Assembly: GCA_017545585.1 (NCBI GenBank) | Contig: JAFWMK010000018.1 | Coordinates: 1 to 42,967 of the forward strand | DNA: 42,967 nucleotides | Origin: Candidatus Saccharimonadota bacterium | Lineage (GTDB): Bacteria > Patescibacteriota > Saccharimonadia > Saccharimonadales > Saccharimonadaceae | Direction: 5' to 3' | Shown here: piece by piece, positions 1 to 42,967 of the stretch | Position numbering within the stretch: the first letter of the stretch is position 1 | Layout of the letters: the number at the start of each line of letters is the position of its first letter | The notes under the pieces: generated by a model | The model's database searches: none | What the model was told of the DNA's origin: nothing | What the model saw: only the letters and a program-made list of their open reading frames with translations | Translations under genes and position numbers: made by a program

Positions 1-52
1 GATTCCAAAAGAATCAAACATATGTTGCTAGTCACGAAAGATAAAAGACTCC

Positions 53-81
53 TTGACATTAGAAAGTAATATAGGTATAAT
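53..81 (+). promoter_or_regulatory. consensus sigma70-type promoter for small RNA
   Basis: TTGACA at 53-58 and TATAAT at 76-81 are both perfect consensus with a 17-nt spacer. It is the best -35/-10 pair in the window. Transcription should start near 88, just before a short GC-stem hairpin ending in a T-run. No plausible coding gene follows on this strand. Confidence 0.8.
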
Positions 82-87
82 TAGAGT

Positions 88-137
88 AATGAGGACGACC
101 TGCTGCTGTAATGCAGATGGGCCAAGTCCTCTTTTTT
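88..137 (+). ncRNA. putative ~50-nt small RNA with intrinsic terminator
   Basis: The predicted transcript begins around 88 and folds as GAGGAC (91-96) paired with GTCCTC (126-131), followed by six T residues. Inside, CTGC pairs with GCAG around a TGTAAT loop, with CC/GG pairs extending that stem. The outer stem plus T-run forms a terminator, so the product would be only about 45-50 nt. It runs toward the 3' end of the glycosyltransferase gene at 203 without reaching it. I compared it by eye with SRP RNA, 6S RNA, tmRNA, preQ1, fluoride and guanidine motifs and recognise none. The open frame across this region has no ribosome-binding site and is not credible. From 138 to 202 I see only AT-rich sequence. 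Confidence 0.5.
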
Positions 138-202
138 ATGCGCGGACCATTCCAACAAATAATACCCATTTTTTGTGCCAAAAAACTCAAAAAGCGGGGC
201 AT

Positions 203-1828
203 CTATTTTTTAATGACTTTTTTGGTGACATCAAATTTTTCCATATACTTACCTAGCATGAGGCGAGTCTGAGCGTAAAAAGCTGCGACCGATTGGTAAA
301 GAATTGAAGTGATTGGCATTAAAACCCACTGCAAAATCATTAAGATATTTTTGCCTTTTTTGTACTTAGCTGGACGAGGTGGCAACATCCTAAACGATAC
401 CAAAACCGTAACAATAAGACCGACAGAAGCAAAAGTTTCTACTAAGCTTACGACGTTCGGAAGATTGTAGGCCACCATGATATGCGAAGATAGGTTCATC
501 AACATCGGCACCCAACCGCCAAAAGCAACGATCGGAGCGAGAATCGCCAGAGTGACGTGACCATCCAGAAGCCGCCAAAATTTAGGAAGAAGTTGCCAGA
601 ATGGAACTGGACGCTCTTCCCTTTTACAAAAAAGCCTTACGCCTACATATGCCACGTCTGAAGCACCATAATACCAACGACGAACTTGGATAAATTGAGC
701 TTTGACTGTTTTTATGAAAGTTTCGTCTAGGACTGCATCCTGATAGATCGGAATACGAATAGGCAAGACTGAGTAATCGCCGCCAAAGAAAAAGAGGCTG
801 CGCCAATATTGATGTCCATCTTCTACGATAGTGCGTTTGCTCCAAAAATCCATCGCGATAAGTGCTTGCAAAGGTTGCGAATGTGAAGCAAAATTTCTTA
901 ATACGTGTGGGCGCATGGTAGAGATCACATTAAAAAACGAATTTGACACGGCGATTACACGGGTGGGAGCCGGAGCATCCCAGATGTTATTCATAAATAA
1001 TGAAACTGGCTGATAGCTAAGGCGTTGGCGACTAGGATGTGTAACAAATTCATAAGCTACATTATCTAGATATTTTGGATGGACATGATTATCGCTGTCT
1101 AGCGAAGTGACGATCGTGTTTTCTACGGACATATGTCTTTTTTCAAAATATTCGGCGACCTTTTTGCCAGCGTAAGTGAGGTTTGGGCCTTTACCAATCA
1201 CTTCGCCGGAAAGACCGTCCGGATGCTCCACGAGCAAAAAATCCTTAAAAGTGTTTTTGAATTCTTGGTGGAGTTTCTTAGCGGTAGCAGCCATCTCTTC
1301 CCCACCGCGTTGTTCGTAGGTTAGGACCAGAATAACGCGATCGGACGGAAAAGTAGAGTTTTTGACCGCTCGGATAGACGGCCTCAAAACGTCGATTCCC
1401 TCATTGTAAGCGGTAACAATCACTACATGTAAAGTCTTTTCCGGATTTGGATATTCACCAGGCATGGCAGACATGAGTTTGAGGTTTTCTAGGTGTTCGG
1501 CAAAATGGTAGCTTCTGGAATTATTATCATGAAGACGTTCATAGGCTTCATGAGGGTGTGCTAAATCATCTAAACGCTGACGCCAATCTACGTGTTCGGC
1601 ACGTTTAATCACTTCGTAGCCTTGAATTGTGCGGTAGGCTACACCAATAGCTTTAACTAAAGTAGAAGCAATGATGATAAATAGATAAATGCTACCTAAT
1701 ACTGGATCTATCAAGGATAAAACAAACAGCAAGACGATTGCCCCGTAAGAGATCAAACCAGGCAGCATTTCAAAAAAACGATACTTAAAAGTGCGTTTGC
1801 CCCTTGGTATTTCTAGATTTTTACGCAC
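203..1828 (-). CDS. membrane family-2 glycosyltransferase (processive, cellulose/hyaluronan synthase-like)
   Basis: The 541-residue protein has two N-terminal membrane segments (about residues 20-60), a cytoplasmic GT-A domain and two or three C-terminal membrane segments. Visible family-2 motifs are VVIVTAYNEG (about 135), the DxD-type DSDNHVHP (about 243), an acidic VEDGHQYW (about 333) and QVRRW (about 380), the QxxRW signature of processive beta-glycosyltransferases. It likely polymerises and exports a surface polysaccharide from a nucleotide sugar. The product cannot be inferred, and no PilZ domain is present. The start is GTG at 1826-1828 with AGGAAGG about 11 nt upstream. It lies 5 nt after the previous gene, so it is the last gene of a three-gene operon. 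Confidence 0.85.
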   Translation of the reverse strand: MRKNLEIPRGKRTFKYRFFEMLPGLISYGAIVLLFVLSLIDPVLGSIYLFIIIASTLVKAIGVAYRTIQGYEVIKRAEHVDWRQRLDDLAHPHEAYERLHDNNSRSYHFAEHLENLKLMSAMPGEYPNPEKTLHVVIVTAYNEGIDVLRPSIRAVKNSTFPSDRVILVLTYEQRGGEEMAATAKKLHQEFKNTFKDFLLVEHPDGLSGEVIGKGPNLTYAGKKVAEYFEKRHMSVENTIVTSLDSDNHVHPKYLDNVAYEFVTHPSRQRLSYQPVSLFMNNIWDAPAPTRVIAVSNSFFNVISTMRPHVLRNFASHSQPLQALIAMDFWSKRTIVEDGHQYWRSLFFFGGDYSVLPIRIPIYQDAVLDETFIKTVKAQFIQVRRWYYGASDVAYVGVRLFCKREERPVPFWQLLPKFWRLLDGHVTLAILAPIVAFGGWVPMLMNLSSHIMVAYNLPNVVSLVETFASVGLIVTVLVSFRMLPPRPAKYKKGKNILMILQWVLMPITSILYQSVAAFYAQTRLMLGKYMEKFDVTKKVIKK

Positions 1829-1833
1829 TTTTT

Positions 1834-2196
1834 CTAACCTTCCTGAGTTAGCCGTGCCAAAACGATAAATGCGCCCAGAATTAATACCAATGTGGTAGTA
1901 AGAAAGAATTTGGTCATACCTGCACCCCGCTTGTGATAAATTCTCACGGCGATAAAGTTATGCATAATACCAAGTAAAATCGCCAGGAGCGGAAAAGCTA
2001 TGAGGTCAGTCCATGAACCATCGCGATAGCCGCCGATATCACCATAGCCAACTTTAATAATCGAGCTGGAGGGGTTTACCCTGACTAGGCAAAAAACAGT
2101 CAGCGCAACGGAAGCTAATAAATTAACAATCATAAAGACTAGCATCAGACGTTCTGTTGTGTAGATTTTTTTGAGATCTTCTTTGTAATCTTTCAT
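1834..2196 (-). CDS. small three-helix membrane protein of unknown function
   Basis: This 120-residue protein has three predicted membrane helices (about 17-39, 64-85 and 97-116). Its N-terminus is charged (MKDYKEDLKKIY) and probably cytoplasmic, and basic residues (YHKRGAG) lie between helices 2 and 3. I recognise no family motif. It starts 1 nt after the DUF308-like gene and ends 5 nt before the glycosyltransferase, so the three are almost certainly co-transcribed. A role as accessory subunit of the glycosyltransferase is an inference from position only. Confidence 0.7.
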   Translation of the reverse strand: MKDYKEDLKKIYTTERLMLVFMIVNLLASVALTVFCLVRVNPSSSIIKVGYGDIGGYRDGSWTDLIAFPLLAILLGIMHNFIAVRIYHKRGAGMTKFFLTTTLVLILGAFIVLARLTQEG

Positions 2197-2197
2197 T

Positions 2198-2803
2198 TTA
2201 TTTTTTATGATTATTCCCGCTAAGTTTGTCTATCACCGTATTAACGTGCTGAATAAATACAAAATCGCCAACCAAGCCGATAATTCCAGTCAAAATCATT
2301 AACCAGCCAACTAACGCAACCACGGCACCAGTATTAAAGGTAATGAAGATGCCGAGTGCAAGCATTATAAGAGCAAGGATCAAAACATAGCGCCAGCTGT
2401 CTACGCCGATACTAGAGAGCTTAGAAGCTACGTTGATACGAACAAGCGATTCGTAAATGACAATAACGCCAATGATGATACGGAAAATATTAGCGATATT
2501 CTCGCCAATAGCAAGAGCGACTACACCAATTAAGATAGCGACTATACCAGAAAGTAGATTATTATTAAAGAAATCCTGCTGGCCTTTCTCCATATAATAC
2601 AAAATAATATTATAAGCACCTTTGACAATAAAGAATATACCAATAATATAAGAAAGAATCTTAACCATTGTATCTGGCCAGATAACAAACAACAAACCAA
2701 TAATCAAAAGCGCAAGCGATTCAACCGCTGCGGACCAAGCGCTTTTTTTAAGATTGCCACCGACTCGGTCGATTGGCTGTTTGATAATTTTTGCCTTTGC
2801 CAT
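2198..2803 (-). CDS. DUF308/HdeD-like six-helix membrane protein
   Basis: The 201-residue protein consists almost entirely of six hydrophobic helices in two repeats of three, a pattern typical of the DUF308/HdeD family. Function is unknown beyond an acid-stress link for E. coli HdeD. I chose the ATG at 2801-2803 (MAKAKIIKQ). It has AAGGAG at ideal distance and an extended -10 promoter about 20 nt upstream. The longer open frame upstream merely translates the tRNA gene. It is the first gene of the operon with the 120-residue membrane protein and the glycosyltransferase. Confidence 0.75.
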   Translation of the reverse strand: MAKAKIIKQPIDRVGGNLKKSAWSAAVESLALLIIGLLFVIWPDTMVKILSYIIGIFFIVKGAYNIILYYMEKGQQDFFNNNLLSGIVAILIGVVALAIGENIANIFRIIIGVIVIYESLVRINVASKLSSIGVDSWRYVLILALIMLALGIFITFNTGAVVALVGWLMILTGIIGLVGDFVFIQHVNTVIDKLSGNNHKK

Positions 2804-2822
2804 AAAAAACTCCTTTGTATAT

Positions 2823-2831
2823 ATTATAGCA
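2823..2831 (-). promoter_or_regulatory. extended -10 promoter for DUF308 operon
   Basis: On the minus strand TGC-TATAAT gives a perfect extended -10, with no recognisable -35. The start site would lie near 2816, leaving a short leader that contains AAGGAG before the ATG at 2803. Confidence 0.65.
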
Positions 2832-2856
2832 CAAATGGAATGAATAAATAAAAAAA

Positions 2857-2932
2857 TGGAGCCGCTGGCAGGGATCGAACCTGTGACCTGCTCGTTACGA
2901 ATGAGCTGCTCTACCAACTGAGCTACAGCGGC
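2857..2932 (-). tRNA. tRNA-Thr (anticodon CGU)
   Basis: The minus strand folds as a standard cloverleaf. The acceptor stem GCCGCTG/CAGCGGC is perfect, and the D arm is GCTC-AGTTGGTA-GAGC. The anticodon loop TTCGTAA has CGT at 34-36. The T loop is TTCGATC, the discriminator is T73, and CCA is encoded (2857-2859). The closing pair of the anticodon stem (A31-C39) and the outer pair of the T stem (A49-C65) are mismatched; the rest pairs well. It reads ACG codons. Confidence 0.93.
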
Positions 2933-2965
2933 GTACTGGTATATGTTGTCTAATGTGCATTCGTA

Positions 2966-3011
2966 TTACGAATGAGCTGCTCTACTACCAATGACTTGGA
3001 GCTACAGCGGC
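2966..3011 (-). pseudogene. partial, rearranged copy of the tRNA-Thr 5' half
   Basis: The minus strand from 3011 repeats the tRNA-Thr acceptor 5' strand and D stem (GCCGCTGTAGCTC). The D loop is then replaced by a longer segment containing the mini-hairpin CCAA-GTCA-TTGG. Identity resumes (AGAGCAGCTCATTCGTAA) and stops at the anticodon loop. The 3' half is absent. Instead CATTCGTA is followed by its own inverted copy TACGAATG. It lies about 34 nt upstream of the intact tRNA in the same direction and would be co-transcribed with it. Confidence 0.8.
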
Positions 3012-3020
3012 GCTTTTTTG

Positions 3021-3029
3021 ATTATAGCA
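3021..3029 (-). promoter_or_regulatory. extended -10 promoter for tRNA-Thr
   Basis: Minus-strand TGC-TATAAT lies just after the relA/spoT stop codon. Initiation would fall near 3014, immediately before the broken tRNA copy, so the primary transcript would carry both the half copy and the real tRNA. Confidence 0.6.
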
Positions 3030-3033
3030 TATT

Positions 3034-4467
3034 TTACTTCTTATTGCGAGCGTTTATGCTGTGGAGGATTTTGGAACGGGCGTGGGGAGTGATGATTTTG
3101 TCGAGCCAGCTCGTTTTTGGGATCTGATTTTTGGAAGTTAAAATTTCTACCACGTCGCCATGCTCTAACTTTTTGTTTAAATTAGCCATCTTGCCATTGA
3201 TTTTGACGCCCACTACATGGTCACCAATTTCGGAATGAAGCCGGTAAGCAAAATCTAGCGGCAAAGCGCCCTGCGGAAGATCTAGGATATCGCCTTTGGG
3301 AGTATATACAAAAATGCGATCAGCAAAAAGATTAAGTTTGAGTTTTTTGAGATCGACTTTCTTCCCTTCTCGAAGTTTGGCGGCGGTCATCTGAAGTTCG
3401 GTAATCCATAATAGATTAGTCGGGAGATGCTCAATTTTGCCTTTTTTGTAATTTTCGGTAAGCTTTTGCTCGTTGTAATAAAAGCTGGCGGCAAGACCAT
3501 GCTCGGCGAATTCGTGCATTTCTTTGGTTCTAATCTGGAATTCTACGATACGTTTGTCTTTGGTGATAACGGTGGTATGGATAGACTGATAACCGTTTTG
3601 CTTTGGCATGGCGATATAGTCTTTGATACGGCCATCCATCGGCATATACAGTGAGTGGATAATACCAAGCACGAGATAACAAGTAGTAACGTCATCTACA
3701 ATAATGCGCAGAGCAGTGAGGTCGTAAATCTCGTTGATATTTTGATCGTGTTTGGCAAGTTTTTTGTGAAGTGAATAAATCGACTTCACGCGACCAGAGA
3801 GAGAAAACTTGATTTTTTCTTTTTTGAGGGCTGCAGAAATTTCGTCTTCAATTTTTTTGAGAGATTTGGCAGCTTGTTTGTTGTATTTTTCGATCAAATC
3901 TTTGAGGTATTCGTAGCGCTTGGGATCAACGTATTTGAAAGATAGGTCAGCCATTTCGACACGAAGAAGCCCCATATTTAGTCGATCGGCAAGTGGAGCA
4001 AAGACTTCAAGAGATTCTTTGGCAATTTTTCTTTGCTTGTCTGGAGGGAGAGCAGACAGGGTCCGTAGATTATGGAGACGGTCGGCAAGTTTGATGATCA
4101 GCACCCTAATATCATCACCAAGAGCAATCATGAGCCGGAGAAAATTATCTTTCGTCTCTGGCAAATAAGTGTCGATATCCCTCATGCCATTTCTAGCAGT
4201 AGAAAGTTTGGTGACTCCATCTACAAGAAAAGCGACAGATTCGCCAAATTCTTTTTCGATGTCTTTTAAGGTAAGATCGGTATCTTCTACTGTGTCGTGG
4301 AGAATGCCAGCAATAATAGTATCTTCATCCATACCCCAATCTTCGAGGATCTTTTTGACAGCCAAAGGATGAATAATATATGGCTCACCGGTTTTTCTAA
4401 ACTGACCTTCGTGGGCCTTAGTCGCAATTTCGACGGCTTTTTTGACCCGTCCTTGATCTTTGCTCAT
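3034..4467 (-). CDS. rel: bifunctional (p)ppGpp synthetase/hydrolase, RelA/SpoT family
   Basis: The 477-residue protein makes and degrades the alarmone (p)ppGpp. In order it has an HD hydrolase domain, with the His and HD residues in HEGQFRKTGEPYIIHP and ILHDTVEDTD both intact. A RelA_SpoT synthetase domain follows (about 220-340), with GRVKSIYSLHKK, DLTALRI, NGYQSIHT and EFQIRTKEMHEFAEHG. A TGS domain follows (about 385-450). The RIKD motif before YIAMPKQNGYQ matches the RxKD class of bifunctional Rel enzymes. The ZFD and ACT regulatory domains of the usual ~700-residue enzyme are absent. The start ATG has TAAAAT exactly 6 nt upstream and TTTACA 17 nt further, with no Shine-Dalgarno, suggesting a leaderless mRNA. 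Confidence 0.93.
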   Translation of the reverse strand: MSKDQGRVKKAVEIATKAHEGQFRKTGEPYIIHPLAVKKILEDWGMDEDTIIAGILHDTVEDTDLTLKDIEKEFGESVAFLVDGVTKLSTARNGMRDIDTYLPETKDNFLRLMIALGDDIRVLIIKLADRLHNLRTLSALPPDKQRKIAKESLEVFAPLADRLNMGLLRVEMADLSFKYVDPKRYEYLKDLIEKYNKQAAKSLKKIEDEISAALKKEKIKFSLSGRVKSIYSLHKKLAKHDQNINEIYDLTALRIIVDDVTTCYLVLGIIHSLYMPMDGRIKDYIAMPKQNGYQSIHTTVITKDKRIVEFQIRTKEMHEFAEHGLAASFYYNEQKLTENYKKGKIEHLPTNLLWITELQMTAAKLREGKKVDLKKLKLNLFADRIFVYTPKGDILDLPQGALPLDFAYRLHSEIGDHVVGVKINGKMANLNKKLEHGDVVEILTSKNQIPKTSWLDKIITPHARSKILHSINARNKK

Positions 4468-4471
4468 ATCT

Positions 4472-5311
4472 TTATTTTAGTTTATCAATGAGGTTTTGTA
4501 AATCAGTTAAGTTTTTGCATTTAAAAGTAAGGCTTTTGCCGCTAATTTTGACTGCTGTATTGTATTTGGCGGAGAGGGCGTCTTCGTCTTTGTGATATTG
4601 ATCACGTTTGATAAGGGCGGCGGAAGATTTTTTCTTGTGGTCTTGGAAGTAGCGCTCGACTTTTCTGGCGGTCCAACCTTCTTCGACGATTTTTGGGAGA
4701 ACTTTGTGGATGGTCTTTTCGTCACGGTTGACCAATGGACGCATCACGCCTTCGGTGAGTTTTTCTTTGACCATAATATGCTTGACGTCATCTGGAAGAT
4801 TGAGTAGCCTCAGGGTATTCTGAATGGTAGCTTCGGATTTGCCGATTTTGGCGGCAATGTCTTCGTCGGACAAGTTGAACTGAGTTTTGAGTTTGGCGTA
4901 AGCGGTAGCAAGCTCGATTGGATTGAGGTCTTCCCTCTGGGCGTTTTCAATAATAGAAAGTTCGAGGCGATTCTGAGAGTCTAAGCTTCTCACGATAGCC
5001 GGGATTTTGTCTAGACCAGCAATTTTGGATGCCCGCCAACGACGTTCACCTGCGACAATTGTGTATTTGCCGTCCTCTTTTGTGACTACGATAGGTTGCA
5101 AAACACCATGCTCTTTGATGGAGGCGGCGAGAGCTTCCAAAGTCTCTTTATCAAAATCACGACGAGGCTGATTTTCGTCTGGAGCGATATCGGAAAGTTT
5201 GAGTTTTTTGAGCTCAGATTCTTTTTTGTCTTCAGCGGCAGTGAGATCAAAATCTTCGTCTACGAGATCGGTAGGAATCAAAGCATCAAAACCGCGGCCA
5301 AGTCCACTCAT
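4472..5311 (-). CDS. parB: chromosome partitioning protein ParB
   Basis: The 279-residue ParB/Spo0J-family protein binds parS centromere sites and spreads as a CTP-dependent clamp. The N-terminal box SGLGRGFDALIP contacts ParA. The ParB/Srx domain contains DENQPRRDFD, LAASIKEHGVLQPIVV and the CTP motif GERRWRAS, followed by ENAQREDLNPIE. A helix-turn-helix follows (DEDIAAKIGKSEATIQNTLRLLNLP). The C-terminal dimerisation region is short. The start ATG overlaps the parA stop in an ATGA junction. I saw no parS consensus palindrome in the window. Confidence 0.93.
   Translation of the reverse strand: MSGLGRGFDALIPTDLVDEDFDLTAAEDKKESELKKLKLSDIAPDENQPRRDFDKETLEALAASIKEHGVLQPIVVTKEDGKYTIVAGERRWRASKIAGLDKIPAIVRSLDSQNRLELSIIENAQREDLNPIELATAYAKLKTQFNLSDEDIAAKIGKSEATIQNTLRLLNLPDDVKHIMVKEKLTEGVMRPLVNRDEKTIHKVLPKIVEEGWTARKVERYFQDHKKKSSAALIKRDQYHKDEDALSAKYNTAVKISGKSLTFKCKNLTDLQNLIDKLK
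4474..4502 (-). promoter_or_regulatory. promoter of relA/spoT (leaderless type)
   Basis: On the minus strand TTTACA (4502-4497) and TAAAAT (4479-4474) are spaced by 17 nt. The -10 ends 6 nt before the ATG at 4467, putting the expected +1 on the start codon. The promoter overlaps the 3' end of parB. Confidence 0.6.
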
Positions 5312-6081
5312 GCTGCCCTCTTTTCTACTTCTCTACTAAATTCTTTGTAGGCTTTGGCGCCACGGCAGAATTTGTCATAATCACCAACTGGAGCGCCATG
5401 CGATGGAGCCTCGGCAATGCGGACGTTGCGCGGAATCGTAGTTTTGAAGGTGAGATCTTTGAAGTATTTCTTGATTTCGGCTAGAACCTGAGTGGAAAGG
5501 CTGGTTCTTTTGTCGTACATAGTAGCGAGAACGCCAAGGAGCTTGAGATGAGGATTGGCCTGCTTCTTGACTAATTTCATAGTTTCGAGAAGTTGAGCGA
5601 CACCTTCCAAAGCATAAAATTCGGTCTGAACTGGGAGCAAAAGATAGTCTGCAGCAATCATCCCATTAACAGTAAGCAAGCTAAGAGACGGTGGAAGATC
5701 TATTACGACAAAATCATAATTATCTCTAACTTCATTGATAGCGTCACGCAAACGAACAAATTTTTTGTTCAAACTAGCAATCTCTACCTCAGCATTGGCG
5801 AGCTCAGGGGTGGCAGGAGCGAGATCGTAATTTTTGTATCTGGTAGGGCGGATACACTGATCCATACTTGCGGTATTTAACAAAACTTCGGTCATAGTGA
5901 TGCCGAGGCTGTTTTTGTCGTTTTTGTCAAGGCCGAGGCCGGAAGTGGCATTACCCTGAGGGTCAAAATCCACAAGCAAAGTCTTTTTCTTGTCTTTGGC
6001 GAGATAATAACACATATTGACAGCGGTAGTGGTCTTACCGACACCGCCTTTTTGGTTAGTTACACAGATTACCTTCGCCAT
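5308..6081 (-). CDS. parA: chromosome partitioning ATPase ParA/Soj
   Basis: The 257-residue deviant-Walker ATPase partners ParB in segregating origins. The motifs are the deviant Walker A KGGVGKTTTAVN with signature lysine, Walker A' LLVDFDPQGNATSG, and Walker B FVVIDLPPSLSLLT. I chose the ATG at 6079-6081 (MAKVICVTNQ), which gives the normal family N-terminus. The longer frame adds 22 residues that translate the upstream hairpin and promoter. The extended -10 lies 10 nt before this ATG with no Shine-Dalgarno, so the leader is at most about 3-4 nt. Confidence 0.93.
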   Translation of the reverse strand: MAKVICVTNQKGGVGKTTTAVNMCYYLAKDKKKTLLVDFDPQGNATSGLGLDKNDKNSLGITMTEVLLNTASMDQCIRPTRYKNYDLAPATPELANAEVEIASLNKKFVRLRDAINEVRDNYDFVVIDLPPSLSLLTVNGMIAADYLLLPVQTEFYALEGVAQLLETMKLVKKQANPHLKLLGVLATMYDKRTSLSTQVLAEIKKYFKDLTFKTTIPRNVRIAEAPSHGAPVGDYDKFCRGAKAYKEFSREVEKRAA

Positions 6082-6091
6082 AATACTTATA

Positions 6092-6100
6092 ATTATATCA
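6092..6100 (-). promoter_or_regulatory. extended -10 promoter for parAB
   Basis: Minus-strand TGA-TATAAT ends 10 nt before the parA ATG at 6081. The expected start leaves only about 3-4 nt of leader. Confidence 0.6.
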
Positions 6101-6114
6101 CAAAATAAAAAAAG

Positions 6115-6171
6115 CAAAAACACCTTTCTCGACTCGCGTCTTCGCAAGAGGGTCTCGAAAGGTGTATTTTG
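6115..6171 (-). terminator. rplU terminator containing a palindromic-element core
   Basis: Just after the rplU stop the minus strand forms a long hairpin. Its arms are CAAAATACACCTTTC (6171-6157) and GAAAGGTGTTTTTG (6128-6115), which match except for one extra base. A T-rich tract follows, so it can act as an intrinsic terminator. The 28-nt loop (6129-6156) begins TCGAC and ends TCGCAAGAGGGTCTC on the plus strand. Those ends recur in the element inserted in ileS at 35510-35663. Confidence 0.7.
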
Positions 6172-6173
6172 TT

Positions 6174-6482
6174 TTACTTAATACTAGTGATTTCGATTTC
6201 ACTATATTTCTGGCGATGACCGGTTTCGGTATGGACGCGTTTCTTGCTGTGATAGCGAATAACGCGAATTTTGTCGCCTTTGACCTCTGGGGTCTTGACT
6301 TTAGCTGAAACCTTTACGCCTTTTACTGTCGGAGTACCAACGGTGGTTTTGTCGCCGTCGATTACGAGTAAAGCATCAGTTTCGAGCTCTTTGGTTCCTG
6401 CCGGGAGGAGGTCCACCCGTAGGGTCTCTTTTTCCTCAACGAGATATTGCTTCCCGCCAACGAGGATAACTGCTTTCTTCAT
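6174..6482 (-). CDS. rplU: 50S ribosomal protein L21
   Basis: The 102-residue protein has the usual length for L21, a 23S rRNA-binding protein. It starts MKKAVILVGGKQYLV, has the GTPTVKGVKV region and ends with the conserved KIRVIRYHSKKRVHTETGHRQ patch that contacts rRNA. AAAGGA lies upstream of the ATG. The usual partner rpmA (L27) does not follow; after the terminator comes parA. Confidence 0.95.
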   Translation of the reverse strand: MKKAVILVGGKQYLVEEKETLRVDLLPAGTKELETDALLVIDGDKTTVGTPTVKGVKVSAKVKTPEVKGDKIRVIRYHSKKRVHTETGHRQKYSEIEITSIK

Positions 6483-6509
6483 AATTAATCCTTTAAATTA
6501 CTGTTGTCT

Positions 6510-6538
6510 ATTATATCACAGATTTAATTATTTTTCAA
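6510..6538 (-). promoter_or_regulatory. promoter of rplU
   Basis: Minus-strand TTGAAA (6538-6533), a 17-nt spacer, then TATAAT (6515-6510) preceded by TGA, giving both a -35 and an extended -10. It overlaps the last codons of dnaG. The leader is about 20 nt and carries AAAGGA. Confidence 0.75.
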
Positions 6539-8167
6539 GAGGTGGTTTAGCTCTTCTAGAGTTTTTTCGTATTCTGGATTAGATTCGTCTAAAGTTTCGA
6601 GTTTTACTTGAAGAGATTTGATTTTGGCTCTTACTAATTCTTTTTGATAGCGCGGCAGAAGTGAGGCGGCTTCTTTCTTGACATCGAGATCTTTGATAGA
6701 CTTGTAATTGGCGTTGAAGATTAGTTCTAGCTCAGAGAGCTTAGTCTGGTCGGTTGGTGTCTCTAGGGGAACGTCCTCGTCGGTGAGATTGCCGAAGATT
6801 TTGAGAGCGAGGAGGTTGTCTTCTAGTTTTTTGATGTGATCTGGAGTAGCGGCAGTCTTAGGTTTTTTGAGGAAGCGCTTGGAGCTTTTAGCCTCCAACT
6901 CTTGATCTAGACGACTGCCTTTTTCTCTTAAGACTTCTACGGAGACGCCGAGCTTTTTGGCGATTTTTTCTTCGTAGGTGGCATGTTCGATTTCGTCTTT
7001 GACGTAACTAAGAAGCTTGAGGGCGATGTCGGAATATTTTTTCTTGTCGGGGGCAAGACTAAGATTGAGGCTTTCTGCGTAACGGTTTAAGAGCCAATCT
7101 ACAGCGGGGACGCGTTCGTTAACCGCTTCTTTCCAGAGAGCAGGATCTTTCTGAATAAGCTCGTCTGGGTCTTTGGCGCCATGATAATTGGAGATAATCG
7201 TGAGATCGATACCGAGGCCGCCAGCCAATTCTACTGCGCGCTCGGTGGCCCTGACGCCAGCTTCGTCGCCGTCGTAAGCAAGACGAATATCGCTAGTCAG
7301 CCTGGACAGGATTTTGAGATGTTGAGTGGTCATGGCGGTACCTGAGGTCGCTACGGCTTCTTTGACGCCAGCTTGATGCGAAGAGATTACGTCCATATTT
7401 CCCTCTACAATCACCACAAAACCGTTTCTTCTGATGGCTTCTTTGGCATTGTACAACCCAAAGATGAAGCGAGATTTGTTGAAAAGAATCGTCTCGGGAG
7501 TGTTTAAATATTTGGGTTCACCTTTGTCTAGAATGCGAGCAGTGTAACCGATAACTTCGCCATTCGTATCGATGAACGGAATCATCATACGGTTTTTGAA
7601 GAGATCTTTTTTGAAACGGTTAAGCAAACCGGCAGAATCCAAATCCGATTCGGTAAAACCGCGTTTTTTGAGGACATCCATGAGCGCCGTACCACTAGCT
7701 GGTGAGTAGCCGATTTTGAATTCTCCCACGGTTTCGCGATTGAGATTTCTTTTATAAAAAACGTATTCACAGACTGGGCGATTTTTGATAAGACAGGCTT
7801 GGTAGTATTTGGTGGCGAGTTCGAGAGCTTTTTTGGTGCGGAGTTTTTTCTCGGCGAATTTTTTGTTATCGCCGCTAGTACTGTATTTTTTGAGTTCAAC
7901 GCCGGCTTCGTGAGCGAGCTTTTCGAGTGCTTCTTTGAAAGTGATGCCCTCTACTTCCATGATGAAGGTAAAAATATCACCGCCTTTGCCAGCAGAAAAA
8001 TCATGCCAAATGCCTTTTTCGGGAGAAACCATGAAACTAGGGGTTTTGTCTACACCCCATGGCGAGCGGCCTTTGAGTGTACGGCCGGCACGCTTTAGCT
8101 CCACATATCTACCCACGACATCTTCTATGGCGAGCCGAGATTTTATTTCCTCCTTTAGGTCGTACAT
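6524..8167 (-). CDS. dnaG: DNA primase DnaG with degenerate zinc-binding domain
   Basis: The 547-residue protein synthesises RNA primers for replication. The N-terminal CHC2 fold is recognisable (KTPSFMVSPEKGIWHDF, GGDIFTFIM). However, the four zinc ligands expected at about 35, 38, 56 and 59 are Ser, Gly, Asp and Ala. The primase core follows, then a TOPRIM domain with EGNMDVISSHQAG and the acidic LAYDGDEAG catalytic residues intact. The C-terminal third is helical and would hold the helicase-binding region. The start gives MYDLKEEIKSRL, the normal primase N-terminus. There is no Shine-Dalgarno; the promoter overlaps that of the divergent gene at 8189. Confidence 0.93.
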   Translation of the reverse strand: MYDLKEEIKSRLAIEDVVGRYVELKRAGRTLKGRSPWGVDKTPSFMVSPEKGIWHDFSAGKGGDIFTFIMEVEGITFKEALEKLAHEAGVELKKYSTSGDNKKFAEKKLRTKKALELATKYYQACLIKNRPVCEYVFYKRNLNRETVGEFKIGYSPASGTALMDVLKKRGFTESDLDSAGLLNRFKKDLFKNRMMIPFIDTNGEVIGYTARILDKGEPKYLNTPETILFNKSRFIFGLYNAKEAIRRNGFVVIVEGNMDVISSHQAGVKEAVATSGTAMTTQHLKILSRLTSDIRLAYDGDEAGVRATERAVELAGGLGIDLTIISNYHGAKDPDELIQKDPALWKEAVNERVPAVDWLLNRYAESLNLSLAPDKKKYSDIALKLLSYVKDEIEHATYEEKIAKKLGVSVEVLREKGSRLDQELEAKSSKRFLKKPKTAATPDHIKKLEDNLLALKIFGNLTDEDVPLETPTDQTKLSELELIFNANYKSIKDLDVKKEAASLLPRYQKELVRAKIKSLQVKLETLDESNPEYEKTLEELNHLLKNN

Positions 8168-8189
8168 ATGTTATAATAATATTATATCA
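8168..8189. promoter_or_regulatory. overlapping divergent promoters of dnaG and the 8189 gene
   Basis: Only 21 bp separate the two start codons. On the plus strand TGT-TATAAT spans 8169-8177, and on the minus strand TGA-TATAAT spans 8189-8181. Both are extended -10 elements and they interleave, so polymerase probably cannot occupy both at once. Neither gene has a Shine-Dalgarno, and the leaders would be only about 5-7 nt. Confidence 0.6.
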
Positions 8190-8812
8190 TGGACAGTCAG
8201 GACTATCTGGACCAAATTTCAAAAGCCGCTAGGCCTGTGAAGCCAAAAAAGGGTGGCATTCTTGGAATTTTGAGTTCAAAATATTTTAAGTGGGGGATGG
8301 TTGCGCTGGGGCTTCTTATCGTGATCATAATTTTTGGTTCGATGCTTGGTAATAAACAGACAATGGAAGAGAAATGCACTGGTCTCAAGTTTCACATAAA
8401 CAGAGACATCCAAGTGATTGATGAATATCAGCCAAAAGTAAAGTCATCGATACTGCGCTCTCTTTCAGCTTCGTTTAGAAGTATTCTTTCTAACACTTCT
8501 TCGCAGCTCAATAATTATATGATTAATACCTACAAGTATGATGAAGGCAAAGTAAAAGAAGCCGTAGTGCTAGAGTCGGATACGATTAGAGATGCACTTT
8601 TGAACGATTTGTTTGAGGCTAAGATTAACGGGTATTTGGATAGGATGTACGCGCACAAAATGACCATGGAAGTTTATAGTATTATGAGTGATGAAGCCGG
8701 AATTATTAATTCCACAGGCGAGGCGGAGCTCAAAAGCCTCCTTTCCTCTTCTTACGATAGTCTGAATAATCTTTATGCTCAATTTAATGATTTTTCAGAG
8801 ACTACAAATTAA
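8189..8812 (+). CDS. single-pass membrane protein of unknown function
   Basis: The 207-residue protein has a basic cytoplasmic N-terminus (about 1-33, rich in Lys, Pro and Gly) and one membrane helix (about 35-55, YFKWGMVALGLLIVIIIFG). A mostly helical domain of about 150 residues follows and should lie outside the membrane. It has a single Cys in that domain. I recognise no family. It is divergent from dnaG and 30 nt upstream of mscL, so it may be co-transcribed with mscL. Confidence 0.65.
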   Translation: MDSQDYLDQISKAARPVKPKKGGILGILSSKYFKWGMVALGLLIVIIIFGSMLGNKQTMEEKCTGLKFHINRDIQVIDEYQPKVKSSILRSLSASFRSILSNTSSQLNNYMINTYKYDEGKVKEAVVLESDTIRDALLNDLFEAKINGYLDRMYAHKMTMEVYSIMSDEAGIINSTGEAELKSLLSSSYDSLNNLYAQFNDFSETTN

Positions 8813-8844
8813 TTTTTAAAGGCGTCTGCCTAAAGGAGTGTGTG

Positions 8845-9258
8845 ATGGACAAAAAGGCCGTCAAAGAAAAAGTTGCTAAAGTGCACGAAAAAAATTCAGG
8901 TTTTCGAAAAGAGTTTATTGAATTTATCAACCGCGGTTCGGTGGTGGATCTCGCCGTAGGTGTAGCGGTAGGTGGAGCGTTTACTGCAATTGTTAATTCC
9001 CTCGTCAATGACATGATTATGCCAATTGTAGGTCTAATTGGTGGTGGTGTAAATTTCCGCGATCTTAAACTTGTGATTCCAAATTTCTTTGGTGGAGATA
9101 CTGAAGCGGTGATTGCCTATGGGAATTTTATTCAAACAACTGTGGAATTTTTGATTATTGCATGGGTGATTTTCTTGATCATCAAAGCAATGAACAGGAT
9201 TAATCGAAAGAAAGATGCAAAGGCTGAAAAAGACGCAAAGGCCGAAAAGAAAAAATAA
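8845..9258 (+). CDS. mscL: large-conductance mechanosensitive channel MscL
   Basis: The 137-residue channel releases solutes upon hypo-osmotic shock. TM1 carries the family signature (FINRGSVVDLAVGVAVGGAF) and VNDMIMPIVGLIGGGVNF. TM2 follows (QTTVEFLIIAWVIFLIIKAM), then a highly charged Lys/Ala/Glu tail. I chose the ATG at 8845, 6 nt after AAAGGAG, over the GTG one codon earlier. The spacing is then normal. Confidence 0.95.
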   Translation: MDKKAVKEKVAKVHEKNSGFRKEFIEFINRGSVVDLAVGVAVGGAFTAIVNSLVNDMIMPIVGLIGGGVNFRDLKLVIPNFFGGDTEAVIAYGNFIQTTVEFLIIAWVIFLIIKAMNRINRKKDAKAEKDAKAEKKK

Positions 9259-9273
9259 TCCTTTTGTGCTGTA

Positions 9274-9282
9274 TGGTATAAT
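9274..9282 (+). promoter_or_regulatory. extended -10 promoter of the amino-acid ABC operon (leaderless)
   Basis: TGG-TATAAT ends exactly 6 nt before the ATG at 9289, with no Shine-Dalgarno. It lies between the mscL stop and the binding-protein gene. Confidence 0.7.
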
Positions 9283-9288
9283 AAGGTT

Positions 9289-10170
9289 ATGGTAAAGAAG
9301 TCTTTAAAAAAATCTAAAAAATCGACAAAACGCAAACTTCCTGTAGGGCTAATATTGGAAATTTTATTAATACTAGCATCGGCGGCTGGAGTGGTAGCGC
9401 TTTTCGTTCTTAACAACAATAAGCCGGCTGATTACATTGTGGAAACCAACGCATTTTTCGCACCATTTGAATTTTACGAAGGGCGAGAAATCAAAGGCGT
9501 AGACGTAGAGATTATCAATCGTGTAGCGGAGAAACTTCATAAAAAAATCGAAATTAAAGACGTGGAGTTTGACGTAATTATAGACAATGTAGAAGCGGGC
9601 AAAATCGCCGATGCAGGGGCGGCTGGGCTCACCATCACGCCAGCGCGCGAGAAAAAAGTCAACTTCTCTATTCCCTATTATACATCTGTCCAGTATGTGA
9701 TTTTCTCGAAGTCGGCGACGCCGGAGATACGTGATGGTCACGTGGTATGGAATGCGCTAGCTGGGCACAAACTTGGTACACAGACTGGTAGTACGGGATA
9801 TTTGTTTGCTTCTGACGAAATTGACACCGGGGTACTCGCGGGCACAGGGACCGAGCTTAAAGGCTTTGATTCACACCAGCTAGCAGCAGACGCAATCTCT
9901 GCGCACATAATAGACTATGCGATTGCGGACGAGCTTCCGGCCAAGATGATCGTTTCTAAGAATTCCAATCTCGAGGCTTTGCCGTTATATTATATGGGTG
10001 CATCCGTGTCCGAAGATTATCCAGTGGAAGAATCTTATGCGATTGCAGTAAACAAAGAAAAAACCGAGCTGCTCGAAGCGTTTAATGAGGTTTTGGGCGA
10101 GATGTTAACACAAGACCCAGAAGGTAAATCCGAGATTAACCGTTTAGTTTTGAAATACATGGGGTTCTAG
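9289..10170 (+). CDS. membrane-anchored polar amino-acid-binding protein of ABC transporter
   Basis: The 293-residue family-3 solute-binding protein captures polar amino acids for the permease and ATPase encoded next. A very basic N-terminus (about 1-18) and one hydrophobic helix (about 19-41) act as an uncleaved anchor, since no lipobox Cys is seen. The binding fold includes NAFFAPFEFYEGREIKGVDVEIINRVAEKL and GLTITPAREKKVNFSIPYY, followed by the hinge QTGSTGYLFASD. The ligand cannot be assigned; glutamine, glutamate, arginine and cystine binders all look like this. The start is set by the TATAAT exactly 6 nt upstream. Confidence 0.9.
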   Translation: MVKKSLKKSKKSTKRKLPVGLILEILLILASAAGVVALFVLNNNKPADYIVETNAFFAPFEFYEGREIKGVDVEIINRVAEKLHKKIEIKDVEFDVIIDNVEAGKIADAGAAGLTITPAREKKVNFSIPYYTSVQYVIFSKSATPEIRDGHVVWNALAGHKLGTQTGSTGYLFASDEIDTGVLAGTGTELKGFDSHQLAADAISAHIIDYAIADELPAKMIVSKNSNLEALPLYYMGASVSEDYPVEESYAIAVNKEKTELLEAFNEVLGEMLTQDPEGKSEINRLVLKYMGF

Positions 10171-10182
10171 CGGAGGCAAAGG

Positions 10183-10878
10183 GTGGATAATTTCTTTTCT
10201 AAATTAGCGGAACTATTCACCACACCAGAGTATATTGATTCCCTACTTCATGGTTTTTTGCTGACACTTCAGATTGCATTTTTTGCGGTTTTGATTGGTT
10301 TTGTATTAGGACTAATCATTGCTTTGGTAGAGACTGGCAAATCCAAGTGGCTGGCGCCGCTTAGATTCGTTTTTAGGGTTTATGTGACGGTAATCAGAGG
10401 CACGCCGATGGCTTTGCAGCTTTTCATTATGTTTTTTGTGATTTTTGCGATACGTGATTTTCCGCAGGTAGTGACAGCGATACTAGCGTTTGCTTTTAAT
10501 TCGGCGGCGTATTGTTCTGAAATTATTCGAGGTGGAATTCTTTCGGTAGACACTGGGCAGACCGAAGCTGGACTGGCGCTTGGTCTTCCCTACCGGACGG
10601 TGTTTTTGAAAATCGTGATGCCACAAGCGATCAAAAATATCATTCCGGCACTTGGAAATGAAGTGATTACAGTGATCAAGGAGACCGCGATCGTTTCGAT
10701 GGTGGGAATGTATGATCTTAATATGGCGGCGAAGGACATTGGCTCAGGTCAAAATATGGCTAGCTATGTGGTGCCAATGTTTGTAGCGGCCCTATTTTAT
10801 CTAGCTGTGGTATATTTAATTACCGTTATAATAAAGATAGTTGAAAAAAGAATGAGGAGGAGCGATGCCAGAGCGTAG
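10183..10878 (+). CDS. polar amino-acid ABC transporter permease (GlnP/HisM type)
   Basis: The 231-residue permease has about five membrane helices. It carries the family motifs TVIRGTPMALQLF and the EAA loop (QTEAGLALGLPYRTVFLKIVMPQAIKNIIPALGNE), which docks on the ATPase. It starts at GTG 10183 with GGAGG upstream. The 3' end overlaps the ATPase gene by 14 nt, a sign of translational coupling. Confidence 0.93.
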   Translation: MDNFFSKLAELFTTPEYIDSLLHGFLLTLQIAFFAVLIGFVLGLIIALVETGKSKWLAPLRFVFRVYVTVIRGTPMALQLFIMFFVIFAIRDFPQVVTAILAFAFNSAAYCSEIIRGGILSVDTGQTEAGLALGLPYRTVFLKIVMPQAIKNIIPALGNEVITVIKETAIVSMVGMYDLNMAAKDIGSGQNMASYVVPMFVAALFYLAVVYLITVIIKIVEKRMRRSDARA

Positions 10879-11599
10879 ATTAGAAATATCGGTAAGGGGG
10901 CTCAAAAAATCTTTTGGAGACAATAAAGTTCTTAATGGAATTGATTTTGATTTGTATGATGGAGAAAAAGTGGTAGTATTAGGACCATCGGGGTCTGGTA
11001 AATCTACTTTCCTTAGATGCATTAATCGTCTGGAAGAGCCAACAGCGGGAGAAGTGTTTTTTGATGACACTTTAATTACTGATAAAAATATCCAAGCGAT
11101 GCGCGGCAAAATCGGGATGGTGTTTCAGCATTTTAATTTGATTAATAATCTGAGCGTGATGGAAAATTTGACTCTTGCACCAGTAAAACTGCATAAATTC
11201 TCCGCTGATGAGGCAGATGCAAAAGCAAGAAAACTTTTAAAGCATATCGGGCTTTTGAATAAAGTTGATTCGTTCCCTGCCTCTCTTTCTGGTGGGCAAA
11301 AACAACGGGTGGCGATTATTCGAGCGCTAATGATGGAGCCAAAAGTATTGCTTTTTGACGAGCCGACTTCGGCTTTGGATCCAGAATCGATCGGAGATGT
11401 GCTTTCCCTTATACACGAAGTAGTAAATAATGGCATGACGACTATAATAGTGACGCATGAGATGAATTTTGCTCGCGAGATCGCCTCGAGGGTAGTGTTT
11501 ATCGACAAGGGACGAATTATTGAAGAAGGCACGCCGTCTCAATTTTTCTCACATCCAAAAACTCCTCGGGTGAAGGAGTTTTTGGGGAAAGTTTTATGA
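10865..11599 (+). CDS. glnQ: polar amino-acid ABC transporter ATPase (GlnQ type)
   Basis: The 244-residue ATPase energises uptake by the preceding binding protein and permease. It has Walker A GPSGSGKST, Q-loop VFQHFNL, signature LSGGQKQRVAI, Walker B VLLFDEPTSALD and H-loop VTHEMNFA. AGGAGG precedes the ATG inside the permease gene. It is the last gene of the three-gene operon; ackA follows with its own promoter. The gene symbol denotes the family; the substrate is not proven. Confidence 0.93.
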   Translation: MPERRLEISVRGLKKSFGDNKVLNGIDFDLYDGEKVVVLGPSGSGKSTFLRCINRLEEPTAGEVFFDDTLITDKNIQAMRGKIGMVFQHFNLINNLSVMENLTLAPVKLHKFSADEADAKARKLLKHIGLLNKVDSFPASLSGGQKQRVAIIRALMMEPKVLLFDEPTSALDPESIGDVLSLIHEVVNNGMTTIIVTHEMNFAREIASRVVFIDKGRIIEEGTPSQFFSHPKTPRVKEFLGKVL

Positions 11600-11619
11600 T
11601 ATAATATATACTAAGTATA
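11597..11619 (+). promoter_or_regulatory. ackA promoter with palindrome at the start site
   Basis: TGA-TATAAT at 11597-11605 is an extended -10. TATACT-A-AGTATA (11607-11619), a perfect 13-bp palindrome, covers the expected initiation region and could be an operator or just AT-rich sequence. AAGGAG follows before the ATG. Confidence 0.55.
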
Positions 11620-11631
11620 AAAGGAGCAAAA

Positions 11632-12828
11632 ATGAAAGTATTATGCGTCAATGCAGGTTCGTCATCTTTAAAGTTTCAACTTTATGATATACCGGCGGAG
11701 ATTTCTATTATTAGTGGTTATGTAGAAAAAATCGGAGCAAAAGATAGTTTCTACACTATCAAACATGAAGGCAAGAAAAACGAAGTAAAAAAGCTGATTC
11801 CTGATCACACTGAAGCGGTCAAAATCATGCTCGAAGAACTTTTGAACTATGGCGTGGTGAAAGATCTGTCTGAGATTCGTGCCGTAGGACATCGTGCAGT
11901 GCATGGTGGCGAGAAATACACCAAATCCGTAGTGATTACTGATGAAGTTTTGAAAGATATGAAGGAGTTTGGTAAGTTTGCGCCGCTCCACCTTCCTGGT
12001 AATATTGCCGGGGTTAAGGCTATGCAAAAGGCCTTGCCAGATGCAGTACAGGTAGCAGTCTTTGACACAGCGTTTCATCATACGATTCCAAAAGTTCAAT
12101 ACATGTATCCTGTACCGATGGAATGGTACAAAAAATACGGCGTGAGAAAATACGGTTTTCACGGCACTTCTCACAAATATATCACCGAAACTATGCAGAA
12201 AAAACTTGGCAAAGAAAACATTAATTTGATTATTTGTCACGTGGGTTCAGGTGCTTCGATTACCGCAGTAAAAGACGGAAAAAGCTACGATACTACTATG
12301 GGTCTCACTCCGCTTGATGGGCTAATGATGGGCACACGCTCTGGTTCGATCGATCCATCTATCATCAAATACATGATTGACGAAGCTGGAATGAGCTATG
12401 ATGCAGTAGATGATGCACTGAACAAAGCCTCTGGGCTTAAAGGTGTTTGTGGTTTTAACGACAACCGCGACGTAGAAAAAGCGATTGCTGATGGAGACGA
12501 GAATGCTCGACTTGCGCTTGATATGTACGTTGATAGAATCGACCGTTACATTGCTGAGTATTATTTGGAGCTTGGCGGTGATGTAGATGCGATCGTATTT
12601 ACGGCTGGTGTGCTCGAAAACGGCGCCGAGACTCGCGAGTCAATCATCGATGGTCTTGCTCCACTTGGAATCAAAATCAATAAAGAAGTTAACGATGCAA
12701 TTGCTAGTTTCAAAGAGATCACTAGTGGCATCATTACAGCCGAAGATTCTACGGTACCAGTATACGTAGAGCCAACCAACGAAGAAGTGATGATTGTGCG
12801 CGACGCGTACAAACTCGCAAAACAGTAA
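11632..12828 (+). CDS. ackA: acetate kinase
   Basis: The 398-residue enzyme interconverts acetyl phosphate + ADP and acetate + ATP. It is the substrate-level ATP step of fermentation. Complete ASKHA motifs are visible: NAGSSSLKF at the N-terminus, HRAVHGGEKYT, DTAFHHTIP, GFHGTSHKYI, HVGSGASI and GTRSGSIDP, with TAGVLENG near the C-terminus. Length is normal. Phosphate acetyltransferase is not adjacent. Unlike its neighbours it has a real leader with AAGGAG before the ATG. Confidence 0.96.
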   Translation: MKVLCVNAGSSSLKFQLYDIPAEISIISGYVEKIGAKDSFYTIKHEGKKNEVKKLIPDHTEAVKIMLEELLNYGVVKDLSEIRAVGHRAVHGGEKYTKSVVITDEVLKDMKEFGKFAPLHLPGNIAGVKAMQKALPDAVQVAVFDTAFHHTIPKVQYMYPVPMEWYKKYGVRKYGFHGTSHKYITETMQKKLGKENINLIICHVGSGASITAVKDGKSYDTTMGLTPLDGLMMGTRSGSIDPSIIKYMIDEAGMSYDAVDDALNKASGLKGVCGFNDNRDVEKAIADGDENARLALDMYVDRIDRYIAEYYLELGGDVDAIVFTAGVLENGAETRESIIDGLAPLGIKINKEVNDAIASFKEITSGIITAEDSTVPVYVEPTNEEVMIVRDAYKLAKQ

Positions 12829-12840
12829 GTTTGTCTTACA

Positions 12841-12849
12841 TGTTATAAT
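12841..12849 (+). promoter_or_regulatory. extended -10 promoter of xer gene (leaderless)
   Basis: TGT-TATAAT ends exactly 6 nt before the ATG at 12856. There is no -35 and no Shine-Dalgarno. Confidence 0.65.
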
Positions 12850-12855
12850 ATAAAT

Positions 12856-13794
12856 ATGTATATATCGGACTTGATTGAAGATTTTTTGGAGCACCTAGAA
12901 ATTGAGAATGGCCGAAGCAAACGAACAGCTGAAAATTATCGTTTGTATTTGGAGCGGTTTCTCGAGATTGCTACGGAAATTTTAAACAAAGACGACGTAA
13001 AGGCTTCTGATATAGACAAGGAAGTTCTTAGAAAATATCGTTTGAAACTAAATCGTTATGGCTCGGAGAATGGAGGTGATGATCTTAAAACTATTACTCA
13101 GGCATATCATTTGATAGCTTTGAGGGGATTTTTTAAATATCTAGCGAGGCGGGATATCAAATCGCTTGATCCTTCCCTCATCGAGCTGCCACACGTGGTG
13201 CGAAAACAAGTGACATTTCTTCATTACGACGAAGTAGAAGACATGCTAGAACAAATTGATCTTTCTACGGAATCGGGGCTTCGGGATAGAGCAATTATCG
13301 AGCTTCTCTATTCTGGTGGGCTGCGGGTGTCTGAATTGGTAGGACTGAACCGGGATTCGATCAATTTGGTTAAGAGGGAGTTTGTAGTAAGAGGTAAAGG
13401 TTCGAAGGACCGGCCGATTTTTATTTCGGAGACTTGTGCTGACAGAGTGGCAGACTATCTGGACGCCAGGACAGATTCTTTGCCAGCGCTTTTTCTCAAT
13501 AATTCGCGGAATTTACAGGCGGTAGATACTTCGGGGGATTATCGACGGATGACGGCTAGGAGCGTAGAAAGAATCGTCGAAAAATACGCCCGGCTGGCCG
13601 GAATTACCAAAAAAGTGACGCCACATACTCTTAGACATTCGTTTGCTACTGATCTTTTGATGAACGGCGCGGACATTAGAGCGGTGCAGTCAATGCTCGG
13701 ACACGCAGATATTTCTACCACGCAGATTTACACCCACGTGACCGATGCACATCTTAAGGAAGTACACGAGAAGTTTCATTCGGAAACGAAATAG
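12856..13794 (+). CDS. xerC: tyrosine recombinase XerC/XerD
   Basis: The 312-residue recombinase likely resolves chromosome dimers at dif. The N-terminal SAM-like core-binding domain (about 1-100) starts ISDLIEDFLEHLEIENGRSKRTAENY. The catalytic domain has Arg in LLYSGGLRVSELVGL, HTLRHSFATDLL (HxxR), LGHADISTTQIYTHV with the second His and the nucleophilic Tyr, and VRGKGSKDR with the beta-hairpin Lys. Length and motifs fit Xer proteins rather than phage integrases, and no attachment repeats or phage genes flank it. XerC versus XerD cannot be decided here. Confidence 0.88.
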   Translation: MYISDLIEDFLEHLEIENGRSKRTAENYRLYLERFLEIATEILNKDDVKASDIDKEVLRKYRLKLNRYGSENGGDDLKTITQAYHLIALRGFFKYLARRDIKSLDPSLIELPHVVRKQVTFLHYDEVEDMLEQIDLSTESGLRDRAIIELLYSGGLRVSELVGLNRDSINLVKREFVVRGKGSKDRPIFISETCADRVADYLDARTDSLPALFLNNSRNLQAVDTSGDYRRMTARSVERIVEKYARLAGITKKVTPHTLRHSFATDLLMNGADIRAVQSMLGHADISTTQIYTHVTDAHLKEVHEKFHSETK

Positions 13795-13795
13795 T

Positions 13796-14659
13796 TCAAG
13801 AGCCGGAGCAGGTACTACCGTAGCAGATTACCGCTGGGTCATAAAGCCGTACTACAGTAGAAATAGTAGAAGCACGATCTGAACCAACTGGCATCCAACA
13901 AGAACGGATGTAAAAGTCGTAGTAGGCGGACTTAGGTGTTGCAGGGCCATCAGGACTGCTGCCATCTATAATCTGGCTTTTACCACTTCTAACTATGATA
14001 AAAATACCTTCGGCACGCCGAAGAATTTCAGATCTATTGCCTTCGGTTTGATTATACAGACTTTCATTTTCATTACCTGTAACCGGCGTGTCATTATAGA
14101 TAAGGCGTGGGAAAGTACTAGGTTCGAAGAACACTTTGGATGTTCCCGAGCTCAATATTATATTGTCTACAATATTACGCATACTATTTGTGCCAGACAA
14201 TATTATTTTGCCGTTTTCATCTATTCCTTTTTTAAGATTTGGGATTTGGCGCGTGTTAATAATGAATGGTTGTTTTCCGCCATTATCATTCATATACCCT
14301 AAGTTCGGGCCGGTTTGATATAAACCGGAGCATAGTTGCGGATTGTAATCAAAGGCATCAGTAAGCGGATTTGTATGGGTTGAATCGCTATATGCATGAT
14401 CAGTAATTTTGTTCCAAAGAACGGAATAGGCGTTTTCTTCTTGGTCTTTGGATTGACTACCAGAAACATAAGAATCGTGAATGAATCTGAGGGCTTCAGC
14501 TTGGGCGTCTAGTTCTTCCCTAGTCAAGGTGAGCTCCAGAGAGCTCTGTGCCCCGGAAGTGCTAGCAGAGACTACCGAGACTATTACAATAGCGACTAAC
14601 GAAAAAATTCCAATAGCGAGCGCTACTTCGATTAAGGTATCACCTCGTTTTCGTTTCAT
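13796..14659 (-). CDS. type IV pilin-like minor pilin/pseudopilin
   Basis: The 287-residue protein has a short basic leader (MKRKRG) followed by DTLIEVALAIGIFSLVAIVIVSVVSAS, the class III signal and hydrophobic helix of type IV pilins. Prepilin peptidase would cut after Gly6. The +1 residue is Asp instead of the usual Phe or Met, while Glu+5 is kept. The C-terminal globular domain has several Cys, including paired ones near the end (VICYGSTCSGS). It ends one base from the convergent xer stop and starts 8 nt after the peptidase gene, in the same direction. TATAAT lies 6 nt before the ATG. Confidence 0.78.
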   Translation of the reverse strand: MKRKRGDTLIEVALAIGIFSLVAIVIVSVVSASTSGAQSSLELTLTREELDAQAEALRFIHDSYVSGSQSKDQEENAYSVLWNKITDHAYSDSTHTNPLTDAFDYNPQLCSGLYQTGPNLGYMNDNGGKQPFIINTRQIPNLKKGIDENGKIILSGTNSMRNIVDNIILSSGTSKVFFEPSTFPRLIYNDTPVTGNENESLYNQTEGNRSEILRRAEGIFIIVRSGKSQIIDGSSPDGPATPKSAYYDFYIRSCWMPVGSDRASTISTVVRLYDPAVICYGSTCSGS

Positions 14660-14665
14660 ATCTTT

Positions 14666-14674
14666 ATTATATCA
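14666..14674 (-). promoter_or_regulatory. extended -10 promoter of the minor pilin (leaderless)
   Basis: Minus-strand TGA-TATAAT ends 6 nt before the ATG at 14659. It overlaps the 3' end of the prepilin peptidase gene. Confidence 0.65.
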
Positions 14675-15479
14675 TGCTTATGAAAAAATCGGAAAAAACA
14701 TAGGTAACGATAAAAGCAAAAACTAGGAACGGGCCAAAATAGATTTGATGATTCCCTTTCTTTTTGTAGGTTGGAAACATAATAATGCAAGCAGAGAGGT
14801 TGGCGATAAAAAGTGCCACCATGGAAAGCCACGGATGGCCTAGGGCTAAGCCGATACTAGCAGCGAGGATCCAGTCGCCGTCTCCAACCCATTGGCCTTT
14901 GGAAACGAGGTACAAAATTAAATATATACCACCAAAAAGTAACGCGGACAATATCGGCATAAAAGTGAATTCTGGCCAAGCTTCTAGAATAGCTAGGACA
15001 ATAGCGATAATAGCAGCAACGATGAGCATAAAAGTAGGGAGTTCACCGTAAAGACCATCATAAATCGCCAAAAAGGCTAGGCTTAGAATAAGCAGAAGCA
15101 CAGTAGCAAAAATCACCCATTTCATAGCGTCTATCGTAGGAAAATTAGCTAGCAAATCTGGTGCCATGGAACTATCGTTTATAGTGAGAAAATAAGTACC
15201 AAGACTTAAGAATGTGATGGCGAGGCCAAGCTCAGAGAAAATTTCAGCATAGCCGATTTTTTTGTGACATTTTCTGCATTTACCACCGAGGAGGAGCCAC
15301 GAGACAATTGGGATGTTGTCGTACCATTTGAGCTGTTTTTTGCAATGCATACAAATGGAACGCCTAGGGTAGCGATGCGCATCGCTTTCTTTCCCGTGCA
15401 TTCTGCGCACTTGGCAGCAAAGAAAGGAGCCAAGGATGGCGCCGATGATAAACATAAGGATAAGAAATAGAATCTGCAT
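14667..15479 (-). CDS. pilD: prepilin peptidase/N-methyltransferase
   Basis: The 270-residue membrane aspartic protease cleaves type IV prepilin leaders and methylates the new N-terminus. The N-terminal domain carries the two CxxC pairs (CMHCKK and CRKCHKK) that bind zinc. The peptidase domain has its two catalytic aspartates in AIYDGLYGELP and GDGDWILAASIGLALG. About seven to eight membrane helices are visible. Its substrates are probably the three pilin-like proteins encoded at 13796-20050. TAAAAT preceded by TGA ends 6 nt before the ATG, again without Shine-Dalgarno. Confidence 0.93.
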   Translation of the reverse strand: MQILFLILMFIIGAILGSFLCCQVRRMHGKESDAHRYPRRSICMHCKKQLKWYDNIPIVSWLLLGGKCRKCHKKIGYAEIFSELGLAITFLSLGTYFLTINDSSMAPDLLANFPTIDAMKWVIFATVLLLILSLAFLAIYDGLYGELPTFMLIVAAIIAIVLAILEAWPEFTFMPILSALLFGGIYLILYLVSKGQWVGDGDWILAASIGLALGHPWLSMVALFIANLSACIIMFPTYKKKGNHQIYFGPFLVFAFIVTYVFSDFFISMI

Positions 15480-15485
15480 ATACTT

Positions 15486-15494
15486 ATTTTATCA
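15486..15494 (-). promoter_or_regulatory. pilD promoter (leaderless)
   Basis: Minus-strand TGA-TAAAAT ends 6 nt before the ATG at 15479. It sits back to back with the promoter of the divergent fusion gene. Confidence 0.55.
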
Positions 15495-15509
15495 TATATT
15501 ACACTACGT

Positions 15510-15538
15510 TTGATTTGGAATAAGTTGTAGAGTATAAT
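15510..15538 (+). promoter_or_regulatory. promoter of the flavoenzyme/GT-C fusion gene
   Basis: TTGATT (15510-15515), a 17-nt spacer and TATAAT (15533-15538). The ATG follows after 7 nt with no Shine-Dalgarno. Confidence 0.65.
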
Positions 15539-15545
15539 TGAATCT

Positions 15546-18500
15546 ATGAGTAGGCAACGGGTTGTTATTGTTGGGGCGGGACCAGCAGGTTTGACGGCTG
15601 CTTATAAGCTACTAGAAGATGGCGGTAGCAAAAACTACAAGGTTATAGTGCTCGAGGCTGATAAGCAAGTGGGTGGTATTTCGAAGACGATTAACTATAA
15701 AGGTAACCGCATGGATTTAGGCGGGCATAGGTTTTTTACTAAGGATCCTGAGGTGAAAGCTTTTTGGAACAAAATTTTGCCAATGAAACAGCGGCCGCGA
15801 GTTTCTCATATTTATTACAATAGGGCTTTTTTTGATTACCCGCCGAAAATTAATTTTGAAACTGCAAAAAAAATGGGTTGGAAACAGATTACAGTGGTAG
15901 GTCTTAGCTACCTTAAATCATTTTTTTTTAAAAAAGATGAGAGGTCTCTAGAAGATTTTTACATTAACAGATTCGGCAAAAAATTATACCAAATGTTTTT
16001 TAGAGATTATACCGAAAAACTTTGGGGCGTACCTCCTTCAAAAATCTCTGCTGAATGGGGGGCGCAGAGAGTAAAAGGATTGTCTATTACGGCGGTATTG
16101 AAAAATTTTTTTATACCAAAAGCAAGAAAAGAAACTTCCCTAATTGAACAGTTCGAATATCCTAAATATGGCCCTGGTCAAATGTACGAGAAGATGGCTA
16201 AGGATATCGTGAAAATGGGCGGAGAGATTATCACTAATGCAAAAGTAGTAAATATATCGCTATGTGAAAAAAAGGTAACCACGATATGGTATAAGAAAGA
16301 CGGCAAAAAGAAGAGAATATCCATTGATTGGCTAATTTCTTCGATGCCAATCAAAGATTTGATTCATGATATGGGAATCAATGTGCCTAAAAGAGTTAGA
16401 ACTATCGCCGAAAAATTACCTTATCGGGATTTTCGAACTATCGGTATTTTAGCAAAAAAAACGAAATCTAAATTACCAGACTCTTGGATTTATATCCAAG
16501 AACCTGGGGTTAAAATGGGTAGAATTCAGATTTTCAACAACTGGTCTCCCGACATGGTGAAAGACAAAAAAAATACCTGGATGGGTTTAGAGTATTTTTG
16601 CAACAAAAATGACGAGATCGACAAGATGACGGATGCGGAGTTTTATAAATTAGCTAGCGAAGAACTTTGCAAAATAGGACTAGTCGTCAAAAAATCAGAT
16701 ATCATAGATTACCATTGCGAGAGAGTTTCGAAAGCTTACCCAGCTTATTTTGGAAATTATAAAAATTTTCCTACAGTACGAAAATTTTTGGATGATATAC
16801 CAAATCTTTATTTGGTTGGCAGAAATGGGCAGCACCGCTATAATAATATGGATCATTCTATATTAACGGCTTTCGAGGCGGTAAAAAACATCAAAGGCGA
16901 CAAAAAAAGCAAAGATAACGTATGGGCAGTAAATACGGACAAAGAATACCATGAAGAAGACGTAAAAAATGCGCTTAAGCAAAAAAATAGATTTATTAGC
17001 TGGATTGTAAGGAACAAAAAGCCTCTAATAGTTTTTGGGATTTACGCAACAATTAGCTTGATTGCCGTACTTTTTCATGAACCATGGGAAGACGAAGCTC
17101 AAGCTTGGCTAACTGCTAGAGATTGTACTCCGACTGAATTGATCGGCAGGATGAGCATAGAAGGGCATTTTTTGCCTTGGTATTTAGTTTTAATGCCTTT
17201 CGCTAAGCTAGGGTTTGCGTTTAAAACCATCAATATTGTCAGCTGGTTAATCACTGGGTGCGCTGCATGGCTAATGCTCAAGAAGTTACCGTGTAAGTTT
17301 TACAAGCGCGCACTTTTTATATTTACTTTACCGATGCTGTATTTATTCCCTGACATTTCGAGATGCTATTGTTTGATACCATTGGCTACAATTTTGGCGA
17401 TTATGTTTTACAAGAATCGGTTTGAGAAGCCCATACCATATTTATGTTCTATTGTTTTGATGGCTAACACTCATATATTTTGTCTAATGTTTGCGCTAAT
17501 TATGGGGTTAGAATATTTACTGGATTGGTTGAGGATTTATCGCAACTTAAACACAAAACAAAATCGCAAAATTTTAATAGGCATAATCGGGGCGGTGATT
17601 TTGTGCATTTTATCAATTTTGCCACTATTTGGTAGTGTTGGCAGCAATGCACAGTCTGGAGTAACGATAACTTCCGAGCCTTTTACAATGGCAAAATTCT
17701 TGGGAATAGTATACGATTACTTGGGTATGGGCTTTTGGTGCATACCAATTACAATAACGATTATTTTATCTACTCTGTTCTTGGTTTCTTGTGCAGCCGA
17801 GCAGCCAATGACTTTTTTGAAAATAGCCGCTGCATTATTGTGGCAGCTTTTAATTATCAATTTTCTATATGCTACCTTACTTCCTTCAAGAGCGACAGTA
17901 GCAATTTTTATAGTATTATTCTTCATGATGTGCAAAAGATGGAGGCAGCAGAAAAAGCTTTCCGCAAAAACTCAGATGGTTCAAGCAATTATTGCTAAAA
18001 CTGGTTTAATATTAATTTTACTATACCTAGTATTCAAGACTGGAGCGATGTCCTATTCTATATTATGTTGTATATTTCTTGGCATTTTCTTGATACCAAT
18101 ATGGTTAAAAAAGCTGCATGGTTTTGAAATTAAAAACCTAAATCAAAAAATGTTAAAGATCGCTAGTGGCGGATTGTTGCTGTGTAGTATAATCGCTGGT
18201 TTTATTGCTTTTTCTAAAGAGATCGCACTGCCATTTTCTGACGCTGAAGTAACTGCTAAATATATTTCGGATAATTTAGAGAATGACGCTTTGTTTATAA
18301 GTTTAAACGAGAACACTAGCTTCATTACAACTCCGATTATTGCACATTTGCTCGACAATAAAAATAACCATGCAAGATTTTACGATCTGGCAAATCAACG
18401 TTATTACACTTATTCCAACAATAACTCCAGCATAACTGATGACAAGTTTGATCTAGTTAGTTTTATAAAAAATTTTAAAAACAATATAAACTCTAATTCT

Positions 18501-18713
18501 CTAATATACTATATAGAACCGTACCCTGCCCAACCGAATGAGTTAGCTAATGTATTAAATGATATTATTGAAAAAGAGGTTGATTTAAAAACTAACGGAA
18601 CTTTGGCTAAGATCTATGATAGTGTCGATTATAATACTAATATAGATTATGATTTTCATTCTTGCTACGAATACTATAGAATATACAGGGTAGATATATC
18701 AAAAAAGCTATGA
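15546..18713 (+). CDS. fusion of UDP-galactopyranose mutase-like flavoenzyme and GT-C membrane glycosyltransferase
   Basis: The 1055-residue protein has two parts. Residues about 1-470 are an FAD-dependent amine-oxidase/Glf-like enzyme. It has the Rossmann motif VVIVGAGPAGLTAAYKLLE, then LEADKQVGGISKT, the LGGHRFFTKD loop, and a C-terminal FAD-contact region (LYLVGRNGQHRYNNMDHS). Residues about 490-1055 are a polytopic domain with about ten helices. Its first loop contains EPWEDEAQAW, the acidic DE motif of GT-C (PMT/ArnT-like) enzymes. The natural reading is sugar-nucleotide or polyprenyl-sugar processing coupled to transfer outside the membrane; substrates are unknown. The gene is AT-rich compared with its neighbours and splits the pilus cluster on the opposite strand, which suggests insertion or transfer. 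Confidence 0.8.
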   Translation: MSRQRVVIVGAGPAGLTAAYKLLEDGGSKNYKVIVLEADKQVGGISKTINYKGNRMDLGGHRFFTKDPEVKAFWNKILPMKQRPRVSHIYYNRAFFDYPPKINFETAKKMGWKQITVVGLSYLKSFFFKKDERSLEDFYINRFGKKLYQMFFRDYTEKLWGVPPSKISAEWGAQRVKGLSITAVLKNFFIPKARKETSLIEQFEYPKYGPGQMYEKMAKDIVKMGGEIITNAKVVNISLCEKKVTTIWYKKDGKKKRISIDWLISSMPIKDLIHDMGINVPKRVRTIAEKLPYRDFRTIGILAKKTKSKLPDSWIYIQEPGVKMGRIQIFNNWSPDMVKDKKNTWMGLEYFCNKNDEIDKMTDAEFYKLASEELCKIGLVVKKSDIIDYHCERVSKAYPAYFGNYKNFPTVRKFLDDIPNLYLVGRNGQHRYNNMDHSILTAFEAVKNIKGDKKSKDNVWAVNTDKEYHEEDVKNALKQKNRFISWIVRNKKPLIVFGIYATISLIAVLFHEPWEDEAQAWLTARDCTPTELIGRMSIEGHFLPWYLVLMPFAKLGFAFKTINIVSWLITGCAAWLMLKKLPCKFYKRALFIFTLPMLYLFPDISRCYCLIPLATILAIMFYKNRFEKPIPYLCSIVLMANTHIFCLMFALIMGLEYLLDWLRIYRNLNTKQNRKILIGIIGAVILCILSILPLFGSVGSNAQSGVTITSEPFTMAKFLGIVYDYLGMGFWCIPITITIILSTLFLVSCAAEQPMTFLKIAAALLWQLLIINFLYATLLPSRATVAIFIVLFFMMCKRWRQQKKLSAKTQMVQAIIAKTGLILILLYLVFKTGAMSYSILCCIFLGIFLIPIWLKKLHGFEIKNLNQKMLKIASGGLLLCSIIAGFIAFSKEIALPFSDAEVTAKYISDNLENDALFISLNENTSFITTPIIAHLLDNKNNHARFYDLANQRYYTYSNNNSSITDDKFDLVSFIKNFKNNINSNSLIYYIEPYPAQPNELANVLNDIIEKEVDLKTNGTLAKIYDSVDYNTNIDYDFHSCYEYYRIYRVDISKKL

Positions 18714-18738
18714 CAACTGCATAGCTTTTTTGATATAT
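18694..18738. terminator. bidirectional terminator, fusion gene / pilin
   Basis: A perfect 19-bp inverted repeat, ATATATCAAAAAAGCTATG with its complement, surrounds a 7-nt loop. It has A6 on one side and T6 on the other, so it terminates both converging transcripts. The fusion-gene stop codon lies in the hairpin. Confidence 0.9.
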
Positions 18739-18742
18739 TTTA

Positions 18743-19354
18743 TTACTTATTTTCAGCTGCACCACTAGCTTGACAGAAATAACCACCACCTTCTAGATAA
18801 CCATAAACCGCAAAGGAACGTGCTGCGGTATCTTGTGCTGGTTTTGGATCGCCGTTTTTGTCGGTGCCATTACAGTTAGCTTGAATGATCACAAAAACTT
18901 GTGAAGCTTTTGATGAATCTGCCGTGAAGTCAGCTCCGTTAACAGTAATGTTTTTGTGCAATTGATCACCTGGCATTTTTGGAGGATTGTCGTTAGGCGA
19001 ACCAAAATCATACGAACCACCGCTACCGGTAGCTCCACCCTTAAATACTATGACATCGTATGGGTTACCACTTGGATCGAGACCACTACTGTTCACCCAA
19101 CGTTCTGGTTGCAATTGCTTACTGACACTACCACCAATAAGATTGCCAATTTTACCATTATTGCTAGCTAGGTAATTATTGATAGCGGTTACGAGCATAG
19201 AATAGTCATCGCGGCGTTGGGTGTTTCTCTGGGAGCGTTGGAGAGCTGGGAGAGCAATAAAGACCATCAAGAAGATAAGACCGGCGATAGCAAGAACAAG
19301 CACGACCTCGATGATGGTGAAGCCTTTTTTAGATTTGATATTGTTTCTAACCAT
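18743..19354 (-). CDS. type IV pilin (major-pilin candidate)
   Basis: The 203-residue prepilin has leader MVRNNIKSKKG followed by FTIIEVVLVLAIAGLIFLMVFIALPALQ. This is a canonical cleavage site with Phe+1 and Glu+5, and the N-terminal assembly helix. The globular domain is rich in Gly, Ser and Asn, with two Cys in the C-terminal half that could form a D-region disulfide. Its helix is close to that of the pilin at 19448, so the two are paralogues. AAAGGA precedes the ATG, and a 5' leader with palindromic GCATAAA sites lies upstream. It ends at the bidirectional terminator. Confidence 0.88.
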   Translation of the reverse strand: MVRNNIKSKKGFTIIEVVLVLAIAGLIFLMVFIALPALQRSQRNTQRRDDYSMLVTAINNYLASNNGKIGNLIGGSVSKQLQPERWVNSSGLDPSGNPYDVIVFKGGATGSGGSYDFGSPNDNPPKMPGDQLHKNITVNGADFTADSSKASQVFVIIQANCNGTDKNGDPKPAQDTAARSFAVYGYLEGGGYFCQASGAAENK

Positions 19355-19370
19355 ATAATCCTTTCTGCGA

Positions 19371-19398
19371 TTTTATGCTGCATAAAAGTTTATGCTAA
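19371..19398 (-). promoter_or_regulatory. palindromic half-sites in the pilin leader
   Basis: On the plus strand TTTTATGC-T-GCATAAAA (19371-19387) is a perfect 8-bp palindrome. A third half-site TTTATGC (19389-19395) follows, and 19390-19398 reads TTATGCTAA. They lie in the pilin 5' leader, just before its Shine-Dalgarno, and could be an operator or an RNA hairpin. TTATGCTAA recurs at 34476 and 34499 upstream of another gene. Confidence 0.45.
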
Positions 19399-19418
19399 TA
19401 TCTTTATTTTATAATAAC

Positions 19419-19449
19419 AAAATTTCTTAAAAAAAACAATAAGAATTTT
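19419..19449 (-). terminator. weak hairpin at the end of the second pilin gene
   Basis: AAAATTTCTTA (19419-19429) faces TAAGAATTTT (19440-19449) with one unpaired base. The loop contains eight T residues on the minus strand. It overlaps the stop codon at 19448. AT-only pairing makes termination uncertain. Confidence 0.35.
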
Positions 19450-20050
19450 AAGTGTTGTAACAATACCTACCGGCGCGCTCAAGAACTTGGAGAGCAGCTA
19501 CGCTGCGATTGTTGTTAGCTTTTACTATTTGATCACCATCGCAAATGGCACCTTCTACGACAAAAATAGTATGTTCAGTATCATCATCGTAGGTTGGCTC
19601 ATTATCACCATTAACTTTGTTGTTAAAAGTATTATTGGTCTCGGCGTATGTACACTTGCTGCCAGTAGCGTTAGTGGCATCACAATAGTGAATAATGCGA
19701 AAATCATATAACTCGCCAGTAGGATCTTCGAAATTTTTATCAATATAATCTTTGATAAAGCCGGTCCAATCGCTGTGGTCATAGGATTCGAGGGGAAACA
19801 GATCTTCGCCTTTTAGCGTAATAGCATTGCCATCAGTAGAATGCCAAATTGGCAAGGCGCCGCGACTGTTGTTAGTCTGATAGGTTTTAACATCACTAAT
19901 AAATTCCATAACTCGGGCTTTTCTATCGGCGTCACGCTGAGAAGCCTGAAGAGAAGGCAGAGCAATAAACGCCATAACAAAAATTAGCCCAGCAATACCG
20001 AGCACGAGTGCGACCTCGATAATAGAAAACCCACTTTTTTTCGTATCCAT
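19448..20050 (-). CDS. type IV pilin paralogue
   Basis: The 200-residue prepilin has leader MDTKKSG followed by FSIIEVALVLGIAGLIFVMAFIALPSLQ, with Phe+1 and Glu+5. The helix is nearly the same as in the pilin at 18743, but the globular domain is unrelated by eye and more acidic, with several Cys (HYCDATN, KCTYAE, AICDGD, RYCYNT). I chose the ATG at 20048-20050. TATACT ends 6 nt upstream with TTGAAT 17 nt before it, and the longer frame adds residues that only translate this promoter. Confidence 0.85.
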   Translation of the reverse strand: MDTKKSGFSIIEVALVLGIAGLIFVMAFIALPSLQASQRDADRKARVMEFISDVKTYQTNNSRGALPIWHSTDGNAITLKGEDLFPLESYDHSDWTGFIKDYIDKNFEDPTGELYDFRIIHYCDATNATGSKCTYAETNNTFNNKVNGDNEPTYDDDTEHTIFVVEGAICDGDQIVKANNNRSVAALQVLERAGRYCYNT

Positions 20051-20056
20051 AGTATA

Positions 20057-20085
20057 AGTATAAGCTTTTTGGAGCAAAAATTCAA
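20057..20085 (-). promoter_or_regulatory. promoter of the second pilin (leaderless)
   Basis: Minus-strand TTGAAT (20085-20080), a 17-nt spacer and TATACT (20062-20057), then 6 nt to the ATG at 20050. TATACT is repeated directly between the -10 and the ATG. Confidence 0.6.
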
Positions 20086-20104
20086 GATACTTTGGCGATA
20101 AGCA

Positions 20105-21316
20105 TTAAGCTGAAACAGAGTTTACAAGCGAATAGATCGGAAGAAGGGTACCACCTACTACTACGCCAATAAGGCCGGCCATAATCACCATCAAAATTGG
20201 TTCAATCATGGTAGAGATATTATTGATTTGGTTATAAAGCTCATCCTCATAGACTTTGGCGGCTTTGCCAAGCATCTCGTCAATTTTACCAGATTCCTCG
20301 CCGATACCGGCCATTTGTGGAACTAAAGGAAGCATATATTCCCTGTCGGCTAACGATTCTGAGAGAGTTTTGCCACCTTTAATCATATCGATAGCTTTGG
20401 CGTATTCAGCTTCTACTACGGAGTTTGAGACAGCTTCATTGGAAATAGTCACGGAATCTACCATTGGTACGCCAGTGGAAAGGAGCATCTCGGCAGTACG
20501 TGCAAAGCGCGAAACGTAAAGTTTTCTAAAGAGCCCGCCAAAGAGAGGCACGTTGATTTTGAAGGCATCAGCAAATTTGCGACCCATAGGAGTACGTTTG
20601 ACAAAGATAAATAGACCAACGGCACCGCCCACGATGATAAGCAAAATTAGCCACCAAAAATTAACAGTAAAATCAGTGAGATTGACAAGACCTTGAGTAA
20701 GACCAGGAAGTTCCTCGCCCATATCCTCATAGAGATCGCTCACCTGCGGGACCACAGCAAACATCATAAAGAGAAGTACTGCGATAATTACCACAAGGAT
20801 AATAGCTGGATAAACTAATGCACCACGAATTTTGCCAAGCATCGCGGCGTCTTTTTCTTCCTGATCGGCAAGGCGCTTCAAGGCAATGTCGAGAGTACCG
20901 GATTTTTCGCCGGCTTGAATAAGTGCCAAATAGACACCGTTAAACACTTTTGGATGAGCCGAGAAAGCCTCATAGAGGCTTTTACCAGATTCTGCCGCGG
21001 CGAGAATTTCTTCCCCGATAGCTTTCATGCCTTTGTTTTCGGTTTGCTCGGTAACGGTACGAAGCGAGGCAGAAAGTGGAAGCCCAGCGCCAATCAAAGT
21101 AGCAAGCTGGCGGGTGAACATAATATGGTCTTTGGTGGTGATGCGGTTGTTAAATTTGACAAATGGGTTGGTGACGCCTTCCTCAACAATAGAATCTGGA
21201 ATTAAACCTTGTTGGACCAAAAGACGACCAGCAAAACGCTCGCTATCAGCCTGAATACTACCTTTGACTGGTTTGCCGGTAGCTTTTTCTCTAGCACGAT
21301 AATTATAACGCTTCAT
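20105..21316 (-). CDS. pilC: type IV pilus inner-membrane platform protein PilC
   Basis: The 403-residue platform protein has two GspF domains and anchors the assembly ATPases. The N-terminal basic segment (MKRYNYRAREKATGKPVKGSIQADS) is typical. TRQLATLIGAGLPLSASL and SRFARTAEMLLSTGVPMVDS are the two repeat signatures. Three membrane helices are visible, one after each repeat plus the C-terminal LMVIMAGLIGVVVGGTLLPIY. GAGG precedes the ATG, and it follows pilT by 2 nt. Confidence 0.95.
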   Translation of the reverse strand: MKRYNYRAREKATGKPVKGSIQADSERFAGRLLVQQGLIPDSIVEEGVTNPFVKFNNRITTKDHIMFTRQLATLIGAGLPLSASLRTVTEQTENKGMKAIGEEILAAAESGKSLYEAFSAHPKVFNGVYLALIQAGEKSGTLDIALKRLADQEEKDAAMLGKIRGALVYPAIILVVIIAVLLFMMFAVVPQVSDLYEDMGEELPGLTQGLVNLTDFTVNFWWLILLIIVGGAVGLFIFVKRTPMGRKFADAFKINVPLFGGLFRKLYVSRFARTAEMLLSTGVPMVDSVTISNEAVSNSVVEAEYAKAIDMIKGGKTLSESLADREYMLPLVPQMAGIGEESGKIDEMLGKAAKVYEDELYNQINNISTMIEPILMVIMAGLIGVVVGGTLLPIYSLVNSVSA

Positions 21317-21318
21317 CT

Positions 21319-22455
21319 TTAACCTCTCGCATAGCGGTTAAGTTCAGCTAAATCTACGGCATATTCACAGGCAGACTCATAAGTAATTACCCCGGATTGA
21401 ACTAGGCGAGCAAGGTCGTGATCCATAGTCTGCATGCCTTGGTCGGCACTGGTCTGGATGACGTTATCGAGCTGGAAGGTCTTGCCCTCACGAATAAGTG
21501 CGCGAACAGCAGAATTGGCAGTCATAATTTCGGCAGCGACTACACGGCCACCACCAATCGCCGGCACGAGACGTTGTGAACAGATAGCTTGAAGCATGTT
21601 GGAAAGTTGGACCCGAACTTGCGGTTGTTGATGAGCTGGAAAAACGTCGATCATACGGTCGATAGACTGAGCGGCGGAGTTGGTGTGAAGTGTAGCAAAG
21701 ACCAAATGGCCAGTCTCAGCAATAGTGATAGCTGCTTGGATGGTTTCGAGATCACGCATCTCGCCAATCAATACGACGTCTGGGTCTTCGCGAAGAGCAG
21801 ACCGGAGTGCCGCAGAAAAACTAAAAGTATCGTAGTGTACTTCCCTCTGCACGATGACGGCGCGTTTGGACTTATGTGTAAACTCGATTGGATCTTCTAT
21901 GGTAATAATATGAACGGCTTTTTCTTGATTGATTTTGTCAATCAAGGCAGCCAGAGTAGTGGATTTTCCAGAGCCGGTAGGGCCAGTAACGAGGACGAGT
22001 CCACGCGGAAAATCTGCAAAAGTCGAAACAATGCTTGGCATGCCGAGTTCTGATATTGGCTTAATTTCATTAGGAATCAAACGGAAGGCGGCAGCCATTT
22101 TGCCACGTTCATGAAAAGCATTGACGCGGAAGCGTGCTACATCACCAAAGGCAAAAGAATAGTCAAATTCTTTATCCTTTAAATAAATCTTCTGCTGATC
22201 TTCATCCAGAGTAGCAAAAATAATTTCTTTGAGCATAGTGGAATTTAGAGGCGGCATGCCGGCAATCGGGATGAGCGAGCCGTCGACTCTTAAAATCGGT
22301 GGTAAACCATATTGGAGATGAAGATCCGAAGCCTTCCGGCGGATACATTCTTCTAGGAGTAGTTCAATTCTAAGAGTGCTGCCAGTCGGTTTGGCTGGAG
22401 CTGGCGCCGGTGTTGTTGGCGCTGCCGGAGTTGAATTCTGCCCATTATTTTCCAT
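21319..22455 (-). CDS. pilT: type IV pilus retraction ATPase PilT
   Basis: The 378-residue hexameric ATPase drives pilus retraction and twitching. It has a disordered Pro/Ala-rich N-terminus (about 8-25), then LRIELLLEECIRRKASDLHLQYG. The motifs are Walker A GPTGSGKSTTLAAL, the Asp box TIEDPIEF, Walker B DPDVVLIGEMRD and the His box GHLVFATLHTNSAAQSIDRMIDVFP, with AIRAL-like SAVRALIREGK. I chose the ATG at 22453-22455, 6 nt after TATAAT. The longer frame would add residues that translate the promoter. Confidence 0.95.
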   Translation of the reverse strand: MENNGQNSTPAAPTTPAPAPAKPTGSTLRIELLLEECIRRKASDLHLQYGLPPILRVDGSLIPIAGMPPLNSTMLKEIIFATLDEDQQKIYLKDKEFDYSFAFGDVARFRVNAFHERGKMAAAFRLIPNEIKPISELGMPSIVSTFADFPRGLVLVTGPTGSGKSTTLAALIDKINQEKAVHIITIEDPIEFTHKSKRAVIVQREVHYDTFSFSAALRSALREDPDVVLIGEMRDLETIQAAITIAETGHLVFATLHTNSAAQSIDRMIDVFPAHQQPQVRVQLSNMLQAICSQRLVPAIGGGRVVAAEIMTANSAVRALIREGKTFQLDNVIQTSADQGMQTMDHDLARLVQSGVITYESACEYAVDLAELNRYARG

Positions 22456-22461
22456 AATCCT

Positions 22462-22470
22462 ATTATACCA
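22462..22470 (-). promoter_or_regulatory. internal promoter of pilT (leaderless)
   Basis: Minus-strand TGG-TATAAT ends exactly 6 nt before the ATG at 22455. It lies in the 21-nt pilB-pilT gap, so pilTC can be expressed apart from pilMNO-pilB. Confidence 0.7.
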
Positions 22471-22476
22471 CAACCA

Positions 22477-24216
22477 TTATGACAAATCTGATGCCACGCG
22501 GTTGACCTCCTCGATTGATGTTATGCCAGATAAAACTTTCAAAATACCATCTTGGCGCATAGTGACAGTCCCCTTGGAACGAGCCAGGCGCATGATTTCA
22601 GCAGCGGTGCTGTGATTGGTAATCATCTTCTGAATATCTTCATCTACTTCAATAGTCTCATAGAGGCCAGCACGACCAGAATAACCGCCAGGAGTTTCTT
22701 TGGTATCGCGACCTTTGGCGAGCATATAATATCTATCGTCTCTTACTGGTAATCCTGGATAACCGAGATCTTCACTAACTCTATCCACGTCGTCTTTAGT
22801 TTGTGGAAGTAAATCGCCTACGATGGAATTAATGCTCTCGGTTTCGATTTCGGAAGATTTATAAGTATCCCGTTTTTCAGTGACACGACGAACCAAACGC
22901 TGACCAATTACTACGTTCAAAGTAGACGCAAGAAGGAATGGTTCGATACCCATATCTAGAAGACGCGGCAAGATACCAGCAGCGGAGTTGGTGTGAAGTG
23001 TAGAAAATACTAAGTGGCCAGTAAGTGCAGCCTGCACAGCGAGCTGCGCGGTTTCGTTATCACGAATCTCACCCACCATTACTACGTCAGGGTCTTGACG
23101 AAGAATACTTCTAAGGCCCGAGGCAAAAGTAAGACCAGCATCCACATTGACTTGAATCTGATTAATCCCATCCATTTTGTACTCAACTGGATCCTCCAGA
23201 GTTACAATGTTGATTTCTTCAGATTTGATTTGATTAATAAGCGCATAGAGTGTGGTGGATTTACCAGAACCAGTAGGACCAGAAGTTAGGATCATGCCGT
23301 TTGGCTTGGCGATGCCAGTTAGGACGGTTCTAAGCGCACGGCCGGTCATACCCATTTCGTCAATCTTCATGGAAACGCCTTTTTTGTCTAGAAGACGAAT
23401 TACTACTTGCTCACCCCAAGTAACTGGTGAAGTAGCAATACGAAGATCTACTTCCTTGTCTTCTACGAGAACAGTAAATTGACCGTCTTGTGGAATACGA
23501 TGTTCGTCGATTTTGAGGTTGGCAAGGATTTTGACGCGAGAAACAAGAGCTGGGGCTACAACTTTTGGCAAGTCCATGATTTTCCTTAAAACGCCATCTA
23601 CACGACAACGGATAATCAAAGAATCTTCTAGAGGTTCGATATGAATATCGGATGATTTAGTTTTTACTGCATAGCTTAAGATGGTGGTGAGCGCTTTGGA
23701 AATCGGGGAGTCTTGAACAATGGTTTTGACGTCGGCGCGCTGAGCTTGTGCAGCGAGCTCTTCATTAGTATCTTTAACGGCTTCTTTGACACTAGCGAAG
23801 TCGCCGTGATTTTTCTCAAGCATTTCTTTGATGCCACGTTCAGACGACATCCAAACGCGCACTGGTTGGTTGATAAGATTGGAAATGTAATCGGTAGCCT
23901 GAACGTTGGTCACGTCGCTCATGGCAATATTAAGCATGCCGTCTTTTTCTCCGAGCGGAACTACCATAAAACGAGATTGAGCTTCGTACGGAATTTTGAG
24001 CAGGATGTCTTGATCAATTATAATGTTTTTGAGCTCTACATACGGTACTCCAATGATTACCGCTGTAGCATGAGAGACCATATCGCTAGTAATGGCATGT
24101 TCATTAATCAGCTGATCCAAATCTTGAGCGGCACCAGCCAAAGTAGGATCAACTAAGCCTTCTGCGAGGAGTAGGCTCAAGATTCTCTGCTCTGCTTCCT
24201 TAGTCAAAGTAGCCAT
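22477..24216 (-). CDS. pilB: type IV pilus assembly ATPase PilB
   Basis: The 579-residue extension ATPase has an N-terminal MshEN-type domain (about 1-150), then the catalytic core. The motifs are Walker A GPTGSGKSTTLYALI, Asp box TLEDPVEYKM, Walker B DPDVVMVGEIRDNETAQLAVQAA and His box GHLVFSTLHTNSAAGILPRL. After IGQRLVRRV the usual tetracysteine zinc motif is missing. The first CxxC is replaced by TEKRD, and the second by GRDTKETPGGYSGRAGLYE. Its start overlaps the stop of the upstream gene (TAATG), and AAGGGA precedes it. Confidence 0.95.
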   Translation of the reverse strand: MATLTKEAEQRILSLLLAEGLVDPTLAGAAQDLDQLINEHAITSDMVSHATAVIIGVPYVELKNIIIDQDILLKIPYEAQSRFMVVPLGEKDGMLNIAMSDVTNVQATDYISNLINQPVRVWMSSERGIKEMLEKNHGDFASVKEAVKDTNEELAAQAQRADVKTIVQDSPISKALTTILSYAVKTKSSDIHIEPLEDSLIIRCRVDGVLRKIMDLPKVVAPALVSRVKILANLKIDEHRIPQDGQFTVLVEDKEVDLRIATSPVTWGEQVVIRLLDKKGVSMKIDEMGMTGRALRTVLTGIAKPNGMILTSGPTGSGKSTTLYALINQIKSEEINIVTLEDPVEYKMDGINQIQVNVDAGLTFASGLRSILRQDPDVVMVGEIRDNETAQLAVQAALTGHLVFSTLHTNSAAGILPRLLDMGIEPFLLASTLNVVIGQRLVRRVTEKRDTYKSSEIETESINSIVGDLLPQTKDDVDRVSEDLGYPGLPVRDDRYYMLAKGRDTKETPGGYSGRAGLYETIEVDEDIQKMITNHSTAAEIMRLARSKGTVTMRQDGILKVLSGITSIEEVNRVASDLS

Positions 24217-24476
24217 TAGTTGTTCCCTTCAGTTTCAACACAACTCCCGGAGGCGTCGTAATTGGAACAGTCTATATAGACTTCTACGGTAGGATTGAGC
24301 GCACGATAATTGAAGACTTCTGGATTTGGTTCAGCTAGGTCGGTAGAGATAGAAGTACCAAGGGTTTTGATTGTAACTGGTACTGGATTTTTGAGAATGA
24401 CGTTACTCATTAGCAAGTAAGCTACTACTACGCCCACAATGGCGGCGACGATAGCGGTGGTTAAATCTACTTTCAT
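24216..24476 (-). CDS. small single-pass protein of the pilus operon
   Basis: The 86-residue protein has an N-terminal membrane helix (about 7-28, TTAIVAAIVGVVVAYLLM) and a short outer domain with two Cys (YIDCSNYDASGSCVE). It sits where pilP often lies, between pilO-like and pilB, but it has no lipobox and no similarity to PilP that I can see. It starts right after the 24477 gene and overlaps pilB, so it is co-translated with the assembly complex. Confidence 0.7.
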   Translation of the reverse strand: MKVDLTTAIVAAIVGVVVAYLLMSNVILKNPVPVTIKTLGTSISTDLAEPNPEVFNYRALNPTVEVYIDCSNYDASGSCVETEGNN

Positions 24477-25355
24477 TTATTTACCTCCTGGTTTGATAGT
24501 TTTATCCGAAATAGAAAGATTGGACGGCAACATGTAATAAGCAGTGGCGCGAGCTTGGAAGTTGATGGTATTATTACTACTCCATTCGATAGTGGCACGT
24601 TCGATATTAAAATTCCTGATGGAGCGTTCAACATTGCTTAGGAATGTATGTACAGTACCAGCGCCAGATTCGATGGCAAGACGGACGGATATAGTATAAA
24701 GATTATTACCAAATGGGGCCCAATCGGTTTCGCCAGTAGGGCTTAAGGACTCTGGTTCGGTACCAGAATCGCGGAAGATTCTATCAATACTCGCAAGCAA
24801 GGCCTCCTCATTTTTGAACGCTGGGAGAGCGTCTGGTATGACACGAAGCGATGAGCAGGCTTTGATAAGGTTACTAGCAGCAATGAGTCGTTCTTCGTCT
24901 TTGCTTTCGCCGGCAGCCGCATAATTATCTTCCAGCTCTTTGTAAGTATAATTCTTGCTGGTCTTTGGATTAATGCAATCAGGATTGCTCTGGTTTGGAA
25001 CAGAAGCAAGAGCAGTATTTGAGGCCATGTTTTCTAGGATGTTGGATCTAAGGGTATTTGGGACGTCCGATGCGGTAACGCTGTTTGGGCTGCATTTTTT
25101 GAGCTCGTCGTCGCTATAGACTTTGCCTGATGGTTTTTTGCAGATACCAATATTTTTGATGGTGTCAGAAAAATTAACAATAGCCTGGTCTTGAGCTGTG
25201 ATAATATCGGCACTGAAAGTAATTTTGTTGACCGAATTGATTACTACGGCTATAGCAGCACCGAGAAAAACGGCAGCACCAAAGACGGCTAGAGCCATGT
25301 ACTGTTGGGCTTGGGTAATTTTGGCACGTTTGCCAAGTTTAATTTCTTTGGCCAT
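24477..25355 (-). CDS. pilO: PilO-like pilus assembly membrane protein
   Basis: The 292-residue protein has a basic cytoplasmic N-terminus (MAKEIKLGKRAKI), one membrane helix (about 20-43) and a large outer domain. The domain ends in FNIERATIEWSSNNTINFQARATAYYML, a ferredoxin-like strand pattern seen in PilO. Identification rests mainly on topology and its place between pilN-like and pilB. Cys are clustered around NIGICKKPSG and LKKCSPNS. It overlaps the pilN-like gene by one base. Confidence 0.65.
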   Translation of the reverse strand: MAKEIKLGKRAKITQAQQYMALAVFGAAVFLGAAIAVVINSVNKITFSADIITAQDQAIVNFSDTIKNIGICKKPSGKVYSDDELKKCSPNSVTASDVPNTLRSNILENMASNTALASVPNQSNPDCINPKTSKNYTYKELEDNYAAAGESKDEERLIAASNLIKACSSLRVIPDALPAFKNEEALLASIDRIFRDSGTEPESLSPTGETDWAPFGNNLYTISVRLAIESGAGTVHTFLSNVERSIRNFNIERATIEWSSNNTINFQARATAYYMLPSNLSISDKTIKPGGK

Positions 25356-26638
25356 TACTCTTCTCCTCCATTGTTTTGTTGTTCATTATTACTGCCAGTT
25401 GGGGTAGTAATACAAGCAGTGTCATCCTTCTGGCAATCAGCAGCCCGTTCAGCAAACATGCTTTGAATCTGAGAGTAAGAATCGGTTACGTTACGGCGAC
25501 CGGCTGGAGATAGAGCTATCATATGATGATTGTTGAAATTAAAGACTTCTGGCGCAAAAGTAATAATTGCAGAAAACCTGAGGACTAGTTGCTCATTTGC
25601 ATCACGACCGTTTGATGAATCATTGATTTTGATACCGCCGGTGCCTTCTTCATCACTGTCTGGGACTAATTTGCAAGTGTCGTTGGTAATAGACCAAGTA
25701 ATACTAGTTTCTTTGGTTTTTTCATCTTCTTTTTCCTCGCCGGAATATTTAATACAAGAACTATTGAAATGAGGAATGTTTTTGATTTCGCCATTTAGAC
25801 CCATCGAAGGTTCGTTCTCGTTTGGATTTTTCTTATACCAATCGGCAAATTGAGGAGTGCGCCAAATTTTGACCACCTTTTGGCCGTTCCATTCTTCTAC
25901 GTTATAGCCTGTCTTTTGCGATAGTTCACTAGCAGTAGGTTCAGGTTTGACGTTTTCGGTAGCCTCGGCTCCGTCTTCATTTTCCTCTTCTTGTTTATCT
26001 TCAGCAGCCGGATTGCAGCCCTCGCCGTTGATTAACCAGTATGCGTAATAACCTTTTTCGGCGTCTCTCAAAATAGAGCCTTCTTGATTACTTTCTATCA
26101 TACAATAAGCCGGGATGTCATCCCCATTTTTGTCTACATATGTACCATAGTCATAACGCATATACTGCATGGATTTTTTGAAGGAGTCTAGTACGTTGTA
26201 GTCAATATATGGCTCCGTACCAGAGTTGGCCTGGGCGTCAAAACTAAAAGTAGGGGCTTCATCAGAAAGATTGACAGCTAATTCAGAAATATTAATATAG
26301 TCAGCCCCGGTAGGAATAATAGCCGAAAGGACATTGAAGGTACGAGAAAGCATTGCTTTGTTTCCGGTAATAGAAGCGATGTTGCCGAGCTGATCGCGAA
26401 TAGTAAGAAAATCGGAAAGATCAGTATAATCGGTAATTTTTTGCTCTAAGTTTTTGAGGGTGCCTTGTTTGGCAGTGATAAAACCTTGTTGTCCCCCGGC
26501 GATGGATAGAAAAATCAACATCACCATAAGGCTTCCTGACGCGATAACAATACAAAGGAAAAAGACAAAATTGCGGAATTTGAGAGTTTTGATAAACTCG
26601 TTTTTGATGTCTGGTACAAGGTTAATTTCTTTAGCCAT
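25355..26638 (-). CDS. pilN: PilN-like pilus assembly membrane protein, enlarged
   Basis: The 427-residue protein begins MAKEINLVPDIKNEF, the INLLP-type peptide by which PilN binds PilM. A membrane helix (about 23-48) and a coiled region (about 55-85) follow. It is about twice the usual PilN length. The extra outer domain contains an acidic low-complexity stretch (EDKQEEENEDGAEATENV) and several Cys. The start overlaps the pilM stop region, and spacing indicates one operon. Confidence 0.7.
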   Translation of the reverse strand: MAKEINLVPDIKNEFIKTLKFRNFVFFLCIVIASGSLMVMLIFLSIAGGQQGFITAKQGTLKNLEQKITDYTDLSDFLTIRDQLGNIASITGNKAMLSRTFNVLSAIIPTGADYINISELAVNLSDEAPTFSFDAQANSGTEPYIDYNVLDSFKKSMQYMRYDYGTYVDKNGDDIPAYCMIESNQEGSILRDAEKGYYAYWLINGEGCNPAAEDKQEEENEDGAEATENVKPEPTASELSQKTGYNVEEWNGQKVVKIWRTPQFADWYKKNPNENEPSMGLNGEIKNIPHFNSSCIKYSGEEKEDEKTKETSITWSITNDTCKLVPDSDEEGTGGIKINDSSNGRDANEQLVLRFSAIITFAPEVFNFNNHHMIALSPAGRRNVTDSYSQIQSMFAERAADCQKDDTACITTPTGSNNEQQNNGGEE

Positions 26639-27684
26639 TAATCGTTACTCCTTTCGGACAAGCCGATTACTACAGCGAATTCAGATGCAACCGGCATTAA
26701 TGCATGTTGCTGCTCTGGAGTAGTGCGAACTAATTGCCATGGATTGCCCTTGATAGTAGGAATATTAGTCTTGGCTTCAATGTATTCTGGAAAAAGCGGA
26801 ATCATACTAGCATAGCCAGACAACACGATACTGCCAACTTTACCGTTTAGGTACTTAGTCTGGAAGAAACGAACAGATTTAGCAAGCTCGGACGCATAAG
26901 TGTCTAATGATGGGCCAAGGACTTTAAAAACTTGCCCTTCGACTTTGTCGGCGGCAAGACCAAATTTGAGAATAAATTGACGAGCCTGGTCTTCCCTCAC
27001 CCCGAGACCGTTAACTACCGCGGTGACAAATTGACCAAAGCCACCTTGAATAGAACGGACTAGGCGAGGTTTTCCTTGGTAGGTAATTACGAGGTCAGTG
27101 GATTTTTCGCCAAAATCTACGATAAGATTAGCGTCGATAGCACCCGGAATTGCTAGTGATCTCGCCATGGCGAGCGGCTCTGGCTCCATAGCAATAACAT
27201 TGAGACCAGTTTTTTCGATAGTTTCGAGTACGTCTTCAGCATATTCTTTGGCAACAGAACTGACTAAGATTTCGGTTTTCATTGGATCATTCGGGCTAGG
27301 ACCGAGCACCACATAATCAGCTTTGGCATCACTCATCGGCATTGGGACATATTTGTCCATCTCGTATTTAAAAACTTTGTTTAGTTCTTTATCTGGTAAG
27401 GTTTCGGTCTCAACAATAGAAGTAAAAGTTTTGTTGGCTGGGAGACCGACGGCCACGGATTTGGTCTTAATACCAGCCTGTTCAACTGCGCCCATGATAG
27501 CTTCACCAAGGCGTTTTTTGCCGAGTTCGGTAGTGTCGGCAGTGAGTTTCTGTTCGATCGGAACGTAAGCATAGCGAAGTAAAGCCCAGCCGTTTTTGTC
27601 ATCACCAGTGAGCTGAATAATACGCATCGAGTTTGTGCCGATATCTAGCGAAAAGAAATCGCCCACGCCATGCAATAAATTCAT
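26638..27684 (-). CDS. pilM: type IV pilus assembly actin-like ATPase PilM
   Basis: The 348-residue FtsA-like protein sits under the inner membrane and binds PilN. ATP-fold motifs are FFSLDIGTNSMRIIQL (phosphate 1), LIVDFGEKSTDLVITYQGKPRLVRSI (phosphate 2) and GSIVLSGYASMIPLFPEYIE (adenosine). The SHS2 insertion is at about 95-150. It is the first gene of the pilM-N-O-x-B run. TATAAT ends exactly 6 nt before the ATG with TTGCAA 17 nt further upstream, and no Shine-Dalgarno is present. Confidence 0.93.
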   Translation of the reverse strand: MNLLHGVGDFFSLDIGTNSMRIIQLTGDDKNGWALLRYAYVPIEQKLTADTTELGKKRLGEAIMGAVEQAGIKTKSVAVGLPANKTFTSIVETETLPDKELNKVFKYEMDKYVPMPMSDAKADYVVLGPSPNDPMKTEILVSSVAKEYAEDVLETIEKTGLNVIAMEPEPLAMARSLAIPGAIDANLIVDFGEKSTDLVITYQGKPRLVRSIQGGFGQFVTAVVNGLGVREDQARQFILKFGLAADKVEGQVFKVLGPSLDTYASELAKSVRFFQTKYLNGKVGSIVLSGYASMIPLFPEYIEAKTNIPTIKGNPWQLVRTTPEQQHALMPVASEFAVVIGLSERSND

Positions 27685-27690
27685 AGTTTA

Positions 27691-27719
27691 ATTATATACG
27701 GTTATGGTTATTTTTGCAA
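27691..27719 (-). promoter_or_regulatory. promoter of the pilM operon (leaderless)
   Basis: Minus-strand TTGCAA (27719-27714), a 17-nt spacer, TATAAT (27696-27691), then 6 nt to the ATG at 27684. Confidence 0.75.
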
Positions 27720-27720
27720 G

Positions 27721-28362
27721 CTATTTTGCAAGGCGCAAATGGTAAAATCTTTCCGTGTTGCCATGTTTACCTTTTTGCTCATTATCATGCTTGTTTAAGA
27801 TGATAAAGTCGTTTAATTTAAGCCATTGCTCAAATTTTTTAATTAAGCTTCTTCTGATGGTTTCGTTTTTGACGATGCCGTTTGTGAGATCTTTTTCGCT
27901 AGCTTCAAACTGAGGCTTTAGCATAACAACAAACTCAGTGTTTTGGCTGGCAAGATGATCTTTGGCATATTTTAGGATTTTGGTTAGTGAGATAAACGAT
28001 ACATCAGCTACAATGACGTCTGGCATACAAACAAAATCAAAAATATCAGTTTTTTCATGCAGTTCTACTTTTGGGTTGTCGCGTAAGGGAGCTTTCATTT
28101 GATTAGTTCCCTTTTCTACGGCAATAACTTTTTTGGCACCCTGCTCCAGGGCATATTCAGTAAAGCCACCAGTGGAAGAACCGATATCTAGCACGACTTT
28201 ATCTCTAAAATCAAAATCAAAACTGCGGGCAGCACTAGACAATTTAATATAACCCCGAACGGGTCCTGCTAGGCCTTTTCCTCCCCCGTGCGGCTCGCGC
28301 GGGGGTCCCCCTCCAGGCCTATCACCCGTTCGTGTTCTATTTTTTGCGTTCGCGGTATTCAT
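27721..28362 (-). CDS. TlyA-like (FtsJ-fold) rRNA methyltransferase lacking the S4 domain
   Basis: The catalytic part (about 38-213) matches TlyA-family SAM methyltransferases. RGYIKLSSA corresponds to the RGGxKL box, with Lys40 at the position of the catalytic Lys. VVLDIGSSTGGFTEYALEQGAKKVIAVE is the SAM-binding motif, and VIVADVSFISLTKIL and VVMLKPQFEA follow. The usual N-terminal S4 RNA-binding domain is absent. Instead residues about 10-36 are Gly/Pro/Arg-rich and encoded by a hairpin element that follows the efp stop. The ATG at 28362 lies inside the efp 3' end with a poor ribosome site. A TTG at 28242 would exclude the catalytic Lys, so the true start is uncertain. Confidence 0.65.
   Translation of the reverse strand: MNTANAKNRTRTGDRPGGGPPREPHGGGKGLAGPVRGYIKLSSAARSFDFDFRDKVVLDIGSSTGGFTEYALEQGAKKVIAVEKGTNQMKAPLRDNPKVELHEKTDIFDFVCMPDVIVADVSFISLTKILKYAKDHLASQNTEFVVMLKPQFEASEKDLTNGIVKNETIRRSLIKKFEQWLKLNDFIILNKHDNEQKGKHGNTERFYHLRLAK
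28256..28332. repeat. GC-rich palindromic element at the efp/tlyA junction
   Basis: Outer arms CGAACGGGT (28256-28264) and ACCCGTTCG (28324-28332) are perfect. Within are AGGCCT/AGGCCT and an inner CCCCCG/CGGGGG stem. The 77-bp element is far richer in GC than its surroundings. It has no T-run on either side, so it is not a standard terminator. It is read through in frame by the methyltransferase ORF. Confidence 0.7.
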
Positions 28363-28897
28363 AGGTATCCGTGTCCACCGAAACGGTATCGCCTTCTTTA
28401 ATGAACGCTGGAACTTTGATAACTACGCCGGTTTCTAATGTAGCGTCTTTCATTACAGAACTAGTGGTGTCACCCTTGACTGCAGTCTCGGTATAAGTGA
28501 CTTTGAGCCAGAGGTTCTTAGGAAGAGTCAAATTGATAGGAGTGCCGTTATAGAATTGAATCTCCATTTCGTCGCCTTCCTTCATAAAATCTTCTGAATT
28601 TCCTACCATGTCCTTTTGAAGCTCATATTGCTCAAAAGTCTCTGGATCCATAAAGTAGAACTTTTCGTCATCTTTGTAGAGATACTGGACTTTTTTGGTA
28701 GTAACTTCGGCTGGCTCGATTTTTTCCTGACCTTTAAAGGTCTTTGGAAGAAGCGCACCAGTGATGAGATTTTTTACTTTGACATTGACAATGGAACCAC
28801 CACGGCCCATCACTTTTTGTGAGTATTCTACCACCTTGTACGGCTGGCCATCCAAAGTGATAAGGGTGTTTTTCTTGAGATCTGTTGGTCCGTACAT
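28337..28897 (-). CDS. efp: elongation factor P
   Basis: The 186-residue protein rescues ribosomes stalled at proline stretches. It has three beta-barrel domains; the first contains MYGPTDLKKNTLITLDGQPYKVVEY. The tip loop reads KVMGRGGS, placing Arg at 32, where many bacteria carry Lys34 or a rhamnosylated Arg32. The C-terminal signature is present in GDTVSVDTDTYEYRER. AAAGGAG is 4 nt before the ATG. It lies 13 nt after rpsR in the ribosomal operon. The Pro-rich surface proteins nearby are plausible clients. Confidence 0.95.
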   Translation of the reverse strand: MYGPTDLKKNTLITLDGQPYKVVEYSQKVMGRGGSIVNVKVKNLITGALLPKTFKGQEKIEPAEVTTKKVQYLYKDDEKFYFMDPETFEQYELQKDMVGNSEDFMKEGDEMEIQFYNGTPINLTLPKNLWLKVTYTETAVKGDTTSSVMKDATLETGVVIKVPAFIKEGDTVSVDTDTYEYRERKK

Positions 28898-28910
28898 TTT
28901 ACTCCTTTAT

Positions 28911-29108
28911 TTAATTATTAGAAACAAACGGTAATAGTGCCAAATGGCGAGCGCGCTTAATGGCGGTCGCTAATTGGCGCTGTTGTTTGGCAGACAAGCC
29001 AGTCTTGGAAATTGGCTCGATTCGGCCGTAAGCATCGATATAGTGACCTAAAGTCTTGGCGTCACGATAATCGAAATAAAGATCTTTATCATTCTTATAT
29101 TTTTTCAT
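28911..29108 (-). CDS. rpsR: 30S ribosomal protein S18
   Basis: The 65-residue protein is slightly shorter than the usual ~75. It keeps the core [50 protein letters not shown], the helix bundle that binds S6 and 16S rRNA. The N-terminal Cys of some S18 proteins is absent. It lies after ssb in the canonical rpsF-ssb-rpsR order. Confidence 0.95.
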
Positions 29109-29130
29109 TATACTATCCTTCCTTTTTTAA

Positions 29131-29592
29131 TTAGAATGGGATTTCTGATAAATCCACTTCTCCTTCTGGGATGTCGGTAGGGATATCCACGGAAGCGCTG
29201 GTTTCGGTATTAGATGCATTGGAGCTTGATGAATTATAGCTGCCGCCATCACGAGAGGCAGGGTTAGCGCCAATAAAATTGAAATCTTCGGCAACGATTT
29301 CAGTACGAGAGCGCTTGACACCATCTTTGCCTTCAAAGCTGCGCTGGCTCAACCGGCCAGACACCAATACACTGCTGCCTTTTTTGGCATATTGGGCGAT
29401 AACTTCGCCAAGTTTGCCCCAAGCAACACAGTCGATGTAAGAAACTTCTTCTTTGTTTTCGCCATCGTTACCCTTAAAGGTACGGTTGACTGCTACAGAA
29501 AAAGAGCAAACACTACTACCACTAGTGGTAGTACGAAGCTCTGGGTCGCGAGTTAGGTTACCAGTGATAATTGCTTTAGAAAATCCGCGCAT
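29131..29592 (-). CDS. ssb: single-stranded DNA-binding protein
   Basis: The 153-residue SSB has an OB fold at about 1-105 (KAIITGNLTRDPELRTTTSGSSVCSFSVAVNR, VDCVAWGKLGEVIAQY-like SYIDCVAWGKLGE, SVLVSGRLSQRSFEGKDG). A Ser/Asn-rich linker follows, and an acidic tip PEGEVDLSEIPF, the C-terminal peptide that recruits replication partners. The start overlaps the rpsF stop (TAATG). Confidence 0.96.
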   Translation of the reverse strand: MRGFSKAIITGNLTRDPELRTTTSGSSVCSFSVAVNRTFKGNDGENKEEVSYIDCVAWGKLGEVIAQYAKKGSSVLVSGRLSQRSFEGKDGVKRSRTEIVAEDFNFIGANPASRDGGSYNSSSSNASNTETSASVDIPTDIPEGEVDLSEIPF

Positions 29593-29975
29593 TAAGCCTC
29601 CTCTTCTTTAGCTGATTCTTCTTTGGCTGGCTCTTCTTTGCTGTCTTCTTTGGCGTCTTCTTGCTCTTTTGCAGCAATATATTTAGCCCTTCTTGGATCG
29701 GCCTTAACAATGAGATAGCGTATAACCTCATCGGTAATACCAAGAGTATTTGAAATTTTGGCTGGAGCTTCAGCCGGGAGCTCTACATTCATGTAATAGT
29801 AGAGCGCAAAATCATTACCATTGATTGGATAGCAGAGGCGTTTCTTGCCTTCTGGTTCTTCTTTGGTGATTTTGCCACCACTAGTTTCGATCATTTTTTT
29901 GACCTTAGCTAGAGCTGGATCTAGGTTCATCTCGAGATCGGGATGAAAGAGGATAGAAAGTTCGTATTCTTTCAT
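29592..29975 (-). CDS. rpsF: 30S ribosomal protein S6
   Basis: The 127-residue protein starts MKEYELSILFHPDLE and has the ferredoxin-like fold through GNDFALYYYMNVELPAEAP and VIRYLIVKADPRR. It ends in an acidic Lys/Glu/Ala tail (about 105-127). AAAGGAG precedes the ATG. It is the first gene of rpsF-ssb-rpsR-efp and is preceded by a hairpin leader. Confidence 0.96.
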   Translation of the reverse strand: MKEYELSILFHPDLEMNLDPALAKVKKMIETSGGKITKEEPEGKKRLCYPINGNDFALYYYMNVELPAEAPAKISNTLGITDEVIRYLIVKADPRRAKYIAAKEQEDAKEDSKEEPAKEESAKEEEA

Positions 29976-29992
29976 ATGACTCCTTTGGTTAA

Positions 29993-30048
29993 AGCAAACG
30001 CAGGTAGGATTTGGCTTGGTTCTCGCACATCCTAGTGGCTCGTTTGCT
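29993..30048 (-). promoter_or_regulatory. structured rpsF leader, candidate S6:S18 binding site
   Basis: The leader folds as AGCAAACG/CGTTTGCT outside and TAGGAT/ATCCTA inside, separated by an asymmetric internal loop (AGCCAC against CCTG on the RNA). Position and shape fit the known S6:S18-binding mRNA leader, by which the S6:S18 complex represses its own operon. The exact conserved loop bases cannot be confirmed by eye. Confidence 0.6.
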
Positions 30049-30067
30049 GAGCTAATATTACCTGTTT

Positions 30068-30096
30068 ATTATAGCACAGATTTTTATCTTTGACAA
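30068..30096 (-). promoter_or_regulatory. strong promoter of the rpsF operon
   Basis: Minus-strand TTGTCA (30096-30091), a 17-nt spacer, TGC-TATAAT (-10 at 30073-30068). Start near 30061 leaves an 85-nt leader containing the hairpin. Confidence 0.8.
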
Positions 30097-30101
30097 GAGA
30101 G

Positions 30102-31769
30102 CTATTGTTCTGGGGTTGGGTTCTCTGGGGTTGGTTGTTCTGGAGTTTCTGGAGCTTCTGGAGCTGGTTGTTCTGGGGCTGGGGCTTCTGAAGCTGGTTG
30201 TTCTGGGACGGTCGGGGCGGTGAAATTCGGTTCCCCTGCGGAAGCTGGAGTAGAGAAGCCGGCTGGAGTAAGCGGTGAGCTCTCGGTTGGAGTGGTAGAC
30301 TCGGTCGGCGCGACTGGGGTTTCTGGCGTAGTTGGGGCTTCTGGAGTAGTTGGAGTTTCTGGAGTAGTTGGGGTTTCTGGCGTAGTTGAAGCGTTTGGAG
30401 CAATAGAAGCATCTGGGCCATCACCAGTGACCACGTCTTCTACGGTTTTTAGAGTACGTCTAGTACGCAATAGGTAGAAAGCAGCACCACCGATACCAAG
30501 TATAATAACTACAGCCATGACGATTTCTAGCGGACCAGTTTTGACAATTTCGGTTGGCAAATCGCAGCCTGGAAGATTCGGGTTGGTGTTGCAGTCTTCT
30601 ACCGGTGGTGTAGTGCATCCAGGTAAAGCTGGGTTGGTAGTACAGTCTTCTGGATCCGGTTCTGGACAATCGTCTTTTTTGACGTTCACGGCCGTAGAAC
30701 TATTATCGCTATCGCCGGTGGACGATTCGCTATCATAAACCAGAGTGGCGGTATTGACAAGGCTTAGACTACCACAATCAATGTCGCTTACTACTTTGGC
30801 GCGATAGATAATGTTAATAACATTGCCGGTCCCTATAGTACCAAAATTATAACCAGTGCCAATAAGGTTGTCTGAGAGAGATTCCCAAACTCCAGAATTA
30901 TTGGCGGAAAATTGTACGCTACCTGGAATCAATTCTAGGCCAGACGGCATGGCATCAGCAATGGTAGCATTGGAGAGAGCTACGTCGCCAGCATTTTTGA
31001 CGGTAAGACGAAAATAGACTTCGTCACCAGGATTAACGTCTACGCTAGTAGTATAATTAGTGCCATCCGTAGAGACTTCTTTATCAATAGTCCCTTTAAG
31101 CTCTTCGGCTTGAAGAACATAGCTGACTACGCCATGATATTCTTCGCAACCTGGAATTACGCCGTTTAATTCGTTGAGACCAACCAATGTGCCAGCTTCG
31201 GTGAAAAGACTGGATGGCATAATACTACCGTTGGCTTTCCAGTCATTGTAAATTTTGGCAGAGCCAGTAACGTAACGAAGCAGGACTTTTGGATAGCTAG
31301 TGGTCATATAAGCTTCGTCCCAGACGGCGATTGGATTACTGTTGTTGGCTTTAATAGTAGCCGTAATAGTAGCTCTCGATTCTGGAGTGAGTACTGTAGA
31401 AAAAGATGAGGACATTCTGGTATTAACAGCTACGCCTGCATGATTATGAGCAGAATCGTTGTAGGTAGCGGAAGCATTGTTGTGGAAATAAACATATACT
31501 AGATATTGTTTCCCTGGAATCACTTCCACTTCGTTTCCTAAGTTTGTGATATCGGAATTAATCTGCCCTACACGGACAAAATCCCTTTCATCACCAATGG
31601 TAGGATTGTTGGTGATGGAATTGAATGTAGGGTAAGAGGCTGGGGTCTCCATGGTAAAAGTCGGACGTTCTGGGCCCCAGGCGGAGACACCAGCAACCCC
31701 CAGCATAGTAGTAATAGCCAACGTAGCAATAGCTACAAAACTTTTTGGTATTTTATTCAAAATTTTCAT
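30102..31769 (-). CDS. DUF11-type surface protein with membrane anchor and PT-rich tail
   Basis: The 555-residue protein starts with a signal peptide (MKILNKIPKSFVAIATLAITTMLGVAGVSA). An N-terminal extracellular domain of about 180 residues follows, then a DUF11-like beta-sandwich (about 225-370; NPGDEVYFRLTVKNAGDVALSNATIADAMP). Next come two short Cys-containing repeats (CTTNPALPGC, CNTNPNLPGC). LPTEIVKTGP precedes a helix at about 412-433 and a basic stop-transfer (RTRRTLK). Unlike a sortase substrate it continues for about 120 residues of Thr/Pro/Glu-rich repeats (TTPETP). By the positive-inside rule these should lie in the cytoplasm. AGGAGG precedes the ATG. It is the last gene of the 33771-30102 operon. 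Confidence 0.75.
   Translation of the reverse strand: MKILNKIPKSFVAIATLAITTMLGVAGVSAWGPERPTFTMETPASYPTFNSITNNPTIGDERDFVRVGQINSDITNLGNEVEVIPGKQYLVYVYFHNNASATYNDSAHNHAGVAVNTRMSSSFSTVLTPESRATITATIKANNSNPIAVWDEAYMTTSYPKVLLRYVTGSAKIYNDWKANGSIMPSSLFTEAGTLVGLNELNGVIPGCEEYHGVVSYVLQAEELKGTIDKEVSTDGTNYTTSVDVNPGDEVYFRLTVKNAGDVALSNATIADAMPSGLELIPGSVQFSANNSGVWESLSDNLIGTGYNFGTIGTGNVINIIYRAKVVSDIDCGSLSLVNTATLVYDSESSTGDSDNSSTAVNVKKDDCPEPDPEDCTTNPALPGCTTPPVEDCNTNPNLPGCDLPTEIVKTGPLEIVMAVVIILGIGGAAFYLLRTRRTLKTVEDVVTGDGPDASIAPNASTTPETPTTPETPTTPEAPTTPETPVAPTESTTPTESSPLTPAGFSTPASAGEPNFTAPTVPEQPASEAPAPEQPAPEAPETPEQPTPENPTPEQ
30310..30390 (-). repeat. tandem 18-bp coding repeats (TTPETP units)
   Basis: The DNA repeats an 18-nt unit of the form TCTGGNGTAGTTGGNGNT about four times with few changes. 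It encodes consecutive Thr-Thr-Pro-Glu-(Thr/Ala)-Pro blocks in the surface-protein tail. Such arrays can change copy number by slippage. Confidence 0.7.
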
Positions 31770-31781
31770 TCATCTCCTCCT

Positions 31782-33449
31782 CTAATTAACCCCTATATCA
31801 TCTAGCGCGTCCTCTAGGTCATTTCCACTTGTTGGAGGAGTGCTTTGTTCATTTTCGTCGGCAGCATCCTGACCTTCGTCATTATCTTGAACTGGATTAG
31901 GATTAGCATTGCCATCATTGGCACCCCCTTGATTGTCGCCATAATCATTGCCTGGGTTGGTAGGCTGGACGTCCTCGCCGCCTTTTGATGGCTCACTAGG
32001 AGTAGTTACAGGGGTGGTACCGCCATAGTCACCAGGAGAAGGTGGCGCAGTAATATCTTCTGGAGATACGCCTGGATTATGGCCTGGATTGACTCCTCCT
32101 GTGCCATCGTCTCCCGCAATATCTTTATTGACTTTATCATCGATACGTCCGAGATTATCTGGGTCTTTTGGCTTTGGACTTGGGGTTGGGGTAGGGGTAG
32201 GGGTTGGGGTAGGGTCTGGATCTGGTGGTTTTGGTCCTGGATCTGGGTCTGGATCTGGTGGTTTTGGTCCTGGATCTGGGTCTGGTGGCGTTGGATCTTC
32301 GCCACCGCCACCGTTTGGACCACCGCCGTTGATTACTTGTGGAACCGGCTTGCTCTCGTCGATCTGAGGGATACCGACTGGAGCCTTTTCGTCGCAAGGT
32401 TGATAGCCACATTCTTCGTTCAAAAGCATTTGCCTGCTTTCAACTACCTTGCCGTTAGCGTCATAGCGAGTACGTTTGAGAATAGTCTGTTTGGCATTGT
32501 TGCGCTTTTTAGAATCGTAACCTATATGCATTTCATCTGGCGTCATACTGCCATCCTTATTGGAGTCTACCCAATAATTGTAGATGGTATGCTGGAGACC
32601 GCTTTTTTCTACCGGGAGATATTCGGTTTTAGTGGTATCGGATGAACCTATAACGTTATTGCTTTTGAGTGCAGTCAGCATGGATTCTTGAAGCTCGCCG
32701 CCTTTTTCGGATGTTTCAAGAAGATTGTCAATCTCGACATCGCTCATATTTTTGATGCCAAGTTTTTCCTTTTCATCATCAAACAAAATTCGGTTGCTAT
32801 AGGACGCCAAAACTTCTGGAGAATCAGTAGCTATGTGATTGATGTTATTTTTGGTTTTTTCGATATCGCCGTGATCACCAGAGTAATCGTAGCCATAAGC
32901 ATTGTAGCTAGTCTTGTGCTCACGGTCGGCATACTCAGTGTAATCGTAAGTCCTACCATTGGCGGTTTCGCCGGCGAATCGATTTTCGGACACAGTATCA
33001 AAGCTGACAGTGGTTAGTTCTGGCACTGATGGTGCGGAAACTTCTGTCATGACCGGAGCCTTAGTGGCGGGGCCGCCACCGACAATATCAGGCGCAGCTT
33101 TGGTGCTATGGATACCATGAGCAGCGATGCCACCCACGGCAAAGGATGCAGCAAGGCCAATTACAAGACCTGTAATCATTCTTTTGAAACGTGGATTCTT
33201 AGTAGCTTGTTCGCCCAAAGCGGCAGGAGTAACTTCGACTTCCTCTTTTGGGGCCTCAGGCTTACCTAATATAGCCTTTAGCTCATCATTCCTCTTTATC
33301 AAAGCTTCACGTTCTCTAAGTAAGGTTTCGATATCATTAACTTTATCACCGCGCTCTTGGTTGATCGCGCGTATAGCTTCTCGATTTTCATTAGTCTCGT
33401 TTGATTCGTTGATAGCTGAATTGTTTGAAAATTCTGGATTTTTAGGCAT
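31782..33449 (-). CDS. coiled-coil, single-pass surface protein with Pro/Asp-rich stalk
   Basis: The 555-residue protein has a cytoplasmic N-terminus with a coiled coil (about 18-66, RGDKVNDIETLLREREALIKRNDELK), then a membrane helix (about 88-113, MITGLVIGLAASFAVGGIAAHG). An outside domain of about 250 residues follows. It includes YNYWVDSNKDGSMTPDE, an EF-hand/dockerin-like Asp loop that could bind calcium. The C-terminal third is low complexity: PDPDPGPKPP repeats and TPTPTP runs (about 386-433), then Gly/Asn/Asp-rich sequence. I recognise no family. AAGGAGG precedes the ATG inside the 3' end of the upstream small gene, and the two overlap by 8 nt. Confidence 0.7.
   Translation of the reverse strand: MPKNPEFSNNSAINESNETNENREAIRAINQERGDKVNDIETLLREREALIKRNDELKAILGKPEAPKEEVEVTPAALGEQATKNPRFKRMITGLVIGLAASFAVGGIAAHGIHSTKAAPDIVGGGPATKAPVMTEVSAPSVPELTTVSFDTVSENRFAGETANGRTYDYTEYADREHKTSYNAYGYDYSGDHGDIEKTKNNINHIATDSPEVLASYSNRILFDDEKEKLGIKNMSDVEIDNLLETSEKGGELQESMLTALKSNNVIGSSDTTKTEYLPVEKSGLQHTIYNYWVDSNKDGSMTPDEMHIGYDSKKRNNAKQTILKRTRYDANGKVVESRQMLLNEECGYQPCDEKAPVGIPQIDESKPVPQVINGGGPNGGGGEDPTPPDPDPGPKPPDPDPDPGPKPPDPDPTPTPTPTPTPSPKPKDPDNLGRIDDKVNKDIAGDDGTGGVNPGHNPGVSPEDITAPPSPGDYGGTTPVTTPSEPSKGGEDVQPTNPGNDYGDNQGGANDGNANPNPVQDNDEGQDAADENEQSTPPTSGNDLEDALDDIGVN
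32182..32214 (+). repeat. G-run array with G-quadruplex potential
   Basis: Six consecutive runs of three or four G separated by TT or TA lie on the plus strand, inside the region encoding TPTPTP. The G-rich strand is the template strand of the surface-protein gene. The pattern meets the four-run rule for intramolecular quadruplexes. Confidence 0.6.
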
Positions 33450-33771
33450 TTTGACCTCCTTTTAGAAAATCGTCCCTAAATTTGGTCATAACACTTTTGA
33501 TAACATTTTCCAAATCAATATTGTGACTTTTGAAAAAGTTTTCAAAAGTGGCCTCGTCAGAATCCTCCTTTTTGAGAAGTTGACTAAGTTCCCCGCCCTG
33601 TTCTTTGGTGAGGCTACCAAGAATAGCCTTTAAAATTTGATAATCAAGAGCGCGGATGGCGTCTTTTCTAGCGCCGTCCGAAACGGCGTTTGGTTGGTTT
33701 GGGTATTTTTCGCCGATGAGTGCATCCACGAATTGCCCCAGAACCGCTTGGTCAACGAGACTCGATTCCAT
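33442..33771 (-). CDS. small helical protein, first gene of the surface operon
   Basis: The 109-residue protein is acidic and helical with no membrane segment (LVDQAVLGQFVDALIGEKYPN; AIRALDYQILKAILGSLTKEQG; LKKEDSDEATFENFFKSHNIDLENVI). It may belong to the candidate-phyla family DUF5663, but I cannot confirm that. It overlaps the coiled-coil surface gene by 8 nt, so their amounts are probably coupled. There is no clear Shine-Dalgarno. A palindromic operator-like cluster lies upstream. Confidence 0.65.
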   Translation of the reverse strand: MESSLVDQAVLGQFVDALIGEKYPNQPNAVSDGARKDAIRALDYQILKAILGSLTKEQGGELSQLLKKEDSDEATFENFFKSHNIDLENVIKSVMTKFRDDFLKGGQNA

Positions 33772-33798
33772 TATTTACAATTTTGTTATGATATTTAT

Positions 33799-33832
33799 AT
33801 AACCTTTCTATTTTAAGGTTATCATAACCTTT
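33799..33832 (-). promoter_or_regulatory. triple half-site operator-like element
   Basis: ATAACCTT (33799-33806), AAGGTTAT (33815-33822) and ATAACCTT (33824-33831). The last two form a perfect 17-bp palindrome around one central base, and the first two form a second inverted pair. A possible minus-strand -10 (TATAAA, 33799-33794) overlaps the first half-site, so a dimeric regulator bound here would block the surface operon promoter. Confidence 0.5.
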
Positions 33833-33862
33833 ATGGCCGTGTCAAGTTTTTGGAGAGATTTG

Positions 33863-33891
33863 AAAAAACCGAACGGAGTGTTCGGTTTTTT
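33863..33891. terminator. strong bidirectional-type terminator
   Basis: AAAAAACCGAAC pairs perfectly with GTTCGGTTTTTT around a 5-nt loop. It ends the minus-strand transcript from the promoter at 34464-34492. Confidence 0.9.
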
Positions 33892-33915
33892 GTAGTTTTT
33901 GTTTGATTTTATTTT

Positions 33916-33938
33916 GTTACATTGGTGTCCTTTCTTTT
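33916..33938 (-). other. Shine-Dalgarno followed by AUG-UAA (start-stop module 2)
   Basis: On the minus strand AAAGGAC-ACCA-ATG-TAA places an initiation codon at normal distance from a good ribosome-binding site, then stops at once. The 23-nt block matches module 1 (33971-33993) at 20 positions. Confidence 0.5.
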
Positions 33939-33970
33939 TTTCTGCTGTTTTTGTTTTGGTTTTTTAATCC

Positions 33971-33993
33971 GCTACATGGGTCTCCTTTCTTTT
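33971..33993 (-). other. Shine-Dalgarno followed by AUG-UAG (start-stop module 1)
   Basis: On the minus strand GAAAGGAG-ACCC-ATG-TAG is a full ribosome-binding site plus a one-codon ORF. The 4-nt spacing equals that of efp. Past the UAG the frame stays open for about 20 Lys-rich codons. Confidence 0.5.
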
Positions 33994-34004
33994 GGCTTTG
34001 GCGG

Positions 34005-34088
34005 TTAGACTACGCATAGTACAGATAGTATAATGTGATATACGATGCTGTAATATAAGGGGTCTATTCGATAAAGTGCTAATTCCAT
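34005..34088 (-). CDS. 27-residue hydrophobic peptide (candidate small protein)
   Basis: The ORF encodes 27 residues beginning MELALYRIDPLYY; the C-terminal half is hydrophobic (SIVYHIILSVLCVV) and could cross the membrane. AAAAAGGA lies 8 nt before the ATG. It sits 30 nt after the 86-residue gene in the same transcript and ahead of two start-stop modules and a terminator. It resembles in size small membrane proteins or type I toxin peptides, but no family is recognised, and an ORF this short can arise by chance. Confidence 0.4.
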   Translation of the reverse strand: MELALYRIDPLYYSIVYHIILSVLCVV

Positions 34089-34118
34089 AGTGGTATTCCT
34101 TTTTGTTTTTCAGCCTGT

Positions 34119-34379
34119 TTAGGCGGCTGCTGTGAGTTTCTTTTGTTCTTGTTTTCTGAATCTCTTGAGGCTATTGAAAGCTAATTTTTCTTGAAAACTT
34201 TTGATCTTTTTAATAGATTCTTTGCTTATGGTGTTTGGATCTATATATTGACCTTCGCTTTTTTCGTCTCCACCGTAGATTGCATACTCTACGTCGATGT
34301 CATCTCTCCAGGCTGAATCGACTACTTTGCCGTCATCTGGTAGATTGAGGGTTGATATTTTGTTTGGGTTTGCCGCCAT
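34119..34379 (-). CDS. 86-residue protein of unknown function
   Basis: The protein has an acidic N-terminal half (NLPDDGKVVDSAWRDDIDVEYAIYGGDEKSEG) and a strongly basic helical C-terminal half (KESIKKIKSFQEKL, LKRFRKQEQKKL). It has no membrane segment and no Cys. I recognise no family. AAGGAG precedes the ATG at good distance, and a consensus promoter lies about 75 nt upstream. It heads the compact unit that continues with the 27-codon ORF. Confidence 0.7.
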   Translation of the reverse strand: MAANPNKISTLNLPDDGKVVDSAWRDDIDVEYAIYGGDEKSEGQYIDPNTISKESIKKIKSFQEKLAFNSLKRFRKQEQKKLTAAA

Positions 34380-34463
34380 GTTTGCTCCTTTTTGTTTTTT
34401 ATGTTTTTATTTTGGTTTTGGTGGGGTTGTTAGATTGTTTGTTTTATTTTCTAACTTAATTTG

Positions 34464-34492
34464 AGTATAGCACACTTATGCTAAAATGTCAA
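34464..34492 (-). promoter_or_regulatory. near-consensus promoter of the small-protein unit
   Basis: Minus-strand TTGACA (34492-34487), a 17-nt spacer, TATACT (34469-34464) preceded by TGC. The rest of the 34380-34463 interval is an AT-rich leader with AAGGAG near its end. Confidence 0.85.
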
Positions 34493-34511
34493 TACCTTTT
34501 ATGCTAAAATG
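34476..34511 (-). promoter_or_regulatory. direct-repeat operator candidate over the -35
   Basis: Plus-strand TTATGCTAAAATG occurs at 34476-34488 and 34499-34511, a 23-bp period or about two helical turns. One copy overlaps the -35 and spacer of the promoter, and the other lies just upstream. Confidence 0.5.
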
Positions 34512-34525
34512 CCACAATAACAGAT

Positions 34526-34702
34526 AGAAAAATAAGTAATTTTATTTGCAATTGATTTCGCGCCAAGAAGATTTTTCGAATTTCTTCACGAAAATTTTTG
34601 CGTCTTGCGCCGGATGGGGGCCACGCTGCAAAAATTTTCTAAAATTCTCAAAATCCTCTTGGGCTCATCAAAATGCAAATAAAATTACTTACTTTTTTCT
34701 AA
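34526..34702. repeat. ~175-bp imperfect palindrome containing the ileS stop codon
   Basis: The arms (about 34526-34605 and 34622-34702) match at roughly 80-85% over 75-80 nt. A perfect run AAGTAATTTTATTTGCA lies at the outer ends and AAAATTTTTGC near the centre. The loop is short and GC-rich. The ileS stop codon lies in the right arm, and T-rich sequence follows the hairpin, so it may end ileS transcription. Apart from this and the promoter, I see nothing else in 34380-34684. Confidence 0.75.
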
Positions 34703-37699
34703 TGAGATTGTGACGTTTTCGCCGTTTATTTTGGCGATTTCGTCGTGAGCGTAGTTGCCATCTTTGACAATTTCGTCGGCAAGGACTTCAGTTTTGACTA
34801 AATCTAGGTGGGCTGCTGGAATGTCGGCGGTGAGGGAGAGTTTGATATGGTCGTCCATATTGAGACCGGCGTGCTTTCTGGCGGATTGGATAGCGCGGAT
34901 AAGGTCGCGGGCATAGCCTTCTTCCCTTAATTCTTTGGTAAGAGTTTTGTCTAATTTGAGTTCTTTGCCGTTCTTGACTGATTTGACGTTAACTTCTTCT
35001 TTGATGATTTGCTCATAAAAATCATCTAGCTTGTCGCCGCTATAAACGAGACTTAAGAGCGGTTGGCGGACTTTGATCTGCTCTTCGGTGTCGGACTTTT
35101 GCATCCTGAGCGCAAGGGCATCGGTAATAATCTGGCGGGTTCTAGCCATGTTTTCAAGAATGTTTTCGCCGTCTTTGTCTTTTAGAGCTTCTGGCCAATC
35201 TAGTAGATGAACAGATTTATCGGTCATGGTGATTTTTTGGTAAAGCTCTTCGGACAAGAACGGGGTAAATGGCGCGAGGATGATGGCGGTGAGCTTTAGC
35301 ATGCTATAAAGCGTACTAAAGGCGGCCATTTTGTCTTTTTTATTGTCGTTTTTGCTAAAGCGACGGCGGGAGCGGCGGACGTACCAGTTGGAAAGATCAT
35401 CAATAAACGGAAGAACGCCTTCGAGAGCTTTTGGAATGTTGTATTCTTCCATACCGGTGGTGATTTCGTCTCGGAGCTCGTAATAGCGCTCGGTGATCCA
35501 AAGATCTAGAGGATTGGAAATGCTGCTTGCTCGACGCGCTTGCGCTGGCCCGTCGACCCTTAGGGTCGTCCGCGTCCCAAGGGGCGGTCTGTTACGGGCA
35601 GCGCTTCGCTCTTCTTGCTCCCGTTGTCGCAAGAGGGTCTCGCAAGCAGCATTTTCCAATCCTTCTGAATCGAGACCTTCGACCTCGGCGTATGTAGTGA
35701 AGAAATCGTAAACGTTCCAGAGCATAGCGAGTTTGCGACTAACGTCGGAAACGTCTTTGTCGAGCATGGCAAAGTCTTCGCCAGACATGACTGGGCTAGA
35801 TAATAGCAAAAATCTGTAGGCGTCGGCGGAATATTGATCCATAAGAACATTTGGGTCGGTGTAGTTGCCGAGAGATTTGCTCATCTTGCGACCGTCGTTC
35901 CCCGCTAAAGTACCGGTGGTGATGACGTTTTTGTAGGCGTTCCTATGACCCTTTTTGGTTTCTTCGCCAAAGGCGCCGATTTCGGCTAAAGCGGTATTGA
36001 CCGCATGAACATAGTAGAACCAGGCACGAACTTGGCCGACGTATTCTACGATAAAATCGGCTGGATAGTTCTTTTCAAACTTTTCTTTGTTCTCGAATGG
36101 ATAATGAAGCTGAGCGAACGGCATGGAGCCGGATTCAAACCAGCAGTCTAGGACTTTTTCGATACGTTTGAAATGCTCGCCGTCGATATCGAACTCGATC
36201 TGGTCTACCCATGGGCGATGATAGTCTTCTAGCTCTACGCCAGAGAGGTCTTTTAATTCTTCGTAAGAGCCGACGACTTTGACCGAGCCTTTGTCGCCTT
36301 TCCAAACTGGCATGGCGGTAGCCCAGAAGCGGTCGCGGGATAAATTCCAATCTGGGGCGGCTTCGATATTTTTGGCAAAACGACCATGTTTGAGATACTC
36401 TGGGAACCAATTGATGTTTTCATTCTCCTCTAGCATCAGCTGCTTTTGGTCTTCGATGTCAAAGAACCAAGACGGGAAAGCGCGATACATAATACGTTCT
36501 TTTGAGCGCGGGTTGAATGGGTATTCGTGCTTTATATATTCGATCTTATAAATAATTCCCTTTTCTTCGAGACATTTGGCGATGAATTTGTTTCCGGCCC
36601 AAATTTGGATGCCGTGCTCGTCGGTGTCTCTCACGCCTAGCGCGTGAAGCTTGTCGGCATATTCTGGCAAATAGTAGCCGTTTTCGTCTAGAGTATCGAC
36701 AAAATCAATTTCCTTTTCGTGGTTTTTATAAAGTTCGTAATCGTCTTCGCCATAGGCTGGGGCGATATGGACGATGCCGGTGCCTTCTTCTTCTCCGACA
36801 AAATCGGCGGTAAAAACTCGGCAAGTAGTGCCATCGAGAGATGTATACTCTAGACCTGCTAGGTCTTTTCCTTTCATAGTCTGCTCTGGTTTGACTGAAT
36901 CAAAAATTTGTTCAGCACGCTTTGTGGCGACTATGAGCTTCTCGCCGTCTATATTATATATACCGTATTCTAAGGTAGGGCTGACAGCTAAGGCGCGGTT
37001 GGCCATCAGGGTCCAAGGGGTGGTGGTCCAGGCTAAGAATATGAAATCTTTGGATTTGAACTTGACGTAGGCGGATGGGTCGGTGACGGTTTGGTAGGCG
37101 TCGTTATCCATGGTGACTTCGGCCTTGGAGACAGGAGTGGCGAATTTGGTGTCATACATGAGAACTTTGCGGCCTTCGTAAATCTTGCCAGCTTCATATA
37201 ATTTTTTAAAGGCCCACCAGACGGACTCCATAAAATCTTTGTTCATGGTGCGGTAAGGATGATCAAAATCTACCCAACGACCACAACGGTCTATGGTACT
37301 TCGCCACTCTTCGGAATTTGCCACCATGGATTCGCGGGCTTTTGTAATATAATCTTCTAGGCTCCACTTGGTGCCGATGTCCCTTCTATCGGTGATGCCA
37401 AGCTGTTTTTCGACAAAATTCTCGGCTGGAAGACCGTGACAATCCCATCCCCATCTTCTCTCTACTCTATATCCTCTCATAGTCCAAAAGCGCGGGACGG
37501 CGTCTTTTACGATAGAGCTAAGTAGCGTGCCGTGATGCGGCATGCCGGTGATAAACGGCGGACCGTCATAAAAAACGTAAGATTTGTCCTCTGGTCTCTC
37601 TTTGATGGATTGCTCAAAAGTTTTGTGCTTTTTCCACCAATCAATGAGAGCCTTTTCATATTCTATCGCCTTCCGGCGTTCTCCCGCTCTATATTTCAT
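34685..37699 (-). CDS. ileS: isoleucyl-tRNA synthetase with in-frame palindromic insertion
   Basis: The 1004-residue enzyme charges tRNA-Ile. The class I HIGH box appears as PHHGT in GPPFITGMPHHGT, and WGWDCHGLPAE follows. The editing domain comes next, then KMSKS in DGRKMSKSLGNY, and the anticodon-binding domain from SNPLDLWITERYY. The layout suggests the eukaryote-like IleRS2 type. About 40 extra residues (CETLLRQREQEERSAARNRP onward) separate the catalytic part from SNPLDLW and are encoded by a palindromic element at 35510-35663. TATAAT preceded by TGG ends exactly 6 nt before the ATG; there is no Shine-Dalgarno. Confidence 0.95.
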   Translation of the reverse strand: MKYRAGERRKAIEYEKALIDWWKKHKTFEQSIKERPEDKSYVFYDGPPFITGMPHHGTLLSSIVKDAVPRFWTMRGYRVERRWGWDCHGLPAENFVEKQLGITDRRDIGTKWSLEDYITKARESMVANSEEWRSTIDRCGRWVDFDHPYRTMNKDFMESVWWAFKKLYEAGKIYEGRKVLMYDTKFATPVSKAEVTMDNDAYQTVTDPSAYVKFKSKDFIFLAWTTTPWTLMANRALAVSPTLEYGIYNIDGEKLIVATKRAEQIFDSVKPEQTMKGKDLAGLEYTSLDGTTCRVFTADFVGEEEGTGIVHIAPAYGEDDYELYKNHEKEIDFVDTLDENGYYLPEYADKLHALGVRDTDEHGIQIWAGNKFIAKCLEEKGIIYKIEYIKHEYPFNPRSKERIMYRAFPSWFFDIEDQKQLMLEENENINWFPEYLKHGRFAKNIEAAPDWNLSRDRFWATAMPVWKGDKGSVKVVGSYEELKDLSGVELEDYHRPWVDQIEFDIDGEHFKRIEKVLDCWFESGSMPFAQLHYPFENKEKFEKNYPADFIVEYVGQVRAWFYYVHAVNTALAEIGAFGEETKKGHRNAYKNVITTGTLAGNDGRKMSKSLGNYTDPNVLMDQYSADAYRFLLLSSPVMSGEDFAMLDKDVSDVSRKLAMLWNVYDFFTTYAEVEGLDSEGLENAACETLLRQREQEERSAARNRPPLGTRTTLRVDGPAQARRASSISNPLDLWITERYYELRDEITTGMEEYNIPKALEGVLPFIDDLSNWYVRRSRRRFSKNDNKKDKMAAFSTLYSMLKLTAIILAPFTPFLSEELYQKITMTDKSVHLLDWPEALKDKDGENILENMARTRQIITDALALRMQKSDTEEQIKVRQPLLSLVYSGDKLDDFYEQIIKEEVNVKSVKNGKELKLDKTLTKELREEGYARDLIRAIQSARKHAGLNMDDHIKLSLTADIPAAHLDLVKTEVLADEIVKDGNYAHDEIAKINGENVTISLEKSK
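35510..35663. mobile_element. palindromic element inserted in frame in ileS
   Basis: Inverted arms of 21 and 22 nt (35510-35530, 35642-35663; outer end AGGATTGG, inner end TGCTGCTTGC) match except for one missing A. They enclose a 111-bp GC-rich core that starts TCGAC and ends TCGCAAGAGGGTCTC. The core contains smaller hairpins (CGACCC/GGGTCG; ACGGGCAGC/GCTCCCGT). There is no stop in the ileS frame. The core ends recur at 6129-6156. It behaves like the in-frame palindromic elements of Rickettsia, though no sequence kinship is claimed. Confidence 0.75.
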
Positions 37700-37705
37700 T
37701 TTATA

Positions 37706-37714
37706 ATTATACCA
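37706..37714 (-). promoter_or_regulatory. ileS promoter (leaderless)
   Basis: Minus-strand TGG-TATAAT ends 6 nt before the ATG at 37699. Confidence 0.7.
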
Positions 37715-37772
37715 TATTTTGAGTTTTATATGGAGTCTGTAGTTTATTCAACATACTTTTTGCGCCTTTCTG

Positions 37773-37866
37773 CTCGCGCTGCTGGCGCGAGTACTAGCAC
37801 TAGCTAGAGTGCACACAGCGTGCACTTCCGCTCTCTTGGGGGCGCTCCGCGCCCGCCAGGAGAGCG
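37773..37866. repeat. cluster of three GC-rich hairpins
   Basis: CTCGCGC/GCGCGAG (37773-37791), AGTGCAC/GTGCACT (37808-37826) and CGCTCTC/GAGAGCG with an inner GGCGC/GCGCC (37829-37866) follow each other. They lie between the FISUMP gene stop and the ileS promoter. The block is much richer in GC than its surroundings and has no T-run, so it is not an ordinary terminator. Confidence 0.65.
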
Positions 37867-37901
37867 AATTCGGGAGCGCGAGGGACCGATGAGCGGCGAC
37901 G

Positions 37902-40553
37902 CTACTGCAGTACGCAACGTACTGAGCTACCGTCCCTCTTATTGTAGCTGTAGACATCGGCATTGCTACTATAGAAATTTAGGTAGTAAGCGCCGGTACT
38001 ACTGCCGGCAGTAGACGACCAATAGTAGCCGTAGCTACCACCATCCTCGAACAACGAACGACTGTAGCTGCCGGCATAGACGCCGAGGAACGGGCTAGCG
38101 GTTAAGGTAGCGCCGGTAGTGTAAGTAGATATTAATGTATTAAATTCTGCTCGGGTAGGTAGCCTCCAACCTTTTGGACAGATGTCTGAAGTAGCATCGC
38201 CGCTTGATATGGATGCACCAGTACCAGCAGTAGCGGCTGCGTAGGAATAGTAGGAATAGCATGGGCTGCTACTACCGCATGATGTGCTGCCGCTATTATA
38301 GACGTAGGCGGTAGCATTGTCTGAGAAACCAGAAGTGGAGGAAGCTGGGAGGGTGTAGTTTGAAGAGACATTGGAAGTGGCAGGAGTTAAGGTAGTGCCT
38401 CCAGCAAGATCTAGATTCCTAGTCATCCAGACATTACCATCTGGGAGTTTGGCGACAGTGTAATCTTGTCCGTCACGAGAGTCTGTAAGAGTCTTAGTTT
38501 CACCAGTTGCCATAGCCGAAGCATCGCTAGCAGTGAAATCTTGCATGGTTGGCTTGAGTACGCAACGTACTGAGAGACCGTACCTCTTACTGTAGCTGCG
38601 GACATAGGCACTGCTACTATTGAAACCTAGGTTGTAAGCACTGGTACTACTGCTGGCAGTAGACGACCAGTAGTAGCCGTCGCTACCACCACTAGCGAAC
38701 GACGAACTACTGTAGAAGCCGGCATAGACGCCGAGGAACGGACTGGCGGTGAGTTTGTCACCGATGTTATAGCTAGACATTAATGTAATAAACTCTGCTT
38801 GAGTTGGTAGTCTCCAACCTTTTGGACAGATGTCTGAAGTAGCATTGCCGCTTGATGGGCTAGTACCGGCAGTAGCAGCTATGTGGGAATAGTAGGAATA
38901 ACATGGAGAACTACTAGAACATGATGTACTACCACCATTGTAAACGTAGGCGGTGGAGTCGTCTGAAAAGCCAGAAGTAGAGGAAGCTGGGAGAGTACAA
39001 TTATTGCCGAGATTACACCCAGCAGAGACATTGGAATCTGCAGGGGTCAAAGTAGTACCACCGGCAAGATTTAAGTTCTTGGTCATCCAGACATTGCCAT
39101 CTGGGAGTTTGGCGACAGTGTAATCTTGTCCATCACGTGAGTCTGCAAGAGTCTTAGTCTCACCCGTTGCCATGGTTGCAGCATCAGTAGCAGTGAAACC
39201 TTGCATGGTTGGCTTGAGAACACAGCGTATAGAGTATCCGTTGCGCCGAGAGCTGAAAACGGCCGGATTGACAAACGACGTACGGAGAAACAGGCGGTAC
39301 ATATTAGTACTATTATACCTCGTAGAGGACCAATAGATGCCGTAGGAGCCATGATATTCCAGTGCGCCATCGTAGAAGTAGCCAGCAAGGGCGAAGGCTG
39401 CACCACCTTGGGAGACTGGAGCTAGCATTTTGACATCAGTATTATAGATATTATATAGGGCTTGGAATTCTCCAGAGTCTCCACCAGTAGGAAGTCTCCA
39501 GCCTTTTGGACAAATATCATATTGGGCATCACTTGAATTGGAGCTTGCACAAATAGTTCCAGCTGAGGCTGCACAGTAGTTATAAAGTGTACCGTATGAA
39601 GTTTGGCTAGTAGCATCTGTGCCAGAGACTGGGATATATTCAGCGGCAGTGTAAGTAGCTGTACCGCTAGTTATCTTATAGTTACTGAAGGTAGAAGCGG
39701 AGATAGTAGTAGAAAGATTGGTATTAGCCGAAGTGAGATCTGAAGACAAGGTAGTAGCACCGAGGTTAAGGTTGTCTACCATCCAGACATTACCATCCGC
39801 AAGTTTGGCGACAGTGTAGTCTTGCCCGTCACGAGAGTCTCTGAGGGTCTTAGCTTCACCCGTTGCCATGGCTGCAGCATCAGTAGCAGTGAAATCTTGC
39901 ATGATTGGGATATTAAGCACGCAACGCACACTAAACCCGAACCCCTTAAAGTAGTTGAACACACTGGCGCTCGAACTATTGAAGTACAAGTTGAGCGCAT
40001 CCGACGAACTGCCGGCCGCAGAAGACCAATAGCGGCCGTGTTCCTCGCCATTGGAGAAGCTACCATTGTAGTAAAGGCCGCCGTAAACGCCGAGGAAAGG
40101 CGAAGCAGTTAAGGTAGCACCAGTAGTATAGCTACTTCTAAGTGTATTAAATTCTGCCCCGGTTGGCAGCCTCCAACCTTTTGGACAGATGTCTGAAGTA
40201 GCATTGCCGATTGATGGGTTAGTACCGGCAGTAGCAGCTGCGTAGGAATAGTAGGAGTAACAACCCGGTGATGAACAATCAGTTCTACCACTATTATAAA
40301 CGTAAGCGGTGGAGTCGTCTGAAAAGCCAGAAGTAGAGGAAGCTGGGAGAGTACAATTACTACCGAGATTACATCCAGCAGAGACATTGGAGTCTGCTGG
40401 AGTCAAAGTGGTGCCACCAGGAAGATCAAGGTTTCTGGTCATCCAACAAAGACCATTAATTTCTGCAGTAGTATAGATTATACTTTTATAAGTATCGTTA
40501 CCACGATTGTCATACATATTACTCCCACAATTAGCCATAGTGGCAGTTTGCAT
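37902..40553 (-). repeat. four tandem FISUMP coding repeats (~650-700 bp each)
   Basis: Units run approximately 40553-39905, 39902-39207, 39206-38547 and 38546-37902. The segments encoding MQDFTA, SRDGQDYTVAKL and CPKGWRLPT are nearly identical in DNA across units, while the segment before each YWSS motif varies strongly. This is a substrate for homologous recombination between copies. Confidence 0.8.
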
Positions 40554-42967
40554 AGGTATAGCACTTAGCTTCCCCGTTAACGTCAACGTTGCAGCACCAT
40601 GTACGGTAATAGATGTAGATTCAGTAGAAATGTCAGTAATGGCTAGGTTAGTAGGGTTGCTGGTATTCCAGGAACTGAATTCATAACCACTTGGGTAAGT
40701 ACCGCTGACTGTGTGAGTACCATAGGCTAGAGTTGCTGAAGTACCAGTATAGGAAGTACCATCAATTACTATAGCGTCTGCATTAGATCTTGCTAGAGTG
40801 ATGGTGTAGGTATTTATTGTACATACTCCGGTAATAGTAAGATTCTTAGTAGGAGTAACACTACCTCCAGAAGTGATAGGGTTATTGTCTTGATCTTTCC
40901 AAGAACAAGTATAGCCAGTCTTAGAAATAGTAGGAAGGGTGACAGATTGTCCAGTCCAACCAGCATAGAGAGTTTGGGCTGAAGTAGAAGTCCATCTTTT
41001 ACTACTGTCTGTATAGCCATTAGAAGCAGTAAGGGCTGGAGTAGCAGCATTACTAGCTACTTGTGTAGTAGCAGCTGATTCTTTGTACCAGCCTTTGAAG
41101 GTATAGGTAGATTTACAGTTAGAAGCTGAGGTACAGCCTGAGCTTGGATAGGTGATAGTAGCTCCAGAAGCATCACCGGTAGCACTAAAGCTAGACAAAG
41201 TATAGATTCTTTGTGGTAGGGTAGTAATAGCACCTAATGTAGTACTGTAGTAGGTAGCAGTAGTGGAGGTGGTATAACTATTGGTAGCACCATTGCCATT
41301 CAAAGTAATAGCATAAGTACTAGCCTTACCAGTAATAGTTGCAGCATTAGTACCATCGCCTATAGTATAAGTCGCTGAGGTGGAGTTAAAGGTTCCTACT
41401 GCACCAGAATCTTTGACCCAGGAGTCTAGAGTGTAGCCAGGAGAATAGGCTGGGCAAAGGACATAAGCAGTATTATACGTTAAACCAGATACGCTGCTAC
41501 CACTAGTAGAAACTGTACCTTTGAGAGTACCACCGTTACAAGAAGTACCAGTTCTTACTCCTACACTAGATACACCAGTACCAGCAAAGGTGACTTTGAG
41601 GGAGAGGTTGGATTTGATAGTGCATACGGCATAAAAGTCTATCGTGGTAGCAGAATCTGCAGCTGGAGTATAGGATGCTCCTGAACCATAGGTATAAGAA
41701 GTAGCAGTACTTGATGTAGCCCAACCACACGTATAACCAGTCTTGGATACAGTAGGTAGGTTAAAGGCTTTACCAGTCCAGTTAGCTATCATAGTTGCAG
41801 TACCAGACTCTCGTAAGTTTTTGAAGTATTGGTTGGTGGTAGCTGTACTACCATCCCAAGCTGTAGTAATGCTAGAAGCGCTTGAAGAAGTTCCAGTCTT
41901 GGCATTGGAGCCTAGAGTAGTACTGGTCCAGCCAGCAAAGGTTTGGGCACCAGAAGTGTTGGAACCTATAGTAGCACCAGTACCATTGGCATTACCTCTA
42001 GCTGTAACAGTCTTAGTAGGATTGGAGATGGTAACAGCAGTATCATAAGTACCAGAAGTAGGTGCATTAGTACCAGCTGTACCGTTATTTAGAGTATAGG
42101 CAATAGTGTAGGTACTAGCTGTCCAAGTAGCATAAAGTTCTGCAATGTTAGAGGGAATAGTTTGGTCTACAAAGGAGAGTGATGTTCCTTTGTTATGTTC
42201 TGTACCAGTACAGGTAGTACCGTTATTTGATACTGTACCAAGACACCAAGCTTTGAAGGTATAGCCAGTTCTGGTTGGAGTAGCAGTGGATAGTGGGAGT
42301 GAGGTATTGTGGGTAGCACCAGAATCAGTAGGAGGAAGTCCAGTAACGGTAGTATCGCCAGTATTGTCTAGGTACTTAATGGTATATGGTACTGGGTTTC
42401 CTACGGCAGTGAGGATAAAAGTCTTGGTGTAGTTACCAGCTGGAGTATTGTAGTCTGCTCTAGCGCCTAGGCCAATGGTATAGGTATTGCTACTTGTTGA
42501 ATTAGCTGAATTTGTAACGTCTAGAGTAGAACTAGAAGTAGTAGGAGCTGGTCTAAAGGAAGCATTGTCTGTTGAATTGTACTTAGAAGGTTTGTAGCCC
42601 CATTTGCCATTATAGGCTTGGGTATTGAAGGTAGTAGAATCTATGGTAGAAGTGATGGATTCTAGTGTACCAATGGTAGTATCACCATCTTTATTTACGA
42701 GTTGTTTGGTATCATCAGTAGCTTTGATGCCTAGTGTGTAGCCTGTATAGTTATTAGTGACTACACCAAAGGAGGCTAGGTCTGAAGCAGATGAAGAGGA
42801 GAAGGTACCGGTAGTGTCTTTTGGGGTTAGACTAAGGTTTGCTGAGCCTTTACCAATAGTCATGGTAATATTAGTATTTGATTCTAATGGAGAAGCGGCT
42901 TCTGCTTCCATGGTTTTATGAACTATTGGAAAGATGGCAAGGAGAGTGAGGACTATTAGTGATAGAC
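37902..42967 (-). CDS. giant secreted protein with Listeria-Bacteroides repeats and four FISUMP domains (5' end outside window)
   Basis: At least 1687 residues are encoded. The frame stays open from the ATG at 42911 to the window edge, adding LSLIVLTLLAIFPIVHKT before MEAEAAS, which looks like a signal peptide; the true start is beyond 42967. From the Met at 42911, an N-terminal Ser/Thr-rich beta domain (to about 170) precedes several Flg_new/InlB-type repeats (about 170-780; YTIKYLDN..GYTFKAW, STYTFKGWYKE, LYAGW). Four FISUMP domains follow, beginning near 787, 1004, 1236 and 1456. Each carries DGQDYTVAKL..GNVWM (first copy differs), DICPKGWRLPT, a YWSS motif and SVRCVL. No C-terminal anchor is seen. 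Likely an adhesin or surface-layer component. Confidence 0.85.
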   Translation of the reverse strand, partial: LSLIVLTLLAIFPIVHKTMEAEAASPLESNTNITMTIGKGSANLSLTPKDTTGTFSSSSASDLASFGVVTNNYTGYTLGIKATDDTKQLVNKDGDTTIGTLESITSTIDSTTFNTQAYNGKWGYKPSKYNSTDNASFRPAPTTSSSTLDVTNSANSTSSNTYTIGLGARADYNTPAGNYTKTFILTAVGNPVPYTIKYLDNTGDTTVTGLPPTDSGATHNTSLPLSTATPTRTGYTFKAWCLGTVSNNGTTCTGTEHNKGTSLSFVDQTIPSNIAELYATWTASTYTIAYTLNNGTAGTNAPTSGTYDTAVTISNPTKTVTARGNANGTGATIGSNTSGAQTFAGWTSTTLGSNAKTGTSSSASSITTAWDGSTATTNQYFKNLRESGTATMIANWTGKAFNLPTVSKTGYTCGWATSSTATSYTYGSGASYTPAADSATTIDFYAVCTIKSNLSLKVTFAGTGVSSVGVRTGTSCNGGTLKGTVSTSGSSVSGLTYNTAYVLCPAYSPGYTLDSWVKDSGAVGTFNSTSATYTIGDGTNAATITGKASTYAITLNGNGATNSYTTSTTATYYSTTLGAITTLPQRIYTLSSFSATGDASGATITYPSSGCTSASNCKSTYTFKGWYKESAATTQVASNAATPALTASNGYTDSSKRWTSTSAQTLYAGWTGQSVTLPTISKTGYTCSWKDQDNNPITSGGSVTPTKNLTITGVCTINTYTITLARSNADAIVIDGTSYTGTSATLAYGTHTVSGTYPSGYEFSSWNTSNPTNLAITDISTESTSITVHGAATLTLTGKLSAIPMQTATMANCGSNMYDNRGNDTYKSIIYTTAEINGLCWMTRNLDLPGGTTLTPADSNVSAGCNLGSNCTLPASSTSGFSDDSTAYVYNSGRTDCSSPGCYSYYSYAAATAGTNPSIGNATSDICPKGWRLPTGAEFNTLRSSYTTGATLTASPFLGVYGGLYYNGSFSNGEEHGRYWSSAAGSSSDALNLYFNSSSASVFNYFKGFGFSVRCVLNIPIMQDFTATDAAAMATGEAKTLRDSRDGQDYTVAKLADGNVWMVDNLNLGATTLSSDLTSANTNLSTTISASTFSNYKITSGTATYTAAEYIPVSGTDATSQTSYGTLYNYCAASAGTICASSNSSDAQYDICPKGWRLPTGGDSGEFQALYNIYNTDVKMLAPVSQGGAAFALAGYFYDGALEYHGSYGIYWSSTRYNSTNMYRLFLRTSFVNPAVFSSRRNGYSIRCVLKPTMQGFTATDAATMATGETKTLADSRDGQDYTVAKLPDGNVWMTKNLNLAGGTTLTPADSNVSAGCNLGNNCTLPASSTSGFSDDSTAYVYNGGSTSCSSSSPCYSYYSHIAATAGTSPSSGNATSDICPKGWRLPTQAEFITLMSSYNIGDKLTASPFLGVYAGFYSSSSFASGGSDGYYWSSTASSSTSAYNLGFNSSSAYVRSYSKRYGLSVRCVLKPTMQDFTASDASAMATGETKTLTDSRDGQDYTVAKLPDGNVWMTRNLDLAGGTTLTPATSNVSSNYTLPASSTSGFSDNATAYVYNSGSTSCGSSSPCYSYYSYAAATAGTGASISSGDATSDICPKGWRLPTRAEFNTLISTYTTGATLTASPFLGVYAGSYSRSLFEDGGSYGYYWSSTAGSSTGAYYLNFYSSNADVYSYNKRDGSSVRCVLQ

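Follow-up and report, generated by a model that had tools for sequence, protein, structure and literature searches.

The hairpin that follows rplU in this Saccharibacteria genome (minus strand, positions 6111-6175 of the window, the whole 42,967-nucleotide stretch that we analysed) is probably a truncated copy of a small, apparently non-autonomous mobile hairpin whose family has multiplied within one genus. We hold this reading jointly with the view that the arms of each copy are made by fold-back copying of local sequence. The initial annotation saw that this hairpin shares its core ends with an insert in ileS and took the two to be members of a dispersed family, with a fixed core flanked by an inverted copy of whatever sequence it entered. 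The observation is confirmed and the interpretation supported overall, with three amendments: the cores form a structured, covarying family instead of repeating one fixed sequence, the short form looks like a deletion derivative, and most copies lie in frame in genes.

The two hairpins lie 29 kb apart. On the minus strand, read 5' to 3', the end of rplU is followed by AAAACAAAATACACCTTTC-GAGACCCTCTTGCGAAGACGCGAG-TCGA-GAAAGGTGTTTTTGCTTTTTTT and then by parA. The gene itself, encoding ribosomal protein L21 (6174-6482, minus strand), is 97% identical to its orthologue in the nearest relative and was matched in 25 of 30 genomes. Its hairpin has a shortened 28-nt core at 6129-6156 (TCGACTCGCGTCTTCGCAAGAGGGTCTC in the window; GAGACCCTCTTGCGAAGACGCGAG followed by TCGA on the minus strand), which lacks the part we call hairpin B. 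The 5' arm (6157-6175, minus strand) overlaps the A-rich arm of the ancestral terminator and pairs, with one indel, with the 3' arm (6111-6128, minus strand), after which comes the terminator T-run. These arms are inverted copies over 24 nt at 79% identity, and the region folds at -29.6 kcal/mol (z -5.1 against shuffles). The ileS insert (z -9.3 against shuffles) sits within a 1004-codon open frame (34685-37699, minus strand). It has a full-length core that starts with TCGAC and ends with TCGCAAGAGGGTCTC (35531-35641, minus strand, nested insert included), and it was matched by the structure model at 35523-35649 with 72 bits; the frame remains open throughout. Its arms, at 35510-35530 on the gene's 3' side (AGGATTGGAAATGCTGCTTGC on the plus strand) and 35642-35663 on the 5' side (both minus strand), are again inverted copies with one indel (27 nt at 85% and 11 nt at 100%), and their sequence is unlike that of the rplU arms. 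Both elements have GAGACCCTCTTGCGA...TCGA ends: one end of the core is common to them over 15 nt, and TCGA stands at the other. The window has two occurrences of GAGGGTCTC, against 0.13 expected from shuffles. An arm scan of the window returned exactly three long-arm hairpins (34550, ileS and rplU) against 0, 0 and 1 in shuffles. The first of these, directly 3' of ileS (34528-34696), has another core (GTCTTGCGCCGGATGGGGGCCACGCTGC) and long AT-rich arms, and resembles either a member of another private-arm family or a large terminator. Short GC-rich palindromes cluster at 37760-37960, around the start-proximal side of ileS and the end of the neighbouring 1669-aa gene.

The family is hard to see by sequence alone. 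In a genome-wide motif search of the type that the initial annotation proposed, the literal pattern TCGAC-N(10-40)-GAGGGTCTC matches rplU and nothing else; the family is detectable only by a shorter motif and a structure model. Exact matches to the 14-mer CGCAAGAGGGTCTC number three in the 549-kb genome; beyond rplU and ileS, one lies in a P-type ATPase gene (C12:5487). Allowing up to two mismatches gives seven matches across the whole genome, against two for a reversed-pattern control, and one of the two-mismatch matches belongs to another element, in leuS. Eleven aligned elements served to build a covariance model, which found 18 copies in this 549-kb MAG and 278 across 22 members of the genus (1 to 34 each), which bears out the predicted dispersal; the same model found no copy in any of the 14 genomes that represented other genera. 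When sampling was widened to 246 genomes of the order, 32 were positive (27 genus members and five genomes from two sister genera in the family) and 214 had no copies. Among named genomes, the closest relatives are Saccharibacteria MAGs, of which many derive from the guts of goat, sheep, deer, buffalo and yak. Because it is truncated, the rplU copy is not itself recovered by the model. A search of the window and two element loci with Rfam covariance models matched only a tRNA. A viral origin was considered and rejected: three exact motif matches were present in viral contigs, one of them in a contig of phage-like genes, and none matched the structure.

The moving part is a core of about 76 nt that comprises GA, a short stem, hairpin A, AGCG, hairpin B with CCCGT-RRCG-ACGGG, and a final GA. 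The 11 aligned elements have a three-way-junction fold in common, with double-sided changes in 19 of 24 pairs. Across 138 matches, 95.5% of cells were paired and the covariation score was 0.704, compared with 0.189 for shuffled and at most 0.13 for slid controls. This alignment was fitted to the model, and the score should be read with that in mind. Some cores have a further insert of 35-36 nt (CGCCCCTTGGGACGCG) at the tip of hairpin B, found at 35555-35590 (minus strand; 36 nt) in the ileS core of the window and at L012, L083, L088, L096, L014 and L102. Near-identical inserts occur in the polA-like and obg cores of the same genome as the ileS copy, and the nested insert seems to move independently of the core.

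Approximately 120 of the 136 distinct extracted copies fall within open frames no shorter than 450 nt; 74 are in the sense and 46 in the antisense orientation. The host genes are mostly housekeeping genes, which from their sequence contexts we take to be ileS, leuS, valS, a polA-like gene, trmD, obg, tsaD, lepA, der and mnmA. The frames are observed to be open; that gene-borne inserts are translated as an in-frame linker is inferred. Among 93 aligned ileS sequences, 31 have an insert at one loop and 62 do not; not all of these inserts belong to the core family, and a few genomes entered the set twice. Other repeats were also found in these genes. A second private-arm family, with a conserved CCGCAGGCGYCAGCAGTC ... 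GACGACTGCGMGCCGAGGAC core, lies in frame in ileS (L024 at 1406 and 3917; L039 at 2368; also L263 and L280), and a third, small family (GGACACGCTCAAGGGCGCTCGCCC...) has inverted local arms (L036 at 2977; L164 at leuS site 1). Another in-frame ileS repeat, ACGACGGGTGACGCC...GCAGGACCCGTCG, is present in L254, L263, L264 and L266, twice in the ileS of L264 and twice in variant form in that of L266. Essential enzymes of these Saccharibacteria often bear recently acquired hairpin inserts that keep the frame. With hundreds of natural insertions and empty relatives to compare, the unknown movement of such palindromic elements becomes directly testable.

The claim that the arms are private to each site held when copies with nearly the same core were compared. 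We found 36 pairs of elements whose cores are no more than three edits apart, including five identical pairs, each within one genome. The outer arms of these pairs mostly differ at about 10 of 17 positions, which is the random level, while the left and the reverse-complemented right arm of one element differ at only 3.3. The two arms of an element form an inverted repeat some 20 nt long, with a median arm score of 16.5 against 0.5 for swapped arms. For example, three identical 76-nt cores stand on three unrelated stems in genome G004, and one ileS gene of G005 has two near-identical cores with different stems. The same pattern could arise if the elements were old and fixed in place, with cores homogenised within a genome by gene conversion and arms drifting with compensating changes under selection for the hairpin. 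That identical cores were found only inside single genomes would fit such a history, as would the occupation of the same protein loops in several species, the tolerance of G.T pairs (expected under selection on a folded strand) and the fact that arm imperfections do not increase with core divergence. We nonetheless consider it unlikely. Copy number ranges widely among members of one genus, and the ileS loop (site 3) is empty in two-thirds of the aligned copies. Elements in the same loop differ in where they are inserted, in orientation and in core class, and conserved host codons lie inside the arms.

Insertion with copying of the flank would account for these codons. In ileS, the empty L250 has GAGCTCGAAAATACTT exactly at the position of the 5' arm of L016/L258, whose 3' arm is an inverted copy of that 5' arm with one base missing. 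At L290, the 5' arm in ileS is the conserved TAC-GCC-GAG block (Tyr-Ala-Glu; YAE) and the 3' arm is its inverse. Empty relatives thus show one arm to be native and the other an inverted copy of local sequence, as had been proposed from the window alone. With respect to the target-site duplication of MITEs, the copy of the flank seen in the ileS comparisons is inverted and not direct; short direct repeats were not searched for systematically. The native arm is on the gene's left in TrmD and on its right in LeuS site 2 and Obg, and a fixed rule that would make the element strand's 5' arm the native one was rejected, as the native side varies by site. Most of the empty and filled ileS sequences compared are from relatives with 75-87% DNA identity, and at this distance a site that has lost its element could be mistaken for one that was never filled, as may have happened for L255/L261 against L270.

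A core might instead enter the tips of existing hairpins, in which case the arms would be inverted repeats that were already there. The terminator hairpin that relatives have at the rplU site is consistent with this, and so is the location of nested inserts, seven of eight of which occupy the tip of hairpin B (the model is biased toward seeing those). In genes, the empty ileS sites do not support pre-existing inverted repeats as targets. Inverted repeats are not in excess at empty site 3 (4.36 vs 4.24, p 0.35) and only slightly so at empty site 1, against scores of about 16 for element arms, and we regard this account as very unlikely. Arm score and imperfections are equal in the youngest and the oldest copies, so gradual growth of the arms after insertion is not supported either. 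From the lack of excess at empty site 3 and the age-independent quality of the arms, we conclude that the arms arise at insertion.

The rplU copy has a more particular history. The relatives have plain, short-loop terminators in the same gap, e.g., AACAAAATAAACCC-GAAA-GGGTTTATTTTGTT, which retain AAACAAAATA at the position of the rplU 5' arm, and the T-rich stretch and TTTATTTTG found 3' of the element's 3' arm are the same in relatives. That this is an ordinary terminator, with an unrelated insert in ileS and a motif common to both by chance, draws on those relatives' terminators for its one support and is refuted by the genome-wide family. It is scarcely credible given the three exact matches to the 14-mer in 549 kb, the covariation of the family and a core whose first 24 nt are those of a full element. 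The full element in question is the copy in the ATPase gene of the same genome, with which the rplU core is identical over 24/24 nt at the 5' end before passing to TCGA. About 47 nt, including hairpin B, are therefore missing, and judged by sequence the short form looks like a deletion derivative from the same subfamily as the ATPase-gene copy. The initial annotation had left it undecided whether a short version became a terminator or entered one. The plain terminators of the relatives bear out the link to a terminator, and the likeliest history, inferred from one genome and its relatives, is that a core entered an existing terminator, gained its copied arm and later lost hairpin B, which would leave a terminator-like hairpin. 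The present element has a stable stem followed by a U run (GGTGTTTTTGCTTTTTTT) and meets the criterion for an intrinsic terminator. Judged from sequence alone, it would be a clear example of a mobile hairpin that has become part of a terminator.

How the arms are made may be reflected in their imperfections. On the element strand, G.T mismatches outnumber A.C mismatches by 89 to 28, both in sense (47:16) and in antisense copies (37:9), while on the coding strand the two are balanced (56:53). The excess persists outside the part of the arms covered by the model (58:20). Copies on the same contig agree in orientation in 90 of 103 cases (permutation p <5e-5), and the element strand has a negative GC skew, clearest in antisense copies (43/46), although skew indicates the direction of the fork only by proxy. 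Taken together, mismatch bias, shared orientation and skew point to a single-stranded, fork-linked step, which suggests replication-linked fold-back copying. At several sites, a core has inserted and some 20 nt of one target flank have been copied beside it in inverted orientation, so that each element stands on a private stem. We infer that a growing strand bearing the core would snap back at the replication fork and copy its own flank, often forming G.T mispairs and slipping by single bases, before rejoining the template at a short match. Such synthesis would explain the arms, the mispairs and the slips. Against a simple one-strand version, the native flank is set by the site and not by the orientation of the element. 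The model also has no explanation for bulges that cluster at fixed distances of about 7 and 14 nt; their use in frame repair is unlikely because intergenic copies bear them too. Searches of genus genomes for Y1 transposases and reverse transcriptases identified no mobility enzyme. Y1 transposases were absent from all 18 genus genomes searched and were rejected as the mover. Reverse transcriptases (frames of about 370-560 aa, e.g., G007:C7:14348 and G012:C31:3598) occurred in 10 of 15 genus genomes, and nine genomes of other families had none. They were not found in G003 and G004, which have recent copies, and are not favoured as the driver. Whether this is a new mode of DNA movement, in which a hairpin core inserts at forks and builds a private stem by fold-back copying of its target without a transposase or terminal repeats of its own, we can propose only tentatively, and we would not yet favour it over its negation.

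A limited literature search returned no papers on palindromic elements in Saccharibacteria. Like bacterial MITEs, the copies are short, non-autonomous and dispersed, but their terminal inverted repeats are not common to copies and no parent transposase was found. REP/BIME elements, which are associated with RAYT (Y1) transposases, resemble them as dispersed hairpins with strand-specific behaviour and differ in that the Saccharibacteria copies are mostly intragenic, have private arms and occur in a genus in which 18 genomes had no Y1 transposase. Template switching between short inverted repeats has been reported to homogenise arms, invert spacers and change several neighbouring codons (PMC8604942). 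Our fold-back proposal is related to it, as arms are made alike in both; in Saccharibacteria, however, the arms accompany a mobile core, have a near-constant length and arise without a strong inverted repeat to begin with. The closest known kind is the Rickettsia palindromic elements (and those of Wolbachia), small palindromic repeats of about 150 bp found in frame in unrelated metabolic genes (PMC10969869). The Saccharibacteria copies are likewise in frame in genes of unrelated function. A difference is the lack of peptide similarity to the known families of these elements: five insert peptides had no NCBIfam or Pfam match up to E = 1, and the DNA of Rickettsia palindromic elements was not compared. 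In the Rickettsia elements, the arms are common to the copies of a family, whereas the outer arms of identical-core copies in Saccharibacteria are at random distance from one another. Consequently, we regard the Saccharibacteria family as a variant of this kind and not a member of it, set apart by its phylum, by arms copied from the target around a core of about 76 nt, and by the conserved, covarying three-way fold of that core.
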